This document shows, in pieces, positions 1 through 64,000 of a stretch of DNA of 64,000 nucleotides. The translations under genes and the position numbers were made by a program. Under the pieces are notes generated by a model, which did not search any database, was not told the origin of the DNA, and saw only the letters and a program-made list of their open reading frames with translations. The stretch is from NCBI RefSeq assembly GCF_000971195.1, contig NZ_BBLZ01000002.1, positions 1 to 64,000 of the forward strand, written 5' to 3'. How positions within the stretch are numbered: the first letter of the stretch is position 1; every line of letters begins with the position of its first letter. The stretch comes from Demequina soli. Its GTDB lineage: Bacteria; Actinomycetota; Actinomycetes; Actinomycetales; Demequinaceae.

Positions 1-236
1 CGCTGCGCGCTCAGGCGCGCCGCGGAGTCCTTCGCCTCCTCGGACAGCACCGCGTCGTCGGGGCGGTGCTCGGCCAGCAGCGCGGCCAGCACGGACTGCG
101 CCGCGGCGTCGCCGGCGTTGCCCAGCTCCTTGCCCGCCAGGCCAGACTCGCGCCGCACCCGCAGCAGCTCCTCGCCCGCGGCCCGCGCGAGCAGCGCGGC
201 GAGCTCCGCGTCGGTGACGGCGTCCTGCTGAGCCAT
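1..236 (-). CDS. cysQ: 3'(2'),5'-bisphosphate nucleotidase CysQ / inositol monophosphatase family, N-terminal part
   Basis: The reverse strand reads MAQQDAVTDAELAALLARAA from an ATG at 236 and runs off the window edge after 78 codons. The visible part contains GKELGNAGDAAAQ and RPDDAVLSEEAKD, the pattern that in CysQ-type phosphatases precedes the metal-binding catalytic core; the core (DPLDGT motif) lies outside the window. The family removes the 3'-phosphate of PAP/PAPS in sulfate assimilation, or acts on inositol phosphates. It is divergent from the 2-oxoacid dehydrogenase operon. The family call is fairly firm; the exact substrate cannot be told from the N-terminus. Confidence 0.75.
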   Translation of the reverse strand, partial: MAQQDAVTDAELAALLARAAGEELLRVRRESGLAGKELGNAGDAAAQSVLAALLAEHRPDDAVLSEEAKDSAARLSAQ

Positions 237-387
237 GCGATGCCTTCCGATCGTGCCCGCCCGGCGGGCGCGCGTCGGCCCCACCGTACAGGCGGGGCCG
301 CCCGCGAGGGAATTCCTACCGGCTCGGTGGGTTCGACGGAGGGCCGCCGCTTCGGGCGCGTCCCGCATCGTCCGGGGCCTCGGTTGA

Positions 388-424
388 TAACCTACGGTTG
401 CGTAGCCTACGCTGGCGTAGGTTA
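388..424. promoter_or_regulatory. 37-bp concentric palindrome, likely operator of the 2-oxoacid dehydrogenase operon
   Basis: TAACCTACG (388-396) and CGTAGGTTA (416-424) form a perfect outer inverted repeat. GCGTAG/CTACGC (400-405 and 407-412) forms an inner one around the same centre at base 406. The element therefore carries four CGTAG half-sites, as expected for two regulator dimers side by side (TetR-like spacing). It lies about 80 bases before the GTG of the E1 alpha gene. The regulator is not encoded next to it. Confidence 0.6.
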
Positions 425-506
425 CGTCGCGGCCCCATCCGAGCCGCGCACGGATGACCGGTCGGCGCCCGTCGCGCCGCCGGCGCTGGACTGAAGGGAG
501 CCATCC

Positions 507-1637
507 GTGGAAGCACACGGTCCGCACTCCGACGACGACCTCGTCAGGCTGCTCACCCATACCGGCGAGCGCGTCTCCCGCCCGGACTTCGACCGCTACG
601 CCGAGGACCTGGACGCGGCGACGCTGCGCGCGATGTGGCATGACATGTCGCTCACGCGCGCGTTCGACCTCGAGGCCACGAGCCTCCAGCGGCAGGGCGA
701 GCTGGGCCTGTGGGTCCAGTCGCTGGGGCAGGAGGCCGCGCAGATCGGCTCCGGCTACGCGATGAACGGGACCGACTTCGTGTTCCCGTCGTACCGCGAG
801 CACGGCGTCGCCTACACGCGCGGGGTGGACCTGCCCGAGATCCTGCGCATCTTCCGCGGCCTCCAGCACGGCGCGTGGGACCCCGAGGCGCACCGCTTCC
901 ACCTCTACACGCTCGTGATCGGCGCGCATTCGCTGCACGCGACGGGCTACGCGATGGCGATGGACCGCGACGGGCTCGTCGGCACCGGCGACCCCGAGCA
1001 CGACGGCGCGGTGGTCTGCTACTTCGGCGACGGCGCCACGAGCCAGGGCGACGTCAACGAGGCGATGGTGTTCGCCGCGGTCAACAACGCGCCCATCGTG
1101 TTCTTCGTGCAGAACAACCAGTTCGCGATCTCCGAGCCGGTCACCCGCCAGAGCCGCGTCCCGCTCGCGCAGCGCGGCGCCGGCTTCGGCATCCCGTTCG
1201 TGCGCGTCGACGGCAACGACGTGCTTGCGTGCTACGCGGTCACCCGCTGGGCCCTCGAGCGCGCGCGCTCGGGCGGCGGCCCCGTCCTCATCGAGGCCTT
1301 CACCTACCGCATGGGCGCCCACACCACCTCCGACGACCCGACCCGCTACCGCTCGCGCGCCGACGAGGACTTCTGGGCGGAGCGCGACCCCATCGCGCGC
1401 CTCGACGCATACCTCACCTCGCTGGGCGAGCTCGGGGACGATGCGCGGGAGGCCGTCGCGGTCGAGGCCAAGGAGCTGGGCCGCCGCACGCGCGAGACCG
1501 TCCGCTCGTGGGAGCGACCCGCGATGACCCGCATGTTCGAGCACGTCTACGCCGAGCCGCACGCGACCGTCGAGGCCGAGCGGGCGTGGTTCGAGCGCTA
1601 CGAGCGGTCCTTCGCGGACCAGGGGGTGCACGCATGA
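507..1637 (+). CDS. 2-oxoacid dehydrogenase E1 component, alpha subunit (branched-chain or pyruvate type)
   Basis: This 376-aa protein is the thiamine diphosphate-dependent decarboxylating subunit of a 2-oxoacid dehydrogenase complex; with the beta subunit it decarboxylates the oxoacid and passes the acyl group to E2 lipoate. The ThDP motif is visible as GDGATSQGDVNEA near residue 174, ending in NNQ near 203. The GTG at 507 is chosen because a GAAGGGAG ribosome site lies just upstream. It is first in an operon with E1 beta (4-base overlap) and E2. Sequence features do not separate pyruvate from branched-chain oxoacid substrates; no E3 is encoded beside it, as is common when one Lpd serves several complexes. 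Confidence 0.88.
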   Translation: MEAHGPHSDDDLVRLLTHTGERVSRPDFDRYAEDLDAATLRAMWHDMSLTRAFDLEATSLQRQGELGLWVQSLGQEAAQIGSGYAMNGTDFVFPSYREHGVAYTRGVDLPEILRIFRGLQHGAWDPEAHRFHLYTLVIGAHSLHATGYAMAMDRDGLVGTGDPEHDGAVVCYFGDGATSQGDVNEAMVFAAVNNAPIVFFVQNNQFAISEPVTRQSRVPLAQRGAGFGIPFVRVDGNDVLACYAVTRWALERARSGGGPVLIEAFTYRMGAHTTSDDPTRYRSRADEDFWAERDPIARLDAYLTSLGELGDDAREAVAVEAKELGRRTRETVRSWERPAMTRMFEHVYAEPHATVEAERAWFERYERSFADQGVHA

Positions 1638-2647
1638 CCCAGATGACGATGGCGGGCGCGATCAACCGCGGCCTGCGCGCCGCGATGGACCGCGACGAGA
1701 AGGTCCTGCTCATGGGCGAGGACATCGGCCAGCTCGGCGGCGTGTTCCGCGTCACCGACGGGCTGTGGAAGGACTTCGGCCCCGACCGGGTGATGGACAC
1801 GCCGCTGGCCGAGTCCGGCATCGTCGGCACGGGCATCGGCATGGCCATGCGCGGCTATCGGCCGGTCATCGAGATCCAGTTCGACGGCTTCATCTTCCCT
1901 GCGTACGACCAGATCACCACGCAGCTCGCGAAGATGCACTACCGATCGAACGGCCTGATCAACCTGCCGGTGGTCATCCGCGTGCCGTTCGCGGGCGGCA
2001 TCGGCGCGATCGAGCACCACTCCGAGAGCCCGGAGGCGCTGTTCGCGCACACCGCGGGCCTGCGTGCCATCACGCCGGCCACCCCGCAGGACGCCTACGA
2101 CATGATCCAGCAGGCGATCGCGTCGCCCGACCCCGTCCTGTTCTTCGAGCCCAAGGCCCGCTACTGGGACAAGGGCGAGGTCGACGAGACGCGCGTGTCC
2201 GCGCAGCTCGACGCCGAGGACGGGCCGTCCGTCGCGACCGCCGAGATGTCGCGCGGACGCGTGGCACGCCAGGGCGCCGACGTGACCCTCGTCGCCTACG
2301 GCCCCACCGTCCGCCTCGCGCTCCAGGCCGCCGACGCGGCCGCCGCGGACGGCACCAGCATCGAGGTGATCGACCTGCGCTCGATTTCCCCGCTCGACTC
2401 CGCGACCGTGGTGCGGTCGGCCAAGCGCACGGGCCGCGTCGTCATCGTCCACGAGGCCCCGACCACGTACGGCCCCGGCGCCGAGCTGTCCGCGCGCGTG
2501 ATGGAGCAGGCGTTCTTCCACCTGCACGCACCCGTGCTCCGGGTGGGCGGCTTCCATGCGCCCTACCCTGGCTCCAAGCTCGAGCACGAGTACCTTCCGA
2601 ACCTTGATCGCGTGCTCGACGCCGTCGACCGCGTGATGACGCACTGA
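1634..2647 (+). CDS. 2-oxoacid dehydrogenase E1 component, beta subunit
   Basis: This 337-aa protein belongs to the transketolase-like beta subunit family that completes the E1 heterotetramer. Typical stretches are LLMGEDIGQLGGVFRVT near the N-terminus, FDGFIFPAYDQI, the EHHSESPEALFAHTAGL block and a C-terminal transketolase domain (VIDLRSISPLD, VIVHEAP). The ATG at 1634 overlaps the E1 alpha stop (ATGA), so the two subunits are translationally coupled, which suits 1:1 assembly. Length and motif order are normal for the family. Confidence 0.9.
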   Translation: MTQMTMAGAINRGLRAAMDRDEKVLLMGEDIGQLGGVFRVTDGLWKDFGPDRVMDTPLAESGIVGTGIGMAMRGYRPVIEIQFDGFIFPAYDQITTQLAKMHYRSNGLINLPVVIRVPFAGGIGAIEHHSESPEALFAHTAGLRAITPATPQDAYDMIQQAIASPDPVLFFEPKARYWDKGEVDETRVSAQLDAEDGPSVATAEMSRGRVARQGADVTLVAYGPTVRLALQAADAAAADGTSIEVIDLRSISPLDSATVVRSAKRTGRVVIVHEAPTTYGPGAELSARVMEQAFFHLHAPVLRVGGFHAPYPGSKLEHEYLPNLDRVLDAVDRVMTH

Positions 2648-2657
2648 GAGGCACCGC

Positions 2658-4070
2658 ATGCCCACCTTCGAGACGTTCCACATGCCCGACGCGGGCGAGG
2701 GCCTGACCGAGGCCGACGTCGTCACGTGGCGCGTCGCCGTCGGCGACCGCGTCGAGGTCAACCAGCCGCTGCTCGAGATCGAGACCGCGAAGTCCCTGGT
2801 CGAGCTGCCGTGCCCCGTCGACGGCGTGGTGAGCGAGCTGCTCGCGGCCGAGGGCGAGACGGTCGACGTCGGCGCCCCGATCGCGCGGTTCGACGTCGAC
2901 CCCGACGGCGTCGCGCCGGTAGACGATGCGCCGGTCGCCCAGGATGCCGTGGTCGCCGAGGCCGTGGCCGAGCCCGTCGTCGCCGCGCCCGCCCCCGCCG
3001 CCCCCGCCGCTGCCGCGCCGCCGGCGCCCGCCGCATCGTCCCCCGCGCAGGAGGGCTCGGGTGCCGTGCTCGTGGGCTACGGCGTCAAGGCCGGCTCCGC
3101 GCAGCGCCGCCCGCGCCGCGACGGCGCGCTCGACCCGATCGGCGGCGTCGAGGACGCGAGCGAGTACCCCGTGCTCGCGAAGCCGCCCGTGCGCAAGCTC
3201 GCGCGCGAGCTGGGTGTGGACCTCACGACCGTCACCCCGTCGGGTCCCGGCGGCCTGGTGACCCGCGAGGACGTCGAGCAGGCCTCGCAGGCCCGGTCCG
3301 CGCGCTCGCTCGCGACGTACGCGGCCGACGACCAGCCGTGGCTCGAGTCCGGCTACTCCAAGGACGGCGGCCGCTCGACGCGCGTGCCCGTGCGCTCGGT
3401 GCGCAAGCGCACGGCCGAGGCGATGGTGAAGTCTGCTTTCACCGCCCCGCACGTGACCGTGTTCCACACCGCCGACGTCACCGAGACGATGAACCTCGTC
3501 GCGCGCCTCAAGGCCGACCGCGAGTTCGCCGACGTGCGCGTCACCCCGCTGCTCATCGTCGCGAAGGCGCTGCTGCTCGCGGTGCGACGCCACCCCGAGA
3601 TCAACGCGTCGTGGGACGACGAGGCCCAGGAGATCGTCTACAAGCACTTCGTCAACCTCGGCATCGCGGCCTCGACGCCGCGCGGCCTGCTCGTGCCGAA
3701 CATCAAGGACGCGCACCGCCTGCCCCTCAAGGAGCTCGCGGTGGAGCTGGGCGAGCTCACGCGGCTCGCGCGCGACAACCGCACGCCCCCGGCGGCGCTG
3801 GGCGGCGGCACGATCTCGATCACGAACGTGGGCCCCCTCGGCATCGACACCGGCACGCCGATCCTCAACCCGGGCGAGTCCGCGATCCTCGCGTTCGGCG
3901 CGATCCGCGAGCAGCCGTGGGTGCACGAGGGCGAGATCAAGATCCGCTGGGTCACGCAGCTCGCGCTGAGCTTCGACCACCGTCTGGTCGACGGCGAGCT
4001 CGGGGCGCGCGTGCTCGCGGACGTGGGCCGGGTCATGAGCGACCCGGCGCAGGGGCTGGTCTGGGGTTGA
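2658..4070 (+). CDS. Dihydrolipoamide acyltransferase (E2) of the 2-oxoacid dehydrogenase complex
   Basis: This 470-aa E2 carries one N-terminal lipoyl domain (residues about 1-80; lipoylated lysine expected at K45 in IETAKSLVEL), a long Ala/Pro/Val linker (about 90-135), a peripheral-subunit binding domain (about 169-205, VRKLARELGVD) and the catalytic acyltransferase domain ending with the active-site HRLVDG near residue 441. It accepts the acyl group from E1 and transfers it to CoA. The start follows a GAGAGG ribosome site 10 bases after the E1 beta stop, so it is the third gene of the operon. Confidence 0.92.
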   Translation: MPTFETFHMPDAGEGLTEADVVTWRVAVGDRVEVNQPLLEIETAKSLVELPCPVDGVVSELLAAEGETVDVGAPIARFDVDPDGVAPVDDAPVAQDAVVAEAVAEPVVAAPAPAAPAAAAPPAPAASSPAQEGSGAVLVGYGVKAGSAQRRPRRDGALDPIGGVEDASEYPVLAKPPVRKLARELGVDLTTVTPSGPGGLVTREDVEQASQARSARSLATYAADDQPWLESGYSKDGGRSTRVPVRSVRKRTAEAMVKSAFTAPHVTVFHTADVTETMNLVARLKADREFADVRVTPLLIVAKALLLAVRRHPEINASWDDEAQEIVYKHFVNLGIAASTPRGLLVPNIKDAHRLPLKELAVELGELTRLARDNRTPPAALGGGTISITNVGPLGIDTGTPILNPGESAILAFGAIREQPWVHEGEIKIRWVTQLALSFDHRLVDGELGARVLADVGRVMSDPAQGLVWG

Positions 4071-4082
4071 GCGGCGGGCGGG

Positions 4083-5198
4083 TCACTCCCACGCGACCGT
4101 CACGGGCAGGCCCATGAAGGTCGCGTAGGGCTCGAGCGCGGCCTCGCACCGGACGCGGTCGGCGGAGGACAGCCCGGTGAGGTCGTGCGCCTCGACCGCG
4201 ACCGCGCGCGCCCGCAGGGTCCGCCTCCACGTGGCCACCACGCGCCCGTCCAGCACGAACGTCGACCGGAACACGCCGTTGCCGCCCGGCACCACGCGCG
4301 GCTCCAGGTCGCGGTCGAGCTGGGCGCTGCGGTCGGCGTAGCCGAGCACCAGCTCGTCGAAGCCCGGCAGGGCGAGCGGTTCCATCGCGACCCGCCCCGC
4401 CGCGAGAAGCTCGGGCGCGGCCAGCATCGGCCCGTCGTGGGTCTCGACCGTCACGACCGCGTCTCCCGCGGCGGCCACGCCGGCCCGGCAGTCGCGGATG
4501 CCCAGCCCCGTCCAGCGTGCCAGGTCCTTGACCGTGACGGGTCCGTGCGAGCGGACGTAACGGCGCGCCAGGATCCCCAGCGCCTCCTCGCGCCCCGGTC
4601 GCACCGGGTCCGGCGCGACCTCATCGAGACGCGCGAACACCTGCTCCTTGGACTCCTGCCCGACGATGCAGACCGCACCGAGATGCGCCGCGTGCACGAG
4701 CAGGTGATAGCCGCGCTGGCCGTCCGTCGGGATTCCCGCGTCGCCCAAGGCCGCGAGGCAGCCGGAGCGGGTGAGTCGCCGCCCGGTCAGCGCCTCGAGG
4801 AGCACGTCGACGGCGCGGTCGGCCGTCGCGTCGTCGAGCCCCAGCCCGCCCCGGCGCGAGGCCGCGGCGGCGCGCGGACGCGGGCTCATCAGCTCCACCA
4901 TCCACGCGGCGTCGCGCGGCGCGACCAGGTGGAGGGTGCCGCGCATGGGCCACGTGCGGATCGCCTCGCCGCGCGCGAGCGCCGCCTCGACATCCGCGAG
5001 CGTCGCGCCGGGCAGCCTCACGCCGAGCGACCACAGCCCCGACGCGACGTCCTGCGCCTGCATCGCGCCCACGTGGCCCACCACCCGGGCGACCGCGCCG
5101 ACGGCGGCGGGCCCCGCATCGTCCAGGCCGCGCGTGCCGGTCAGCAGGAGCGCGCGCAGGCGGAGCGCGCGGAGGTCGGCGGCGGTCAGGGCGGTCAC
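4083..5198 (-). CDS. Winged-helix DNA-binding domain protein (AlkZ/HTH_42-like family)
   Basis: The protein has the features of the winged-helix HTH_42 family, whose studied members (AlkZ/YcaQ) are DNA glycosylases acting on alkylated bases or crosslinks: QAQDVASGLWSLGVRLPG near the N-terminus, WPMRGTLHLV with the following AWM, and a C-terminal domain with RSTFVLDGRVVATW. The GTG at 5198 (371 aa) is preferred because the open frame extends further upstream only into the divergent promoter region. It is divergent from the DUF2332 gene. Whether it has glycosylase activity is not shown; the related actinobacterial proteins are mostly uncharacterised. Confidence 0.7.
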   Translation of the reverse strand: MTALTAADLRALRLRALLLTGTRGLDDAGPAAVGAVARVVGHVGAMQAQDVASGLWSLGVRLPGATLADVEAALARGEAIRTWPMRGTLHLVAPRDAAWMVELMSPRPRAAAASRRGGLGLDDATADRAVDVLLEALTGRRLTRSGCLAALGDAGIPTDGQRGYHLLVHAAHLGAVCIVGQESKEQVFARLDEVAPDPVRPGREEALGILARRYVRSHGPVTVKDLARWTGLGIRDCRAGVAAAGDAVVTVETHDGPMLAAPELLAAGRVAMEPLALPGFDELVLGYADRSAQLDRDLEPRVVPGGNGVFRSTFVLDGRVVATWRRTLRARAVAVEAHDLTGLSSADRVRCEAALEPYATFMGLPVTVAWE

Positions 5199-5271
5199 GG
5201 GGGCCACGCTACCCGTGGTGCTACCGTCGACAGCGGTCAAGGAATCCCCAACCTCGAACCAAGGAGGCGCC

Positions 5272-6291
5272 ATGGAACGCTGGCTCACGGGCGACGACCC
5301 CACCCTCGTGGAGACCGCCGCCAGCGTGCGCGCGTGGGTGCCGTTCGCCGCAGACTCGCCCCTTTACGAGGCGTACGCGATCCGCATCGCCGAGGACTCA
5401 GACATGCTGCGCGTGCTCGCCGCGATCCCCGGCTCGCCGGCGATCAACATCCTCCTCGCCGCCGTCCAGCTGCTCCTCACCAGGGACGATGCGCTCGCGG
5501 CCTGGTATCCCCGCCTCGCCGAGGATGTGCGCGACCCGGGCGACGAGGCGTACGAGGCGTTCCGGGCCTTCGTGCTCGACCGCCGCGAGGAGGTGCTCGC
5601 GCTCGGCACGCGGCGCACCCAGACCAACGAGGTGCGGCGCTGTGCGGTGCTCATGCCGGTGATCGCGCGGGAGATGGCGGCGCGCGGTTGGGACGGCCCG
5701 GTCCACGCGATCGACGTCGGCGCGTCCGCGGGGCTCGGCCTGCTCATGGACTCCGTGCGCTACCGCTACGGGGACACCGTGGTCGGGGACGGTTCCCTCA
5801 CGCTCGAGTGCGACAACCGGGCGGGGCTGGCGCTTCCATCGCGCGTGCCCGCCTTCGCGACGCGCACCGGCCTGGACCTGCACCCGGTGGACGCGACGGA
5901 CCCCGAGCAGGCGGCCTGGCTCGAGGCGCTCGTGTGGCCCGAGCACGCGGACAGGCTCGCCCGCCTGCGCGCCGCGATCGCCCTCCGCAGGGACGCGGAC
6001 ATCGCGATGGTCGAGGGCGACGCCGCCGCGACGCTGCCCCGCGTGGCCGCCGGCCTGCCCGAGGGGCCGATCGTGCTGTGGCACTCGATCGCGCTCTACC
6101 AGCTGCCCGACGACGCTCTCGAGGCGATCGACGATGCGGTGGCGGCGGTCGCGGCCGAGCGTCCGCTCGTGCGGGTCGCGTTCGAGCCCCAGCCCGGCGG
6201 CTGGTCCGACCTCCGGGTGGGCCTGCGGCCGCGGTCCGCGCCGCCGGTCGTGCGCGGCCACCAGCACGGGGCGTGGATCGACGCGGCCTGA
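5272..6291 (+). CDS. DUF2332 family protein
   Basis: This 339-aa protein has the hallmarks of DUF2332: TRRTQTNEVRRCAVLMPVI in the middle, followed by IDVGASAGLGLLMD, which resembles the SAM-binding glycine loop of methyltransferases, and a C-terminal LWHSIALYQLP stretch. The fold suggests a methyltransferase-like enzyme, but no substrate is known for the family. A strong AAGGAGG ribosome site precedes the ATG at 5272. It is transcribed away from the winged-helix gene and towards the MFS gene, with three bases between the two stops. Confidence 0.75.
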   Translation: MERWLTGDDPTLVETAASVRAWVPFAADSPLYEAYAIRIAEDSDMLRVLAAIPGSPAINILLAAVQLLLTRDDALAAWYPRLAEDVRDPGDEAYEAFRAFVLDRREEVLALGTRRTQTNEVRRCAVLMPVIAREMAARGWDGPVHAIDVGASAGLGLLMDSVRYRYGDTVVGDGSLTLECDNRAGLALPSRVPAFATRTGLDLHPVDATDPEQAAWLEALVWPEHADRLARLRAAIALRRDADIAMVEGDAAATLPRVAAGLPEGPIVLWHSIALYQLPDDALEAIDDAVAAVAAERPLVRVAFEPQPGGWSDLRVGLRPRSAPPVVRGHQHGAWIDAA

Positions 6292-6294
6292 CAC

Positions 6295-8043
6295 CTAGGT
6301 CGTCGCGCCGGTGCCCGGCGGTCTCGCCGTGCGGGCGTGCACCTCGACCGCGGCGGGCTCCCGCGCATCGTCCCCGGTGCCCTCGCCCGACCCCTCGAGG
6401 GCGTGCTCGCCGTCGCGGAGCGTCTCGAGCCCGGACTTCTCGCGCAGCGGCAGCTGCGGCAGCATCAGCGCGAGCCCGAGCCCGAGGATCGAGAACATCG
6501 AGGAGAACAGGAGCACGCCGGTGATGGCGTCGGAGAAGCCCACGCGGAAGGGCTCGGCGAGCACGGGATCGATCTGCTGGAGGAACGACGTGTCGTCGAG
6601 CGACAGGCCCGACCCGGACGTCACGCCGCCCGCCTCGATCGCCTTGATCACGGCAGCGTCGGCGGGGTTCGCCAGCGTCGCGGGGTCGGAGACCACCTGC
6701 TGGAAGGCGGGCTCCTTGGCCGCGGCGGCGAAGGCGTTGCCGATGTCCGTCGGCGCGGCCGAGAACAGCATCGACAGGAACACGGCGGTGCCGAGCGAGC
6801 CCCCGATCTGCCGGAAGAACATCACCGACGCGGAGCCGGCGCCCATGTCGCGCGGCTCGACGGCGTTCTGTACCGCGAGCATGACGGGCTGCATGATCCC
6901 GCCGAGGCCGAGCCCGAACAGGAAGCCTCCCAGGCTCATGAGCCACAGCGAGCTGTCCGCCTGGAGCGTCGACAGCACCACGCCGGCGACCACGATGAGC
7001 GCCGCGCCCGCGACGGGGAACGGCTTGTAGCGGCCGGTGTTGCGGATGATCGGCGCGGAGCCGGTGGCCATCACCATGATGCCGAGGGTGAACGGCAGCA
7101 TCGCGAGGCCCGCGTCCGTGGGGCTCATGCCCTTCGCGATCTGCAGGTACAGCGGGATGCCGGCGAGGCCGCCGAACATCGCGAAGCCCATGACGAAGTT
7201 GAGGCCCGTCGAGGTGCCGACCGTCCGGTTGCGCAGCATGCGCAGGGGGAGCAGCGCATCGTCCCCGGCGGCCCGCTCGGCCAGGATGAACGCGACGATG
7301 CCCGCGGCGCTGAGCGCCGACAGCGCGACCACCGAGGTGGACGTCCATCCCCAGGTGCGGCCCTGCTCGACCACGATGAGCAGCGGGACGATCGCGACGA
7401 CGAGCGCGGCGGCGCCCCAGTAGTCGACGCGCACCGCGCGCGGGTGGCGCGGCACGTGCAGCACCCGCAGGATGACCACCAGCGCGATGAGCCCCAGCGG
7501 CACGTTCTGCAGGAAGATCCACCGCCAGCCGGCGAAGCCGAGCAGGTTCTGCGCGCTCGCGTAGAAGCCTCCCAGCACCGGCCCGAGCACGGACGCGATG
7601 CCCCATACGCCGAAGAAGGCGGCCTGGTACTTGGTGCGCTCGCGGGGGCTGAGGATGTCGCCGACGATGATGAGCGCGAGCGCCATCAGGCCGCCGGCGC
7701 CGAGGCCCTGCAGCCCGCGGTACGCGGCGAGCTGGTACATGTCCTGCGCGGTGCCGCACAGCAGCGAGCCGGTGATGAACAGGCTCAGCGAGATCACGTA
7801 CAGCGGCTTGCGCCCGAAGATGTCGGACAGCTTGCCGTACAGCGGCGTGGAGATGGTCGCGGCCACCAGGTAGGCGGTGGTGACCCAGGCCTGCAGCGTG
7901 AGGCCGTTGAGGTCGTCGCCGATGGTCCGGATCGCGGTGGCGACGATCATCTGGTCGAGCGCCGCGAGGAACATCCCGACGACGAGGCCGCCGACGATGA
8001 GGTTGATCTGGCGACGCTCCAGGAGGGGGTTCTGATCGGTCAT
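6295..8043 (-). CDS. MFS drug exporter, DHA2 (14-TM) family
   Basis: This 582-aa membrane protein is a proton-coupled exporter of the DHA2/EmrB-QacA type. Near the N-terminus are FLAALDQMIVATAIRTIGDD (the TM1 motif with the membrane-embedded Asp) and GKLSDIFGRKP (the MFS loop motif); a further GRLxG-type repeat is seen in the second half. A C-terminal cytosolic tail is rich in Glu and Gly. I start at the ATG at 8043 (MTDQNPLL), which has a GAAGAG-like ribosome site; the frame is open further upstream but that part is not membrane-like. No regulator is adjacent, so the substrate is unknown. Confidence 0.85.
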   Translation of the reverse strand: MTDQNPLLERRQINLIVGGLVVGMFLAALDQMIVATAIRTIGDDLNGLTLQAWVTTAYLVAATISTPLYGKLSDIFGRKPLYVISLSLFITGSLLCGTAQDMYQLAAYRGLQGLGAGGLMALALIIVGDILSPRERTKYQAAFFGVWGIASVLGPVLGGFYASAQNLLGFAGWRWIFLQNVPLGLIALVVILRVLHVPRHPRAVRVDYWGAAALVVAIVPLLIVVEQGRTWGWTSTSVVALSALSAAGIVAFILAERAAGDDALLPLRMLRNRTVGTSTGLNFVMGFAMFGGLAGIPLYLQIAKGMSPTDAGLAMLPFTLGIMVMATGSAPIIRNTGRYKPFPVAGAALIVVAGVVLSTLQADSSLWLMSLGGFLFGLGLGGIMQPVMLAVQNAVEPRDMGAGSASVMFFRQIGGSLGTAVFLSMLFSAAPTDIGNAFAAAAKEPAFQQVVSDPATLANPADAAVIKAIEAGGVTSGSGLSLDDTSFLQQIDPVLAEPFRVGFSDAITGVLLFSSMFSILGLGLALMLPQLPLREKSGLETLRDGEHALEGSGEGTGDDAREPAAVEVHARTARPPGTGATT

Positions 8044-8202
8044 GGTGCACTCTTCGGGGACGTGAGGGCGGGGCGCGACGCGCCTCATCCGTCAACCTTG
8101 CGCCCGTCACGGTGATTCCGCCAGACCCCTGTTCCGGGATCGCCCGTGAGGCGGGACGATGCGCGGTGAGGAGCGGGCGCGGCGCCGCCCTACGCTTGTC
8201 GC

Positions 8203-10056
8203 ATGTCTGTCGAGGCCCTGGTGACGATCTTCGCGGCGCTGCGGGACCTCTCGATCGCCGCGACCGCGGGCGCGCTGCTGGTGATCGCGGGCGTGCTCCC
8301 CGCGACCCACCCGGCGGTCGCGCGGGCCGCGACCATCGCCCGGATCGGCTCCATCGGGTGGGTCGTGACGGCTCTCGGCCACTCGATGGCGACCTACGCG
8401 AGCATCCGCGGCACGCTGCCCGACGCGTCGCGCTTCGTCGAGGAGTGGTGGAGCTACTCGACCTCGGTCGACCTGCTGGTCGCCTACCTCCAGGTGGTCG
8501 CGGCGGGCCTCGTCGCGTCGGTCCTGTGCACCCTGGTGCGGACGCCGGCGTTCGCGGCCTGGTCGCTCGTGCCCGTGGTGTGGGCGCTCGGCTGGCTCGC
8601 CGAGACGGGCCACGCCGCCGGCGCGGCGGACCACCACCTCGCGACCTCCGCGATGTTCCTCCACCTCGCGGGCGCGACCGTGTGGACCGGCGTGATCGGC
8701 GTGATGCTCGCGCTGCGCGGCGTCCTCGGCGACGCGGCCAAGGACGCGATGCGGCGCTCGTCGCGCCTCGCCGTGTGGGCCGCGGCGGCCGTCATCGTGT
8801 CGGGTGCGGTCAACGGCTGGATCCGCCTGTCCGCGCCGTCGGAGCTGTTCACCACGACGTACGGGCGTCTGCTCGTGCTGAAGATCGGCCTCATGTCGGT
8901 CGCGATCGCGCTCGCGGTGCTGCACCGACGCACGGCGCTCCCGCGCCTCGAGGCGGCGGAGGTGCGCGCCCGCTTCTGGCGCCTCATGGCGGTCGACGTG
9001 GGCGCGCTCGTCGCGGTCATGGGCGTCGCCGGCGTGCTCGCCTCGACCGCGCCGCCCATCCCCATCGTCCCCGTCGACGAGCCCAGCCCGGCGTACCAGC
9101 TCACCGGCTACGAGCTGCCGCCCGCGCCCACGTTCCTGACGTGGATCGGCGAGTGGCGCCTCGAGATCATCTCCGCGTTCGTGCTCGCGGCGCTCGCGAT
9201 CGTGTACGTGCGCGGCGTGCTCGTGCTGCGCCGGCGCGGCGACGCGTGGCCGTGGCACCGCACCGCGAGCTGGCTCACCGGCATCGCGATCATGGTGTGG
9301 ATCACGCAGGGCGGCCCCACCGTGTACGGCATGGTGACGTTCAGCGGCCACATGCTCGAGCACATGCTGCTCGTCATGGTGGCGCCGGTGCCGCTCACCT
9401 TCGGCGCCCCCATCACGCTCGCGCTGCGCGCGATCACGCCGCGCACCGACGGGTCGGTGGGTCCGCGCGAGTGGATCCGCCTCGTCGTCGAGTCCCGTTG
9501 GATGCGCTTCTGGGCCCACCCCATCGTGGCGGCCGTGAGCTTCGCCGGCTTCCTCATCGCCTTCTACTACTCGCCGCTTTTCGAGTTCGCGCTGCGCAAC
9601 CACGCCGGCCACCTGTGGATGATCCTGCACTTCACCGTGGTGGGGTACCTCTTCGTCAACGCGCTCGTCGGGATCGACCCCGGCCCCACGCGCCCGGGCT
9701 ACCCGCTGCGCATCGTGCTGCTCTTCTCCACGATGGCGTTCCATGCGTTCTTCGGCGTCGCGATCATGATGTCGACGGTGCTGCTCGCGCCCACCTACTT
9801 CGGCCTCATGGGCCGCACGTGGGGGCCCGACGCGATCACGGATCAGCAGTACGGCGGCGGGGTCGCATGGGGCATCGGCGAGCTGCCGGTGGTGCTGCTC
9901 GCGATCGGCATCATCACCGCGTGGCGGCGCGCTGACGACAAGGAGTCGCGCCGGAAGGACCGGCAGGCCGACCGTGACGACGACGCGGAGCTGCGCGCCT
10001 ACAACGCCATGCTCGCGGCGACCGCGCAGGACGACGCGCGCCACGATTTCCAATGA
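8203..10056 (+). CDS. CopD-domain plus cytochrome c oxidase assembly (CtaG-type) membrane protein
   Basis: This 617-aa multi-pass protein joins an N-terminal CopD-like copper-resistance membrane domain (about residues 1-290) to a C-terminal Caa3-type CtaG domain (about 310-600) with membrane histidine motifs such as SGHMLEHMLLVM and LWMILHFTVVGYLF, and HAFFGVAIM. Such fusions are common in actinobacteria and are thought to handle copper for oxidase maturation or copper tolerance; that role is inferred from the family. The C-terminal tail is charged and cytosolic. The stop codon lies inside the stem of a strong terminator hairpin. Confidence 0.85.
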   Translation: MSVEALVTIFAALRDLSIAATAGALLVIAGVLPATHPAVARAATIARIGSIGWVVTALGHSMATYASIRGTLPDASRFVEEWWSYSTSVDLLVAYLQVVAAGLVASVLCTLVRTPAFAAWSLVPVVWALGWLAETGHAAGAADHHLATSAMFLHLAGATVWTGVIGVMLALRGVLGDAAKDAMRRSSRLAVWAAAAVIVSGAVNGWIRLSAPSELFTTTYGRLLVLKIGLMSVAIALAVLHRRTALPRLEAAEVRARFWRLMAVDVGALVAVMGVAGVLASTAPPIPIVPVDEPSPAYQLTGYELPPAPTFLTWIGEWRLEIISAFVLAALAIVYVRGVLVLRRRGDAWPWHRTASWLTGIAIMVWITQGGPTVYGMVTFSGHMLEHMLLVMVAPVPLTFGAPITLALRAITPRTDGSVGPREWIRLVVESRWMRFWAHPIVAAVSFAGFLIAFYYSPLFEFALRNHAGHLWMILHFTVVGYLFVNALVGIDPGPTRPGYPLRIVLLFSTMAFHAFFGVAIMMSTVLLAPTYFGLMGRTWGPDAITDQQYGGGVAWGIGELPVVLLAIGIITAWRRADDKESRRKDRQADRDDDAELRAYNAMLAATAQDDARHDFQ

Positions 10057-10106
10057 CAGTTGTGACGGATGGGACGGATGGGACGGCCCATCCGTCACAT
10101 CTGTCA
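10054..10106 (+). terminator. Long hairpin terminator of the CopD/CtaG gene
   Basis: Bases 10054-10073 (TGACAGTTGTGACGGATGGG) and 10087-10106 pair over 20 positions with one mismatch around a 13-base loop. The stem begins with the TGA stop codon of the upstream gene. There is no long T-run, as is usual for GC-rich actinobacterial terminators. Confidence 0.75.
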
Positions 10107-10180
10107 TGGGCAGTGGCGCCGGGTCAGCCCGCCTGCCCGCACCCGGCCAGACCGCTGCCCGCACCCGGCCCAACCGCGAT

Positions 10181-10278
10181 CCACACGGATTCTGCAGTCG
10201 CGCCCCCGCTGGTCGCGCTTCGCCGCGTGAGTTGCATCGTTGACACGATTCATCCGCCCGGGCGTGTGGGGGACGGTC
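10181..10278. repeat. Intergenic TIR element, copy A
   Basis: This copy runs in the opposite orientation to copy E: on the minus strand it starts GACCGTCCCCCACACGC and ends CCGTGTGG. Inside lie TGCAGTCGCG and GAGTTGCA around the conserved centre TGGTCGCGCTTCGC. It lies between two convergent genes and overlaps the UGPase terminator at one end. See the finding on the five copies. Confidence 0.7.
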
Positions 10279-10295
10279 GGCTCCCGACCGTCCCC
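10269..10295 (-). terminator. Terminator of the UGPase gene
   Basis: GGGGACGGTCGG (10269-10280) pairs perfectly with CCGACCGTCCCC (10284-10295) around a CTC loop, eight bases after the stop of the minus-strand UGPase gene. The stem shares its sequence with the end of repeat copy A. Confidence 0.75.
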
Positions 10296-10303
10296 GCGGG
10301 CGT

Positions 10304-11692
10304 TCAGCCCTCGAGCACCGTCCCGTCGGGGATGACCTCGGCGGCCCCGGTGTCCTCGAGCACGACGTCGCCGCGCACGACCACGCCCGCGCCGAACGTC
10401 CAGTCGCCCTTCACGGTGAGCGAGCGGGCCTCGCGCAGCGACGGCGCCCCCTGCGGGAAGCGCGCGTCGAACTTGGCCATCGTCTTGTAGTGCTTCGAGT
10501 CGAGGTCGACCAGCGGCGCGGACTCGAGCGCGAGGCGCAGCGCGCCGTCCTCGTCGAGCGAGTACGCATCCGAGCGCAGCAGCAGCAGGTCGTTGGTGGT
10601 CTTGACCGGAAGGAAGCGGTCGCGGCCCACGACGATCGACGTCGCGCCCTCGAACACCTCGATCGCGGCGCCCATGGCCGTCTCGATCTGGAACACCTCG
10701 GGGCTCGACGAGTCCGTCGGGTCGACGTTCTTGACGTTGCGGATGAGCGGCAGGCCGAGCACGGCGCCGCGTTCCTTGAGCGCCGCGAACAGCTTCTCGA
10801 GGTCGAACCACAGGTTGTTCGTGTGGAAGAACGGGTGGTGGAACTCGTCGGTGAAGAAATGCATCTCGTCGGGCGCGGTCTGCGCGGTGTCGCGCAGGAT
10901 CAGGCGGCCGTCGGCCTTGCGGATCGCGAGGTGGCCGCCCTTGCGGTCGGCGGCGGTGCGGCGGCACAGCTCCGCGGCATACGGCGCGCCCGAGGCGGCG
11001 AACCAGCCCGCGATGGTGGGGCTCGGCACGGCGCCGAGGTTGTCGGAGTTGCCCGTCGAGGCGTAGCGGAAGCCCTCGTCGAGCAGCCGCTCGAGGATGC
11101 CCGAGCCCAGCAGCGCGGTGTAGATGTCGCCGTGGCCGGGCGGGCACCACTCGAGCGTCGGGTCCGCGGGCCAGGACGCGGGCATGAGCCCGTCGACCAG
11201 GAGCTTCGGCTCGGCGTTCTGGAGGAAGTCGAGCGGGAGGCCGTCGACCGCGAGGTCGCCGTACGGCGCGAGGGCCTCGAGGGAGTCGTCCTGGGTGCGG
11301 AACGAGTTCATGAGCACCAGCGGCAGGCGGGCGCCGGTCGCCTCGCGGGCGTGGCGCACCTGGCCGACGATGAGGTCGAGGAAGCTCTTGCCGTCACGGA
11401 CGGGCAGCAGCGACTTCGCGCGGTCCATGCCCATCGACGTGCCGAGGCCGCCGTTGAGGCGGATGATGGCGGTCTTCGCGAACGCGTCGCGCGCCGCGTC
11501 CTCGTCGACCGCGACGCCCTCGAGGAACGGCGGGTCGACCAGGGGGGTGATCGTGTCCTCGAGGATGAGGCCGGTCGCGCCGGCCTCGAGCTCCCCGAAG
11601 TAGTGGGAGAAGACGTCGATGGCGGTCTGGTCGACCCCGGCGGCGGCCATCTTGGCCTGGGCGGCGATGAGTCCAGGAGCGGTCATGACCAT
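10304..11692 (-). CDS. UTP--glucose-1-phosphate uridylyltransferase, eukaryotic UGP2-like type
   Basis: This 462-aa protein makes UDP-glucose from UTP and glucose-1-phosphate for polysaccharide and glycolipid synthesis. It is not the usual bacterial GalU but the larger UGP2-like enzyme also found in bifidobacteria and relatives: the nucleotide loop reads RLNGGLGTSMGMDRAKS (residues about 78-94), followed by LVLMNSFRTQDDS, EWCPPGHGDIYTAL and FHTNNLWFDL, and it ends in a beta-helix-like tail (LTVKGDWTFGAGVVVRGDV). Two ATGs compete, 11692 (MVMTAPG) and 11686 (MTAPG); I list the longer. The upstream region has a cluster of DnaA-box-like sequences. Confidence 0.88.
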   Translation of the reverse strand: MVMTAPGLIAAQAKMAAAGVDQTAIDVFSHYFGELEAGATGLILEDTITPLVDPPFLEGVAVDEDAARDAFAKTAIIRLNGGLGTSMGMDRAKSLLPVRDGKSFLDLIVGQVRHAREATGARLPLVLMNSFRTQDDSLEALAPYGDLAVDGLPLDFLQNAEPKLLVDGLMPASWPADPTLEWCPPGHGDIYTALLGSGILERLLDEGFRYASTGNSDNLGAVPSPTIAGWFAASGAPYAAELCRRTAADRKGGHLAIRKADGRLILRDTAQTAPDEMHFFTDEFHHPFFHTNNLWFDLEKLFAALKERGAVLGLPLIRNVKNVDPTDSSSPEVFQIETAMGAAIEVFEGATSIVVGRDRFLPVKTTNDLLLLRSDAYSLDEDGALRLALESAPLVDLDSKHYKTMAKFDARFPQGAPSLREARSLTVKGDWTFGAGVVVRGDVVLEDTGAAEVIPDGTVLEG

Positions 11693-11752
11693 GAGCCTAG
11701 GGGGAAGCGGGGCGCGCGGCCACCGGCCTGGGTCCCGGGAGCGCATGACGCT

Positions 11753-11818
11753 GTTTCCACAGATTTCTTCCACAGGTGTGGGTAAAACCTCGGGGCCCCG
11801 CACGAGGCGTGTGGACAA
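11753..11818. promoter_or_regulatory. Cluster of four DnaA-box-like 9-mers
   Basis: TGTGGACAA at 11810-11818 is an exact reverse copy of the GC-rich actinobacterial DnaA box TTGTCCACA. TGTGGGTAA (11777-11785) differs from the E. coli box by one base, and GTTTCCACA (11753-11761) and TCTTCCACA (11766-11774) differ by two. All four fall within 66 bases, 61-126 bases before the UGPase start. No dnaA, dnaN or AT-rich unwinding region is nearby, so this is not an origin; a DnaA-controlled promoter or titration site is possible. Confidence 0.45.
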
Positions 11819-12358
11819 GCATGTGGGCGCGCGGTGGACGGGCGGAGTCTGACGATCGAGTCTTGCGCCGGTGGTGCGACGCGAGTAGAAACGCCTCTAG
11901 CGAGATGGTGCGACGCGCGCCGCGGGGGACGTGAGAGCGTTCTCCGGAGGCCGTCGGACCCGCCGCGACGCCGGAGACGGCACGGGACGGGGGCGATGGC
12001 TGGCCCGTGCGTGCCTGATCGGATTCCTCGGACAACGGCGGTCCGCGTCCGCAGCTCCCTCGGGGGCGGTGGACCTGCGGGTGACGGCGCAGGGCACGAC
12101 GGGCCCGGGGGGTCGGCCGAGAGGACGTCGCCGCGTCGTGGCGCCCGCCCGCCGTGGTCTCTCGTGCATCAGGGCAAGGCCCCCCGGACCCGAATTCCGG
12201 GGGGCCTTCGCCGTGCCCGGGCCTGTGGACGATGCGCCGCGCACCCGGCGGGACGACGCGCCTTGCGCGTGGAGGGACGATGCGCGGTGCGCGTCGGGCG
12301 CCCGCCGGCCCGGCGCCGTGTCAGAATTTCCGCACGTGTGAAGGCGGAGGGTGGGGAC
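11819..12358 (+). other. Non-coding stretch ending in an orphan terminator; possible small RNA
   Basis: No convincing protein is encoded between the UGPase start and the DUF4190 gene. Open frames here lack a ribosome site and have Arg/Gly/Pro-rich shadow-like composition. The stretch holds a direct repeat GGTGCGACGCG (near 11872 and 11908), the hairpin at 12176-12208, and two copies of the GGACGATGC motif (12227, 12275). A plus-strand terminator without a gene before it suggests a transcript of about 350 nt. I looked for RNase P, tmRNA and SRP RNA signatures and did not see them. Confidence 0.3.
12176..12208 (+). terminator. Strong hairpin terminator without an obvious upstream gene
   Basis: AAGGCCCCCCGGA (12176-12188) pairs perfectly over 13 bp with TCCGGGGGGCCTT (12196-12208) around a 7-base loop. 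This A...GC-stem...TT shape matches the other terminators of this window (for example 15904-15927 and 54917-54950). Confidence 0.8.
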
Positions 12359-12901
12359 ATGGTCGACACGGTCGAGCAGCGGACGCAGGACGAGTCCGCG
12401 CCCGCGGGGGGCGACGGGCTTGGGATCGCCGCCTTCGTCACCGGCTGCGTCGGGCTCGGTCCCGTCGCCGTCGTGCTCGGACTGCTGGGCCTGTCGCGCG
12501 TGCGCGGAGGGGTGGCCATGCGCCGCGCTTGGCCGCTGGCCGGCCTGGTGCTCGGCATCGTCGGCACGCTCGGCTGGATCGCGATCGCGGTCGCGGTGGC
12601 TTCCGGCGGTGGCGCGGAGCGCGAGGCCCTCGCGGAGGTCGACGCCGTCAACATCGGCAACGCCATCGTCGCCGCCTTCGACGCCCACCCGTCCGCGGCC
12701 ACGGTCGACGTGGCCGTCGCCGACGCCGGCTACACCGTCGCCGGAACGTCGGTCCCGGCGGAGCTCGACGGCGCACGCACCCTCGACTACCAGGGAACGG
12801 ATGCCTACTCCTGGTGCGTGACCCTCACCGCCGACGAGGGAGCGGTGACGGCGTCTTACGACGCCGCGACCGGCCTGGTGGGCGCGTGCCCGGCGTCCTG
12901 A
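12359..12901 (+). CDS. DUF4190-type small membrane protein
   Basis: This 180-aa protein has a short charged N-terminus, two membrane segments of the DUF4190 kind (GIAAFVTGCVGLGPVAVVLG and the WPLAGLVLGIVGTLGWIAIA region) separated by a short basic loop, and an extracytoplasmic C-terminal domain of about 100 residues with two cysteines (SWCVTL and GACPAS) that could form a disulfide. The ATG at 12359 follows a GGAGGGTGGGG stretch. No function is known for this arrangement; the tail resembles a type IV pilin-like or sensing domain only loosely. Confidence 0.75.
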   Translation: MVDTVEQRTQDESAPAGGDGLGIAAFVTGCVGLGPVAVVLGLLGLSRVRGGVAMRRAWPLAGLVLGIVGTLGWIAIAVAVASGGGAEREALAEVDAVNIGNAIVAAFDAHPSAATVDVAVADAGYTVAGTSVPAELDGARTLDYQGTDAYSWCVTLTADEGAVTASYDAATGLVGACPAS

Positions 12902-13133
12902 CGCGCGTGCAGGTCGCGCCTCGACGTGTTGCCGGAACGGCGCGGAGTGAGATTCCGCGCATGCCTCTGGCGTACGCGCCTGTGATGGGTCACAATGCTG
13001 AGCGACCGGGCTGCAACCGGTCACTAACCAGGCAAGACGATGTCATGTTTGGTGCTTCTCGGACATTTCGGATACCTCAGCCATCCGGAATTGAGGCGCG
13101 GCAAACGGCGTCGTCGCATCAAAGGAGAACAGC

Positions 13134-13244
13134 ATGAACAAGTGGAGCATCCTCAAGAACAACACCGTCGTTCGCGTTTCCGCGAGCGCGGGTACGCTCG
13201 TCGCGGTCGCCGTGGTCGTCGGCGCTGGGTTCAAGTGGGCGTGA
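13134..13244 (+). CDS. 36-aa membrane peptide coupled to the GGDEF-EAL gene
   Basis: ATG at 13134 has an excellent ribosome site (AAAGGAGAAC, 13121-13130) and encodes 36 residues: a basic start (MNKWSILKNNTVVRVS) followed by a single hydrophobic helix (GTLVAVAVVVGAG) and the ending FKWA. The TGA stop overlaps the GTG start of the c-di-GMP enzyme (GTGA), so ribosomes that translate the peptide probably start the enzyme. I do not recognise a family. It could act as a membrane partner of the enzyme or only serve as a translational leader. Confidence 0.7.
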   Translation: MNKWSILKNNTVVRVSASAGTLVAVAVVVGAGFKWA

Positions 13245-15304
13245 GTCCTTCGGGATTCTCGGGCGGTGCGGGCGCTCCGGCGCCCGCACCGCCCTCCCGC
13301 ATCACCGCCTATGTGGCCTCCATCGCGGGCCTGGGCATCACCTCGATCGCGCTGGTCTTCTTCGCGAGCCTGACGTCGCAGACGCTCACGCAGATTCCGG
13401 TGTGGACCACCGTGTTCCTCGCGGCCGCCGCGATCGCGGGCGAGGTCAAGCCGGTGCGCCTGCTGCGTGAGGACGGCGAAGAGCGCACGCTCTCGACGTC
13501 CGCGCCGTTCGTGCTTGCGCTGGTCCCGGTGGCCGGTGTCGCGATCGCCGTGGCAGCGCAGCTCGTCGCGAGCCTCGCCGACGACGTGCTGCACCGGCGA
13601 GAGGTGCGCAAGTCGCTGTTCAACTCGGCTCAGTACGCGCTGAGCGTCATCGCCGCACGCGCCGTGTACGCCTGGCTTGCGGGCGTCCCCTTCTTCGGCG
13701 GATCCACCGTGGTGACCGCCGACGACCTGTTGCCCCTTTTCGCCGCGGGCATCGCGATGATCGGCGTGAACTGGGTATTGGTGGCGGGCGTCGTCCGCCT
13801 GTCGACGGGCAACACGCTTGCGACGGTCCTCCGTGAGGACATCCGTGACCTCGCCCTGACCAACGTCGTCCTGCTCAGCGTCGGCGGTATCGCGGCGGTC
13901 GTCGCGTCGGATGGCACTGCGTTGCTCCTGCTGCTCGCGGCCCCCGTGGTCGCCGCGCACCTCTTCACGATGGCTGCCGCGCGCCACGCGCACGACGCGA
14001 CCCACGACTCCCTCACCGGCCTGCGCAACCGCGGCCAGCTGTACTACGAGCTCGATCGCGCCCTGGAGGCGCCCGCGGCGTACCCGTCGCTGGGCCCGGG
14101 CCTCGTGCTGCTCGACCTCGACCACTTCAAGGACTTCAACGACACGCTCGGCCACCCCGTGGGCGACGAGATCCTCCGCCAGGTGGGCACGCGCCTCGTC
14201 GAGGTCGCGCCCGAGTCCGCCTCCGTGCACCGCCTCGGCGGCGACGAGTTCGCGGTCGTGGTCCACGGCCCCGTCTCCGAGGCCCGCCGCGTCGCCGCCG
14301 ACCTCCTGTCCGCGCTGGACGCGCCGATCCGCATCGACGGGCTCGAGCTGCTCGTGCGGGCCAGCGCCGGCGTCGCGGTCGCCCCCGTGCACGGTGAGGA
14401 CGGCGAGACCCTGATGAAGAACGCCGACATCGCGCTCTACCACGCGAAGCTCGAGCGCGACCGCATCAGCACCTTCTCGCCCGAGTTCGACATCAACACC
14501 GTCGAGCGCCTGCGCCTGCTCGCCGACCTCCGCACCGCGCTCGACGCGAAGCAGCTGTACCTCGTGTACCAGCCGCAGGTCGCGATCGCCACGGGCGGCA
14601 TGGTGGGCGTCGAGGCGCTGATCCGCTGGCGTCACCCGGAGCGCGGTCTCGTGCGCGCGGACGAGTTCATCCCGCTCGCGGAGAACTCGGGGCTCATCTT
14701 CCCCCTCACCGCGTTCGTGCTGGACGAGTCGCTCGCGCAGGTCGCGCGCTGGCGCCGCCTCGGCCACGAGTTCCGCATCGCCGTCAACCTCTCGGCGCGC
14801 CACCTGTCGGACCAGGGCCTGCCGCAGCAGGTGGCGACGGCCCTCGCGCGCCACCGGGTCCCCGCATCGTCCCTGGTGCTCGAGGTGACCGAGACGGCGA
14901 TCCTGTCCGATCCCGCGCGCGCCGACCTGGTGCTGCGCGCGCTGCGCCGCCTGGGCGTGTCGATCGCGATCGACGACTACGGCACGGGCAACGCGTCCCT
15001 CAGCTACCTCAAGCGACTCGAGATCGACGAGCTCAAGATCGACCGCTCCTTCGTGAGCAACATCGGCGCCGACCACCACGACCTCATCATCGTGCGCTCG
15101 ACCATCGCCCTGGCGCTCGCGCTCGACCTGCGGGTGGTCGCCGAGGGAATCGAGGATGCGGCCACCGTCGACGAGCTCCGCGGGCTCGGCAGCGTGATCG
15201 GCCAGGGCTACCACCTGGGCATGCCGGTCCCGGCGGCGGAGATCGACGCGCTGCTCGCGACCGAGCCCAGCCCCGCCGACGCCGGCACCACCGAGAGGCC
15301 CTGA
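13241..15304 (+). CDS. Membrane-bound GGDEF-EAL cyclic di-GMP protein
   Basis: This 687-aa protein starts with about seven membrane segments (residues roughly 15-245), followed by a GGDEF diguanylate cyclase domain with an intact RLGGDEF near residue 332, and an EAL phosphodiesterase domain with intact EALIRW near residue 458, TETAILSD, DDYGTGNASLSYL and LKIDRSFV. Both catalytic signatures look complete, so synthesis and breakdown of c-di-GMP are both possible. The GTG at 13241 overlaps the stop of the small peptide and has no strong ribosome site of its own, which supports coupling. DUF5317 follows three bases after its stop, so the three genes form one operon. Confidence 0.88.
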   Translation: MSPSGFSGGAGAPAPAPPSRITAYVASIAGLGITSIALVFFASLTSQTLTQIPVWTTVFLAAAAIAGEVKPVRLLREDGEERTLSTSAPFVLALVPVAGVAIAVAAQLVASLADDVLHRREVRKSLFNSAQYALSVIAARAVYAWLAGVPFFGGSTVVTADDLLPLFAAGIAMIGVNWVLVAGVVRLSTGNTLATVLREDIRDLALTNVVLLSVGGIAAVVASDGTALLLLLAAPVVAAHLFTMAAARHAHDATHDSLTGLRNRGQLYYELDRALEAPAAYPSLGPGLVLLDLDHFKDFNDTLGHPVGDEILRQVGTRLVEVAPESASVHRLGGDEFAVVVHGPVSEARRVAADLLSALDAPIRIDGLELLVRASAGVAVAPVHGEDGETLMKNADIALYHAKLERDRISTFSPEFDINTVERLRLLADLRTALDAKQLYLVYQPQVAIATGGMVGVEALIRWRHPERGLVRADEFIPLAENSGLIFPLTAFVLDESLAQVARWRRLGHEFRIAVNLSARHLSDQGLPQQVATALARHRVPASSLVLEVTETAILSDPARADLVLRALRRLGVSIAIDDYGTGNASLSYLKRLEIDELKIDRSFVSNIGADHHDLIIVRSTIALALALDLRVVAEGIEDAATVDELRGLGSVIGQGYHLGMPVPAAEIDALLATEPSPADAGTTERP

Positions 15305-15306
15305 CG

Positions 15307-15876
15307 ATGCTCGTGATGGCCGCGTGCCTGCTCGCCGTCCTGTCCCCGTTGGTCGCCCTGCGCTGGCCGGCCGGGCTGCTGCTGCGCCGCTGGCGCCTGC
15401 CCGTCCTCATCTGGGGTGCGCTGCTCGCGCAGATCATCATCATCGACGTGCCGCTGCCCGAGGCCCTCGCGCCCGTCCTGCACCTCGCGACCTACGCGGC
15501 CGCGCTCGCGTTCCTGTGGCTCAACCGCGCCGTGCGCGGCGTGCTGGTCGTGGCGGCGGGGGCGATCTCGAACGGCGTCACGATCGCGCTCAACGGCGGC
15601 GTGCTCCCGGCCAGCGCCGCCGCGACGGCCGCCGCGGGCATCGACCCCGAGCACGCGTTCGCCAACACGGCGGTGATGGACCACCCGGTGCTGCCGTGGC
15701 TGGGCGACGTGTTCGCGTGGCCCGAGCCGCTGCCGCTCGCCAACACCTTCAGCATCGGCGACCTGCTCATCGTCGTCGGCGTCGCGCTCGTCGCGTGGTC
15801 GGGTACCCGCCCGCTGCGCGGCGGCTCCGTCGAGCCCGCGGGGGACGATGCGCCCCTCGCCGCCGCGGACCGGTGA
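15307..15876 (+). CDS. DUF5317 family membrane protein
   Basis: This 189-aa protein has about five hydrophobic segments and the DUF5317 pattern: RWPAGLLLRRWRLPVLIWGA, then SNGVTIALNGGVLPAS with the conserved Asn-Gly-Gly, then LANTFSIGDLLIVVGV near the C-terminus. Its function is unknown. It starts directly after the GGDEF-EAL stop and is probably co-transcribed. In actinobacteria such proteins are often found beside signalling membrane proteins, which fits this position. Confidence 0.75.
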   Translation: MLVMAACLLAVLSPLVALRWPAGLLLRRWRLPVLIWGALLAQIIIIDVPLPEALAPVLHLATYAAALAFLWLNRAVRGVLVVAAGAISNGVTIALNGGVLPASAAATAAAGIDPEHAFANTAVMDHPVLPWLGDVFAWPEPLPLANTFSIGDLLIVVGVALVAWSGTRPLRGGSVEPAGDDAPLAAADR

Positions 15877-15893
15877 CCGCGCGCATCGTCCCC
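15841..15893 (+). terminator. Inverted pair of the dispersed motif at the end of the DUF5317 gene
   Basis: GGGGACGATGCGC (15841-15853) and GCGCATCGTCCCC (15881-15893) are perfect 13-bp inverted copies of the dispersed motif around a 27-base loop that contains the stop codon. They could fold as a hairpin in the mRNA just before the canonical terminator at 15904. Confidence 0.6.
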
Positions 15894-15903
15894 TGACACG
15901 CGG

Positions 15904-15927
15904 AAGGCCCCTCCGAGGAGGGGCCTT
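15904..15927. terminator. Bidirectional terminator between DUF5317 and tRNA-Gly
   Basis: AAGGCCCCTC (15904-15913) pairs with GAGGGGCCTT (15918-15927) around a short loop. It lies between a plus-strand gene and a minus-strand tRNA and can serve both. Confidence 0.8.
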
Positions 15928-15935
15928 CGTCGACG

Positions 15936-16006
15936 AGCGGGTGACGGGAATCGAACCCGCGCTATCAGCTTGGGAAGCTGAAGTTCTGCCATTGAACTAC
16001 ACCCGC
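15936..16006 (-). tRNA. tRNA-Gly (anticodon CCC)
   Basis: The reverse strand folds into a 71-nt cloverleaf without encoded CCA: acceptor GCGGGTG (16006-16000) with CACCCGC, D-stem GTTC/GAAC, anticodon stem TCAGC/GCTGA enclosing the loop TTCCCAA (anticodon CCC), and a T-arm with loop TTCGATT. It reads GGG codons. A terminator follows at 15904-15927. Confidence 0.95.
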
Positions 16007-16088
16007 GTGCGCCGCCCTGCGGCGCTGCGAGTCCCATTCTAGGGGGTCGTCGCGGGCTGTCCGCCACCGCCGCGCGGCCCGACCGGGA

Positions 16089-17003
16089 TCAGCGCTGCGC
16101 CGTCGCCGCGATGGCGAACGAGGCCTCCACGGTCGCCCCGGGCTCGATGACGAACAGCCCCGTGCCCTCGACGCCGTGCGCCTCGAGCGTGAACGCGTCG
16201 TTGGCGTGGGAGACGGGCTCGAGCGCGAAGAAGTCCTTGCCCGGCGGGATGTAGAGCACTGCGTGGGACAGCAGCGCGTCGGCGGTGATGTCGAGGGTGA
16301 GCGCGCCCGGGTACTCGATCGTCGCGAGGTGCTCCCCGGTGCGGCCCGTGAGGCAGTCGTCCACGAACGCCTCGCCGAGGGGGCGTCGGACCGTGAAGTC
16401 CGCGTGCTCCGGGATCGGGCCCGCGGCCTCGCTCGGCATCATGTTCTCGAGCGCGTAGGCGCGCGTGCACGCGAGCTCCAGCTCGCCCTCGCCCGAGCCT
16501 GCCACGGTGCGCAGGAAGAACGGGTGGTGGCCGAACCCGGCGGGGAACGGCTCCTCGTCGACGTTCTCGATCGCGTAGGTCCACACGAAGCGCTCGTCCT
16601 CGAGCGCGAACGTGAAGCGCGCGATGAAGGTCCACGGCCAGTTCACGCCGAAGAAGTCGCGCGAGTCGAACTCCAGCACCACGCGGTCGCCGGTGTTCTC
16701 GAGCACCTCCCACGGGTACTCCCAGCCGGCGCCGTGGATCGCGGTGCCGTCGGGCCAGTTGACGCGGAGCGCGTACTGGGCGCCGTCCCACTGGAGCCGG
16801 CCGTCGCGGATCCGGTTGGACCAGGGCACGAGCGGGTACGACGCGGTCTCGGACGCGGTGGTCAGGTCGGCGGCCGACGTGGGCCGCATGACGTCGGCCC
16901 AGTCGTTGCCGATGCGGACCTGCCCGTAGGTCACGGCGCCGCCGGTGCCGGGCGCGAGACCGACGCGCCAGTGCTGATTCTCGATCGTCAGGAGCTCGGG
17001 CAT
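16089..17003 (-). CDS. Aldose 1-epimerase family protein
   Basis: This 304-aa protein resembles galactose mutarotase-like epimerases: LVPWSNRIRDGRLQWDG near residue 60, AIHGAGWEYPWEV with the first active-site-type His, and FGHHPFFLR near residue 165 with the second His pair. A glutamate near the end (LEPVSHANDAFTLE) sits where the family's catalytic acid is expected. The open frame extends to 17093 but the ATG at 17003 starts the conserved domain (MPELLTIENQHW). It interconverts anomers of hexoses or hexose phosphates; the exact sugar is unknown. Confidence 0.85.
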   Translation of the reverse strand: MPELLTIENQHWRVGLAPGTGGAVTYGQVRIGNDWADVMRPTSAADLTTASETASYPLVPWSNRIRDGRLQWDGAQYALRVNWPDGTAIHGAGWEYPWEVLENTGDRVVLEFDSRDFFGVNWPWTFIARFTFALEDERFVWTYAIENVDEEPFPAGFGHHPFFLRTVAGSGEGELELACTRAYALENMMPSEAAGPIPEHADFTVRRPLGEAFVDDCLTGRTGEHLATIEYPGALTLDITADALLSHAVLYIPPGKDFFALEPVSHANDAFTLEAHGVEGTGLFVIEPGATVEASFAIAATAQR

Positions 17004-17084
17004 AGGTCCATCATGGCCGACATGGCCGGTACCGGCGAAGGCGGAGGTCCCGCCGACGCCCCCGGGACGGGCCAGAATGGCCGC

Positions 17085-17537
17085 ATGCCGCATCGTCCGT
17101 CCCTCCGCGCGCTCGCGGTGGCCGCCGTCGCCGCGCCCCTGCTCGCGGGCTGCTCGGGCGCCCCCGTCTACCCGATCCTCGCCAGCGTCGCGCCCGCGGC
17201 GGCGCCCGACGCGGTGCTCGCGTCACGCTCGGTCGACGTGACCCTGTCGACGGCCGTCGACGAGGACGTGGTGGTGACCGGCGGCATGATCTTCTCGCCG
17301 TACTTCGACCGGCTCGACGCGATCGCGGTCGACAAGACGGTGGTGCCGGGCGAGCCGCTCACCATCCGCCTGCCCCTGGGCGCCGCGACGTGCCCCGCGG
17401 GCGAGGGGCCGAGCAGCGCGCAGCTGGTCCTCGACGTGGGCGGCGAGGAGCTGGTCCAGACGGTGCTCCTCGAGGGCGACCACCTCGCGACGCTCAACTC
17501 CGACGCGTGCGCGCTCGTACCCATCAACCAGGGCTGA
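17085..17537 (+). CDS. Small lipoprotein of unknown function
   Basis: The 150-aa product has a lipoprotein signal (basic start MPHRPSLR, hydrophobic stretch, lipobox LLAGC with the lipidated Cys at residue 23). The mature part is about 128 residues and has two further cysteines (AATCPAG and SDACAL) that may pair. The domain looks like a small beta protein; I do not recognise the family. A dispersed GGACGATGC motif falls inside the signal peptide codons. It is divergent from the epimerase gene. Confidence 0.75.
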   Translation: MPHRPSLRALAVAAVAAPLLAGCSGAPVYPILASVAPAAAPDAVLASRSVDVTLSTAVDEDVVVTGGMIFSPYFDRLDAIAVDKTVVPGEPLTIRLPLGAATCPAGEGPSSAQLVLDVGGEELVQTVLLEGDHLATLNSDACALVPINQG

Positions 17538-17615
17538 GCGTCCGGCGCGGCGTCCCTCGTGCGGGTGTCGGAGCCCGGACGTAGCCTGTCCTCGTCCGCA
17601 ACCCGGGGAGGGATC

Positions 17616-18068
17616 ATGGCCACCGTCTCGACATACCTCAACTTCGACGGCACCTGCGAGGAGGCGTTCGCCTTCTACAAGGACGTGTTCGGCGGGGAGT
17701 ACGTGGCGCCGCCGCAGAAGATGCGCGACGTGCCACGCCCGCCCGAGGCGCCGCCGCTGTCGGACGACGAGGGCAACCGGATCATGCACGTGGCGCTCGC
17801 GACCGTCGGTGGCCACCAGATCATGGGCACCGACATCATGCCCTCCATGGGGCACACCCTGACCACGGGCAACGCGATGTCGATCAACCTCGAGCTCGAT
17901 GACGAGGAGACGCTGCGCGAGATCCACGAGAAGCTGTCGGAGGGCGCCGCCGAGAGCTACGGCCCGCAGGCCGAGTTCTGGGGGCAGCTCTTCGCGACCT
18001 GCGCGGACCGGTACGGCATCCGCTGGATGATGGTCTCGCCGCTGGACGAGGGCACGGGGCTGGCGTAG
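17616..18068 (+). CDS. PhnB-like VOC (glyoxalase-fold) protein
   Basis: This 150-aa protein begins MATVSTYLNFDGTCEEAFAF, typical of PhnB/3-demethylubiquinone methyltransferase-like VOC proteins, continues with FYKDVFGGEY, GHQIMGTDIMPS and NLELDDEETLREI, and ends with FGxxxCADRYGIRWM-type residues (LFATCADRYGIRWMM). The ATG at 17616 has a GGGGAGGG ribosome site. Such proteins bind metals or small ligands, and their reactions are mostly unknown. Confidence 0.85.
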   Translation: MATVSTYLNFDGTCEEAFAFYKDVFGGEYVAPPQKMRDVPRPPEAPPLSDDEGNRIMHVALATVGGHQIMGTDIMPSMGHTLTTGNAMSINLELDDEETLREIHEKLSEGAAESYGPQAEFWGQLFATCADRYGIRWMMVSPLDEGTGLA

Positions 18069-18087
18069 CCGCCCGCGCCGGCGCGGG

Positions 18088-19428
18088 TCACGGCTGGGCG
18101 GAGCGGTCCTCGAGCTGCTGGACCAGGATGTCCTCGGCGGCCTTCTCGCGCCGCTCCCGCTCCTCCTGCGCCGGCGTGGGGTAGCGCACCCGCACGAACG
18201 GGCGGGACAGCTGGGCCGTGACGGTGAGGCGCGAGTCCCGCATCACCCACAGCGCGGCCCCAACCGAGATGAGGAGCGCCGCGACGGCGCCGACCCCGAT
18301 CGACCAGCGCGGGCCCCAGTGCTCGCCGATCCAGCCCACGAGCGGCGAGCCGATGGGCGTCGCACCCATGAGCACCATCATGTACAGCGCCATCACGCGG
18401 CCGCGCATGCGCGGCGACGTGGTCGTCTGGACGGTCGCGTTCGCGGAGGTCAGCATCGTCAGGGCGGTGAACCCGACGGGCACGCACGTCACCAGGTAGA
18501 TCGGGTAGGTGGGGGCGAGCGCCATGAGCGTCGCGGACACGCCGAACCCGAAGGCGGCGCCCACGACCAGCCGCAGCCGCGGATGCTTGCGCCGCGCGGC
18601 GAGCAGCGCCCCTCCGAGCGACCCGATCGCCGTCACCGAGCCCACGAGGCCGTAGGCGCCCGCGCCCTTGTCGAACGCGTTGGCCGCCATGAGCGCGCTG
18701 GTCATCTGGAAGTTGAGGCCGAGCGCGGAGACCACGCCGACCACCACCAGGATCACGAGGATGTCGGGGCGACGGCGCACGTACTTGACGCCCTCGCGCA
18801 GCTGGCCGCGGCCGCGCCGCACCCGCTCCTGCTCCTCGAGCTCGTTGCGGCGCATCACCATGAGTGCGAGGATCGTCGCGCCGTACGACACGGCGTTGAG
18901 CACGAACACCCAGCCCGACCCGATGATCGCGATGAGGAACCCCGCGAGGCCCGGCCCGATGAGGCGCGCGGCGTTGAACGAGGCGCTGTTGAGGCCCACC
19001 GCGTTGGGCAGGCTCGCCGGCGGCACCAGGTCGGACACGAACGTCTGCCGCGCGGGGCCGTCGAAGGCCGACACGATGCCGAGCAGGAACGCGAACACGT
19101 ACACGTGCCACAGGTCCACGTGCCCCGCGAGCGTCATCACGCCCAGCGCGAGGCTCAGCACGCCCTGGCCCAGCTGCGTCGCGATGAGCAGCTTGCGGTG
19201 GTCGACGCGGTCCGCCACGACGCCCGCCCACGCGGACAGCAGCAGGAACGGAAGGAACTGCAGCGCCGTGGTGACGCCGACGGCGAAGCCCGATCCCGCG
19301 GTGAGCACCGTCAGGACCAGCCAGTCCTGCGCGACCCGCTGCATCCAGGTGCCCACGTTCGACACGAGGGCGCCCGCGAACCAGAGGCGGTAGTTGAAGA
19401 AGCGCAGCGAGGCGAAGGTCTGTGACAT
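18088..19428 (-). CDS. MFS transporter, EntS/MFS_3-like
   Basis: This 446-aa transporter has twelve predicted membrane segments and the features of the MFS_3 exporter group: RLWFAGALVSNVGTWMQRVA at the start, the loop motif GVVADRVDHRKLL, SAFDGPARQTFVSDLV, and the second-half motif TTTSPRMRGRVMALYMM. Members include the enterobactin exporter EntS and macrolide exporters, so export of a small molecule is likely, but the substrate cannot be inferred. The C-terminal tail is charged. It is divergent from the ABC-F gene. Confidence 0.85.
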   Translation of the reverse strand: MSQTFASLRFFNYRLWFAGALVSNVGTWMQRVAQDWLVLTVLTAGSGFAVGVTTALQFLPFLLLSAWAGVVADRVDHRKLLIATQLGQGVLSLALGVMTLAGHVDLWHVYVFAFLLGIVSAFDGPARQTFVSDLVPPASLPNAVGLNSASFNAARLIGPGLAGFLIAIIGSGWVFVLNAVSYGATILALMVMRRNELEEQERVRRGRGQLREGVKYVRRRPDILVILVVVGVVSALGLNFQMTSALMAANAFDKGAGAYGLVGSVTAIGSLGGALLAARRKHPRLRLVVGAAFGFGVSATLMALAPTYPIYLVTCVPVGFTALTMLTSANATVQTTTSPRMRGRVMALYMMVLMGATPIGSPLVGWIGEHWGPRWSIGVGAVAALLISVGAALWVMRDSRLTVTAQLSRPFVRVRYPTPAQEERERREKAAEDILVQQLEDRSAQP

Positions 19429-19816
19429 GCCACCTGTTCAACCGGCTGACGCGGGCGGTTCTTCCGCGGCGTCGCGTCGGTACTGGCGCCTCTGCCACCC
19501 TACGCCCGCGCGCATCGTCCCCGGTCCGGCGCCCGCCGCCCGCTGCGACCGTCCCCCACACGCGATCTGCACTTCGCGACGCGGTGGTCGCGCTTCGCAC
19601 CGCGAAGTGCAGGACGGGAGCGCTCCCATCCGAGTGCGAGTGTGGAGCGAGGTCGGGGCGAGGGGCCGGCGTTGCCACGGGACGATGCGCGGCGTACGGT
19701 GGTCCCGGCGCGCCGCGAGGGTCGGCGCCGAGGAGGAACGTTGGAGCTGTAGGGATGCCGGACCACGCGTCTGGCCACAGGTCTCATCCACCTTCCAGAC
19801 CCCTGCGGAGCCTCCC
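19429..19816. other. Divergent intergenic region before the ABC-F gene
   Basis: The 388-base gap holds repeat copy B, two copies of the GGACGATGC motif in opposite orientation (19512 minus, 19680 plus) and the promoters of two divergent genes. ABC-F genes of this kind are often controlled by leader peptides; I looked for a short ORF with a ribosome site and did not find a convincing one. Confidence 0.5.
19547..19654. repeat. Intergenic TIR element, copy B
   Basis: It starts GACCGTCCCCCACACGC and ends GTGTGGAGCGAGGTC. CTGCACTTCGCG (19568-19579) and CGCGAAGTGCAG (19601-19612) form a perfect 12-bp inner stem enclosing GTGGTCGCGCTTCGC. It is the only copy located between divergent genes. Confidence 0.75.
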
Positions 19817-21430
19817 ATGCATGCCCTCTCCCTCTCTCACGTCGCCTACGCCTGGCCCGACGGCCGGCCGGTCTTCTCCGATCTGACGTTCACCGTCCCC
19901 GCTGGCCTGTCCGCGCTCGTGGGCCGCAACGGCATCGGCAAGTCCACCCTGGTGCGGCTCGCGCTCGGCGAGCTCACGCCCGCCTCCGGCACCGTGACCC
20001 GGGCGGGCGCGATCGCCCACGTGCCTCAGGACCTCACGCTCGACACCGGCGCGACCATCGCGCGCGTGCTCGGCGTCGAGGACAGGCTCGTCGCGCTGCG
20101 CGCGATCGAGTCCGGCTCGACCGACCCCGCCCACTACGACGCCCTCGCCGACGACTGGACGGTCGAGGAGCGCGCCACCGCGGTGCTCGCGTCGCTCGGC
20201 CTCCGGCTCAGCCTCGACCGCACCGTCGGCGGGATGAGCGGCGGCGAGGCGGTGCTGCTCGCCGTCGGTGCGGCGCTGCTGGCGCGACCCGACCTGCTCG
20301 TGCTCGACGAGCCCACCAACAACCTCGATGCGGACGCCCGCGAGCTGCTCGCCGCGCGCCTCGCGGCGCGCGAGGGGGCCACGCTCGTGGTGAGCCACGA
20401 CAGGACGCTGCTCGAGGCGGTCGACCGCATCGGCGAGCTGCGCGAGCGGGAGGACCGCACCACCGAGCTCGTGTGGTTCGGCGGCGCGCTCGCGGAGTTC
20501 GAGGAGGCGCAGGAGCTCGAGCGCGAGTCGGCGCGCCGGGCCGTCACCACCGCGGAGGCCGACGTCGCGCGCCGCGCCCGCGAGCTCGACGCGCACGTGA
20601 CGTCGGCGGGTCGCAAGGCGCGGCGCGGCGAGAAGGCCCGCGCCGACCGCCGCGTGGTCGGCCTCGCGGCGGACGCGAAGCGCGGTCAGGCGGAACGCAC
20701 CGACGCGCGCGTGCGGGCCATCCACCAGGGACGGCTCGCCGACGCGCGCGACCGGCTCGCCGCGGCCCGTGACGCGATCCCACGCGACCGCACCATCCGC
20801 GTCGACCTGCCCGGCACCGAGGTGCCCGGCAGGCGGCTCGTGCTGGAGGCGTCCGGGCTGACCACGCGCACGGGCGCGGTGCTGGACGCGGTGGTGCGCG
20901 GGCCTGAGCGCATCCATCTCGCCGGCGGCAACGGCGCGGGCAAGACCACGCTCGTCGCGACCCTGCTCGGCGAGCTCGATGCCGTCGATGGGGAGGCGCG
21001 GGTGGCGGTTCCGGTGGGTGTGCTGCGGCAGCGCCTCGACGCGCTCGACGATGCGGTGTCCGTCGTGGAGAACGTGCGCCGGCGGGCGCCCGCGGCCGCC
21101 GAGCAGGAGGTGCGCGACAGCCTGGGCCGGTTCCGCCTGCGCGGGGCCGCCGCCGAGGCGCCGGTCGGCACCCTGTCGGGAGGCGAGCGGTTCCGCGCCG
21201 CGCTCGCGTGCGTGCTGCTCGCCCGGCCCGAGCCGCAGCTGCTCGTGCTCGACGAGCCCACCAACAGCCTCGACCTCGACTCGCAGGCCCAGCTGGTGGA
21301 GGCGCTCGCGGGCTACCGGGGCGCGCTCCTGGTCATCAGCCACGACCGCGCCTTCGTCGACGCGCTCGCGCCCACCCGCGAGTGGACGGTGACGGCCGAC
21401 GGCGGGGAGGTGGAGGACCGCCCGCTGTAG
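19817..21430 (+). CDS. ABC-F family ATPase (ribosomal protection/translation factor type)
   Basis: This 537-aa soluble protein has two ABC nucleotide-binding domains and no membrane segments. The first has Walker A GRNGIGKST (near residue 37), signature MSGGEAV and Walker B LLVLDEPTNNLD; the second has GGNGAGKTT, LSGGERFR and LLVLDEPTNSLD. A charged Ala/Arg-rich linker of about 100 residues lies between them, as in ABC-F proteins that bind the ribosomal E-site. Members either protect ribosomes from antibiotics or help translation. The ATG at 19817 gives MHALSLSHVAYAW. The specific class cannot be named. Confidence 0.88.
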   Translation: MHALSLSHVAYAWPDGRPVFSDLTFTVPAGLSALVGRNGIGKSTLVRLALGELTPASGTVTRAGAIAHVPQDLTLDTGATIARVLGVEDRLVALRAIESGSTDPAHYDALADDWTVEERATAVLASLGLRLSLDRTVGGMSGGEAVLLAVGAALLARPDLLVLDEPTNNLDADARELLAARLAAREGATLVVSHDRTLLEAVDRIGELREREDRTTELVWFGGALAEFEEAQELERESARRAVTTAEADVARRARELDAHVTSAGRKARRGEKARADRRVVGLAADAKRGQAERTDARVRAIHQGRLADARDRLAAARDAIPRDRTIRVDLPGTEVPGRRLVLEASGLTTRTGAVLDAVVRGPERIHLAGGNGAGKTTLVATLLGELDAVDGEARVAVPVGVLRQRLDALDDAVSVVENVRRRAPAAAEQEVRDSLGRFRLRGAAAEAPVGTLSGGERFRAALACVLLARPEPQLLVLDEPTNSLDLDSQAQLVEALAGYRGALLVISHDRAFVDALAPTREWTVTADGGEVEDRPL

Positions 21431-21485
21431 CCGCCCGCGCCCGCGCCCGCGCCCCGCCCGCGCCCGCGCCCCCGACCCGACCGCC
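21431..21485. repeat. CGCCCG-type simple repeat
   Basis: Directly after the ABC-F stop the sequence is a nearly pure run of CGCCCG/CCGCGC units without A and almost without T. It may act with neighbouring sequence as a transcription stop, or be slippage-prone DNA. No gene is seen. Confidence 0.6.
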
Positions 21486-21488
21486 CGC

Positions 21489-21590
21489 TTCCCACACGCC
21501 GGATGCAGATCGCCGTGCTCGACTCGGGCTTTGCGACGGGAAGTGCAGAGGGTGAACGTTCACACCTCGGTGCTGGTGTGGAGAGAGGTC
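21489..21590. repeat. Intergenic TIR element, copy C (degenerate)
   Basis: It starts TCCCACACGC and ends GTGTGGAGAGAGGTC; ATGCAGATCG and GGAAGTGCAG form the inner arms and the centre is CTCGGGCTTTGCGAC. It is more diverged than the others and lies between two convergent genes. Confidence 0.6.
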
Positions 21591-21613
21591 ACGGCGCGGA
21601 TGGGGTTCGGGGC

Positions 21614-22681
21614 TCACGCCCCGGCGGCGTCGAGCTCCTCGAGCTGGGCCGCGGTGAGCTCGACGTCGATCGCCTCGGCGCACTCGAGGTACTGATCCCA
21701 CGTGCGCGCCCCGACGAGCGGGATCACGGTGGGCGCCTCGCGCGACAGCAGCCACGCGAGCGCCACCTGGTTCCCGGTCGCGCCGGTCGTGGCGGCGACG
21801 CGGTCGAGCGCCGCGAGCCGCACGTCGGCGTCCGGGCCGAGGTAGGGGTGCATGCCCCAGAACGATGCGTCGCGACGCTCGGTCGCGGAGAACAGCCCCT
21901 TGAGCACGGGCGAGTACGCGACGAGCTGCAGGTCGGGATGGCTGCCCAGGTAGTCGAGGTGCTCGACGCCCACGATGCTGCGCGCCGAGACTCCCGCCCG
22001 GGGCCGCAGGTAGGCGTGCTGCTCCTGGAAGGCGACCGGCTGCGGCCACCCGTTGGCGTCGCACGTCGCGCGGATCTGCGCGAGCCGCCACGCGGGCGCG
22101 TTGGACCAGCCGTAGCCGCCGATCAGGCCGGCGTCGATGGCGCTCGCGAGGAAGCCGAGCGTCTCCTCGAGCGGCGTCGCACGGTCGTCGACGTGCACGT
22201 AGTACAGGTCGATGCGGTCGAGCCCGAGGCGGCCGAGCGAGGCGGCGAGCGAGTCCCGCAGCGTGTCCGCGGACGCGCCGACGAACCGCTGGCGCGCGAG
22301 GGTCCAGTCCGCGACACCGTCGACGAAGACCCCGTCCACCGAGGCGAGCATGCCCGAGCCCTTGGTGGCGAGGTGCACGCTCGCGCGCGCGCCGGAGTCC
22401 GCGATCCACCGTCCGAGCAGCGACTCCGAGTGGCCGCCGAGCGAGCCCTCGTCCTCCCACCAGCAGTAGCAGTCGGCCGTGTCGATGAGTCCGGGCACGG
22501 CGGAGCCGTCGGGAGCGGCGAAGCGCGGCACCACCTCGGTGACGAAGTGGTCGAGGATGCGCCGCGACTCGTCCTCGGGGGTGCGGGTGCCCATGATCAT
22601 CGCGCCCACCGCGAGCGGCGCGAGGTACGTGTCCGTGAGGCCGAGCCGCCGCGCGGCCAGGGGTGCGGGTCCTTCGCTCAT
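21614..22681 (-). CDS. Aldo/keto reductase
   Basis: This 355-aa NADPH-dependent oxidoreductase of the aldo/keto reductase superfamily shows a TIM-barrel pattern: PGLIDTADCYCWW with the catalytic Asp-Tyr region, HLATKGSG with the catalytic Lys, IDLYYVHVDD with the catalytic His, and a C-terminal VIPLVGARTWDQYLECAEAI coenzyme region. Substrates are carbonyl compounds or sugars and cannot be specified. It starts at ATG 22681 and has no co-transcribed neighbour. Confidence 0.85.
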   Translation of the reverse strand: MSEGPAPLAARRLGLTDTYLAPLAVGAMIMGTRTPEDESRRILDHFVTEVVPRFAAPDGSAVPGLIDTADCYCWWEDEGSLGGHSESLLGRWIADSGARASVHLATKGSGMLASVDGVFVDGVADWTLARQRFVGASADTLRDSLAASLGRLGLDRIDLYYVHVDDRATPLEETLGFLASAIDAGLIGGYGWSNAPAWRLAQIRATCDANGWPQPVAFQEQHAYLRPRAGVSARSIVGVEHLDYLGSHPDLQLVAYSPVLKGLFSATERRDASFWGMHPYLGPDADVRLAALDRVAATTGATGNQVALAWLLSREAPTVIPLVGARTWDQYLECAEAIDVELTAAQLEELDAAGA

Positions 22682-22767
22682 GCCTCGACGCTACGGCCCT
22701 GCGCGCGGCGGCGCGCGGTGGGACGATGCCCGGGTGGGGTCGGCGCAGGCCCCCGGGGAGGCGCGTG

Positions 22768-23112
22768 ATGAGGTACCTGCTGCTCGTGTGCACGGAGGAG
22801 CTCGTGGACCCGGCCGAGCCGCCGCCGGACGATGCGATCGACACCTGGGTGGCGACGCACGACGCGAGCGGTGCCCGGGTCTGGGGCGACCGGCTCGCCG
22901 ACCCCGCCGAGTCGCGCGTGGTCCGCATCCGCGCCGGTGGCGCGTCGATCGAGCCGGGCCCGCTGCACGAGGCGCACCGTGCCATCGCGGGCCTCGACAT
23001 CCTCGAGTGCGGCTCGCTCGACGAGGCCGTGGAGGTCGCCCTCGCGCACCCGATGGCGCGCGAGGGGGTGCTCGAGGTGAGGCCCTTCTACGACTGGGGC
23101 GCCGCGGGCTGA
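22768..23112 (+). CDS. YCII-related (DGPF-type) protein
   Basis: This 114-aa protein begins MRYLLLVCTEE and ends EVALAHPMAREGVLEVRPFY, the alpha-beta barrel pattern of YCII/DGPF proteins; the DGPF element itself is not conserved. Many relatives are neighbours of sigma factors, but none is seen here. A GGGGAGG ribosome site precedes the ATG at 22768. Its biochemical role is unknown. Confidence 0.8.
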   Translation: MRYLLLVCTEELVDPAEPPPDDAIDTWVATHDASGARVWGDRLADPAESRVVRIRAGGASIEPGPLHEAHRAIAGLDILECGSLDEAVEVALAHPMAREGVLEVRPFYDWGAAG

Positions 23113-23154
23113 CCCGCCCCGACCACCGGCGCATCCGCAAAGCGATTCAATAAT

Positions 23155-23203
23155 TTGCACGTATTGCCATGCGAAGTTGTATTCATATAAAACTTTGAAT
23201 ACT
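23155..23203 (+). promoter_or_regulatory. AT-rich promoter and inverted repeat of the AlbA-type gene
   Basis: The last 70 bases before the GTG at 23212 are strikingly AT-rich for this genome. TTGCAC at 23155-23160 resembles a -35 box, with TATTCA/TATAAA stretches at 23180-23191 as possible -10 boxes. GTATTCA (23179-23185) and TGAATAC (23196-23202) form a perfect inverted repeat overlapping them, a likely operator. Confidence 0.55.
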
Positions 23204-23211
23204 CTTATCGC

Positions 23212-24906
23212 GTGGACCTGAACACGGTGCGTGAGCTCATCGCCGGTGGCGAGAGCATGAGCGTGGAGTTCAAGCGCGGTGCATCGGTGGGTCATCTCAA
23301 CGATCGCGAGCTCGTGGAGGCCGTTGCCTGCCTCGCGAACGCGGAAGGTGGGACGCTGCTCATCGGGGTCGAGGACGACGGTCGTGTCACAGGTTGCGCG
23401 CCGCGTCACGGAGAGGTGACCGATCCCGCACGGGTCGAGGCGCTCGTGATCCACCAGACGGTTCCACCCCTGTCGGTCGAGTGCGAGGTCCATGTCGTCG
23501 ATGGATCGGAGGTCGTGGTCGTCGCCGTCCCGAGTGCCGCCGGTGTCGTGGGTACCGCGGCGGGTCGATTCCAGAGGCGCGGGCTCCGGCTTGACGGCAA
23601 GCCTGAGTGTCGCGCCATGAGCCCGGCGGAGATCCTGTCGAGCACCTACTCCTTCGGAACGCTGGACTTCGCGACCACCGTCGCGTCCGGGGCACGGTTC
23701 GACGACCTCGATCCGGACGCCTTCGATCGCTACCGCTCAAGCGTGGCGACCAGCCGGGGGGATGCCGTCCTCGCCGGCCTTCCAGATGCCGAGCTCCTGC
23801 AATCGCTCGCCCTGGGGTTCCCACAGCCTGACGGCACGTGGCGCATCACCTTCGGCGCGATCCTCCTGTTCGGAACGGCACATGCGATCCGGCGGTACGT
23901 GCCGAACCACGAGGTGCTGATCCAGGTGTTGGACGGCACCGAGCTGCGCGTGAACGAGAGCGTCGTCGCGCCCCTCCTTGAGTGCGCGCAGCGGGCATAC
24001 GAGCGCATGCAGGCTTCGCTGACGGAGGACGAGGTCCAGTGGGGTCTCATTCGGGTCAAGCTGCCGCTCGTTCCCGCGGATGCGCTCCGCGAGGCGATCG
24101 CGAACGCGCTCGTCCACCGTGACTTCACCGCGCGAGGGCCGGTCAGGATCACCCTGACCAAGGAGCTCCTCACCGTGTCGAGCCCTGGGGGCCTTCCCCC
24201 AGGGATGTCGTTGGCGAACCTCGTGGACCAGTCGATGCCCCGCAGCCCGATGCTGGCGGATGCACTGAAGCGGGCAGGCCTCGTCGAGCGCAGCGGCCGT
24301 GGAGTGGCGCGCATGATCGAGGCGGCGCTCCGTGTGGGGCGATCTGAGCCGTCGTTCGCGCGCACGACGGACGCGATGGTCGTCGCCGACTTCCCGCTCG
24401 GCCGCGCAGACCTCGACCTGGTGCGCTTCCTCTTGGGGGATGAGGGCAGGCCGGGACCCCCGCTCTCGCTGACTGCGCTGCGCATCGTGGCGGAGGTCCG
24501 TTCGGTCGGCTCGGCGACCGTTGGGGAGATCTCGGGCGCAATCGGCGTCCCTGGGGCATCGCTGCGACCGACACTGACCTCGCTCGTGGAGTCGGGTGTC
24601 CTCGAGCTGCGGGGAGCTGGTCGTGGTCGCCGCTATCACCTCGCGTCCGCGTTCTACCGTCACTCGGAACAGCGCGCGGCGTACATCCGGGTGCGCGGAA
24701 CAGATCCCATGCAGCAGGAGCAGATGGTCGTGCGTTGGATCGAGGAGTATGGATCGATCTCGCGCGGAGAGGCCGCCGACCTCTGCTTGATCACCGGCCA
24801 GCAGGCGACCACCTTGCTCCAGCGGCTTCGCGACGAGGGTCGGATCGAGATGACGGGCGAGCGGCGTACCGCGCGCTACGTGCTCGTCGGTGGCGACCCG
24901 GGATAG
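23212..24906 (+). CDS. AlbA_2/Schlafen-type putative DNA-binding ATPase-like regulator
   Basis: This 564-aa protein begins with an AlbA_2 domain (SMSVEFKRGASVGHLNDREL, then CLANAEGGTLLIGVEDDGRV), has a middle ATPase-like C-terminal domain (REAIANALVHRDFTARGPV, VSSPGGLPPGM, MLADALKRAGLVERSGRGV) and ends with two winged-helix segments (residues about 420-560). Proteins of this design are often annotated as transcriptional regulators or helicases and occur on mobile DNA. Codon choice is less GC-biased than in the neighbours (more GAT, GGT, TTG), the promoter is AT-rich, and it lacks the dispersed GGACGATGC motif. All this suggests recent transfer. Its target is unknown. Confidence 0.8.
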   Translation: MDLNTVRELIAGGESMSVEFKRGASVGHLNDRELVEAVACLANAEGGTLLIGVEDDGRVTGCAPRHGEVTDPARVEALVIHQTVPPLSVECEVHVVDGSEVVVVAVPSAAGVVGTAAGRFQRRGLRLDGKPECRAMSPAEILSSTYSFGTLDFATTVASGARFDDLDPDAFDRYRSSVATSRGDAVLAGLPDAELLQSLALGFPQPDGTWRITFGAILLFGTAHAIRRYVPNHEVLIQVLDGTELRVNESVVAPLLECAQRAYERMQASLTEDEVQWGLIRVKLPLVPADALREAIANALVHRDFTARGPVRITLTKELLTVSSPGGLPPGMSLANLVDQSMPRSPMLADALKRAGLVERSGRGVARMIEAALRVGRSEPSFARTTDAMVVADFPLGRADLDLVRFLLGDEGRPGPPLSLTALRIVAEVRSVGSATVGEISGAIGVPGASLRPTLTSLVESGVLELRGAGRGRRYHLASAFYRHSEQRAAYIRVRGTDPMQQEQMVVRWIEEYGSISRGEAADLCLITGQQATTLLQRLRDEGRIEMTGERRTARYVLVGGDPG

Positions 24907-24941
24907 GCGGTCGCGGGCCACGAGCCCGTTAGCCTGGCCGT

Positions 24942-25943
24942 ATGCCCTCACTGCTCGTCCTCGGCGGAACCGCCTGGCTCGGTCGCGAGACCGCGGCGCA
25001 GGCCGTGGCGCGCGGCTGGGAGGTGACCTGCCTCGCGCGCGGGACGTCCGGCATCGTCGCCCCGGGAGCCGACCTCGTCATGGCGGACCGGGACGGCCCC
25101 GACGCCTACGCCGAGGTCGCCGACCGCGACTGGGACGCCGTCGTCGAGGTGAGCTGGCAGCCGCGTCACGTGCGCGAGGCCGCCCAGGCGATCGCGGGCC
25201 GCGCGCTCCACTGGACGTACGTCAGCTCCGTGGCGGCCTACGCGCCGACGCGCACGGTCATCGCGGAGGACGCGCCGCTGCGTGAGCCCGTCGAGGTGGA
25301 CGCCGTCGTGGACGGCTCACGGTACGACGCCGCGAAGGTGCGGTGCGAGCTCGACACGGTCGCGGCTCACGGCGACGCGCTGCTGCTGCGCGCCGGCGTC
25401 ATCGTCGGCCCCGGCGACCCGACGGAGCGGTTCGCGTACTGGCCCCGCCGGGCCGCGCTCGCGGGACAGGGCCCCATGCTCGTGCCCGCGCCGCCCGCGC
25501 ACCCCCTCCAGGTCATCGACGTGCGCGACCTGGTCGCGTGGAACCTCCACGCCATCGAGGCGGGCGTGACGGGCGCCGTCAACGTGGTCGGCGAGCAGCG
25601 CGAGGGGTTCGAGCTGATCGAGCTGATCCGCGAGGTGGCCGGCGCGCACGGCCCGCTCGTGCGGCCCGACGCCGACTGGCTGCTCGCGCGCGGCGTGCGC
25701 ACGTGGAAGGGCCCCGACTCGCTGCCGCTGTGGGTGCCCGACGACGGCGCCCCGGCCCGCACCGGGTACCACTCGGGCGCGCGGTTCCTCGCGACGGGCG
25801 GCGTGCGCCGCCCGCTCATCGAGACCGTGCGGGACGTGCTGGCCGAGGAGCGCGCCCTCGGCGTCGACCGGCCCGGCCTCGCGGGGCTCGACCGCGCCAG
25901 GGAGCTGGAGCTGATCGCCGCGTACGAGGCGACCACGGTCTGA
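24942..25943 (+). CDS. NAD(P)-dependent epimerase/dehydratase family protein
   Basis: This 333-aa protein is an extended short-chain dehydrogenase. The N-terminal Rossmann motif is LVLGGTAWLGRETAAQAV; later WTYVSSVAAYAPT (catalytic Ser region), YDAAKVRCE (catalytic Tyr-x3-Lys) and DVRDLVAWNLHAIE are visible. Family members act on nucleotide sugars or related metabolites. It stands alone; the substrate is unknown. Confidence 0.85.
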   Translation: MPSLLVLGGTAWLGRETAAQAVARGWEVTCLARGTSGIVAPGADLVMADRDGPDAYAEVADRDWDAVVEVSWQPRHVREAAQAIAGRALHWTYVSSVAAYAPTRTVIAEDAPLREPVEVDAVVDGSRYDAAKVRCELDTVAAHGDALLLRAGVIVGPGDPTERFAYWPRRAALAGQGPMLVPAPPAHPLQVIDVRDLVAWNLHAIEAGVTGAVNVVGEQREGFELIELIREVAGAHGPLVRPDADWLLARGVRTWKGPDSLPLWVPDDGAPARTGYHSGARFLATGGVRRPLIETVRDVLAEERALGVDRPGLAGLDRARELELIAAYEATTV

Positions 25944-25950
25944 CCGGCCG

Positions 25951-27789
25951 CTACGACTCCTCGCCGGCCACCGCATCGTCCACGATGCGCACGGCGCCGG
26001 TCGCCGGCGAGCGCTTGTCGCGACCCAGGTACAGGAAGCGCGAGCCGGCGGCCGGGAGGAAGCGCTGGTCGGGCGAGAACAGCCGGAAGGCGCCGGACGC
26101 GTCGACCGCGCCGATGGGCACGGACCCGGCCTCCGCGCCGAACCGGCGGATGAGCTCGCGCACGCCGTACTGCTTGGTCAGGCGCGTCGCGTGGATGCGC
26201 CAGCCGTCGGCGACGTGCGCGTCGAGCGTCGCGAGGTCGCTGCGGCCGTCGAACGCGTAGGAGGCGCGCCGCTCGAACGTGAGGGCGCGCTTCTCGCCCG
26301 TGCCCTCGCCGGGCGAGAGCTGGAACGAGCGGTGGAAGCCGTACTCGGTGCCGAGGCTGCGCGCGACGAGGGCGTTGTAGTAGTCGTTGTCCGTCGCGGC
26401 GAGGACGTGGCTGACGCCGGCCTCGGCGAGGGTCTCGTCGGCATGCTCGGACAGCACCTCGCCGAAGTAGGTGCGGACGCCGGCCATGCGGGCCGGCTGG
26501 AGGCTCTGGTAACGGCCGTCCGCGACGGTGACCTGGACGTCGAGGCGCCGCAGCGCCTCCGCGAGCTCGAGCCCGAAGCGCGACGCGCCCACGATGAGCA
26601 GCCCGTTGTGCGCGCCCGTGGTCAGCCCGAGCCGGCGCGCGAGCGGCGCGAGCGTGAACCCGTGCGCGATCACGGTGACGATGATGACGAGGAAGATCGT
26701 CGGCACCAGCCGGGCACCGTCGGGGTAGCCGGCCTCCACCATGGACGGGCCGAACGTGCCCGCGGTCGCCGCCGCGACGATGCCGCGCGGCGCGATCCAG
26801 CCCAGCAGGATGCGGTCGGGCTTGGGCACGTCGGAGCGGAGGGTGACGAGCGCGATGGTGAGTGGGCGCACCACGAACATGAGCACGAGCACGAACACGG
26901 CGATGCGCCAGTCGAGCTCGCGGAGGTCGTCGGCCGTGAGCGTCGCCGGGATGATGATGAACAGCGAGCTCACGAGCACGACCGTGAGGCCCTCCTTGAA
27001 GTGGAGGAGCTCGTCGCGCTCGGCGAGCCGCATGTTGCCCAGGACCAGGCCCATCGCGGTGACGGCCAGCAGGCCGGTCTCGTCCTGGAGGTGGTTGCCC
27101 AGGCCCGCGACGAGCAGCACCGCGACGAGCAGCAGGGGCGACTTGAGGTGACCCGGCACCCACCCGCGGCGGAAGGACACGCCCACGAGCGCGCCGATCG
27201 CCGCGCCCATGCCGCCGCCGACGAGGATCGCGAAGAACAGCCCGCGCAGGATCGACCCGACGCCGCCCTCGGACAGCGCGAACACCTCGTACGTGAGGAA
27301 CGCGAGGGTGACGGCGGTGGGGTCGTTGACGATCCCCTCCCACTTGAGCAGCGCGGCCGAGTCGCGGCGCAGCCCCGCCGAGCGCAGCAGGGGCGCGATG
27401 ACCGTCGGGCCCGTCACCACGAGGATCGCGCCGGCGACGAGGGCGACGGGCCAGTCGAAGCCGCCGATCCAGTGGGCCACGCCCGCGGTCAGCAGCATCG
27501 CGACGGGCGGGCCCGGGATCGTGAGGCGGCGGATGCCCTTGCCGACGCGGCGGAACTCGGCGAACCGCAGGCTCATGCCGCCCTCGAAGAGGATGACGGC
27601 GACGCCGAGGCCGATGAGCTCGGACAGCTCCGAGGGTGCGAGGTTCACCGTCACGAGCCCGGAGATGGGGCCCAGCGCCAGCCCGACCGCGATGAGGACG
27701 ACGATCGCGGGGATCTTCAGCCGCGCGGCGACGAGCTGCGAGGCGAGGCCGGCGACGAGCACCAGCACGAGCGAGGTGGCGAGGGTCAC
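25951..27789 (-). CDS. Sodium/proton antiporter of the CPA family with RCK/TrkA domain
   Basis: This 612-aa protein has about 12 membrane segments (residues 1-390), with the CPA1 signatures VTGPTVIAPLLR and WEGIVNDPTAVT (the Asn-Asp ion site) and a later GWIAPRGIVAAATAG. The C-terminal part (about 395-520) is a TrkA_N-like domain (GLLIVGASRFGLELAEAL) that could bind NAD(H) or nucleotide and gate transport. It exchanges Na+ or K+ for protons. It is convergent with the epimerase gene; a dispersed motif copy lies near its 3' end. Confidence 0.87.
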   Translation of the reverse strand: MTLATSLVLVLVAGLASQLVAARLKIPAIVVLIAVGLALGPISGLVTVNLAPSELSELIGLGVAVILFEGGMSLRFAEFRRVGKGIRRLTIPGPPVAMLLTAGVAHWIGGFDWPVALVAGAILVVTGPTVIAPLLRSAGLRRDSAALLKWEGIVNDPTAVTLAFLTYEVFALSEGGVGSILRGLFFAILVGGGMGAAIGALVGVSFRRGWVPGHLKSPLLLVAVLLVAGLGNHLQDETGLLAVTAMGLVLGNMRLAERDELLHFKEGLTVVLVSSLFIIIPATLTADDLRELDWRIAVFVLVLMFVVRPLTIALVTLRSDVPKPDRILLGWIAPRGIVAAATAGTFGPSMVEAGYPDGARLVPTIFLVIIVTVIAHGFTLAPLARRLGLTTGAHNGLLIVGASRFGLELAEALRRLDVQVTVADGRYQSLQPARMAGVRTYFGEVLSEHADETLAEAGVSHVLAATDNDYYNALVARSLGTEYGFHRSFQLSPGEGTGEKRALTFERRASYAFDGRSDLATLDAHVADGWRIHATRLTKQYGVRELIRRFGAEAGSVPIGAVDASGAFRLFSPDQRFLPAAGSRFLYLGRDKRSPATGAVRIVDDAVAGEES

Positions 27790-27830
27790 GGTCCGAGACT
27801 ACGGCCCACGCGTCGCGCCGGCGGGGAGGC

Positions 27831-28298
27831 TCAGTCCCAGAACCCCTGGTGCGGGAGGGCCGCCTCGTCCTCGAGCACGGGCCCGGTCACGGCGATGTCG
27901 CGCGACCCCGCTCCCAGGACCTCGCGGCACGGGAGCGCGAGCGTGGGGTTCTCCTCGTGGGCGCCGGTCATCGCGTACAGGCCCGTCTCGGACAGCCCGT
28001 AGACCACGGCGCCGATGCCCGCCCAGTAGATCGCGCCCGAGCACATCGCGCACGGCTCGCAGCTGGTGACGAGGGTGCACGCGGCGAGCTCATCGGGGTC
28101 GAGCTGGTTGCTCGCGAGGCGCACGAGGTTGGTCTCCGCGTGGCCGGTCGCGTCGCGGTGGGTGACCACCGTGTTCTCCGCCTCGAGGACGATGCGCCCC
28201 TCGGCATCGACGAGCACCGCGCCGAACGGGTGGTTGCCGTGGTCGCGCGCGGCCTGGGACACCGCGATCGCGCGGCGCAGGTGGGGGAGGTGGTCCAT
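27831..28298 (-). CDS. Nucleoside/guanine deaminase of the cytidine deaminase superfamily
   Basis: This 155-aa protein has the zinc-binding deaminase signature: GHAETN (zinc His and catalytic Glu) and SCEPCAMCSGAIYWAG (two zinc cysteines). NHPFGAVLVD near the start is typical of guanine or tRNA-adenosine-like deaminases. The short length and C-terminal EENPTLALPCREVL favour a metabolic nucleobase deaminase over TadA. It is divergent from the FKBP gene. Confidence 0.85.
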   Translation of the reverse strand: MDHLPHLRRAIAVSQAARDHGNHPFGAVLVDAEGRIVLEAENTVVTHRDATGHAETNLVRLASNQLDPDELAACTLVTSCEPCAMCSGAIYWAGIGAVVYGLSETGLYAMTGAHEENPTLALPCREVLGAGSRDIAVTGPVLEDEAALPHQGFWD

Positions 28299-28342
28299 GG
28301 CGTCAGCCTAGGCTGGGACCCGTACCCAGCGAAGGAGCCACC

Positions 28343-28735
28343 ATGACCCTGCCCGCCATCACCCGCGCCGCCGACGGCGCGCCCGCCGTCGACTTCGCCG
28401 GCGCCGAGAAGCCCGAGGGGCTCGTCGTCGAGGTCCTCGAGGCCGGCGACGGCGCCGTGGTCGCCGAGGGCCAGCACATCACCGTCCACTACAGCGGCTG
28501 GCTGTGGAACGGCGGCAAGTTCGACTCGTCGTGGGACCGCGGCGACACGATCTCGTTCCGGATCGCGTACGGCTCGCTCATCGACGGCTGGGTCGACGGC
28601 ATCGTCGGCCAGCCCGTCGGCTCGAAGCTGCTGCTCGTCGTGCCGCCGGAGTCCGGCTACGGCTACCAGAACATGGGGCCCATCCCCGCGGGCTCGACGC
28701 TCGTCTTCGCGGTCGACGTCCTCGACGCGCGCTAG
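28343..28735 (+). CDS. FKBP-type peptidyl-prolyl cis-trans isomerase
   Basis: This 130-aa protein is a single FKBP domain: ITVHYSGWLWNGGKFDSSWDRG, then LIDGWVDGIVGQPVGSKL and VVPPESGYGYQNMGPIPAGS, followed by LVFAVDVLDAR. These are the residues lining the proline pocket. No signal peptide is visible, so it should be a cytosolic foldase. A GGAGCC ribosome site precedes the ATG at 28343. A large nested palindrome follows the gene. Confidence 0.92.
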   Translation: MTLPAITRAADGAPAVDFAGAEKPEGLVVEVLEAGDGAVVAEGQHITVHYSGWLWNGGKFDSSWDRGDTISFRIAYGSLIDGWVDGIVGQPVGSKLLLVVPPESGYGYQNMGPIPAGSTLVFAVDVLDAR

Positions 28736-28751
28736 CCTCCCGCCCGCGTTC

Positions 28752-28840
28752 GCTCCGCACGGCTCTCTCCGCGGCACGCCGCTGGCAGGGGCACGATGCC
28801 CCGGTCGCCTCGGCGTGTCGCCTTCCGAACCGTGCGGAGC
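28752..28840. repeat. 89-bp nested palindrome after the FKBP gene
   Basis: Three inverted repeats share one centre: outer GCTCCGCACGG (28752-28762) with CCGTGCGGAGC (28830-28840), middle GGCACGCCG (28773-28781) with CGGCGTGTC (28811-28819), and inner GGGGC-ACGAT-GCCCC (28788-28802). The apex holds GCACGATGC, one base from the dispersed motif. It could act as the FKBP terminator or as a structured element. Confidence 0.65.
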
Positions 28841-28917
28841 GCGCTGGGGGTCGCGCGATGCCTGGTGCGCGCCTCGTTCCTGTTGCGGGGCGACCCGCGC
28901 GGGACGAGGGTGAGGGG

Positions 28918-29586
28918 ATGGAGCCCGCCGGCGCATCGACCGCGCCGAAGCTGTTCGTCACCGCGCTGCACACGCTCGCGGTCGCCGTCGCGCTCGCCTT
29001 CCTGTCGCGCGGGGTCGAGGACTGGTTCGGCGGGGCGCTGCCCGTCGCGGACCCGCTGCGGCGCTGGCTGGTGGGGATCCTGGCCGTCCTCTACCTGCTG
29101 CGGCTCGTGTTCACCGAGTTCGTCATCGTCGAGCGGCCGCTCGACTGGTCCGACGCGCTGTCGGTGGGGCCGTGGGTGGTGTTCCTCCAGCTCACGATGG
29201 CGTACTTCGGCGGCACCACCGAGGCGCCCGTCGACTGGGTGGTGTGGGCGGGCGTGCTCCTCTACGTGACGGGCTCGTGGCTGGGCACGTGGTCGGACCT
29301 CCAGCGGAGGCGCTTCCAGCACGACCCGCGCCACGCCGGCGAGCTCTACACGGGCGGGCTGTTCTCGATCGTGATGCACCCGAACTACCTGGGGGAGACG
29401 GTGCTGTTCGCGGGCTTCGCGTGCGTGGCCGGCGGCTGGTGGCCGCTGCTGGCCGCCGCCGCGGTCGGCGTGAGCCTCGCGTTCGGCACCATCCCGCACG
29501 TCGACGCGCGGCTCGAGGACCGCTACGGCGACCGCTTCCGGGCGTACGCGTGGCGCACCAAGCGCCTCGTGCCGTTCCTGTGGTGA
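28918..29586 (+). CDS. DUF1295/isoprenylcysteine methyltransferase-like membrane protein
   Basis: This 222-aa protein has five to six membrane segments and the C-terminal ICMT/steroid-reductase-like region: RRRFQHDPRHAGELYTGGLF, SIVMHPNYLGETVLFAGF and EDRYGDRFRAYAWRTKRLVP. The family binds SAM or NADPH and modifies lipids or prenyl groups; the reaction here is unknown. I start at ATG 28918 (MEPAGAST), preceded by GAGGGTGAGGGG, because the frame upstream is not conserved-looking. Confidence 0.8.
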   Translation: MEPAGASTAPKLFVTALHTLAVAVALAFLSRGVEDWFGGALPVADPLRRWLVGILAVLYLLRLVFTEFVIVERPLDWSDALSVGPWVVFLQLTMAYFGGTTEAPVDWVVWAGVLLYVTGSWLGTWSDLQRRRFQHDPRHAGELYTGGLFSIVMHPNYLGETVLFAGFACVAGGWWPLLAAAAVGVSLAFGTIPHVDARLEDRYGDRFRAYAWRTKRLVPFLW

Positions 29587-29596
29587 ACGCGCCGGC

Positions 29597-30244
29597 TCAG
29601 GGTCGCGCGGCCCCCAGGTAGGCGAGCACCGCGAGCACGCGGCGGTGGTCGTCGGGGGCGGGCAGCAGGCGCAGCTTCGCGAAGATCGCGGTCACGTGCT
29701 TCTCGACCGCGCCGGCGCTCAGCACCAGCGCCTCCTGGATCCCCGCGTTGGAGCGGCCCTCGGCCATGAGCGTGAGCACCTCGCGCTCGCGGGGGGTGAG
29801 CGCGGCGAGCGGGTCGCGGCGGCGGGCGACGAGCAGCGCCGCCAGCTCCGGGTCGAGCACGGTGCCGCCGGCGGCCACGGTGTCGAGCGCGCGGGCGAAC
29901 GCCCGCATGTCCGTCACGCGGTCCTTGAGGAGGTAGCCCACGCCGCCCTCGCCGTCGGCCAGCAGGTCCTCGGCGTACGCGCGCTCGGTGTGCTGCGACA
30001 GCAGCAGGCACGGCAGTCCCGGGATCTCGCGGCGCAGGTCGAGGCAGGCGACCAGGCCGTCGTCGGCGCCGTGCGGCGGCATCCGGATGTCGGACAGCAC
30101 GAGGTCGGGGCGCTCGCCGCGCACCGTGTGGAGCAGCTCGGTGGCGCTGCCGACGGCCGCGAGAACCTCGTGCCCCATCTCGGTGACGAGACGGGCGAGG
30201 CCCTCGCGGAGCAGCGCGCTGTCGTCGGCGAGGACGATGCGCAT
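29597..30244 (-). CDS. NarL/LuxR-type response regulator
   Basis: This 215-aa protein has an N-terminal receiver domain (D7/D8 acidic pair, phosphorylatable D52 in LVLSDIRMP, LLKDR with the conserved Lys) and a C-terminal LuxR helix-turn-helix (LTPREREVLTLMAEGRSNAGI). It lies eight bases after the histidine kinase stop, so the two form one operon. Binding targets are not visible in the window. Confidence 0.9.
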   Translation of the reverse strand: MRIVLADDSALLREGLARLVTEMGHEVLAAVGSATELLHTVRGERPDLVLSDIRMPPHGADDGLVACLDLRREIPGLPCLLLSQHTERAYAEDLLADGEGGVGYLLKDRVTDMRAFARALDTVAAGGTVLDPELAALLVARRRDPLAALTPREREVLTLMAEGRSNAGIQEALVLSAGAVEKHVTAIFAKLRLLPAPDDHRRVLAVLAYLGAARP

Positions 30245-30252
30245 CGGGGCTC

Positions 30253-31518
30253 CTATCCGACCGGCACCCGGGCGGTGAGGATGGTTCCGCCGGCCGGCGC
30301 ATCGGCCACCGCGAGCGTACCGCCGGCGCCGGCGACGCGATCGGCGAGCCCCGCGAGGCCGTGGCCCTTGGCGAGGTGGGCGCCGCCCCGGCCGTCGTCG
30401 GTCACTACGACGAGCAGGTGGTCGCCGTCCATCGCGATGCCGACGGTGGCCGCCGAGGCTTCCGCGTGCTTGGCGACGTTCGCCAGCGCCTCGGACACGA
30501 CGAAGTAGGCGGCGGTCTCGACGGCCACGCCCAGGCCCTCGGGGATGTCGGCCTCGACCGCGACCGGCACGGTCGAGCGCTCGGCGAGGGACTCGACGGC
30601 GGCGAGCAGGCCGCGCTCGGCGAGCATGGGCGGTGCGAAGCCGCGGGTCATCGCGCGCAGCTCGGCAAGCGTCTCGGCGGCCTGGCCGCGGATCTCCGCG
30701 AGCGCGGCGCGGGCCGCCTCGGGGTCGGTGTCGAGCTGGCGCTCGGCGCGCTCGGCGTCCATCTGGAGGCGGATGAGCCGCTGCTGCGGGCCGTCGTGGA
30801 GGTCGCGCTCGATGCGGCGCAGCGCGGAGGACTCGGCCGCGGCGGCCGCGCCCCGGGCGTGCTCCAGGCGCTCCACCTCGGCGCGCAGGCGGCGCTCCTC
30901 GCTCGCGCCCAGCAGGCCGCGGCCGATCGCGAGGTGGAGCAGGGCGAGGCCGCGGACCACGACGGGCAGGCAGGCGAGCGCGAGGAGGCCGATGACGGTG
31001 TGGCCCAGCGGGGACGTCAGCCAGGGCAGGGTGCCGCCGGCGGGCAGGTCGTCCGCGTCGGCGAACGCCTCCCAGATCCATGCGGTCGAGCCCACGAACG
31101 CCACCGACGCCCACGCCACGGTGATGCTCCACGACGCGACGGCGACGGGGAACACCACGAGGGCGTGGAGCACGTCGAGCCACATCTGGCCGTCGCGGAG
31201 GGGGTGGAAGAACCTGCGGAAGCGGCTCGCGTCCCGGTCGGGGCGCGTGTAGATGCCGATCACGGGGCCGCGGCCGAGCGCGCCCAGCCGCAGGCGCTCG
31301 AAGTCGGCGAGCCCGCGCGCGGCCCACAGGGTCGCGACGCCGAGCGGCACGCCGACCCAGACGATGACCAGGCTGATGCTGGTCATCAGCAGCGTGAGGA
31401 CGGCGGTGAAGGCGACGGTCGCGAGGGGCAGCAGCGGCAGCAGGTAGCCGAGGTCGCGGCCCATCTGGATGATCTGCTGGACCAGCCAGGGGCGGTCGTG
31501 GGGGGCGGGGGTGTCCAT
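30253..31518 (-). CDS. Sensor histidine kinase, HisKA_3 type
   Basis: This 421-aa kinase has an N-terminal membrane sensor with about four hydrophobic segments (residues 20-75 and 130-210), like the PspC/putative-sensor family, then a HisKA_3 dimerisation helix with the phospho-accepting His in RRIERDLHDGPQQRL near residue 241, and a HATPase domain (SEALANVAKHAEAS, DDGRGGA, KGHGLAGLADRV). It phosphorylates the adjacent LuxR-type regulator. The signal is unknown; sensors of this type often monitor membrane state. Confidence 0.9.
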   Translation of the reverse strand: MDTPAPHDRPWLVQQIIQMGRDLGYLLPLLPLATVAFTAVLTLLMTSISLVIVWVGVPLGVATLWAARGLADFERLRLGALGRGPVIGIYTRPDRDASRFRRFFHPLRDGQMWLDVLHALVVFPVAVASWSITVAWASVAFVGSTAWIWEAFADADDLPAGGTLPWLTSPLGHTVIGLLALACLPVVVRGLALLHLAIGRGLLGASEERRLRAEVERLEHARGAAAAAESSALRRIERDLHDGPQQRLIRLQMDAERAERQLDTDPEAARAALAEIRGQAAETLAELRAMTRGFAPPMLAERGLLAAVESLAERSTVPVAVEADIPEGLGVAVETAAYFVVSEALANVAKHAEASAATVGIAMDGDHLLVVVTDDGRGGAHLAKGHGLAGLADRVAGAGGTLAVADAPAGGTILTARVPVG

Positions 31519-31595
31519 GGCTCCATTCCACCGTCGGTCGGCGTCTCGCGCCGCGGGGCTGGCCGCCCGATCGGGGTGGGGGTAACCCCCGTTCC

Positions 31596-31620
31596 GCCCG
31601 CCGGGGGGCGTCCGGCGGGC
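31596..31620 (-). terminator. Terminator of the DUF6518 gene
   Basis: GCCCGCCGG (31596-31604) pairs with CCGGCGGGC (31612-31620) around GGGGCGT, directly after the stop of the minus-strand gene. A second small stem, GGGGGTAACCCCC, lies at about 31579-31590. Confidence 0.65.
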
Positions 31621-31621
31621 G

Positions 31622-32221
31622 TCAGGCGATCCCGTACGCAGCGTAGACGGCCGCGGCGGCGAGGGCGGTCGCGGCGCCCGCCCAGGCGCGCTCGGCGCCA
31701 GCGCCCCGCATGCGCGCGGTCAGCACGACCAGGAGGGCCGCGCCCGCCGCGAGCTGCGTCCACCAGTACGCGGCCGGCGTGGTGTCCGCGATGCGGGTGA
31801 GCCCGTGCGCCGCCTCGCCGATGGCGATCCCCGGCAGCAGCCCGGCGGCGGCGCCCGCGACCCAGGCCGGCGCGTCCGCCCGCCCGCGCAGCACCCACGT
31901 CGCCGCCCCCATGGCCGCGCCGAGCACGAGCCCGGCGGTGCACCACAGGACGACGTAGCCCGCGCTCGCGCCGAAGCCGCGCGCGAGCGCCGTGCCGTAG
32001 TAGCCCGCCATCGCGAGCGGGCCGGCGAGCGCGCCGAGGGTGACCGCGCCCCGCAGCCGGGGCGCCGCGAGCGAGGCAGCGGCGGCGAGCGCCACCACGG
32101 GCGTGCCCGAGTTCACGAGCGGGTGCAGGCCGGGCGGCGCAAACGTCTGGCCGTACGAGATCGCGACGCCCGCGCCGAGGCAGCCGATGATCGCCAGCAG
32201 GGCGCGCGTGCGGGGTGTCAC
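31622..32221 (-). CDS. DUF6518-like membrane protein
   Basis: This 199-aa protein is mostly hydrophobic with six to seven membrane segments and short loops; GKxxYGQ-type N-terminal residues (AISYGQTFAPPGLHPLVNSG) and PGIAIGEAAHGL are the most distinctive pieces. I associate it with the DUF6518 family with moderate confidence. No function is known. It is divergent from the ArsR-SRPBCC operon. Confidence 0.65.
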   Translation of the reverse strand: MTPRTRALLAIIGCLGAGVAISYGQTFAPPGLHPLVNSGTPVVALAAAASLAAPRLRGAVTLGALAGPLAMAGYYGTALARGFGASAGYVVLWCTAGLVLGAAMGAATWVLRGRADAPAWVAGAAAGLLPGIAIGEAAHGLTRIADTTPAAYWWTQLAAGAALLVVLTARMRGAGAERAWAGAATALAAAAVYAAYGIA

Positions 32222-32348
32222 CCCTGGAGGCTAGCCGCTGGCCGGGCCTCGGGCCGGCTGTCGGGCCGTCGCGCCATCGCGCCGCGCGGAGCTGGGCGTC
32301 CCGGATCCGCGGTTGCCCTTGCGCGCCTCGCCGGGCGGGGTTAACGTA

Positions 32349-32362
32349 CAACCAAATGGTTG
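32349..32362. promoter_or_regulatory. Palindrome over the ArsR start codon
   Basis: CAACCA-AA-TGGTTG is a perfect inverted repeat whose right half contains the ATG of the ArsR-type gene. With TTAACGT just upstream as a possible -10 box, the mRNA could be nearly leaderless and the site an autoregulatory operator. Confidence 0.6.
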
Positions 32363-32724
32363 CAGAACTTGACCTGTCGGACGCCGAGGTGGACCGGATC
32401 TTCCGGGCCCTGGCGGACGCGACGCGCCGCGACATCGTCGAGCGCGTCCTCACCGGGGAGCAGTCCGTCAGCGCTCTCGCGGATCGCTACGACATGTCCT
32501 TCGCGGCCGTGCAGAAGCACGTCGCGGTGCTCGAGAGGGCGGGACTCGTGACCAAGCAGAACCGCGGGCGGGAGCGCCTCGTCCGCGGCAACCCCGACGC
32601 CATCCGCAGGGTCCAGGCCCTGCTCGACCGGTACGAGCGCCTGTGGCGCGCCCGCATCGACCGGCTCGACGCGCTGCTCGCCGAGCCCCCGCACCCGTCC
32701 CCGTCAGCTCCCGAACAGGAGTGA
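32356..32724 (+). CDS. ArsR-family winged-helix regulator
   Basis: This 122-aa protein shows the ArsR/SmtB pattern: IFRALADATRRDIVERVL, the recognition region VSALADRYDMSFAAVQKHVAVLERAGLV and the wing KQNRGRERLVRGN. There is no metal-binding cysteine cluster, as in the subgroup that partners SRPBCC proteins. The ATG at 32356 is inside a palindrome. The next gene starts four bases after its stop, so it is co-transcribed with the SRPBCC protein it probably regulates together with itself. Confidence 0.88.
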   Translation: MVAELDLSDAEVDRIFRALADATRRDIVERVLTGEQSVSALADRYDMSFAAVQKHVAVLERAGLVTKQNRGRERLVRGNPDAIRRVQALLDRYERLWRARIDRLDALLAEPPHPSPSAPEQE

Positions 32725-32727
32725 GCC

Positions 32728-33720
32728 ATGCCCATCACGTCCGTCACCAAGGATCCCGAGGCCCTCACCATGACGGTGACCGCCGACTTCGCGGTCCCGC
32801 TCCAGCGCCTCTGGGATGCCTACGCCGACCCCCGCCAGCTCGAGCGATTCTGGGGTCCGCCGACCTATCCGGCCACCTTCTACCGCCACGACATGGCCGC
32901 CGGCGGCCGCTCGCGGTACGAGATGCGCGGACCGGACGGCGACGTCTCGGGCGGCTTCTGGGAGTTCCTCGCCGTCGACGCGCCCCGCTCGTTCGAGGTG
33001 ATCGACGGCTTCGCGCTCCCCGACGGCACGCCCAACCCCGACATGCCCACCATGCGCATGACCTTCGCCTTCTCCGAGACGCCCGACGGCTCCCGCCTGG
33101 TCACCACCACCTTCTTCAACTCCGCCGAGGAGCTCGAGCAGCTGGTCGGCATGGGCATGGAGGAGGGCATGCGTCAGGCCATGGGCCAGATCGACGACAT
33201 CCTCGCCGACCTCGAGGCCTTCGCCGCGGGCAGGGGCACCGTCACGCAGCTCCTGTCGGACACCCAGGTGCGCGTCTCCCGCGTCATCCGCGGCTCCGTC
33301 GAGCAGGTGTGGCGGGCTCATCACGAGCCCGACCTCATGAGGCGCTGGCTGCTCGGCCCCGACGGCTGGACCATGCCGGTGTGCGAGATCGCGGTCGAGG
33401 TGGGCGACCGCTACCGCTACGAGTGGGCGCCCGAGGAAGGCGGCCGCGCGGAGGGCCAGCAGGCCTTCGGCTTCGAGGGCGAGCTCGTCGAGACCGTCCC
33501 CGGCGTCCGCGAGGTCACCACCGAGCTCATGATCGGGATGCCTGGGCCGGGCACCACCAACGCGCTCACCCTCACCCCGCGCGAGGACGGCACGACCCTG
33601 CTCAGCCTGCTCATCACCTACCCGAGCATCGAGCTGCGGGACATGGTCCTCGCCACCGGGATGACCGACGGCATGGAGATCAGCTACGCGCGGCTCGAGT
33701 CCGAGCTCGTGAGCGCCTGA
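32728..33720 (+). CDS. Tandem SRPBCC (AHSA1-like) domain protein
   Basis: This 330-aa protein consists of two consecutive AHSA1/START-fold domains: residues about 1-160 (FAVPLQRLWDAYADPRQLERFW ... MEEGMRQAMGQIDDILADL) and about 170-325 (RVIRGSVEQVWRAHHEPDLMRRW ... DMVLATGMTDGMEISYARLE). The domains resemble each other, which suggests duplication. The fold makes a ligand pocket; the ligand is unknown. The last 37 bases overlap the 3' end of the oppositely oriented methyltransferase gene. Confidence 0.88.
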   Translation: MPITSVTKDPEALTMTVTADFAVPLQRLWDAYADPRQLERFWGPPTYPATFYRHDMAAGGRSRYEMRGPDGDVSGGFWEFLAVDAPRSFEVIDGFALPDGTPNPDMPTMRMTFAFSETPDGSRLVTTTFFNSAEELEQLVGMGMEEGMRQAMGQIDDILADLEAFAAGRGTVTQLLSDTQVRVSRVIRGSVEQVWRAHHEPDLMRRWLLGPDGWTMPVCEIAVEVGDRYRYEWAPEEGGRAEGQQAFGFEGELVETVPGVREVTTELMIGMPGPGTTNALTLTPREDGTTLLSLLITYPSIELRDMVLATGMTDGMEISYARLESELVSA

Positions 33721-34478
33721 CGCCGCGCCACCACCACGACGGCGCCGAGCTCCTCGTCCCGCTCGACGGCCGCCTCGAGGCCCTCATCCACCGCCGCGCT
33801 CGCGGTCAGGTCGACGAGGGCCTCGCTCGTCTCCACGATCGCGACGCCGCCCGGCCGCAGCAGCCGGGACGATGCGCGCAGCACCTCGCGTTGCAGGCTC
33901 GCCCCGTCGGGGCCTCCGTCCAGCGCGCGGGTGGGCTCGTGGTCGCGCGCCTCACGCGGCATCAGCGCGATCTGACCGGTCGGGACGTACGGCGGGCAGG
34001 TGGTCACGACGTCGACGGTGCCGTCGAGATGGCGCAGCGCGGCGTCCACGTCGGACACCAGGCACGATGCGCCCAGCGGGGCGAGCGTGCGGCTCGCCAG
34101 GGCGACGGCGGCGGGGTCGACGTCCGCGGCGATCGCTGTCAGGTCAGGTCGCGCGTGGGCGACGGCGGCCGCGATGGCGCCGGCGCCGCAGCACAGGTCC
34201 ACCACGGTCCCCCCGCGCGGCGCCGCCGCGATCGCGAGCCGCGCGACCAGCTCGGTGCGCCGCCGCGGCACGAACACCCCCGGCGCCACCGGGATCCGCA
34301 GCCCCGCGAACGCGGCCCAGCCCACCACCGTCTCCAGCGGCTCGCCCGCGACCCGTCGCGCGACGAGCGCCTCGAGCCCGCCCGCGTCGCCCGCCGCCGC
34401 GTCGATCAGCAGCGCCGCCTCCTCCTCCGCGAACACACAGCCCGCCGCCCGCAGCCGGGCCACCACCGCATCGTCCAT
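33684..34478 (-). CDS. PrmC/HemK-like putative protein (glutamine-N5) methyltransferase
   Basis: This 264-aa protein has the HemK layout: an N-terminal helical region, GVFVPRRRTELV, the SAM loop VVDLCCGAGAIAAAV, acidic residues in IAADVDPAAV, and the motif IV region VTTCPPYVPTGQI. In true PrmC motif IV is NPPY; here the first residue is Cys, so the substrate may differ from release factors. I start at ATG 34478 (MDDAVVARL). The 3' end overlaps the SRPBCC gene tail to tail. Confidence 0.78.
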   Translation of the reverse strand: MDDAVVARLRAAGCVFAEEEAALLIDAAAGDAGGLEALVARRVAGEPLETVVGWAAFAGLRIPVAPGVFVPRRRTELVARLAIAAAPRGGTVVDLCCGAGAIAAAVAHARPDLTAIAADVDPAAVALASRTLAPLGASCLVSDVDAALRHLDGTVDVVTTCPPYVPTGQIALMPREARDHEPTRALDGGPDGASLQREVLRASSRLLRPGGVAIVETSEALVDLTASAAVDEGLEAAVERDEELGAVVVVARRQALTSSDSSRA

Positions 34479-34530
34479 GGGGCGCACGCTACCCGCGCCA
34501 TCCGTGCGCGGGAGGCGCACACTGGGACGC

Positions 34531-35022
34531 ATGGACCCGGACCAGCTCGACCCCGCGGGCGAGGGGCGCGTCCTCTCGCCCGACGACGGGGACTATCTGC
34601 GCTTCGAGCGCACCGTCGCGCAGCCGCCCGCCGAGGTGTGGGCCGCGCTCACCGACCCCGAGCGCAATGCGCTCTGGTCGTTCCGCACCGCGTTCGAGCC
34701 GCGCGAGGGCGGCGCCGTCACGATGGCGGGCGGCGGCACCGGGGAGGTGCTCGCGTGGGTCGAGCCCCACGCCCTCGAGTACGCGTTCGACGGCCCGGGC
34801 GGCCGCTGGCAGGTGCGGATCGCGATCGCCGAGCTCGGCGACGGGGCGCTCGTCACGTTCGACCACGTCGCGCCCGACCCGCAGAGCCCGGACATCGCGG
34901 CCGGCTGGCACTGGCACCTCGGCCGCCTCGAGACCCACCTCGCGGGAGGCGAGCCCGCGCCGGTCGACTCGGACGCCCACTTCGAGGAGCTCCAGCGCCT
35001 GTACGCGCACGCCGAGGGCTGA
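34531..35022 (+). CDS. SRPBCC (AHSA1-like) domain protein
   Basis: This 163-aa single-domain protein begins with a short acidic leader and continues with LRFERTVAQPPAEVWAALTDPERNALWSF, the AHSA1 opening pattern, then GGTGEVLAWVEPHALEYAF and WHWHLGRLETHL. It has a START-type ligand cavity and the ligand is unknown. The ATG at 34531 is 52 bases from the divergent methyltransferase start. It is convergent with the ABC permease gene, one base apart. Confidence 0.85.
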   Translation: MDPDQLDPAGEGRVLSPDDGDYLRFERTVAQPPAEVWAALTDPERNALWSFRTAFEPREGGAVTMAGGGTGEVLAWVEPHALEYAFDGPGGRWQVRIAIAELGDGALVTFDHVAPDPQSPDIAAGWHWHLGRLETHLAGGEPAPVDSDAHFEELQRLYAHAEG

Positions 35023-35023
35023 G

Positions 35024-35794
35024 TCAGTCCAGCCGGGCGCGGGCGAACGCGCGCACCGAGGCCCACGCGGCGAGCGCGGCGAACGCGACGGCCAGCGCGA
35101 GCGACGCGGGACCGATGGTCGCAGCCTCCGCGGCGCCGCCCGCGCCCGCCCACATCGCGGGCGCGATGAACGGCACCCACGCGCCGACGCCGAGCATCGC
35201 GAGGATCTGGCTCGCCGCGGTGACCGCGATGATCGCGCCGGCGGCGCCGAGGTAGCCCCGGAGGCGCACCGCGACCCACGCGAAGCCGAGCGCGAGCGCG
35301 GCCATGAGGAGCCCCGCGACCCACACGCGGACCAGCTGTGCGACGACGGCGCCGGTGAAGGAGCCGTCGGCGATCGCGCCCAGGCCCGCCGCGGTGAGCA
35401 GCATCGCGAGCGTGAGGCAGGCCGCGGCCCATGCGCCCACGACCAGCAGCTTCGCCCGCGCGATCTCCGCGCGGGACACGGGAAGCGCGAACAGCGACCC
35501 GAGCGTGCGGTCGACCCACTCGCGACCCACGAGCCACGCGACCGCGAAGCCGACGCCGATGAGCGCGACGACCGACACGACCTGCCCGGAGAGCGCGGCG
35601 ACAGCCTCGCCGACGGTGCCCTCGCGGTAGGGGGCGAGCTTCGCGGCGGACGGCCCGGCCGCGTCGGCGCTGCGAGCGATCATCACCATCCCCACGGACA
35701 TGAGCGGCGGGAAGGCGATGAGCAGGACGGTCGCGAGGCGCGCGGTGAGCGAGCGCGCGAACGTCGCGACCTGGAGGGCGAGGGCGGTCCTCAT
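35024..35794 (-). CDS. ABC-2 type transporter permease
   Basis: This 256-aa protein has about six membrane segments (FPPLMSVGMVMIARS, VSVVALIGVGFAVAWLVG, LLVVGAWAAACLTLAMLL and others) and EWVDRTLGSLFALPVSRAEI, the cytosolic coupling-type sequence of ABC-2 permeases. Its ATG overlaps the stop of the ATPase gene (ATGA). With the ATPase it should form an exporter of unknown substrate under the adjacent TetR. Confidence 0.85.
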   Translation of the reverse strand: MRTALALQVATFARSLTARLATVLLIAFPPLMSVGMVMIARSADAAGPSAAKLAPYREGTVGEAVAALSGQVVSVVALIGVGFAVAWLVGREWVDRTLGSLFALPVSRAEIARAKLLVVGAWAAACLTLAMLLTAAGLGAIADGSFTGAVVAQLVRVWVAGLLMAALALGFAWVAVRLRGYLGAAGAIIAVTAASQILAMLGVGAWVPFIAPAMWAGAGGAAEAATIGPASLALAVAFAALAAWASVRAFARARLD

Positions 35795-36543
35795 GCGTGG
35801 GCCTCCTGTCGGGCGAGGGCGGCGTGGCGGTGGTCCTCGTCCCAGCGGCGCACCACGTCGAAGAAGCGTCGCTCGAGGTCGGCCTGCCCGGGCTCGAGCG
35901 CGCCGACCACGCGGCCGGCGTGGATCACGGTGATGCGGTGCGCGATCCGCGACACCTCGTCGAGGTGGTGGCTGGACACGAGCACGCCCGCACCGCGGGC
36001 GGCTGCCTCGAGGATCACGTCGCGCAGCAGCAGGACGCCCGCCGGGTCGAGCGCGTTGGTCGGCTCGTCGAGGACGAGCAGGTCGGGCCGGTGTGCGGCC
36101 ACGCACGCGAGCCCGAGGCGCTGACGGTTGCCCAGCGACAGCCCGCGTGCGCGCCGTCCCGCCCACGGCTCGAGCTCGAGCCGTGCGATCCAGGACGATG
36201 CTGCGGTCGCCGCCGCGCCCCGGTCCAGGCCGTGCAGGCGCGCCGCGAGCACGATGTTGTCGCGCACCGTGAGCTCGGGGTAGCCGAACGGCTGCTCGAT
36301 CGAGAGGCCCAGCCGCGCCAGTCTGCCGGGGCTCGCGTGCGCGAAGGGCTCGCCGAAGAGGCGGACCTCGCCGGCGTCGAGCGCGGTCTGCCCGACGATG
36401 GCCTTCATCGCGGTGGTCTTGCCGGCACCGTTGAGCCCGATGATCGCGTGGATCTCGCCGGGCTCGACCGTGAGGCTCAGCCCGTCGAGCGCGCGCACGC
36501 CGCCGTAGACGCGCACGGCGCCCGCGAGCTCGAGCGCGGTCAC
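35791..36543 (-). CDS. ABC transporter ATP-binding protein
   Basis: This 250-aa ATPase has Walker A GLNGAGKTTAMKAIV, signature LSLGNRQRLGLA (G-for-G variant of LSGGQ), Walker B LLVLDEPTNALDP and switch SSHHLDEV. The GTG at 36543 overlaps the TetR stop (GTGA). It powers the ABC-2 permease encoded next. The C-terminal tail contains DVVRRWDEDHRHAAL with no extra domain. Confidence 0.9.
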   Translation of the reverse strand: MTALELAGAVRVYGGVRALDGLSLTVEPGEIHAIIGLNGAGKTTAMKAIVGQTALDAGEVRLFGEPFAHASPGRLARLGLSIEQPFGYPELTVRDNIVLAARLHGLDRGAAATAASSWIARLELEPWAGRRARGLSLGNRQRLGLACVAAHRPDLLVLDEPTNALDPAGVLLLRDVILEAAARGAGVLVSSHHLDEVSRIAHRITVIHAGRVVGALEPGQADLERRFFDVVRRWDEDHRHAALARQEAHA

Positions 36544-37130
36544 GGCGTCGCTCCCGCGAAGGCCGGGACGGGTGCGCCCGCGAGGGACGGCACGACGGTG
36601 GTGATCGCATCGGTGACCAGCTCGCCGAGGGTGCGCGGCGAGCCCGCGACCGCCCAGTCGAGCAGCGCGGCGGTGAGGGCGGCGAGGCACGCCGCCGCGG
36701 CGATGCGCGTCGCGCCCTCGTCGCCGGCGGGTGCGGCGGCCTCGACGATGGCGCGCTCGGTCGCGGCGGTGTTGGCGGCCATGCCGGCCTGCAGCTCGGG
36801 CACGCTCGCGGCGATCGCGATCCCGCGGCGCGTGCTCGCCGTGGGCTCCTGGTCGAGCAGCGGCACGAGCGACAGCATGCCGCGCGCGACGCGCTCGATC
36901 GGCGCGAGCGCCGCGGGCTGGGCCGCGACCGCGTGGGCGATGACGGGGTCGAACGGGTCGTCGAGCAGCACCCGCTCCTTGGTGGGGAAGTGGCGGAAGA
37001 ACGTCATGTGGCTGACGCCGGCGGCGGCCGCGATCTGCTCGACCGTGACCGCGCGGTAGCCGCGCTGCTCGAACAGGTCGAGCGCGGCCGACTGGAGACG
37101 GGCCCGGGTGGCCTCGGCGCGTGTGGTCAT
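36540..37130 (-). CDS. TetR-family regulator of the ABC exporter operon
   Basis: This 196-aa protein has an N-terminal TetR helix-turn-helix (ALDLFEQRGYRAVTVEQIAAAAGVSHMTFFRHFPTKE) and a variable ligand domain. I start at ATG 37130 (MTTRAEATR); the palindrome GTTAGTCACTAAC lies just upstream, so the protein probably represses its own operon (regulator, ATPase, permease) and perhaps the divergent cupin gene. The ligand is unknown. Confidence 0.88.
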   Translation of the reverse strand: MTTRAEATRARLQSAALDLFEQRGYRAVTVEQIAAAAGVSHMTFFRHFPTKERVLLDDPFDPVIAHAVAAQPAALAPIERVARGMLSLVPLLDQEPTASTRRGIAIAASVPELQAGMAANTAATERAIVEAAAPAGDEGATRIAAAACLAALTAALLDWAVAGSPRTLGELVTDAITTVVPSLAGAPVPAFAGATP

Positions 37131-37139
37131 GGTCTTAGT

Positions 37140-37152
37140 GTTAGTCACTAAC
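37140..37152. promoter_or_regulatory. Palindromic operator GTTAGTCACTAAC
   Basis: The 13-bp perfect palindrome lies in the 60-base divergent gap between the TetR gene and the cupin gene. It is the expected kind of site for the adjacent TetR protein and could control both directions. Confidence 0.65.
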
Positions 37153-37190
37153 ATCTGGTTCGCAAGGGGTGGCGGCGATATCGTCGCCGG

Positions 37191-37619
37191 ATGAGCGATT
37201 ACCAGGTGCTGGAGATGGGCGGCCTCGACGGGTGGCGCGGCCACCACGGCGGATTCCGCCCGACGACGCTGCGCGACGGGCGCCGCGTCGTGGACCACGA
37301 GCTGGCGATGCAGTACATCGGCATGACCGCCAACGCGTTCGTCCCGGGCGAGGAGGCGGGCTACTGGCACACGCACTCCGAGATCGAGGAGCTCTACGTG
37401 TTCCTCGCGGGCCGCGGCCAGATGGCGCTCGACGACGAGATCGTGGACGTAGGCCCCGGCACCGCGGTGCGCGTGGGCCAGGGCGTCTGGCGGACGTGGC
37501 GATGCCTGCCGGACAGCGCCGAGGGGCTCCAGTGGTTCTGCATCCGCGCGGGCGGCGGCGAGCTGCCGCACCTGCCCGACGACGCGACGCGCGACGAGGG
37601 CCGCCCCTCGCCGTGGTGA
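37191..37619 (+). CDS. Cupin-domain protein
   Basis: This 142-aa protein is a single cupin barrel: GYWHTHSEIEELYVFLAGRG gives the first metal motif (H-x-H, then Glu) and VGPGTAVRVGQGVWRTWR lies where the second motif is expected, but the usual second His is not obvious. Such proteins are isomerases, dioxygenase-like enzymes or sugar binders. The gene shares its promoter region with the TetR-ABC operon. Confidence 0.82.
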   Translation: MSDYQVLEMGGLDGWRGHHGGFRPTTLRDGRRVVDHELAMQYIGMTANAFVPGEEAGYWHTHSEIEELYVFLAGRGQMALDDEIVDVGPGTAVRVGQGVWRTWRCLPDSAEGLQWFCIRAGGGELPHLPDDATRDEGRPSPW

Positions 37620-37667
37620 CGAGGAGCGGTCCGCACCGCGTGACCGTGCCGCGCGACCCCGCCGCGT

Positions 37668-37774
37668 GACCGTGCCCCACACGCGAGGCCGGGATTGGGC
37701 CGGCTTCGCTGCAACTCGCGCGGCGAACCGCGACCAGGGGGCGTGGAGTTGCAGATCTCGTGTGGGGCACGGTC
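37668..37774. repeat. Intergenic TIR element, copy D (best preserved ends)
   Basis: GACCGTGCCCCACACG at the left end and CGTGTGGGGCACGGTC at the right end are perfect inverted repeats of 16 bp. CTGCAACTC and GAGTTGCAG form a perfect inner stem. It lies between the convergent cupin and MFS genes and could also work as a bidirectional terminator. Confidence 0.8.
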
Positions 37775-37787
37775 GGGCGGGCGCTGC

Positions 37788-39221
37788 TCAGGCCGGCAGC
37801 AGCGCCCCGGGCGCCGCGTCGCCGACGGGAGCCCCGTCGGGGCTGGTGCGGCGCGGCGGCAGGAACGTCGCGACGATCGTGGTGACCGCGAGGATCGCGG
37901 CGCCCCACAGCACGGCTGTCTGCGCCGCGTCCGTGTAGCCGGTCGGGGTGAGCTGGCCGCCCGCGCCCGTGAAGATCGCCGTCAGCACCGCGATGCCGAG
38001 CGCGACGCCGATCTCCCGCACGGTCGCGTTGGTGCCGGAGGCCTTGGCGTGGTCCTCGTCCCGCATGTGGGCGAGCACCGCTGTCGCGAGGGGCGCGAAC
38101 ACGAGCCCCATCCCCACGCCGCAGGCGACGAAGCCGGGCACGAGCATCCAGTAGTCGACCGCCGGGTCGAGCTGCAGCCCGATCCACGCGAGGCCGAGCG
38201 CCTGCGCCGCGACGCCCGCGGTGACGAGCGTCCGCGTGCCGAGGCGCGGCTCGAGCAGGCCCGTGAGCGGCGCGACGAACAGCGGCGCCATGGTCCACGG
38301 CATGGTCATCGCGCCCGCCTCGAGCGGGGTCTTGCCCTGCACCACCTGCATGAACTGGATGAGGATGAACACGGAGCCGAAGATGCCGACGGAGAACATC
38401 ACGCCCACCGCGTTCGCCACGGAGAACGAGCGGTCGCGGAACAGCCGCATCGGCAGCAGGGCCGCGTCGCGGCGGCGGTGCTCCCAGCCCAGGAACGCGA
38501 CCAGCAGGACCGCCCCTCCCACGAGCCCGGCGAGCACCTGAGGCGAGGTCCACCCCGCATCGTTGCCGCGCACGATGCCGAACACCAGGCCGAACACCGC
38601 GGTCATGCCGAGCGCCAGCCCGACCAGGTCGAGCCGCGCGGCGGCGCCGCGGGTCTCGGTCAGGAACGCGCGGACCAGGATGATCGCGACGACGCCCACC
38701 GGGACGTTCAGCCAGAAGATCGCGTGCCAGGTCAGCCCCTCGACCACGGCCCCGCCGATGAGCGGCCCGACGGCGACGCCCAGGCCGGCGACGCCTCCCC
38801 AGATGCCGATCGCGAGCGGGCGCATCTTGGCGGGGACGTTCGTGGACAGGATCGCGAGCGACAGCGGCATGAGCGCCGCGCCGCCGATGCCCTGGAGCAC
38901 GCGGGCCGCGATGAGCGCCTCGGCGCTGGGGGCGAGCGCGCACAGGATCGACGCGAAGGTGAACAGCGCGATGCCGCCCGTGAAGACGCGGCGGCGTCCG
39001 AAGCGGTCGCCGAGCGCGACCGCCATGAGGATCATGCTCGCGAACGCGAGCGAGTAGCCGTTGATGAACCACTGCAGCTGCTCGAGCGAGGCGTCGAGGT
39101 CCGTCGCGAGGACGGGCAGCGCGTTGGTGACGACGAGGTTGTCGAGGCTCGCCATGAAGGCGGGGATGGACACCGCGAGGATCACGAGTCCCAGCGGCGT
39201 CCGGCGTGCGGTCGATGACAT
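37788..39221 (-). CDS. MFS exporter of the DHA2/EmrB type
   Basis: This 477-aa transporter has 14 expected membrane segments: AFMASLDNLVVTNALPVLAT in TM1, ALGDRFGRRRVFTGG as loop motif, and RVLQGIGGAALMPLSLAIL in TM4/5. It should export drugs or toxic metabolites with proton exchange. The ATG at 39221 has a GGGGAGGGA ribosome site. The divergent TetR gene and paired operators between them indicate substrate-inducible expression. Confidence 0.88.
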   Translation of the reverse strand: MSSTARRTPLGLVILAVSIPAFMASLDNLVVTNALPVLATDLDASLEQLQWFINGYSLAFASMILMAVALGDRFGRRRVFTGGIALFTFASILCALAPSAEALIAARVLQGIGGAALMPLSLAILSTNVPAKMRPLAIGIWGGVAGLGVAVGPLIGGAVVEGLTWHAIFWLNVPVGVVAIILVRAFLTETRGAAARLDLVGLALGMTAVFGLVFGIVRGNDAGWTSPQVLAGLVGGAVLLVAFLGWEHRRRDAALLPMRLFRDRSFSVANAVGVMFSVGIFGSVFILIQFMQVVQGKTPLEAGAMTMPWTMAPLFVAPLTGLLEPRLGTRTLVTAGVAAQALGLAWIGLQLDPAVDYWMLVPGFVACGVGMGLVFAPLATAVLAHMRDEDHAKASGTNATVREIGVALGIAVLTAIFTGAGGQLTPTGYTDAAQTAVLWGAAILAVTTIVATFLPPRRTSPDGAPVGDAAPGALLPA

Positions 39222-39254
39222 GTTCCCTCCCCGGAACGATGCGGTTGGCATGTG

Positions 39255-39304
39255 AGTAATCAATTGATTACTACACGTCGACACGCTAGTAATCGCTTGA
39301 TAAC
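39255..39304. promoter_or_regulatory. Twin operators between the MFS and TetR genes
   Basis: AGTAATCAATTGATTACT (39255-39272) is a perfect 18-bp palindrome. AGTAATCGCTTGATAAC (39288-39304) is a second, imperfect version 33 bases away and directly upstream of the TetR gene. The AT-rich cores stand out in this genome and the sites should be bound by the adjacent TetR. Confidence 0.75.
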
Positions 39305-39312
39305 ATGTCAAC

Positions 39313-39924
39313 ATGAGCGTCACAGAAACCCGTCTGACCAGCGATGACAGGCGCGAGCAGGTCCTCGCGGCCGCGACCGTGGTGTTCGGCGAGAAGGGCT
39401 ACGCGGGCGGCACGACCGACGCGATCGCGAAGCGGGCGGGGATCTCCCAGGCCTACGTGGTCCGCATGTTCGGATCGAAGGAGAACCTGTTCCTCGAGAC
39501 ATCGCGGCGCGCGACGGGACGTCTGACGGACCGCTATCGCGAGGTGATCGCGGGCTTCACGGGCGACGAGACGTTCGAGGACAAGCAGGGCGCGCTGGGG
39601 CCCGCGTACGCCGAGCTGGTGTCGGACCGCGGCACGCTGCTCACGCTGCTGCACCTGTTCGGGCTGGGCGCCGACCCGGTGTTCGGCCCCGCGGCGCGCG
39701 AGTGCTTCATCAGCGTCTACCGCCTGGTGCGCGAGGAGGCCGGGTTCAGCGCCGAGCAGTCCGTCGAGTTCTTCGCGCACGGCATGCTCATGACGATCTT
39801 GCTCGCGCTGCGCATGCCCGACTCCACCGATCCGGCAGGGCTCGAGCTGTTCCAGGCCGCGATGGGGCCGATGTGCGAGGCGATCCTCGCGAACTTCGCG
39901 GACGTGGCGGTCGCGAGCGCCTGA
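39313..39924 (+). CDS. TetR-family regulator of the MFS exporter
   Basis: This 203-aa protein has a TetR helix-turn-helix (VLAAATVVFGEKGYAGGTTDAIAKRAGISQAYVVRMFGSKE) and a C-terminal ligand domain (EFFAHGMLMTILLALRMPD). It is divergent from the DHA2 exporter with two readable operators in between, so it most likely represses the exporter and itself. Confidence 0.9.
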   Translation: MSVTETRLTSDDRREQVLAAATVVFGEKGYAGGTTDAIAKRAGISQAYVVRMFGSKENLFLETSRRATGRLTDRYREVIAGFTGDETFEDKQGALGPAYAELVSDRGTLLTLLHLFGLGADPVFGPAARECFISVYRLVREEAGFSAEQSVEFFAHGMLMTILLALRMPDSTDPAGLELFQAAMGPMCEAILANFADVAVASA

Positions 39925-39939
39925 CGCGTCGCTTCGGGC

Positions 39940-41358
39940 TCAGGCCGGCGCCGCCTCCTCGACGGGGGCCAGCGGCAGCGCGATCCGCACCGTCGTCCCG
40001 GCGCCCTCGGTCGAGTCCACGGCCAGCGTGCCCCCGTGTACCGAGACGATCGCGGCGGTGATCGCGAGGCCCAGGCCCGAGCCGCCCGTCGCGCGGGTGC
40101 GCGAGTGGTCCCCTCGCACGAACCTCTCGGTCGCGCGCGCGGCCACCTCGGGCGACATCCCGGGGCCGTCGTCCTCGACGGCGACGGTGCCCGTCGCATC
40201 GTCCCGGCGGACGCGGACCGTCACGTGGCTGCCGCCGTGGACCGCGGCGTTGGTGACGACGTTGATGACGGCCTGGCGCAGGCGGTCCGGGTCGCCCGCG
40301 ATGGTGACCGGCTCGGGCGCGTCGAGCGTGAAGCTCACGCCCTCGCGCGCGGCCGTGGCGTCGCCCACGACCTCGGAGCACAGGTGCGCGAGGTCGAGGC
40401 GGATGGGGGTGAGCTGCGGCTCGGCGTCGTAGCGCGCGAGCTCGAGCATGTCCTCGACGAGGCGGCGCATGCGACCGGCCTCGGCCTCGGTGCGACGCCA
40501 CGCGTCGGCCACGTCCTCGTCGCGCGCGAGCGCGCCGCGACGGTACAGCTCGGCGTAGCCGAGGACCGTGGTGAGCGGGGTGCGGAGCTCGTGCGACGCG
40601 TCGGCGACGAACTCGCGCAGCCGGGCCTCGGAGCGCTCGCGCTCGTCGAGCGCGTCGGTGAGGGTGTCGACCATCTGGTTGAGGGACGCGGCGAGCTCGG
40701 CGGACTCGGACCCCCGGCCCGCGCCCTCGAGCCTCACGTCCAGGTCGCCGTCGGCGATCCGGGCGGACGCGTCGACCATGCGTCGCATGGGGGCGATGCC
40801 CAGGCGGAGCACCCACCAGCCGACGGCGGACAGGCCGCCCAGCACCACGACCAGGCCCACCAGCTCGATCACCATGAGCCGGTGCGTCGCCTGATCCACG
40901 GAGTCGAGCGACAGCGCGGTCACGTCCGTGCCGATGCTGGTGGCGCGCAGCAGCACGCGGAAGCCGGCGTCGTCGCCGTCCGACGACGGCACGCTGATGT
41001 AGACGGACCCGGAGCTCGGCAGCGCGCTCACGGGGATCTCGGGCTGCGCGTCGGAGGCGCCCTCGACGTTGGGCGAGTAGATCACGCCGAGCCGGCCGGT
41101 CGTGTCGACCAGGGCGCGCCACACGTCGGACGGCCGCGACGTGTTGTCGGCGTCGCCGTCGTTGGTGGAGAGGGCGGGCTGGTGCCGCGTCGTATCGATC
41201 GGTCCCGACGAGGAGGCGAGGCGCTGGTCGAGCTGCGTGAGCAGGAACGAGTGGGTCACGAGCGTGACCACGATCGCGACCGCGACGACCGCCGCGGCGA
41301 TGGTGCCCAGTCCGATGAGGAGTCGTGCGCGGAGTGTCAGCCCGTCGGGCCGCGTCAC
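39940..41358 (-). CDS. Sensor histidine kinase (two TM, HAMP, HisKA)
   Basis: This 472-aa kinase has a first membrane helix near residues 15-40, an extracytoplasmic sensor of about 125 residues, a second helix near 170-190, a HAMP region (RRMVDASARIADGDLDVRL), the HisKA box VADASHELRTPLTTVLGY with the phospho-His near residue 256, and a HATPase domain with NVVTNAAVHG, DDGPGM and GGSGLGLAI. The GTG at 41358 overlaps the response regulator stop. It partners the OmpR-type regulator. Confidence 0.92.
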   Translation of the reverse strand: MTRPDGLTLRARLLIGLGTIAAAVVAVAIVVTLVTHSFLLTQLDQRLASSSGPIDTTRHQPALSTNDGDADNTSRPSDVWRALVDTTGRLGVIYSPNVEGASDAQPEIPVSALPSSGSVYISVPSSDGDDAGFRVLLRATSIGTDVTALSLDSVDQATHRLMVIELVGLVVVLGGLSAVGWWVLRLGIAPMRRMVDASARIADGDLDVRLEGAGRGSESAELAASLNQMVDTLTDALDERERSEARLREFVADASHELRTPLTTVLGYAELYRRGALARDEDVADAWRRTEAEAGRMRRLVEDMLELARYDAEPQLTPIRLDLAHLCSEVVGDATAAREGVSFTLDAPEPVTIAGDPDRLRQAVINVVTNAAVHGGSHVTVRVRRDDATGTVAVEDDGPGMSPEVAARATERFVRGDHSRTRATGGSGLGLAITAAIVSVHGGTLAVDSTEGAGTTVRIALPLAPVEEAAPA

Positions 41359-42038
41359 GGGAGCCTCAGCGTGTAGCCCACGCCGCGGATCGTGTGGATG
41401 AGCTTGGGGTCGACCGTGTCGACCTTGCGGCGCACGTAGCCGATGTACGTCTCGACCACGCCCGGGTCGTCGTCGCGCGAGTAGCCCCACACGCCCTCGA
41501 GCAGCTGGCCGCGCGACAGCACGCGACCGGTGTTCTGCATGAGGTGGCGCAGCAGGTTGTACTCCGTCGGGGACAGCTGGATCTCCTCGCCGCCGCGCGT
41601 GACGCGGTGGGAGACGTCGTCGAGCTCGAGGTCCGCCACCCGGTAGGTGTCGGAGGCGCTCGGCGCGTGCTCGACGCGGCGCGAGACCGCCTCGACGCGA
41701 GCGACCAGCTCGTCGAGGTTGAACGGCTTCTGCAGGTAGTCGTCTCCGCCGATGGTGAGGCCCTCGACCTTGTCCTTCGCGCTGTCGCGCGCGGTGAGGA
41801 AGATGATCGGGGTGCGGTCTCCCGACTCGCGCAGGCGGCGGCACACCCCGAAGCCGTCCAGGCCGGGCATCATCACGTCGAGCACGATGAGGTCGGGGCG
41901 CTGCTCGCGCACGGCCTTGAGGCCGGCCTGGCCGTCGGGCGCGTCGGAGACGTCGTAGCCCTCGTAGCGCAGGGCGGCGCAGAGCATCGTGCGGAGGTTG
42001 TCCTCGTCATCGATCACGAGGATGCGGCGTTCGGGCAT
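41355..42038 (-). CDS. OmpR/PhoB-family response regulator
   Basis: This 227-aa protein has a receiver domain (D10/D11, phosphorylated D54 in LIVLDVMMPG, FLTARD, LQKPFN) and a C-terminal winged helix (LSPTEYNLLRHLMQNTGRVLS, YIGYVRRKVD, IRGVGYTLRLP). Together with the downstream kinase it forms a two-component system. It is divergent from the DUF4956-VTC-lipoprotein operon, whose promoter carries an 11-bp-period direct repeat of the kind OmpR proteins bind. I start at ATG 42038 (MPERRILVIDD). Confidence 0.92.
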   Translation of the reverse strand: MPERRILVIDDEDNLRTMLCAALRYEGYDVSDAPDGQAGLKAVREQRPDLIVLDVMMPGLDGFGVCRRLRESGDRTPIIFLTARDSAKDKVEGLTIGGDDYLQKPFNLDELVARVEAVSRRVEHAPSASDTYRVADLELDDVSHRVTRGGEEIQLSPTEYNLLRHLMQNTGRVLSRGQLLEGVWGYSRDDDPGVVETYIGYVRRKVDTVDPKLIHTIRGVGYTLRLP

Positions 42039-42128
42039 GCGCCCAGTATTGCGGCCCAACCTCTGAATTGGCTGGGAGGCCACTGGGCGTGGGCCGTGAC
42101 ACCGGATGCCAGGGACCTCTGCCGGCCG

Positions 42129-42145
42129 TCTCAGGATTCTCTAAG
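42129..42145 (+). promoter_or_regulatory. Direct repeat TCTCAG-N5-TCTAAG, likely response-regulator box
   Basis: Two TCTMAG half-sites 11 bases apart, followed by GCGCCGCCGCTTGA, lie about 70 bases before the DUF4956 gene and 90 bases before the divergent response regulator gene. An 11-bp direct repeat is typical for OmpR-family dimers. A second copy of the same composite is at 45648-45680. Confidence 0.55.
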
Positions 42146-42215
42146 GCGCCGCCGCTTGACTCGGGGGAAACCAAACCGCCCGGACGAGTGCCGGAGCCCC
42201 CCACGAGAGGACGCC

Positions 42216-42842
42216 ATGCCCGTCTACGCCTTCATCGCCGCCAACCTCGCCGCGATCTCCATCCTGGTCTTCGGCCTGTACTTCCCGCGCCATCGCCGCC
42301 GCGACATGATCGTCGCGTTCCTCGCGATCAACATCGGCGTCATGGGCGTCACGTACGCGATGACGAACACCGACATGTCGCTCGGCTTCGGCCTCGGCAT
42401 CTTCGGCGTCCTGTCGATCATCCGCCTGCGCTCCACCGAGATGGACCACGCCGAGATCGCCTACTACTTCACCGCGATCGCGCTGGGCCTGCTCGGCGGC
42501 TTCCCGGCGATGAGCCCGGCCATCAGCTTCACCCTGATGGCGGTGCTGCTCCTCGTCATCGCGGTCGGCGACAACCCGCGCCTGTTCCCCCGCACGCGTC
42601 ACCAGCAGATGGTGCTCGACCAGGCGTTCCCGACCGAGGAGGGCGCCGCCCACCACCTCGCCGGGCTGCTCGGCGCGGACGTCCACCGCGCGACCATCCG
42701 CAAGGTCGACCTGGTCAACGAGACCACCGTCGTGGATGTGCGGTACACGCTCGTTCCCGAGCTCCAGGCGCCTCCGGCGGGGGACGATGCGGCGCTCGCC
42801 GTGCCGTCCGAGCCCGCCTTCGTCGCGGGCGCCGCGCGATGA
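42216..42842 (+). CDS. DUF4956 membrane protein
   Basis: This 208-aa protein has four membrane segments (AFIAANLAAISILVFGLYF, DMIVAFLAINIGVMGVTYA, LGFGLGIFGVLSIIRLR, FTLMAVLLLVIAVG) and a cytosolic C-terminal domain of about 80 residues. LSIIRLRSTEMDHAEIAYYF is the conserved DUF4956 core. DUF4956 proteins are usually encoded with VTC-domain proteins, as here (ATGA overlap with the next gene), and are thought to form a membrane complex with them. Confidence 0.87.
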   Translation: MPVYAFIAANLAAISILVFGLYFPRHRRRDMIVAFLAINIGVMGVTYAMTNTDMSLGFGLGIFGVLSIIRLRSTEMDHAEIAYYFTAIALGLLGGFPAMSPAISFTLMAVLLLVIAVGDNPRLFPRTRHQQMVLDQAFPTEEGAAHHLAGLLGADVHRATIRKVDLVNETTVVDVRYTLVPELQAPPAGDDAALAVPSEPAFVAGAAR

Positions 42843-43606
42843 GCGCGTGGGAGGCGCGGCGCGACGCGCTGCCCACCGTGTCGCTCGCCGAGCTCGAGGC
42901 CGAGGCTGCGTTGCTCACGCGGGTCGACCGCAAGTACATCGTCTCGCCCGCCCTGTGGGCCGCCGCGATGGGCGCGGTCGACGGCGTGCGCGCCCTCGAG
43001 ATCGACGGCTCCCGCGCCTTCGCCTACGCGTCGGTCTACTACGACACCCCCGGGCTCGACTCGTACCGGGCGGCCGCACGCCGCCGGCCCGCGCGCTACA
43101 AGGTCCGCACCCGCGAGTACCTCGACACCGGAGGTCGCGCGATCGAGGTCAAGCTGCGCAGCGTGCGCGGCGAGACCGTCAAGCACCGCGAGTTCATCGC
43201 CGACGAGGTCGCCCGCGGGCGCCGCCTCGACGGCACCGCCCGCGCGTTCGTCGCGACCTTCCCCGAGGTCGCGGGGGCGGTGGACGCGCTCACGCCGGTC
43301 CTCGAGACCCGGTACGCGCGCTCCACGCTCGTCGCCGACGGCGCCCGCGTCACCATCGACGACGGCGTCACCGCCACCGACGTCGAGGGCGCGGTCGCCG
43401 GCTTCGGGGCGGCGCTCATCGTCGAGACGAAGTCCACCCTGCGCGCCGGTGCCGTCGACCGCGCCCTGTGGGCACGCGGCATCCGTCCGGCCCGCGTGTC
43501 CAAGTACTGCACCACCCTCGCCGCGCTGCAGCCCGAGCTTCCGTCGAACCGATGGAACCGGACGCTGCGCCGGCACCTCACCACCGACCCGGCCCTCGCG
43601 GCCTGA
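42839..43606 (+). CDS. VTC-domain protein (putative polyphosphate polymerase family)
   Basis: This 255-aa protein carries the VTC tunnel-fold pattern: LLTRVDRKYIVS, SVYYDTPGLDSYRAA, ARYKVRTREYLDTG, AIEVKLRSVRGETVKHR, then TRYARSTLV and LIVETKSTLRAG with the basic and acidic residues that line the active tunnel of polyphosphate polymerases. Bacterial members with DUF4956 are poorly studied; polyphosphate or another polyanion product is inferred from the family. The start overlaps the DUF4956 stop. Confidence 0.85.
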   Translation: MSAWEARRDALPTVSLAELEAEAALLTRVDRKYIVSPALWAAAMGAVDGVRALEIDGSRAFAYASVYYDTPGLDSYRAAARRRPARYKVRTREYLDTGGRAIEVKLRSVRGETVKHREFIADEVARGRRLDGTARAFVATFPEVAGAVDALTPVLETRYARSTLVADGARVTIDDGVTATDVEGAVAGFGAALIVETKSTLRAGAVDRALWARGIRPARVSKYCTTLAALQPELPSNRWNRTLRRHLTTDPALAA

Positions 43607-43620
43607 GAGAGGCGATCCCC

Positions 43621-45474
43621 ATGCGCAAGCCCGCCACCATCTTCGCCGGAGTGCTCACCGGCGCCCTGCTGCTCGCCGGATGCTCGACCGGCACGGCGAC
43701 CAACTCGGACGTCAGCACGACCGAGCAGGCCGAGGAGACGACCACGTCGACCTCGACCTCGACCACGACCTCCGCGACCGCCACCGAGCTCACCGAGGCG
43801 ACCTACGAGGACCTCGACGTCAAGGACGTCGACACCGCCTTCGACGCGTCCGGCGCGGTCGCGATCACCCTGTCCGACTCCGGCTCGACCGGCGGCGACG
43901 GCGTGAGCGTCGACGGCGACACCGTCACCATCACCCAGGGCGGCACCTACACGATCTCCGGCACGCTGTCCGCGGGCAAGCTCGTCGTGGACGCCGGCGA
44001 CGAGGACGTGAACATCGTGCTCGACGGCGTCGACATCACCTCGCCCGACACCGCGGCGATCGACATCGAGAACGCCGACGAGGTGGTGATCCGCCTCGCC
44101 GACGGCTCGATCAACACGCTCTCCGACGCGGCGGACGCCACGGCGTCGGACGAGTCCGACGTGCCCAACGCGACCCTGTACTCGACCGCCGACCTGTGGC
44201 TCGCCGGCGACGGCTCGCTCACCGTGAACGCGGTCGCCGAGGACGGCATCGCCTCGAAGGACGGTCTCGTCATCGAGTCGGGCACGTACGACGTGACCGC
44301 CGCCGACGACGGCATCCGCGGCAAGGACCTCCTGGTGATCCAGGACGGTGACATCACGGTCGACGCGCAGGGCGACGGCCTCAAGTCCACCAACGAGTCG
44401 CTCGACGAGGACACCGCTGTGGGCGTCGTGTGGATCTCCGGCGGCACCTTCGACATCACGTCGGGCGTCGACGGCATCGACGCGGCCAACCAGGTCACGA
44501 TCGAGGGCGGCACGCTCGCGATCGCGGCCGGCGACGACGGCATCACCACCGACGGCGTCCTCCACGTCTCGGACGGCACCATCGACATCTCGACGTCCTA
44601 CGAGGGCCTCGAGGGAGGCATCATCCGCCTCTCGGGCGGCACCGGCACCATCCGGTCGAGCGACGACGGCATGAACGTCTCGAGCGGCTCCTCGAGCGCC
44701 TCCTCGAGCGGGGACGATGCGACGGGCGGCGGGCAGATGCCCGGCGGCGACATGCCGAGCGGCCAGATGCCGCAGGGCGGCCCCGGAGGCTCGGCCGACT
44801 CCTCGTCGACCGCGTCCTCGACCTCCACCTCCACCGACGCGTCGGTGAGCGCGGCCGCGTACTCGACCGACGCATCGTCCACCGACGGCACCGACGCGAC
44901 CACCGTCGCCGGCGGTCCCGGCGGCGGCATGGGCGGCGGCATGGGCGGCGGCATGGGCGGCGGCATGGACCAGGTCGCGGAGGGGCGCTCCCTCGAGATC
45001 TCCGGCGGCACCTGGTACGTGGACGCGGACGGCGACGGCCTCGACTCGAACGGCACCGCCACCATGACAGGCGGCACCGTGGTGGTCGACGGCCCCACCA
45101 ACAACGGCAACGGCGCGCTCGACGTCAACGGGGACTTCACGGTCTCGGGCGGCACGCTCGCGGCGTCGGGCGCATCCGGGATGCTCGTGTCGCCCACCGG
45201 CGACGGGCAGGGCGTGCTCACCATCACGTTCCAGTCGGCGATCGCGGCCGGCACCCCCATCACCGTGACCGACGCCGACGGCACCCAGGTGGCGACGTTC
45301 ACCACCGGCAAGATCTCGCAGTCGCTCGTGCTGTCGAGCGACGCGATCGTCTCGGGCGAGACCTACACGGTCACCACGGGCGCGACGGTGTCGGGCGACG
45401 CGGTCGCGGGCGGCCTGGTGGTCGGCGACGGCGCGAGCGGCGGCGACGAGCTCGGCACGGTGACCGCCTCCTGA
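43621..45474 (+). CDS. Surface lipoprotein with carbohydrate-binding-like beta-helix (DUF4353/Cthe_2159 type)
   Basis: The 617-aa product has a lipoprotein signal ending in LLLAGCSTG, a Thr/Ser-rich linker (residues about 28-60), then repeated beta-solenoid units such as DGIASKDGLVIESGTYDV, DDGIRGKDLLVIQDG and DDGITTDGVLHVSDGTIDI. This matches Cthe_2159-like polysaccharide-binding proteins. A Ser/Gly/Met-rich insert (about 350-450) splits the solenoid. It follows the VTC gene by 14 bases. The set DUF4956, VTC and this protein probably builds or binds a cell-surface polymer. Confidence 0.85.
   Translation: MRKPATIFAGVLTGALLLAGCSTGTATNSDVSTTEQAEETTTSTSTSTTTSATATELTEATYEDLDVKDVDTAFDASGAVAITLSDSGSTGGDGVSVDGDTVTITQGGTYTISGTLSAGKLVVDAGDEDVNIVLDGVDITSPDTAAIDIENADEVVIRLADGSINTLSDAADATASDESDVPNATLYSTADLWLAGDGSLTVNAVAEDGIASKDGLVIESGTYDVTAADDGIRGKDLLVIQDGDITVDAQGDGLKSTNESLDEDTAVGVVWISGGTFDITSGVDGIDAANQVTIEGGTLAIAAGDDGITTDGVLHVSDGTIDISTSYEGLEGGIIRLSGGTGTIRSSDDGMNVSSGSSSASSSGDDATGGGQMPGGDMPSGQMPQGGPGGSADSSSTASSTSTSTDASVSAAAYSTDASSTDGTDATTVAGGPGGGMGGGMGGGMGGGMDQVAEGRSLEISGGTWYVDADGDGLDSNGTATMTGGTVVVDGPTNNGNGALDVNGDFTVSGGTLAASGASGMLVSPTGDGQGVLTITFQSAIAAGTPITVTDADGTQVATFTTGKISQSLVLSSDAIVSGETYTVTTGATVSGDAVAGGLVVGDGASGGDELGTVTAS
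44920..44967 (+). repeat. Four tandem 12-bp repeats encoding Gly-Gly-Gly-Met
   Basis: GGCGGCGGCATG is repeated four times without change inside the lipoprotein gene. The unit is a multiple of three, so copy number changes would keep the frame. Confidence 0.95.
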
Positions 45475-45488
45475 TCGCGCCGCGCCCC

Positions 45489-45592
45489 GACCGTCCCCCA
45501 CACGCATTCTGCAGCTGCGACCGACTTGGTCGAGGTTTGCCCCGCGAGTTGCATCGCGGGACCGCTTCCAGCGGCCGTGCCGTGTGGCGGTC
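45489..45592. repeat. Intergenic TIR element, copy E
   Basis: It starts GACCGTCCCCCACACGC and ends CCGTGTGGCGGTC. TGCAGCTGCG and CGCGAGTTGCA are the inner arms around TTGGTCGAGGTTTGC. It lies 14 bases after the lipoprotein stop, between convergent genes. Confidence 0.75.
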
Positions 45593-45911
45593 GGTGGTGG
45601 GCGCGGGCGTGAGGCGCGGCGCGGCTCCCCGCGACCTCCCGCCTCGCTCCCAGCGTTCTCCCAGGCGCCGCCGGTTGAGTGGAGCGCATGACCCCCTCCC
45701 CCCTGGGGTCTGAGCCGAGAGGCGCCCATGGTCGCCGGCTCTCCGTCCGCACACGGACCGGTCCCTCGACACCTCCCCGAGGGAACGGCAGGACGGCGAG
45801 CCGGCGGGCTCCGGGTCTGATGACCGGTCCGCCGGGCCGGAGCAGGACCGTGGACGCCTCTCGGCTCTCCTCCGCGGGGCGACGGCTGCCAACGCCGTCC
45901 CGCACGAACCG
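45593..45911 (+). other. Non-coding stretch with a second response-regulator-like box
   Basis: TCCCAG-CGTTC-TCCCAG (45648-45664) followed by GCGCCGCCGGTTGAGT repeats the composite found at 42129 upstream of the DUF4956 operon. The ATG at 45688 opens a frame without ribosome site and with poor, Arg-rich composition, which I do not call a gene. The stretch may be a promoter that lost its gene or an RNA promoter. Otherwise I see nothing in it. Confidence 0.4.
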
Positions 45912-45951
45912 CGCGAGGCTCCTGGTGACTGCCAACACCGGGAGCCTCGCG
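45912..45951 (-). terminator. Terminator of the LysR gene
   Basis: CGCGAGGCTCC (45912-45922) pairs perfectly with GGAGCCTCGCG (45941-45951), 13 bases after the stop of the minus-strand LysR gene. Confidence 0.75.
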
Positions 45952-45964
45952 GCGCGTCCGGCCC

Positions 45965-46843
45965 CTACAGGCCCGTGACGAGCAGGCTCGCGAAGGCCTC
46001 CGCGGCCGGCGCCGGATCATGCGGCAGCGCGAGGAAGATGTCGCGGTAGGTGTCCGGCCGGGTCGGGATGGCGACGATGCCGGGGATGGCCGGGCTCGCG
46101 TCGAGGGCCATGCGCGTGAGCAGGGCGACCCCGAGCCCCTCCGCGATGAGCCGCTGCGCCGCGATGTAGTCCTCGGTCACGAACGCGATGTTGGGGGCGA
46201 AGCCGGCCTCGGCCGCATGCGCGACCAGGTGGGTGCGGCAGCGGATGCAGCCGGAGATCCACCGCTCCTCCGCGAGCGCCGCCATGTCGAGCACCGCGCG
46301 GCCCGCGAGCGGGTGCGTCTCGGGCAGGATCGCGAGGTACTCGTCGCGCCCGAGCGGCACCGTCGGGAGGTCCTCGGGCGGCGGGGTGGCCGCGTCCGAG
46401 AAGCCGATGACGAGCTCTGCCGCGCCGCCGCGCAGCAGGGCGAGCGCCGCATCGGTCTCCGTCTCCTCGAGGCCGATCTCGACGCCGGGATAGGTGCGCG
46501 CGAACTGCGCGAGCGGCCGCGGCAGCACCGTCGCGCAGAACGACGTGAACGCGGCGATCCGCAGGCGGCCCACCTGGAGGTCGGAGTGCCGGTGCAGGCA
46601 TCGCTCGGCGTCCTCGAGGCTCGCGGCGATCGAGTCGGCGTGCTGCAGCAGGGCCTCGCCGGTCGGGGTGAGGCGCGTGACGCGGCCCGCGCGGACGGTC
46701 AGCGGCACCCCGGCGCGCCGCTCGAGGGAGCGCAGGTGGTGCGCGACCGTGGGCTCGCTCAGCCGCAACGCCCGCGCGGCGCCCGCCTTCGAGCCGTGGC
46801 GCGCGACCTCGCGCAGGATGAGGAGCCGCTCGACGTCGATCAT
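45965..46843 (-). CDS. LysR-family transcriptional regulator
   Basis: This 292-aa protein has the LysR winged helix at residues 1-60 (LLILREVARHGSKAGAARAL ... PTVAHHLRSLERRAG) and a periplasmic-binding-like co-inducer domain (VGRLRIAAFTSFCATVLPRPL onward). It is divergent from the class V aminotransferase with an inverted repeat between them, the classic arrangement for a LysR regulator and its target. The co-inducer is unknown. Confidence 0.9.
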   Translation of the reverse strand: MIDVERLLILREVARHGSKAGAARALRLSEPTVAHHLRSLERRAGVPLTVRAGRVTRLTPTGEALLQHADSIAASLEDAERCLHRHSDLQVGRLRIAAFTSFCATVLPRPLAQFARTYPGVEIGLEETETDAALALLRGGAAELVIGFSDAATPPPEDLPTVPLGRDEYLAILPETHPLAGRAVLDMAALAEERWISGCIRCRTHLVAHAAEAGFAPNIAFVTEDYIAAQRLIAEGLGVALLTRMALDASPAIPGIVAIPTRPDTYRDIFLALPHDPAPAAEAFASLLVTGL

Positions 46844-46851
46844 CGGACCAT

Positions 46852-46881
46852 CATGTCATCGAGGTCTGGGTGCCTGACATG
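46852..46881. promoter_or_regulatory. Inverted repeat CATGTCA-N16-TGACATG between LysR and aminotransferase
   Basis: CATGTCA (46852-46858) and TGACATG (46875-46881) are perfect inverted halves in the 78-base divergent gap. The spacing fits a LysR tetramer site. Confidence 0.6.
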
Positions 46882-46921
46882 CCATCTTGTCGCGGTGTCC
46901 TGCGGTCGCGACGATGGACCC

Positions 46922-47956
46922 ATGCTGGAGATCGCCGCCGCGTTCCGCCGGGTGCCCGGCTACCTCGACACCCCCTCGTACGGCCTGCCCGCGCGGGCGA
47001 CCGCCGCCGCGCTGCGCCGCGCGACCCGCGCATGGGAGCAGGGCACGTTGGACCCCGCCGCGCTCGACGGGTCCGTGGACCGCATGCGCGCCGCCTTCGC
47101 GACCCTGGTCGGTGCGGGCGGCCCGCAGGACGTCGCGCTCGCCGGCTCCACGTCCCAGGTGGTGGGCATGGTCGCGGCCTCGCTCCCCGACGGCGCGCGC
47201 GTCGTGGTGGCCGAGGGCGACTTCGCCTCCGTGCCCCTCCCGTTCGTCCACGACCCCCGGCTGGAGGTGCGCGTGGTCCCGCTCGCGCGCATCGTTCCCG
47301 AGACGCTGCTCGGCGCCGACCTGGTCGCGGTAAGCGCCGTCCAGTCCGCCGACGGCGCCGTGGTGGATCTCGACGCGCTCGCGATGGCCGCCCGCGTCTC
47401 GGGCGCGCGCACGCTCGTCGACGCGAGCCACGCCGCCGGCTGGATGACGATGCGCGCGCGCGACCTCGACGTCGTGGTCGCCAGCGCCTACAAGTGGCTG
47501 GGCGCCCCGCGCGGCATCGCGCTCGCGGCCGTGCGACCGGAGGCGTCGTGGGTGCGTCCCGTCAACGCGAGCTGGTACGGCGCCGACGCGCCGTGGGCGT
47601 CGCTGTACGGGCACGATATCGCGCTCAGCGCGACCGCCCGCCGGCTCGACACCTCGCCGCCGTGGCAGCTGGTCGAGGCGGGCGCCGTGGCCCTCGAGCT
47701 GCTCGTCGCCCAGGGGGTCGAGGCCATCGGCCGGCACAGCGTCGGGCTCGCCGACGCGTTCCGTGAGCGCGTCGGGATGGCGCCCGGGGCGTCGCCGATC
47801 GTCTCCGTCGCGGGCGTCGACCCGTGCGCGCTCGCGCGCGCCGGGGTGAGGGCGGCCGCGCGCGGCGGCCGTGCGCGCCTGGGCTTCTACGTCCACAACG
47901 ACGAGCGCGACGTCGACGCGGCCGCGACCGCCATCCGCGTGGCGCAGCCCGCCTGA
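46922..47956 (+). CDS. Class V aminotransferase-like PLP enzyme
   Basis: This 344-aa protein has the fold-type I pattern of class V aminotransferases/kynureninase relatives: YLDTPSYGLP at the start, SAVQSADGAVVDLDALA, TLVDASHAAGWM (PLP-binding Asp region) and VVASAYKWLGAPRGIAL with the Schiff-base Lys. The reaction could be transamination, desulfuration or hydrolysis. Divergent transcription from a LysR gene suggests induction by its substrate. Confidence 0.85.
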   Translation: MLEIAAAFRRVPGYLDTPSYGLPARATAAALRRATRAWEQGTLDPAALDGSVDRMRAAFATLVGAGGPQDVALAGSTSQVVGMVAASLPDGARVVVAEGDFASVPLPFVHDPRLEVRVVPLARIVPETLLGADLVAVSAVQSADGAVVDLDALAMAARVSGARTLVDASHAAGWMTMRARDLDVVVASAYKWLGAPRGIALAAVRPEASWVRPVNASWYGADAPWASLYGHDIALSATARRLDTSPPWQLVEAGAVALELLVAQGVEAIGRHSVGLADAFRERVGMAPGASPIVSVAGVDPCALARAGVRAAARGGRARLGFYVHNDERDVDAAATAIRVAQPA

Positions 47957-47985
47957 CGGGTCGATGCCCCGAGTGCGGCGGCGGC

Positions 47986-48825
47986 TCAGCCGGCGAGCTG
48001 CGCGCCCAGCTCCTTCGAGCGCGCGACGGCAGCGTTCGCGCCCGCCGAGATCACTCCCTGCAGGCCCGCGTTCGCCATCGCATCGAGCGCGGCCAGCGTG
48101 GTGCCGCCGGGCGAGCTCACGCGACGGCGCAGCTCCTGCGGGGTGTCGCCGGACTCGGCGAGCAGCTGGGCGGCGCCCGTGAACGTCTGCTGCGCGAGCA
48201 GCGTCGCGAGCTCGCGGTCCAGTCCCTGCATCACGCCCGCCTCGGTGAGCGCCTCGACGATCGCGAAGAAGTAGGCGGGGGCCGAGCCCGCGACCGCGAT
48301 GACGGCGTCGATCTGCTCCTCGGGCACCCGCACCACGAGGCCGGTGGCCCGCAGCATCGTCTCCGCGAGGAGCAGGTGCTCCTCGGTGGCGTGCGCGCCG
48401 GCCGAGACCGAGGTCGCGCCGCGTCCCACCACGGACGGGGTGTTCGGCATGACCCGCACGACGGGGGTGCCGGCAGGCAGCCGGTCCTCGTAGAACGATG
48501 CGGGCAGCGCCGCCGCGACCGTCATCACCAGGGCGCCGGGCGCGACCGCGTCCGCGATCCCGGCGAGGACCTCGCCCATCTGCTGGGGCTTGACGGCGAG
48601 CACCACCACGCCCGCGCCGCGGACCGCCTCGATCGCATCGGCCGTGCCGCGGATGCCGTGGCCCTCGACGAGCGCCTGGCGCCGCTCCTCGCCGCGGTTC
48701 GCCACGGTGATCGAGCCGCCGGGCCAGCCCGCGACCTTCATCGCGGTGATGAGGGTGCCTCCCATGACGCCGCCGCCGATGACGGCGACGGAGGGGAGCG
48801 GGGACGTGGTCGCATCGGTGCTCAT
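47986..48825 (-). CDS. proC: Pyrroline-5-carboxylate reductase
   Basis: This 279-aa enzyme performs the last step of proline synthesis (pyrroline-5-carboxylate to proline with NADPH). The Rossmann motif VAVIGGGVMGGTLITAM is at residues about 13-29; VVLAVKPQQM, VRVMPNTPSVVGRGA and the C-terminal signature GGTTLAALDAMANAGL are present. Length and motifs are normal. It stands alone, convergent with the aminotransferase gene. Confidence 0.93.
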   Translation of the reverse strand: MSTDATTSPLPSVAVIGGGVMGGTLITAMKVAGWPGGSITVANRGEERRQALVEGHGIRGTADAIEAVRGAGVVVLAVKPQQMGEVLAGIADAVAPGALVMTVAAALPASFYEDRLPAGTPVVRVMPNTPSVVGRGATSVSAGAHATEEHLLLAETMLRATGLVVRVPEEQIDAVIAVAGSAPAYFFAIVEALTEAGVMQGLDRELATLLAQQTFTGAAQLLAESGDTPQELRRRVSSPGGTTLAALDAMANAGLQGVISAGANAAVARSKELGAQLAG

Positions 48826-48888
48826 GCGTCCAACCTATCGCGGGGTGCCGACGGCGTTCGGGGTCGCGGCGGCCGCGCCCCGTCCCGG

Positions 48889-49488
48889 TCAGACGTCGCC
48901 GTCGAGGTAGCGCTGCAGCGTGGGCCCGTAGAGGGCGGCGAGGATCTCGGCCGGGGCGTCGGCGATCGCGGGCATGCGGACCACGTAGCGCGCCATCGCG
49001 AGACCCACGAGCTGCGAGCCGCACGCCTGCGCGCGCAGCTCGGGCCGGTCCTCGCGCACGAGGCCGCCGAGCACGTCGCGCATCATCACGGAGGCGAACA
49101 GGGGGCCGAGGTCGTCCGACTCGGCGATCGACGCGAGCAGCGCGCGCAGCCGCCTCGCCATCTCGGGCTCGTCCCACACGCCCAGGAAGAGCCCCACGAT
49201 CGCCGCGCCGAGCTCCTCGCGGGGCACCGTCGCGAGCGCGGAGATGCGCGGGTCGCCGGCGTGGAGCGGGCGCACGGCCTCGATGAAGAGGTCCGCCTTC
49301 GTCGGGAAGTAGTGGCGCACGAGCGCCGGGTCCACGTCGGCGCGGCGCGCGATCTCGCGCACGGACGATGCGCCGTAGCCGCGCTCGCCGAACACCCCCG
49401 TCGCGGCGGCCAGGATGTCGCCGCGCGTGTCCGCGCCGCCGCCGCGGGGCCCGCGACCGCGGGTGCGACGAGCGGCGGCGCCGCTCAC
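48889..49488 (-). CDS. TetR-family regulator
   Basis: This 199-aa protein has a TetR helix-turn-helix (ILAAATGVFGERGYGASSVREIARRADVDPALVRHYFPTKAD) and a TetR_C-like domain (LLASIAESDDLGPLFASVMM, LVGLAMARYV). The GTG at 49488 overlaps the TGA of the upstream membrane protein gene (GTGA), so it is co-translated with that gene rather than divergent from a target. Its targets are not visible. Confidence 0.88.
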   Translation of the reverse strand: MSGAAARRTRGRGPRGGGADTRGDILAAATGVFGERGYGASSVREIARRADVDPALVRHYFPTKADLFIEAVRPLHAGDPRISALATVPREELGAAIVGLFLGVWDEPEMARRLRALLASIAESDDLGPLFASVMMRDVLGGLVREDRPELRAQACGSQLVGLAMARYVVRMPAIADAPAEILAALYGPTLQRYLDGDV

Positions 49489-50684
49489 AGCCCCAGATCC
49501 TCCACGAAGCCGGGGAGCGCGTCCGCGGGACCGGTGGCCTCGAGGTAGACGCTGCCGTCGGTCCACAGGATCGTGGCGCCGTCGGCGGTGTCCGCCTCGG
49601 CGCGCTTGCCCACGACGGTCGAGCCGACCGTCGCGTCGGTGAGGGTCGCGTCCTTGCCGGCCTGGGAGCGGAGCACGCTCAGCGCGTCCTTGTCGTGGTA
49701 GAGCTGACGCGCCGTGAGGGTGATCTCGTCCGCGCCGTCGGAGTAGGTGAGGACCTGCACCTCGGCGATGCGACCCGGCATGAGGGCGTCCTTCGCGGCG
49801 TCGGGCGTCTGGACGTCGACGAGGGCCCACATCCCGGCGGTGAGCGGCATCGCCGCGAGGAACGGCGTGGGGTTCTCCGGCGTGATCGGCTCGACGGCGC
49901 GCGCGGGCGGGGAGGTGACCACCTGCTGCGCGGGGATCTCGACGGGCTCCGGGCGCAGCAGCAGCCAGGCGACGCCGCCGAGGACGAGCGCGAGGATCAC
50001 GAGGCCGCCCACGATGAGGGGCCACGCGCGATCGCGGGGCCGCTCGTCCGAGGGCGCGGACGAGCCGTCGCCGCCCTCGCCGCCGCCGCGCTGCTCGGCG
50101 TCCGCGGCGCCGCCGGGCGCGCCGTCGGCGGCGTACGACGACGCCATCACGCGCGGCCGGTACAGCGGCGGGTCGGCGGGAGCGGTGGCGACCGCGGGCA
50201 CGGGCGCCGTCACGGGCTCCGGGGCCGCGGGACGCGTCGCGGCGGGCGCCGGGGTGGGCGCCGCGAAGGTGGGGACGTAGGCGGGGGCGTCGGGGGCGAT
50301 GTCGACCGCGGGACGGCGGACCGCACCGTCGACGCGCGGTACGCCGCCGAGGGGGGTCGGCGCGCCCGCGGAGTGCAGCGCCGCGTTCGCGGCCGCGGCG
50401 GCGCCGAGCGCCTCGACGGAGGTGGGCACGCGGGGGGTGGCCACGGTGACGGCCTCCGCCTCGGCGGCCATGTCGAACGGCGAGCGCGGCTCGGGCAGCA
50501 CCTCGTGGGCGTCGGGGCCCGGCACCGGCGACCCGAGCTCGTCGAGGTCGACGTCGACCGGCACCGGTGCGGGCTCGGCGGCCCACGCCCGCGGAGCGGC
50601 CGGCTTCGACGGCGCGACCCGCGTGGTCGCGTCGTCGTCCGTCCCTCGTCCGGGCGTGCCCGTGCCCCACTCTTCGCGCATCAT
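49485..50684 (-). CDS. Pro/Ala-rich single-pass membrane protein of unknown function
   Basis: The 399-aa product has a cytosolic Pro/Ala/Val-rich disordered half (residues 1-220), one membrane helix (AWPLIVGGLVILALVLGGVAWLLL, near 225-245) and an extracytoplasmic domain of about 150 residues (TAGMWALVDVQTPDAAKDAL ... GATILWTDGSVYLEATGPADALPGF). I do not recognise the outer domain; it resembles DUF4245-like surface domains only in general shape. Two adjacent ATGs (50684, 50681) and an upstream GTG are possible starts. It is coupled to the TetR gene. Confidence 0.65.
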   Translation of the reverse strand: MMREEWGTGTPGRGTDDDATTRVAPSKPAAPRAWAAEPAPVPVDVDLDELGSPVPGPDAHEVLPEPRSPFDMAAEAEAVTVATPRVPTSVEALGAAAAANAALHSAGAPTPLGGVPRVDGAVRRPAVDIAPDAPAYVPTFAAPTPAPAATRPAAPEPVTAPVPAVATAPADPPLYRPRVMASSYAADGAPGGAADAEQRGGGEGGDGSSAPSDERPRDRAWPLIVGGLVILALVLGGVAWLLLRPEPVEIPAQQVVTSPPARAVEPITPENPTPFLAAMPLTAGMWALVDVQTPDAAKDALMPGRIAEVQVLTYSDGADEITLTARQLYHDKDALSVLRSQAGKDATLTDATVGSTVVGKRAEADTADGATILWTDGSVYLEATGPADALPGFVEDLGL

Positions 50685-50783
50685 GGGCACAGCCTAGGCG
50701 GGACCCCGCGCGGCGCCCGCACCCGTCGTCCACGTGTCCCCAGGCGTCGGTGCGGTGTCGGAGGCCGCCGGTAGCGTGGCCCC

Positions 50784-52160
50784 ATGGCCACCACGACCCG
50801 CAAGGCGACCCCCGCGTACCGCTGCACCGAGTGCGGCTGGACGGCCGTGAAGTGGGTGGGCCGGTGCGGCGAGTGCCAGGCGTGGGGCACGGTCGTGGAG
50901 GCCGGCGCCGCGCCGGCGGGTCCCGCGACCAAGGCCACCGCCGTGACCACGCCGGCGACCCCGATCCCCGAGGTGTCCGCGGCCGCCGCGGCCCGCTCCG
51001 CGACCGGCGTGGGGGAGTTCGACCGCGTCCTCGGCGGAGGCCTCGTGCCCGGCGCCGTCATCCTGCTGGCCGGCGAGCCCGGCGTGGGCAAGTCGACGCT
51101 GCTGCTCGACGTCGCGGCGCGCACCGCGCGTGCCGGCGGGCGGGTCCTCTACGTCACGGGCGAGGAGAGCGCGGGCCAGGTGCGGCTGCGTGCCGAGCGC
51201 ATCGGCGCGTTGGAGCAGGAGGTGCTGCTCGCTGCGGAGACGGACCTGGGCGCCGTGCTCGCCCACCTCGACGCCGCCGCCCCGGCGCTCGTGATGATCG
51301 ACTCGATCCAGACCATCGCCTCCGCGCAGATCGACGGCACCCCCGGCGGGGTCGGTCAGGTGCGCGAGGTGTCGTCCGCGCTGATCCAGGCCGCCAAGAC
51401 GCGAGGGATCCCGATGGTGCTCGTCGGCCACGTCACCAAGGACGGCTCGGTGGCGGGGCCGCGCATCGTCGAGCACCTCGTGGACGTCGTGTGCCACTTC
51501 GAGGGGGATCAGCACAGCCCGCTGCGGCTGCTGCGCGCCTTGAAGAACCGCTTCGGCTCCGTCGACGAGGTCGGCTGCTTCCAGCTCGTCGACTCCGGCA
51601 TCGAGTCGGTGTCGGACCCGTCCGGCCTGTTCCTGTCGCGCGAGTCCGAGGCCGTGCCGGGCACGTGCCCCACCATCACCATCGACGGCAAGCGTCCGCT
51701 GCCGGCCGAGATCCAGGCGCTCGTGGCGCCGAGCGCGCTCGCCAACCCGCGCCGGGCCACGTCCGGGGTCGACGGGCCGCGCGTCGCGATGCTGCTCGCC
51801 GTCCTCCACCGCCGCGTCGGCCTGGCCGTCGCGGCGGACGACGTCTACGTCTCGACCGTCGGCGGCGCGCGCGTGACCGAGCCCGCGGCGGACGTCGCGC
51901 TCGCGCTCGCGCTCGCCTCGGCGCGCGCGGACCGGCCGGTCCGCGCCGGCTGGGCGGCCGTGGGCGAGGTCGCCCTGTCGGGCGCCGTCCGCCCCGTGGC
52001 CGCGGTGAGCCAGCGCGTCGCCGAGGCGGCCCGCCTCGGGTTCACCGACGTCATCGTGCCGGCGGGCGTCGACGTCGCGCGCGTGCCCGCGAGCGTACGG
52101 GTGCATGCCGTGAGCTCGGTCGCGCAGGCCGTCGCGCTCGCGCTGCCGCCGCGCGACTGA
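50784..52160 (+). CDS. radA: DNA repair protein RadA
   Basis: This 458-aa protein processes recombination intermediates and helps branch migration. It has a four-Cys zinc finger (CTECGWTAVKWVGRCGECQAW is the region; CxxC pairs near residues 14-17 and 28-31), Walker A GEPGVGKST, the RadA-specific KNRFGS motif and a C-terminal Lon-like domain (AVLHRRVGLAVAADDVYVST). Normal length. In many actinobacteria disA lies next to radA; here it does not. Confidence 0.95.
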   Translation: MATTTRKATPAYRCTECGWTAVKWVGRCGECQAWGTVVEAGAAPAGPATKATAVTTPATPIPEVSAAAAARSATGVGEFDRVLGGGLVPGAVILLAGEPGVGKSTLLLDVAARTARAGGRVLYVTGEESAGQVRLRAERIGALEQEVLLAAETDLGAVLAHLDAAAPALVMIDSIQTIASAQIDGTPGGVGQVREVSSALIQAAKTRGIPMVLVGHVTKDGSVAGPRIVEHLVDVVCHFEGDQHSPLRLLRALKNRFGSVDEVGCFQLVDSGIESVSDPSGLFLSRESEAVPGTCPTITIDGKRPLPAEIQALVAPSALANPRRATSGVDGPRVAMLLAVLHRRVGLAVAADDVYVSTVGGARVTEPAADVALALALASARADRPVRAGWAAVGEVALSGAVRPVAAVSQRVAEAARLGFTDVIVPAGVDVARVPASVRVHAVSSVAQAVALALPPRD

Positions 52161-52169
52161 CCGGGATCG

Positions 52170-52871
52170 CTACGAGAGCACGAACGGGATGCGGTCGGCC
52201 GTGATCCCCTGGAACGTCAGCTGCGCCCAGTAGGTGCCCGCCTGCGGCGGCACGCTGCTGGGGTTGCCGCACCCCTCGGAGCTCCACGCGCGCGGCCACG
52301 ACACCTCGAAGGTCTTGGCCTTGCCCGCGTCGAGCAGCCACTGCTTGTCCGACAGCGTCGACGTCGCGTCGCAGTCCGCCGAGGACCAGATCCGCACGTC
52401 GCCCGACGTGACGAGCAGCGCCGACTTGCCGGTGGACGAGTCGAGCAGGCACGGCTCCGCGCCGGTCTGGGTGACCGTGACGTCGAACGCGACGGCGTCG
52501 GCGCTCACGCGCGGCGAGCCGCCCAGGGACACCTCGAGGTCCGACTGCCCGCATGCGGAGATCGTGGCCGCCGTGTCGCTCGGCTCGGGGGAGGGCGAGG
52601 CGTCGGTGGAGGCGTCGGCGGCCGGCTGCGCGGTCGCGCCGTCCGTGGTCGCGGACCCGTCCCCTCCGGATGACGCCTGGGCCGAGGTGGTGACGGTGGG
52701 CGCGGGGGTGGAGCCGGTGTCGGCGGCCTGGGCCGGGTCTCCCGCGGTGACGGCGCGCAGGATCAGCCAGCCCACCGCGACGATCACGACCAGCGCCACG
52801 AGCAGCACGATGCGCCGTCGCCAGTACACCTCCGTCGGCTGGTCGCCCACGGGTTCGCGCAGACCCTTCAT
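52170..52871 (-). CDS. Single-pass membrane protein with DUF4232-like outer domain
   Basis: This 233-aa protein has a short cytosolic start, one membrane helix (IVLLVALVVIVAVGWLIL, near residues 20-38), a Thr/Ser/Ala/Pro linker (about 50-100) and a C-terminal domain with cysteines (ISACGQSDLEVSL, AEPCLLDSS, SADCDATS, SEGCGNPSS). The cysteine pairs suggest two disulfides and an exported beta-sandwich. Function unknown. ATG 52871 follows a GGAGGCGCG ribosome site. Confidence 0.75.
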   Translation of the reverse strand: MKGLREPVGDQPTEVYWRRRIVLLVALVVIVAVGWLILRAVTAGDPAQAADTGSTPAPTVTTSAQASSGGDGSATTDGATAQPAADASTDASPSPEPSDTAATISACGQSDLEVSLGGSPRVSADAVAFDVTVTQTGAEPCLLDSSTGKSALLVTSGDVRIWSSADCDATSTLSDKQWLLDAGKAKTFEVSWPRAWSSEGCGNPSSVPPQAGTYWAQLTFQGITADRIPFVLS

Positions 52872-52931
52872 CGCGCCTCCCTCCAGTTCGCGTCCACGGT
52901 AGGGCTGTCCCGGCACTGGGATGATGAGGCC

Positions 52932-53843
52932 ATGCCGACCTCCTCGAAGAACGCCCCCGTGCGTGGGGTTTCGGAGACCGACCCGCGTGTCGACGCCGTC
53001 CGTGTGTGGTTCCGCGACGCCGGCCGCGACCTGCCGTGGCGCGGCCGCACCACCCCGTGGGGCGTCCTGGTGAGCGAGATCATGCTGCAGCAGACGCCGG
53101 TGGTCAGGGTCGAGCCGGTGTGGCGCGAGTGGATGGCGCGCTGGCCCACACCTGCGGCGCTTGCCGCCGACACGCAGGCCGACGCGGTGCGCGCGTGGGG
53201 ACGCCTGGGCTACCCGCGGCGCGCCAAGCGGCTGTGGGAGTGCGCCGTCGCGCTCGTCGCCGACCACGGGGGCGAGGTGCCGTCGACGCTCGAGGAGCTG
53301 CGCGCCCTGCCCGGCGTGGGCGACTACACCGCGGCGGCGGTGGTGTCCTTCGCCTTCCACGGGCGTGCCCTCGTGCTCGACACGAACGTGCGCCGCGTCA
53401 TCGGGCGCGCGTGGCGCGGCGAGCCGCTGCCCGCCGCGCACCAGACAGTGGGAGAGCGCGCGCACGCCGCCGCGCTCATGCCGGCGGACGATGCGGGCGC
53501 CGCCGAGTGGGCGGTCGCGTCGATGGAGCTCGGCGCCCTGGTGTGCACCGCGCGCGTGGCGCGGTGCGACGAGTGCCCGCTCGCGTCGTCGTGCGCGTGG
53601 TTCGCGGCGGGCTGCCCTGGGCTCGAGGCCGCGCCCCGCCGCACGCAGCCGTGGCACGGGACCGATCGCCAGGTGCGCGGGAGGATCATGGCGCTGCTGC
53701 GCGCCGCATCGTCCCCCGTCAACATCACCGGGCACGCCGCGCTCGCCGACGTGGCGCCCGGCCAGCTCGACCGCTGCCTCGAGGGCCTCCTGGTCGACGG
53801 GCTCGTGACCAGGGACGATGCGACGGGGCGCGTCTCGCTCTAG
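52932..53843 (+). CDS. mutY: A/G-specific adenine glycosylase MutY
   Basis: This 303-aa glycosylase removes adenine opposite 8-oxoguanine. Visible are WRGRTTPWGVLVSEIMLQQT with the catalytic Glu, the helix-hairpin-helix LPGVGDYTAAAV, VLDTNVRRVIGR with the catalytic Asp, and the iron-sulfur cluster C-x6-C-x2-C-x5-C (CTARVARCDECPLASSC). The C-terminal MutT-like domain is short, so 8-oxoG recognition may be reduced; short actinobacterial MutY proteins are common. Three copies of the dispersed motif lie in its last 360 bases. Confidence 0.93.
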   Translation: MPTSSKNAPVRGVSETDPRVDAVRVWFRDAGRDLPWRGRTTPWGVLVSEIMLQQTPVVRVEPVWREWMARWPTPAALAADTQADAVRAWGRLGYPRRAKRLWECAVALVADHGGEVPSTLEELRALPGVGDYTAAAVVSFAFHGRALVLDTNVRRVIGRAWRGEPLPAAHQTVGERAHAAALMPADDAGAAEWAVASMELGALVCTARVARCDECPLASSCAWFAAGCPGLEAAPRRTQPWHGTDRQVRGRIMALLRAASSPVNITGHAALADVAPGQLDRCLEGLLVDGLVTRDDATGRVSL

Positions 53844-53856
53844 CCGCGCCCCGTCG
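53821..53856. terminator. Hairpin across the mutY stop codon
   Basis: CGACGGGGCGCG (53821-53832) pairs perfectly with CGCGCCCCGTCG (53845-53856) around a 12-base loop that holds the TAG stop. It lies between convergent genes and can serve both. A dispersed motif copy ends at its first base. Confidence 0.7.
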
Positions 53857-53860
53857 TCCG

Positions 53861-54874
53861 TCAGCCCTGGTAGGTGCCGTGCACCGCGTGCGGCTCGATC
53901 GCCGCGATCTCCTCGTCGGTGAGGTCGGCGAAGCCGAGCGCCGCGACGTTCGCCTCGAGCTGCGCCACCGAGGACGCGCCGACGAGGGCCGACGTGACCC
54001 GGCCGCCGCGCAGCACCCACTGGAGCGCGAGCTGCGCGAGGGTCTGGCCGCGGCCCTGCGCGATCTCGTTGAGCGCGCGCGTGCGCTCGAGGTAGGTGTC
54101 CGTGAGCTGGTTCTCGTGGAGGAACTGCGAGTGCGTGATGCGCGAGCCCTCGGGGATGCCCCTGAGGTAGCGGTCCGTGAGCATGCCCTGCGCGAGCGGG
54201 GAGAAGACGATGGAGCCGGCGCCCACCTGGTCGATCGCGTCGAGCAGGCCCTGCTCCGGGGTGCGCTCGTACATCGAGTACTTGAACTGGTGGATGAGCA
54301 GCGGCGTGCCGAGCTCCCGGAGGATCCGGGCGGCCTCGACGGTGGCCTCGGGGCCGTAGTTCGAGATGCCCGCGTAGAGCGCCTTGCCCGAGCGGACCGC
54401 CTGGTCGAGCGCCATCATCGACTCCTCGATGGGCGTCTCGGGGTCCGGGCGGTGGTGGTAGAACACGTCGACGTAGTCGACGCCCATGCGGCTCAGCGAC
54501 TGGTCGAGGCTCGCGAGGATGTACTTGCGCGAGCCCCAGTCCCCGTACGGGCCGGGCCACATGTGGTACCCGGCCTTGGTCGAGATGACGAGCTCGTCGC
54601 GGTACGGCTTGAGGTCGCGCGCGAGGAAGCCGCCGAAGTTCTCCTCGGCGCTGCCCGCGGGAGGGCCGTAGTTGTTCGCGAGGTCGATGTGGGTGATGCC
54701 CATGTCGAACGCGGCGAGCAGGATCGCGCGCTGGTTGTCGAGCGCGTGGTGCCCGCCGAAGTTCTGCCAGAGGCCGAGGCTGATGCGGGGCAGCAGGAGG
54801 CCCGAGCGGCCGGAGCGGGCGTAGGGCATGGAGTCGTAGCGGGCGGCGTCGGCCACATACGGATCGTGGGTCAT
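53861..54874 (-). CDS. Aldo/keto reductase, YghZ/GPR type
   Basis: This 337-aa protein belongs to the aldo/keto reductase group that includes E. coli L-glyceraldehyde 3-phosphate reductase: LGLWQNFGGHHALDNQRAIL, HIDLANNYGPPAGSAEENFG (catalytic Asp and Tyr), ISTKAGYHMWPGPYGDWGSR (catalytic Lys), VDVFYHHRPDPETP (catalytic His). I start at ATG 54874. It detoxifies small aldehydes in known members. Confidence 0.88.
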   Translation of the reverse strand: MTHDPYVADAARYDSMPYARSGRSGLLLPRISLGLWQNFGGHHALDNQRAILLAAFDMGITHIDLANNYGPPAGSAEENFGGFLARDLKPYRDELVISTKAGYHMWPGPYGDWGSRKYILASLDQSLSRMGVDYVDVFYHHRPDPETPIEESMMALDQAVRSGKALYAGISNYGPEATVEAARILRELGTPLLIHQFKYSMYERTPEQGLLDAIDQVGAGSIVFSPLAQGMLTDRYLRGIPEGSRITHSQFLHENQLTDTYLERTRALNEIAQGRGQTLAQLALQWVLRGGRVTSALVGASSVAQLEANVAALGFADLTDEEIAAIEPHAVHGTYQG

Positions 54875-54916
54875 GGTGGTCAGCCTACGGGTGAGGTGCG
54901 ACACCCGGAGACGCGG

Positions 54917-54950
54917 AAGGAGCCCGGAACCTCGCGGTTCCGGGCTCCTT
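54917..54950 (-). terminator. Terminator of clpC
   Basis: AAGGAGCCCGGAAC (54917-54930) pairs perfectly over 14 bp with GTTCCGGGCTCCTT (54937-54950), 12 bases after the clpC stop. Confidence 0.85.
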
Positions 54951-54962
54951 CGACAGCGCGCC

Positions 54963-57476
<2,514 letters not shown>

Positions 57477-57576
57477 GTCAGCCTCCCTAGAAATCGTCCG
57501 GCCGGGGCCGGGGTCGCGGCAGTCGCCCACCGCGGGTGTTTCCAGGCTAACCGCGGGCCCTCCGGCCTCATGCCCG

Positions 57577-57594
57577 TGTTCGCCACCGGCGTGA
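57577..57594. promoter_or_regulatory. Candidate ClgR operator upstream of clpC
   Basis: GTTCGCCACCGGCGTGAA keeps the CGC-N5-GCG core and left flank of the ClgR site known from corynebacteria and streptomycetes, with deviations at the centre and right flank. Known ClgR targets include clpC. The regulator gene is not in the window. Confidence 0.35.
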
Positions 57595-57642
57595 AGGGAC
57601 TTGCGAGGGGACGATGCGCGGGCCGGGCGGGCGCCGGAGGCG

Positions 57643-57726
57643 TCAGCGGCGCGTGCGGCGGTCCGCTCGCCTGAGCATGCGGAAGCAGTCGATGACGTCG
57701 TCGACCCACCAGAACAGCCAGTCCAT
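57643..57726 (-). CDS. Possible 27-aa membrane peptide upstream of clpC
   Basis: ATG at 57726 on the reverse strand encodes MDWLFWWVDDVIDCFRMLRR and seven more residues rich in Arg. Nearly every codon ends in G or C, as in true genes here, and the peptide has a Trp-rich amphipathic helix with a basic tail. No clear ribosome site is seen; a leaderless transcript is possible. It lies between clpC and the ABC operon. I do not recognise a family. Confidence 0.35.
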   Translation of the reverse strand: MDWLFWWVDDVIDCFRMLRRADRRTRR

Positions 57727-57797
57727 GGGCACTGTCTACCGCGGCGCATCCGGGCGTGGCGGCCGGCGCGCCGGAGAGCCGTGCCGTGGCCCGCTGA

Positions 57798-57811
57798 TGG
57801 ACATATGTCCA
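57798..57811. promoter_or_regulatory. Perfect palindrome TGGACATATGTCCA
   Basis: The 14-bp palindrome lies 126 bases before the ABC transporter operon and 71 bases before the small peptide gene. The AT core is unusual here and suggests an operator, of an unknown regulator. Confidence 0.55.
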
Positions 57812-57936
57812 GGTACTGCAGCCGTTGTAGGGGGGCCCCTGACGGGACCGAAGTCTGGCGAAACCAGGCATTTCGCCCATACCTTGGTGGTGGTCGCGCA
57901 CCCCGCCGGCCGCACCGCTCAGGGAGGGCACCCCGC

Positions 57937-58884
57937 ATGATCGAGGCCACAGACCTCACCAAGAGGTACGGCAGCAAGACCGCCGTCGACCACGTCACGT
58001 TCACCGTCCAGCCGGGCATCGTCACGGGCTTCCTCGGCCCGAACGGCGCCGGGAAGTCCACGACCATGCGCATGATCCTCGGCCTCGACAGTCCGAGTGG
58101 CGGCCAGGTCACCGTGAACGGCAAGCCGTACGCGAGGCTCGCGACGCCGCTGAGCGAGATCGGCGCCCTCATCGACGCCAAGGGCGTGCACCCGCGCCGG
58201 TCGGCGCGCTCCCACCTTCGGGCGCTCGCCGCGACGCACGGCATCTCCGACAAGCGCGTCGACGAGGTGCTCGAGCTGACCGGCCTCACGCAGGTCGCGA
58301 AGAAGAAGGCCGGCAACTTCTCGCTCGGCATGGGCCAGCGGCTCGGCATCGCCGGCGCGCTGCTGGGCGACCCGAAGATCGTGATGTTCGACGAGCCGGT
58401 CAACGGTCTCGATCCCGACGGCGTGCTGTGGGTGCGCCAGCTCGCGCGTCGCCTCGCGGAGAACGGCCGCACCGTGTTCCTCTCCAGCCATCTCATGAGC
58501 GAGGTGCAGCAGACCGCGGACCACGTGATCATCATCGGCCGCGGCCGGATCCTGGCCGACGCGCCGCTGCACGAGTTCGTCGCGGCGCACGCCCGCGAGG
58601 GCGTGCTCGTGACCTCCCCCGATGCGGGCCGTCTCGCGGAGCTCGCGACGGCCGCGGGCGGTACCGTCCAGGCCGTCGACCATCGTGAGCGGATCTCGGT
58701 CAAGGGCATCGACGCCCGCGAGATCGGACGCATCGCACGCGACAACCAGCTCTGGCTCGCGGAGCTCCGCGACGAGAGCACGAGCCTCGAGGACGCCTAC
58801 ATGCATCTCACGGCCGACGAGACCGAGTACCGGGCCGGCGTGCCCACCGAGCAGGACCAGACCGCCCAGGAGGCAGCGAAGTGA
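57937..58884 (+). CDS. ABC transporter ATP-binding protein (ABC-2 exporter type)
   Basis: This 315-aa ATPase begins MIEATDLTKRYGSKTAVDHV and has Walker A GPNGAGKSTTMRMI, signature FSLGMGQRLGIA, Walker B IVMFDEPVNGLDP and SSHLMSEV. The C-terminal 90 residues form the extra domain of drug or lantibiotic-type exporters. An AGGGAGGG ribosome site precedes the ATG at 57937. Its stop overlaps the permease start. Confidence 0.9.
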   Translation: MIEATDLTKRYGSKTAVDHVTFTVQPGIVTGFLGPNGAGKSTTMRMILGLDSPSGGQVTVNGKPYARLATPLSEIGALIDAKGVHPRRSARSHLRALAATHGISDKRVDEVLELTGLTQVAKKKAGNFSLGMGQRLGIAGALLGDPKIVMFDEPVNGLDPDGVLWVRQLARRLAENGRTVFLSSHLMSEVQQTADHVIIIGRGRILADAPLHEFVAAHAREGVLVTSPDAGRLAELATAAGGTVQAVDHRERISVKGIDAREIGRIARDNQLWLAELRDESTSLEDAYMHLTADETEYRAGVPTEQDQTAQEAAK

Positions 58885-59702
58885 CCGCCGCGACCCAGAC
58901 CGACACGACGCCGGCGACCGCCGTCGTGACCCACCGCGCGGGCTATGCCCGCGCCGTCCGCTCCGAGTGGATCAAGGCTCGCACGCTGCGCTCGACGTGG
59001 ATCCTCGTCGCCGTCGCGCTCGCCGCGTTCATCGGCCTTCCGATCCTGGTCACCGGCGAGCCCACCATCACCGACCCGGCCGAGGGAGCGGTGGCAGCGG
59101 CGAAGGCGATCTTCGCCGCGAGCGACTTCGTCCTGATCCTGGTCGCGGTGCTCGGCGCGTTGCTCACCACGTCGGAGTTCACCACCGGCATGGCGCGGAA
59201 CACCTTCACGGCCACCCCCAAGCGCGGCGCGGTGCTCGCGGCCAAGGCGACCATCGCATCGCTCTTCTCGCTTGGCATCGCCATGGTCGGCTTCCTCGCG
59301 ACGTGGATCGCGCTCGGCGACAAGCTCACCGGTCCGGTCTCCCTCGACTTCGGCAACGCCCAGATGGTGAGGATCGTCGTCGTCAACCTCATCGGCTACG
59401 TGGTGGTGGCGGTGCTGGCGACCTCGCTGGGGGTGCTCCTGCGCTCGTCTGTCGGCACCATCTTCACGATCGTCGCGATGCAGCTCATCCTGCCCGGCAT
59501 CCTGCTCACGGTGCCCAACGACATCGCGAACTGGGTGGGCGCGGTGCTGCCGGGCGTCGCGGCGAGCGCGGCCGTCGAGACGGGGTCGATCGACCCAGGG
59601 ACCATCTTCCTGACTCCCGGCGCGGGACTCGCCGTGCTCATCGCCTGGGGCGTGATCCCGCTCCTCGCGGCGATGGCGGTGCTCCGCTCGCGCGACGTGT
59701 AG
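58881..59702 (+). CDS. ABC-2 type permease
   Basis: This 273-aa protein has about six membrane segments and the N-terminal SEWIKARTLRSTWILVAVAL pattern of actinobacterial ABC-2 permeases, with TTSEFTTGMARNTFTATPKR as the coupling loop. The GTG at 58881 overlaps the ATPase stop (GTGA). With the ATPase it forms an exporter of unknown substrate. Confidence 0.88.
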   Translation: MTAATQTDTTPATAVVTHRAGYARAVRSEWIKARTLRSTWILVAVALAAFIGLPILVTGEPTITDPAEGAVAAAKAIFAASDFVLILVAVLGALLTTSEFTTGMARNTFTATPKRGAVLAAKATIASLFSLGIAMVGFLATWIALGDKLTGPVSLDFGNAQMVRIVVVNLIGYVVVAVLATSLGVLLRSSVGTIFTIVAMQLILPGILLTVPNDIANWVGAVLPGVAASAAVETGSIDPGTIFLTPGAGLAVLIAWGVIPLLAAMAVLRSRDV

Positions 59703-59719
59703 CGGGGGACGATGCGACG

Positions 59720-59747
59720 GAGGGGTCGGCCGGACGGCCGGCCCCTC
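59720..59747. terminator. Bidirectional terminator between the ABC permease and dtd
   Basis: GAGGGGTCGGCC (59720-59731) pairs with GGCCGGCCCCTC (59736-59747) with one G-T pair and a four-base loop. A dispersed motif copy (59707) precedes it. Confidence 0.75.
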
Positions 59748-59761
59748 TCGCGTCCGCGGGC

Positions 59762-60187
59762 CTACGCCTCGACGAGGATCGTGATGGGTCCGTCGTTGAC
59801 CAGCTCGACGTCCATGTGGGCGCCGAACACGCCGGTCCCCACGGTGAGGCCCCGCTCGCGCAGGTGCGCGACCACGGACTCGACCAGCGGTTCCGCCACG
59901 GGAGCGGGGGCTGCCCCGTTCCACGAGGGACGGCGGCCCTTGCGGGTGTCCGCGTAGAGCGTGAACTGCGAGACCACGATCACGGGGGCGTCGACGTCCG
60001 ACACCGACCTCTCGCCGTCCAGGATCCGCAGCTCGGCGATCTTGCGCGCGATGGTCTGCACCTGCTCGGGGCCGTCGCCGTGCGTGACGCCGACGAGCGC
60101 GACGATCCCCTGCTGGTCGAACGAGGCGGTGACGAGGCCGTCGACGGTCACCGAGGCGCGCGAGGCGCGCTGGAGGACTGCCCTCAC
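59762..60187 (-). CDS. dtd: D-aminoacyl-tRNA deacylase
   Basis: This 141-aa enzyme hydrolyses D-amino acids (and Gly) misloaded on tRNAs. It starts GTG (MRAVLQRASRASVTVDG) and has the two family motifs: VSQFTLYADTRKGRRPS (Ser-Gln-x-Thr) and FGAHMDVELVNDGPITI (the Gly-cisPro-like region; the DGPxT form is normal). It lies seven bases after the DUF2516 gene and is probably co-transcribed. Confidence 0.93.
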   Translation of the reverse strand: MRAVLQRASRASVTVDGLVTASFDQQGIVALVGVTHGDGPEQVQTIARKIAELRILDGERSVSDVDAPVIVVSQFTLYADTRKGRRPSWNGAAPAPVAEPLVESVVAHLRERGLTVGTGVFGAHMDVELVNDGPITILVEA

Positions 60188-60194
60188 CCGCGGC

Positions 60195-60545
60195 TCACCA
60201 GCCGCCGGAGGACTTGCCGCGGCGTCCGCCGCCGGAGCCGAAGCCGCCCGAGCCGAGCTTGGGACGCACATCGACGAAGTACACGATGACCGCGACGATC
60301 GCGGCGATGCCGAGCAGGCCGCCGATGCCGCTGCCGCCGCCGAACGGGTACGGCAGGGACAGGAACGCGACCACCGTCGCGACGCCGAGGATCACGAGCC
60401 AGATCGTCTTGGACCACTTGCCCGCCGCGGTGAACGCCCCCTCGGGGCGGCGCGCGGCGTCGATGAGGCCCCAGATCGCCCCCGCGAGGGCCGCGACCGA
60501 GATGACGACGATGACGGCGTGCTGCAGCCAGCCGAACAGTGACAA
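60195..60545 (-). CDS. DUF2516 family membrane protein
   Basis: This 116-aa protein has two to three membrane segments (AVIVVISVAALAGAIWGLID, TIWLVILGVATVVAFLSL, IAAIVAVIVYFVDVRPKL) and a Gly/Ser/Arg tail. LIDAARRPEGAFTAAGKWSK is the typical DUF2516 loop. The start is TTG at 60545, supported by GGAGGTG eight bases upstream; no ATG or GTG fits as well. Function unknown. Confidence 0.82.
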   Translation of the reverse strand: MSLFGWLQHAVIVVISVAALAGAIWGLIDAARRPEGAFTAAGKWSKTIWLVILGVATVVAFLSLPYPFGGGSGIGGLLGIAAIVAVIVYFVDVRPKLGSGGFGSGGGRRGKSSGGW

Positions 60546-60610
60546 GGGGACACCTCCGCGATGTGGTCCTGACGGGTTACTACGCTAACGCAGGCCCCGT
60601 GGGGCAGGGC

Positions 60611-61744
60611 TCAGGCGGGCAGGTCGCCGCCGTCGGCCGCGCAGCCCTTGCCCATGAGGAGGCCCTTCATGGTCGGGCCCGGCTTGGGCGGGCGGTCCTC
60701 GGAGAAGCCGTCCGCGTTGACGATGAGCTCCTGCGCGGCGGCGACAGGGCCGCCGTCGGTGGGCACCGTCAGGGTCGAGGACGGGTCGACGGAGCGCTTG
60801 AGGATCGCGAGCGCGATGGGCCCGAGCTCGTGGTGGCGCGCGACGGAGGTCACGCGGCCGACCTCGGCCCCGCCCAGCAGCACGGGCGAGCCGGGCGCGG
60901 GCAGCGAGTGCTCGGAGCCGTCGAGGTGGAGCATCGTGAGGCGGCGCGGCGGCCGGCCGACGTTGTGGACCTTCGCGACCGTCTCCTGGCCCCGGTAGCA
61001 GCCCTTGTGCAGGTGCACCGCGGTCCGCAGCCAGTCGAGCTCGTGCGGCAGCGAGTGGTCGTCGACCTCGCGCGCGGCGCGGGGACGATGCGCGGCGATC
61101 CTCACGGCCTCCGTCGCCCAGGTGCCCGCGAGGGTCCAGCCGGCGTCGACGCGCGCCTGGATCTCGTCGCCGAGCGTGGCGCGGGGCACGAGCACGATCC
61201 GCCAGGGGCGCACGGTCGCGGACAGCGCCGCCGGGTCCGCGGCGTAGGACGTGCCGCCGGCGGTGACGCCGGGCCACGGATCCACCCACGTGACCGGCTC
61301 CCCGTCGCTCGCGGGACGTGCGACGGCCTCGCCGATCGCCGCCCACTCCTCGGACGCATCGTCCACCTCGACGCGCAGCATGAAGCGCATGCGGTCCAGG
61401 AACGCGGCGAGCGCCGCGGGCGTCTCGGTGAGGAGCCACGCGGTCGTGCCGTCGTCGACCAGGCCGGCGACGTGCTCGACGCGGCCCTGCGGCGACAGGA
61501 TCATCAGCTCGGCGGACTCGCCGGGCGCGAGGCCCGCGACGGACTGCGTGCAGAGGGAGTCGAGCCACGTGAGCCGGTCGGGGCCGGTGACGGTGACGAC
61601 GCCGAGGTGCGACTGGTCGGACACGGCGCGGCCCTCCTCGAGGGCGCGCTGCTCCGCCGTCGGGTCGCCGTAGTGCCAGGCGACGCCCGCGTCGGGGCCG
61701 AGGCCCGCGACGGCGCCGTGAAGGTCGAGCAGGGGGGAGGTCAT
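60611..61744 (-). CDS. ygfZ: YgfZ-type folate-binding protein
   Basis: This 377-aa protein is related to the glycine cleavage T-protein and is needed for some iron-sulfur enzymes in studied bacteria. The signature KGCYRGQETVAKV (residues about 236-248) is intact, with the conserved Cys. VSDQSHLGVVTVTGPDRLTWL near residue 42 and PQGRVEHV are also typical. It is followed by the dtd/DUF2516 pair and preceded by the nitrobindin-like gene. Confidence 0.9.
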   Translation of the reverse strand: MTSPLLDLHGAVAGLGPDAGVAWHYGDPTAEQRALEEGRAVSDQSHLGVVTVTGPDRLTWLDSLCTQSVAGLAPGESAELMILSPQGRVEHVAGLVDDGTTAWLLTETPAALAAFLDRMRFMLRVEVDDASEEWAAIGEAVARPASDGEPVTWVDPWPGVTAGGTSYAADPAALSATVRPWRIVLVPRATLGDEIQARVDAGWTLAGTWATEAVRIAAHRPRAAREVDDHSLPHELDWLRTAVHLHKGCYRGQETVAKVHNVGRPPRRLTMLHLDGSEHSLPAPGSPVLLGGAEVGRVTSVARHHELGPIALAILKRSVDPSSTLTVPTDGGPVAAAQELIVNADGFSEDRPPKPGPTMKGLLMGKGCAADGGDLPA

Positions 61745-61769
61745 GGCTTCTGAACGCGCGAGCGGGCGC

Positions 61770-62342
61770 TCAGGATTCCTGGTCCGGCTCGACGGTGGCC
61801 GCGTCCTCGGGGCCCTCGACGCGCGACAGGCGGCCGCTCGCGTAGGACTGGAGCTCCTGGCCGAACGCCTTGAGGTCCCAGGCCCACATGAGCTCGCCGC
61901 CGACGTTGCCGTACATGCGGGTGGCCGCGCGGACGTCGGGGCCGGACTCGGTGGCGGCCGCGAAGCGGCTCGCGAGGTCGATGCGGCCGTTGCCGACGGC
62001 GCCGAAGTACGCGGTGAGCAGGCCGGACGCGTCCGCCATCACCACCTCGAGCGGGTGCTGGCCCTCGCCGAGCTGGACGCCCTCGGGCGCGCTCGGCGCC
62101 ACGCGCCAGAAGCCGGACTCGACGGACCACACCTGGCCCACCTCGCCGTCGGGCCCCATCAGCGTGATGGTCGACGTGTAGGTGAGGTACGGGCCGCCGT
62201 CGTGGTCGAAGACGACGCGCTGGCGGAAGTCCGCGGCGTCGATGCCGGGGTAGTCCACGACGCCGTGGCCCTCCCACGTGCCCACCACCCACGCGAGGGG
62301 GTAGACCTCGGGCGCGAGATCGGACGGGATGACGAACGTCAC
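61770..62342 (-). CDS. Nitrobindin/FABP-like heme-binding domain protein
   Basis: This 190-aa beta-barrel protein has the family motif GTWEGHGVVDYPGI near residue 20 (GxWxGxG), FRQRVVFDHDGGPYLTY, ESGFWRV and a C-terminal MMWAWDLKAFGQELQSYASG-like end (LMWAWDLKAFGQ). Relatives (nitrobindin, THAP4 C-domain) bind ferric heme and convert peroxynitrite. The GTG at 62342 overlaps the stop of a 36-aa gene. The heme ligand His expected near the C-terminus is not evident here. Confidence 0.8.
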   Translation of the reverse strand: MTFVIPSDLAPEVYPLAWVVGTWEGHGVVDYPGIDAADFRQRVVFDHDGGPYLTYTSTITLMGPDGEVGQVWSVESGFWRVAPSAPEGVQLGEGQHPLEVVMADASGLLTAYFGAVGNGRIDLASRFAAATESGPDVRAATRMYGNVGGELMWAWDLKAFGQELQSYASGRLSRVEGPEDAATVEPDQES

Positions 62343-62449
62343 CGCTTGGGGCCCTTCACCAGGCGGAAGCCGACGACGCCGGCGACCCAGGCGGTCGCGC
62401 CGAACGCGGCCACGGCGAGCACGGTGAACGTCACCTCGAGAGCAGTCAT
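62339..62449 (-). CDS. 36-aa membrane peptide coupled to the nitrobindin-like gene
   Basis: ATG at 62449 encodes MTALEVTFTVLAVAAFGATA, continuing WVAGVVGFRLVKGPKR: one hydrophobic helix and a basic C-terminal tail. Its TGA overlaps the GTG of the next gene. Every codon except the second ends in G or C, as in true genes here. Family unknown. Confidence 0.6.
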   Translation of the reverse strand: MTALEVTFTVLAVAAFGATAWVAGVVGFRLVKGPKR

Positions 62450-62515
62450 GCGCCGAGTGTATGCCGGGACCCAGGTCCCGTTCCACGCCCCGGCGGTGGG
62501 GGACGATGCGCCGGC

Positions 62516-62872
62516 TCAGTACACGAGGGCGGTCGCGTCGGGCGCGGTCGCCTCGGCGACGAAGGCGGCGGCGCCCGCGATGCGGGCACCGGGCAGCAGG
62601 TCCGCCTCGGTGACCTCGCGCCGTGCGGCGCACTGCGCGCACACGGTGAGCGTGCCTCCCGCGAGGATGGCGTCGCGCAGCTGGGACAGCGGCGGGGAGT
62701 GGGGGATCTCGACCTCGTCGGTGCCCGGCAGCGCGTGCAGGGTCGCGTCGCCGGTGAGCCACACGCTCACGTCGAGGCCGGACGCGAGGCCCGTGGCCGC
62801 GACGGTGAAGGCCTGCATGAGCGTCTCGACGCGCTCCGTGCCGCACGTCACCTTGACGACGAGGCTCGCCAC
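62516..62872 (-). CDS. DsrE-family protein
   Basis: This 118-aa protein follows the DsrE/F sulfur-relay fold: LVVKVTCGTERVETLMQAFT at the start, GLDVSVWLTGDAT, and a C-terminal LTVCAQCAARREVTEADLL with a Cys-x2-Cys at residues 78 and 81. DsrE proteins carry persulfide sulfur or act in redox relays. The GTG at 62872 lies one base after the DUF4395 stop. Confidence 0.85.
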   Translation of the reverse strand: MASLVVKVTCGTERVETLMQAFTVAATGLASGLDVSVWLTGDATLHALPGTDEVEIPHSPPLSQLRDAILAGGTLTVCAQCAARREVTEADLLPGARIAGAAAFVAEATAPDATALVY

Positions 62873-62873
62873 G

Positions 62874-63314
62874 TCAGCCGGCCGTGCGCGTGGTGGTGCG
62901 CTTGACGAGCAGGTAGATCTCGCAGCCGAGGCACAGGTCGAACACGCCGTTGAGGAACGACGCGAAGGTGACGAAGCCCGTGAAGACGTAGAAGCCGGCG
63001 TCGAACGAGGCGAGGCCCGAGGCGACCGCGAGGATCGCGAAGCCCAGGCCCATCTGCTGCGCGAAGCGCGGCGGGCGGAAGGACTCGGTCTCCTTGGGCG
63101 GGTCGAGGCGCGGGCGCACCAGCTTCTTGAACACCCACGACTGCACGGTGGCCTGCGGGCCGACGATCGCGCCGGGGATGAAGAGGAGCAGCAGGACGGC
63201 CATGATCGCGACGCCGCCGGCGTTCGCGCCGACGAGCAGCGCCGCGATCGAGAACGCAAGCTGGAAGAACGCGCCGAAGCGGGGGCCGCGCGGGTCGATC
63301 TGGATGTCCTTCAT
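62874..63314 (-). CDS. DUF4395 membrane protein
   Basis: This 146-aa protein has four membrane segments and the DUF4395 pattern: IDPRGPRFGAFFQLAFSIAA, IPGAIVGPQATVQSWVFKKLV, PPRFAQQMGLGFAI and FLNGVFDLCLGCEIYLLV with a Cys-x2-Cys at 128 and 131 near the membrane surface. The ATG at 63314 has a GGGAGGGAG ribosome site. Its partners here, a thioredoxin-like protein and DsrE, suggest a thiol or sulfur relay. Confidence 0.88.
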   Translation of the reverse strand: MKDIQIDPRGPRFGAFFQLAFSIAALLVGANAGGVAIMAVLLLLFIPGAIVGPQATVQSWVFKKLVRPRLDPPKETESFRPPRFAQQMGLGFAILAVASGLASFDAGFYVFTGFVTFASFLNGVFDLCLGCEIYLLVKRTTTRTAG

Positions 63315-63346
63315 GATGCTCCCTCCCTGGTAGCCGGAGTCTACGG

Positions 63347-63781
63347 CTAGATCGTGTAGTCGGTGCCGGTCCGCGGCACGGCGGCCAGGGCCTCGCGGGC
63401 CTGCTGCTCCGACGGCGCGCCGGAGATGCGCGACACCACGACGCCGTCGCCGTCGAGGAGCAGGATCGTGGGGGTGCGCATGATGTCGAGCTCGCGCGCC
63501 AGGTCGAGCCGCTCGGCGGCGTCGATCTCGATGTGGGCGACGCGGGGGTCCTCGTCGGCGATGCGGCCGAGCAGCTGCGCGGTGGGCGGGCACTTCGCGC
63601 ACATGGGCGTGGAGAACTGGACGAACGTGGCGTCGAACCCCCGCTTGGCGCCGAGCGTCGCCGACGACAGCGCGCCGGCGCGCTCGACCTCGCGCGCGAC
63701 GCCCTGGCGGCCGCGCCACCACAGCGCGGCGGCGGAGCCGATCGCGAGGATCGCGACGACGATGATGATGCGGAGCAGCAC
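63347..63781 (-). CDS. Membrane-anchored thioredoxin-fold protein
   Basis: This 144-aa protein has an N-terminal membrane helix (LLRIIIVVAILAIGSAAALWW) and a thioredoxin domain with FSTPMCAKCPPT (active-site Cys 61 and 64) and the cis-Pro motif MRTPTILLLDGDG. The start is GTG 63781 with a CGGAGGTC ribosome site. The helix orientation should be settled by topology; a cytosolic or outer thiol-disulfide role is possible. Confidence 0.88.
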   Translation of the reverse strand: MLLRIIIVVAILAIGSAAALWWRGRQGVAREVERAGALSSATLGAKRGFDATFVQFSTPMCAKCPPTAQLLGRIADEDPRVAHIEIDAAERLDLARELDIMRTPTILLLDGDGVVVSRISGAPSEQQAREALAAVPRTGTDYTI

Positions 63782-63799
63782 GGGGACCTCCGGTAAGCC

Positions 63800-64000
63800 T
63801 CAGCCGACGAGCAGGCGGCCGCCGATGTAGACGAGCGCGCCCGCAGCCAGAACGGGCGCGATGGCCGACGACATTCCCGCCATCCATCCCTTCTGCCGCG
63901 GCTCGCGGCGCGCGAGCTCCTGCAGCAGGGTGATGATGACCGCGCACAGGAGGCCCACGCCGGCTCCCGCGTACCAGGGCAGCTCGGGGAACAGCGCGCC
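63800..64000 (-). CDS. Membrane protein, C-terminal 66 residues
   Basis: The reverse strand reads ...LFPELPWYAGAGVGLLCAVI, then ITLLQELARREPRQKGWMAG and a second hydrophobic helix ending GGRLLVG before TGA (63802-63800). It has two membrane segments with a basic loop between. The start is outside the window. I do not recognise the family. It lies 18 bases upstream of the thioredoxin gene and is probably in the same operon. Confidence 0.6.
   Translation of the reverse strand, partial: GALFPELPWYAGAGVGLLCAVIITLLQELARREPRQKGWMAGMSSAIAPVLAAGALVYIGGRLLVG

Follow-up and report, generated by a model that had tools for sequence, protein, structure and literature searches.

The available literature describes uptake sequences from two Gram-negative families (PMC3630211, PMC1852404, PMC2346458). 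According to the parts of these papers that were accessible, the DUS of Neisseriaceae occurs in about 1,500 copies (PMC2346458), or in 2,245-3,269 copies in some species, with dialects around a constant core that follow phylogeny and with inverted pairs that are linked with terminators (PMC3630211; PMC1852404). Tail-to-tail regions are enriched and same-direction neighbours are rare in Neisseria (Kingsford et al., PMC1852404), and opposite-strand neighbours are in excess for the USS of H. influenzae (PMC1852404). The USS of Pasteurellaceae is dense on both strands, without general orientation bias, and below expectation in coding DNA (PMC2346458). Among actinobacteria, Micrococcus luteus is described in the accessible text as naturally transformable, with ComEA and ComEC and with Tad/Flp pili (PMC6370729). 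In the accessible portions of the papers returned by a literature search (including PMC12236230 and PMC12616744), no uptake sequence is reported for Demequina or for any other actinomycete, and a search on natural competence or uptake sequences in Demequina found none either.

We analysed a stretch of 64,000 nucleotides from Demequina soli (the window), in which a gene for a DUF5317 protein (15307..15876, plus strand; PF17248, E 3.3e-24) ends with the stop codon TGA at 15874-15876. A motif search located an exact copy of the 13-base motif GGGGACGATGCGC within the 3' end of this ORF (15841..15853, plus strand) and a second exact copy on the minus strand at 15881..15893, which is the fifth to 17th base past the stop codon. 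Both arms, the 27-base loop and the enclosed stop codon were found exactly where the first-pass annotation had placed them. RNA folding predicted that the inverted pair forms a hairpin (15839..15895, plus strand) whose loop contains a short stem of its own, and the stretch 15838-15896 showed a folding energy of -41.2 kcal/mol (z -4.70) on the plus strand and -39.2 kcal/mol (z -3.86) on the minus strand. Between the DUF5317 gene and its convergent neighbour, a tRNA-Gly (CCC) gene at 15935..16006 on the minus strand, folding and a terminator scan revealed a second, perfect hairpin of 11 pairs with a loop of 4 (15903..15928, plus strand; -27 kcal/mol for the stretch 15896-15936). This hairpin had been annotated as a canonical terminator, a label left unconfirmed because it lacks a T run and scanning 15200-16200 gave no T-run terminator.

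The motif is non-palindromic, with the core GGACGATGCG and the full form GGGGACGATGCGC, from which the base profile fades outward. Exact copies of GGACGATGCG numbered 35 in the window against 0.88 expected (order-3 model), and genome-wide we counted 185 copies of the 13-mer GGGGACGATGCGC against 0 of the reversed control and 707 copies of the 11-mer against 3 reversed. In 464 kb, we found the core CGCATCGTCC 249 times where 12.6 were expected, and the 13-mer GCGCATCGTCCCC 62 times where 0.43 was expected (order-4 model), so that enrichment rises with word length. These counts bear out the proposal that the pair is part of a real, extended and dispersed motif of at least 13 bp. Apart from the pair, exact 13-base copies lie in the window at 1434..1446, 57607..57619, 61081..61093 and 62499..62511 on the plus strand and at 6363..6375, 7254..7266 and 19510..19522 on the minus strand. 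The window also holds a noncoding direct pair of the 10-mer core on the plus strand (12227..12284; cores at 12227-12236 and 12275-12284) with a one-mismatch copy of GACGATGCGC between the cores (12252-12261). Within 848.6 kb, consisting of the window and 40 further stretches of which 20 were picked after a hit list was known, there were 434 exact 10-mers (0.51 per kb, approximately one per 2 kb), which extrapolates to roughly 1,500 in the genome; counts per 20-kb grid stretch had a mean of 9.7 and a variance of 14.1 (19 stretches). As for uptake sequences, this is a short non-palindromic word whose copy number, in the hundreds to thousands, greatly exceeds chance.

In the same sample, 298 of the 434 sites were coding and 136 (31%) were not wholly coding. 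The latter fell in 9.1% of the sequence, a 3.5-fold intergenic enrichment by gene calls that came from a simple hexamer script and not from a standard gene finder. Enrichment was likewise 3.5-fold in G023 (30% of sites not wholly coding), 2.4-fold in G010 and 2.7-fold in G015 with its own word. Coding sites used set frames, mostly xxG GAC GAT GCG and xxC GCA TCG TCC. A codon or amino-acid repeat (Asp-Asp-Ala) was rejected because the intergenic density is higher and several frames are in use.

Close neighbours of the motif are predominantly inverted in this genome. At spacers of 0-30, the 10-mer core formed 34 convergent and 17 divergent pairs, that is 51 inverted versus 3 direct (binomial p 1.5e-12 for equal odds), while an even spread at the given site density would yield about 12 inverted and about 12 direct pairs. 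The check named in the first-pass annotation, a look for other inverted pairs in the genome, therefore came out in its favour, and the excess of close inverted over direct pairs is of the kind found for uptake sequences. The 848.6-kb sample had given 16 inverted and 3 direct pairs within 60 bp; as 20 of its stretches were chosen after the hit list, it is superseded by the whole-genome counts. Summed over 15 genomes, there were 290 convergent and 224 divergent pairs, i.e. 514 inverted versus 338 direct. Two genomes, G020 (111) and G027 (78), contributed 189 of the 338 direct pairs, and without them 479 inverted pairs stood against 149 direct ones. Inverted and direct pairs numbered 18 to 26 in G017, 21 to 111 in G020 and 14 to 78 in G027, and G022, with 3 and 2, had too few to tell. 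Within 60 bp the ratio was 2 to 5 in a 400-kb sample of G015, 2 to 3 in G010 and 4 to 2 in G023. G017, G020, G027 and the sample of G015, a genome with the C dialect described below, lack an inverted excess, so only some of the genomes with the motif of D. soli show one. In G020, motif copies recur every 17 bp in short tandem arrays, several of them among the direct pairs listed, and another genome, G004, carries four copies with the same step of 17 bp (C1:3003501-3003562), though the 11-mer occurs there only 40 times.

When 84,980 species genomes were scanned for inverted 11-mer pairs, at least 109 stretches came up, of which 97 were from Demequina and 12 from other organisms. Among the matches listed were three inverted 11-mer pairs on two contigs (L177, L206) of an uncultured Saprospiraceae MAG, which are perhaps misbinned contigs or an unrelated use of the word. 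The 97 Demequina stretches were selected for containing a pair, and the statements on them in this and the next paragraph hold among the matches listed. With 5 pairs set aside for lying less than 300 bases from the end of their stretch and 3 for not being flanked by called genes on each side, 90 convergent pairs could be scored, 8 of them coding and 82 noncoding. Spacers of the paired 11-mers peaked at 8, 14 and 16 bases (17, 15 and 17 of 90). Compared with these other Demequina pairs, the DUF5317 pair is atypical in its spacer, which was equalled or exceeded in 7 of 90 pairs, and in its place, as its 5' arm begins inside the ORF: the 5' arm started before the stop codon in only 2 of 85 pair-to-gene cases.

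The pairs might be selected as transcription terminators or as stabilisers of RNA 3' ends, which would make the motif chiefly a terminator element. Of the 82 noncoding pairs, 49 were located within 40 bp of a stop codon against a background of 22.5% (p 4e-13), and 4 had a start codon within that distance against a background of 26.8%; the 5' arm started 0-30 nt past the stop codon in 68 of 85 pair-to-gene cases; and 50 of the 95 strong hairpins detected after 677 genes contained the motif core, in listed stretches that were chosen for holding a pair. Pairs of D. soli itself showed a similar placement: 29 of the 34 convergent pairs were scored with context, 27 were noncoding or at an edge, and 14 lay within 40 bp of a stop codon and 4 of a start codon, compared with 23% and 30%, respectively, of all intergenic positions. 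The expectation that inverted pairs at gene 3' ends exceed background was thus borne out, but single intergenic sites share most of this preference, with 35 of 78 near a stop codon and 16 of 78 near a start codon in the same listed stretches (47 and 29 of 106 in D. soli). Pairs and singles differed at p 0.08 for stops and at p 0.004 for starts, pairs avoiding starts more. No T tail followed the pairs among the matches listed (T 19% versus 16% background; tails with at least 5 T in 8 in 2 of 85 versus 3 of 244), and the hairpin plus T run of an intrinsic (Rho-independent) terminator was seen neither at 15200-16200 of the window nor, above background, at the pairs of the 97 listed stretches. With most sites of the own-genome sample in coding sequence and a pair excess in part of the genomes only, we regard selection for termination as an unlikely origin of the motif. 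Of the suggestion that the pairs act as terminators, the preference for gene ends, as in Neisseria, stood; the terminator role itself is the weaker part, given the missing T tail, the similar preference of single sites and the separate hairpin at 15903-15928.

The 11-mer was present in 120-884 copies in 15 of 41 Demequina genomes and in 1-52 copies in the other 26. Two genomes of a sister genus had 5 and 6 copies, and no more than 24 were counted in any of 360 genomes from other families of the order, the word being abundant in none of these. We refer to the motif of D. soli as the A word and to GGCCGATGCG as the C word. Most relatives without the A word carry one-base dialects, either GGCCGATGCG, which reaches 1,203 copies, or GGCCGAYGCT, which reaches 762. 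Such one-base variants were among the top words in 40 kb each of G002, G015 and G029 (GGCCGATGCG), G005 (GGCCGATGCT) and G007 (GGGCCGATGC), and G034 has the variant ACAGCGTCGG, i.e. CCGACGCTGT, with 9 copies of ACAGCGTCGG against 0.14 expected in 40 kb. Whole-genome counts of GGCCGATGCG were 1,203 in G015 (21 reversed), 1,056 in G038, 1,005 in G002, 864 in G029 and 862 in G001, with 16-35 reversed, and 210 versus 38 reversed in D. soli. Those of GGCCGAYGCT were 762 in G005 (28 reversed), 366 in G031 and 308 in G034, with 28-33 reversed. The part that stays constant is approximately CGATGC in the A and C words and CGACGC in G034. G017 had about as many copies of the A 11-mer (520) as of the C 10-mer GGCCGATGCG (483), which might reflect a receptor tolerating both words or an ongoing change of dialect. 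At least one recognised word was present in 33 of the 41 genus genomes, by thresholds set once the counts were known; G004, G007, G011, G012, G025, G032, G036 and G040 had a weaker signal or no recognised word, and a search for dialect words in 40-80 kb of G004, G011, G025, G040 and G041 recognised none.

In a species tree of 24 genomes based on eight housekeeping proteins, one clade holds 10 of the 11 A genomes, and the three C genomes fall together with G005 and G007, the CT pair. The place of D. soli inside the A clade is weakly supported (0.205), and G027, which has the A word, stands apart from the other A genomes beside G004 and G040, in which no word was recognised. Dialects with a constant core thus largely follow phylogeny, as they do for uptake sequences, with G027 out of place. 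A word that is dense and genome-wide could also be bound, and thus favoured by selection or protected, by a nucleoid, methylation or restriction system, and dialects could then track a changing DNA-binding protein. A long word with fading edges and inverted pairs at gene ends fits known uptake sequences better, and we consider such a binding site improbable.

Sites are found in and between genes and on both strands without replication bias, again as for uptake sequences. Across 20 evenly spaced stretches of G015, 92 sites lay on one strand and 94 on the other, and their strand did not change at the points where that of the genes does; the contigs of D. soli were near balance (largest tilt 20 to 11, on C16). 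Chi-like or chromosome-orienting signals (RecBCD/AdnAB hot spots, KOPS) also vary between species, and the motif resembles them in being short, non-palindromic, of high copy number and G-rich at its 5' end. Because the strands are balanced, we rejected such a signal, which the intergenic enrichment and the inverted pairs also make very unlikely.

Orthologous positions aligned mostly without gaps. Comparison of 64 coding A sites with C genomes (143 comparisons) gave 8% gapped positions, no identical word and 2% with the dialect word, and among A genomes 27% of 530 ortholog comparisons retained the same word and 13% were gapped. These comparisons, which are not mutually independent, left out sites interrupted by gaps in their own row, orthologs with an identity below 55% or a coverage below 70%, and genes represented in fewer than 6 genomes. 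The patterns fit a gain and loss of sites that would have proceeded by substitution. In the DUF5317 ortholog of D. gelatinilytica (L150), the place of the 5' arm aligns gap-free and differs by substitutions, and neither arm is present; because the sequence past the stop codon is not syntenic and its alignment unreliable, the absence of the second arm says little on its origin. REP/BIME elements are palindromes some 20-40 nt long that occur exclusively in intergenic DNA, and a REP/BIME- or MITE-like mobile repeat, to which perfect palindromic copies (e.g. two in L001) and the many direct pairs of G020 and G027 might point, was rejected as barely credible because of the large share of coding sites in set frames and the mostly gap-free orthologs, the unit being only 10-13 bp long and mostly single. 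The two perfect motif palindromes of L001 lie at 17573-17594 and 17750-17771, 177 bp apart.

Pilus and competence genes were named by their Pfam matches, except for PilN and PilO, which were assigned solely by their place in the operon. D. soli encodes PilB, PilT, PilC, PilD, PilM and further operon ORFs at one locus (L047), including two short proteins with a prepilin motif (147 and 150 aa) and two ORFs at the PilN and PilO positions, and ComEA and ComEC at another (L067). Genes for a type IV pilus, ComEA and ComEC are present in the same genome, as in hosts of uptake sequences. Across the family, ComEC was found in 43 of 43 genomes and PilM in 42 of 43, and both also occur in the 8 of 41 genomes with a weak or no recognised dialect. 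Sister genomes G010 and G014, which share their word, are 99% identical in LepA and 98% in AroC, but only 44% in each of PilM and PilD; between G006 and G008, PilM is 47% identical. Over the pilus-operon loci L047-L066, PilM was 44-47% identical between sister species and nearby AroC 96-98%, as if operon alleles had been swapped. A search by similarity among the pilus-operon proteins for a receptor that tracks the dialect found none, as PilM and PilD do not follow dialect and the pilins are too diverged to compare throughout, and picking a receptor from this operon by similarity was rejected on that ground. The same word alongside 44% identity in PilM and PilD implies that the pilus operon does not define the dialect, or that different pilins read one word. 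This mismatch between operon versions and dialect is the main gap in the uptake reading.

Taken together, we think it probable that the motif is an uptake sequence of naturally transformable Demequina and an independent system in an actinomycete. We infer that a competence receptor would prefer DNA tagged with the motif, so that tagged DNA would enter cells and recombine at a higher rate, and point changes together with recombination would let the tag accumulate throughout the genome (molecular drive). The pair at 15841-15893 would then be two tags that arose and were kept at a gene end, where their hairpin may be harmless or may be useful as an RNA 3'-end or termination structure. We are evenly divided on a more specific proposal, namely that Demequina practises self-DNA recognition with species dialects that evolved in a monoderm apart from Neisseriaceae and Pasteurellaceae, with specificity residing outside the swappable pilus operon in another putative receptor (ComEA, ComEC or a pilin encoded elsewhere). 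If the uptake reading is true, this would be a third, unrelated origin of uptake sequences, new for this branch of life, and graded dialects over some 40 sequenced species might reveal how such words arise and drift. It would raise the questions whether a pilus or a membrane receptor reads the words and whether hairpins formed by pairs at gene ends have been put to use or are a by-product, and it would predict which DNA can transform Demequina.

Because the defining property of DUS and USS is raised uptake, membership is put forward here at the level of sequence and not as proven; in most features tested, the motif resembles the uptake sequences of both families. The likeness to Haemophilus and Neisseria that the first-pass annotation had drawn held for the inverted excess in D. 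soli, and it gains from features that lay beyond its view, namely the dialects that largely follow phylogeny, the mostly gap-free turnover, the strand balance and the co-occurrence of pilus genes with ComEA and ComEC, but the pair excess is patchy. Micrococcus luteus is likewise an actinobacterial host with ComEA and ComEC, but the accessible text on it describes Tad/Flp pili and demonstrated competence and mentions no uptake sequence, whereas the type IV pilus operon of Demequina is of the PilB-PilT-PilC-PilM kind and the genus is known here from genes and sequence. Compared with the Pasteurellaceae USS (AAGTGCGGT; Apl type), which has an A/T-rich extension, the Demequina word is unrelated in sequence, G+C-rich throughout and found in a monoderm host; like the USS, as far as it is covered by the accessible sources, it is dense on both strands, depleted in coding DNA and shows, in part of the genomes, an excess of opposite-strand neighbours. 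The Neisseriaceae DUS (GCCGTCTGAA and dialects, with ComP as receptor) differs from the Demequina word, which is unrelated in sequence and belongs to a Gram-positive actinomycete, with pairs that lack a T tail, a pair excess in only part of the genomes and no ComP-like receptor found among the operon proteins. Both systems nevertheless have in common, by the accessible descriptions of the DUS, a non-palindromic word of 10-13 bp, dialects with a constant core, and inverted pairs.
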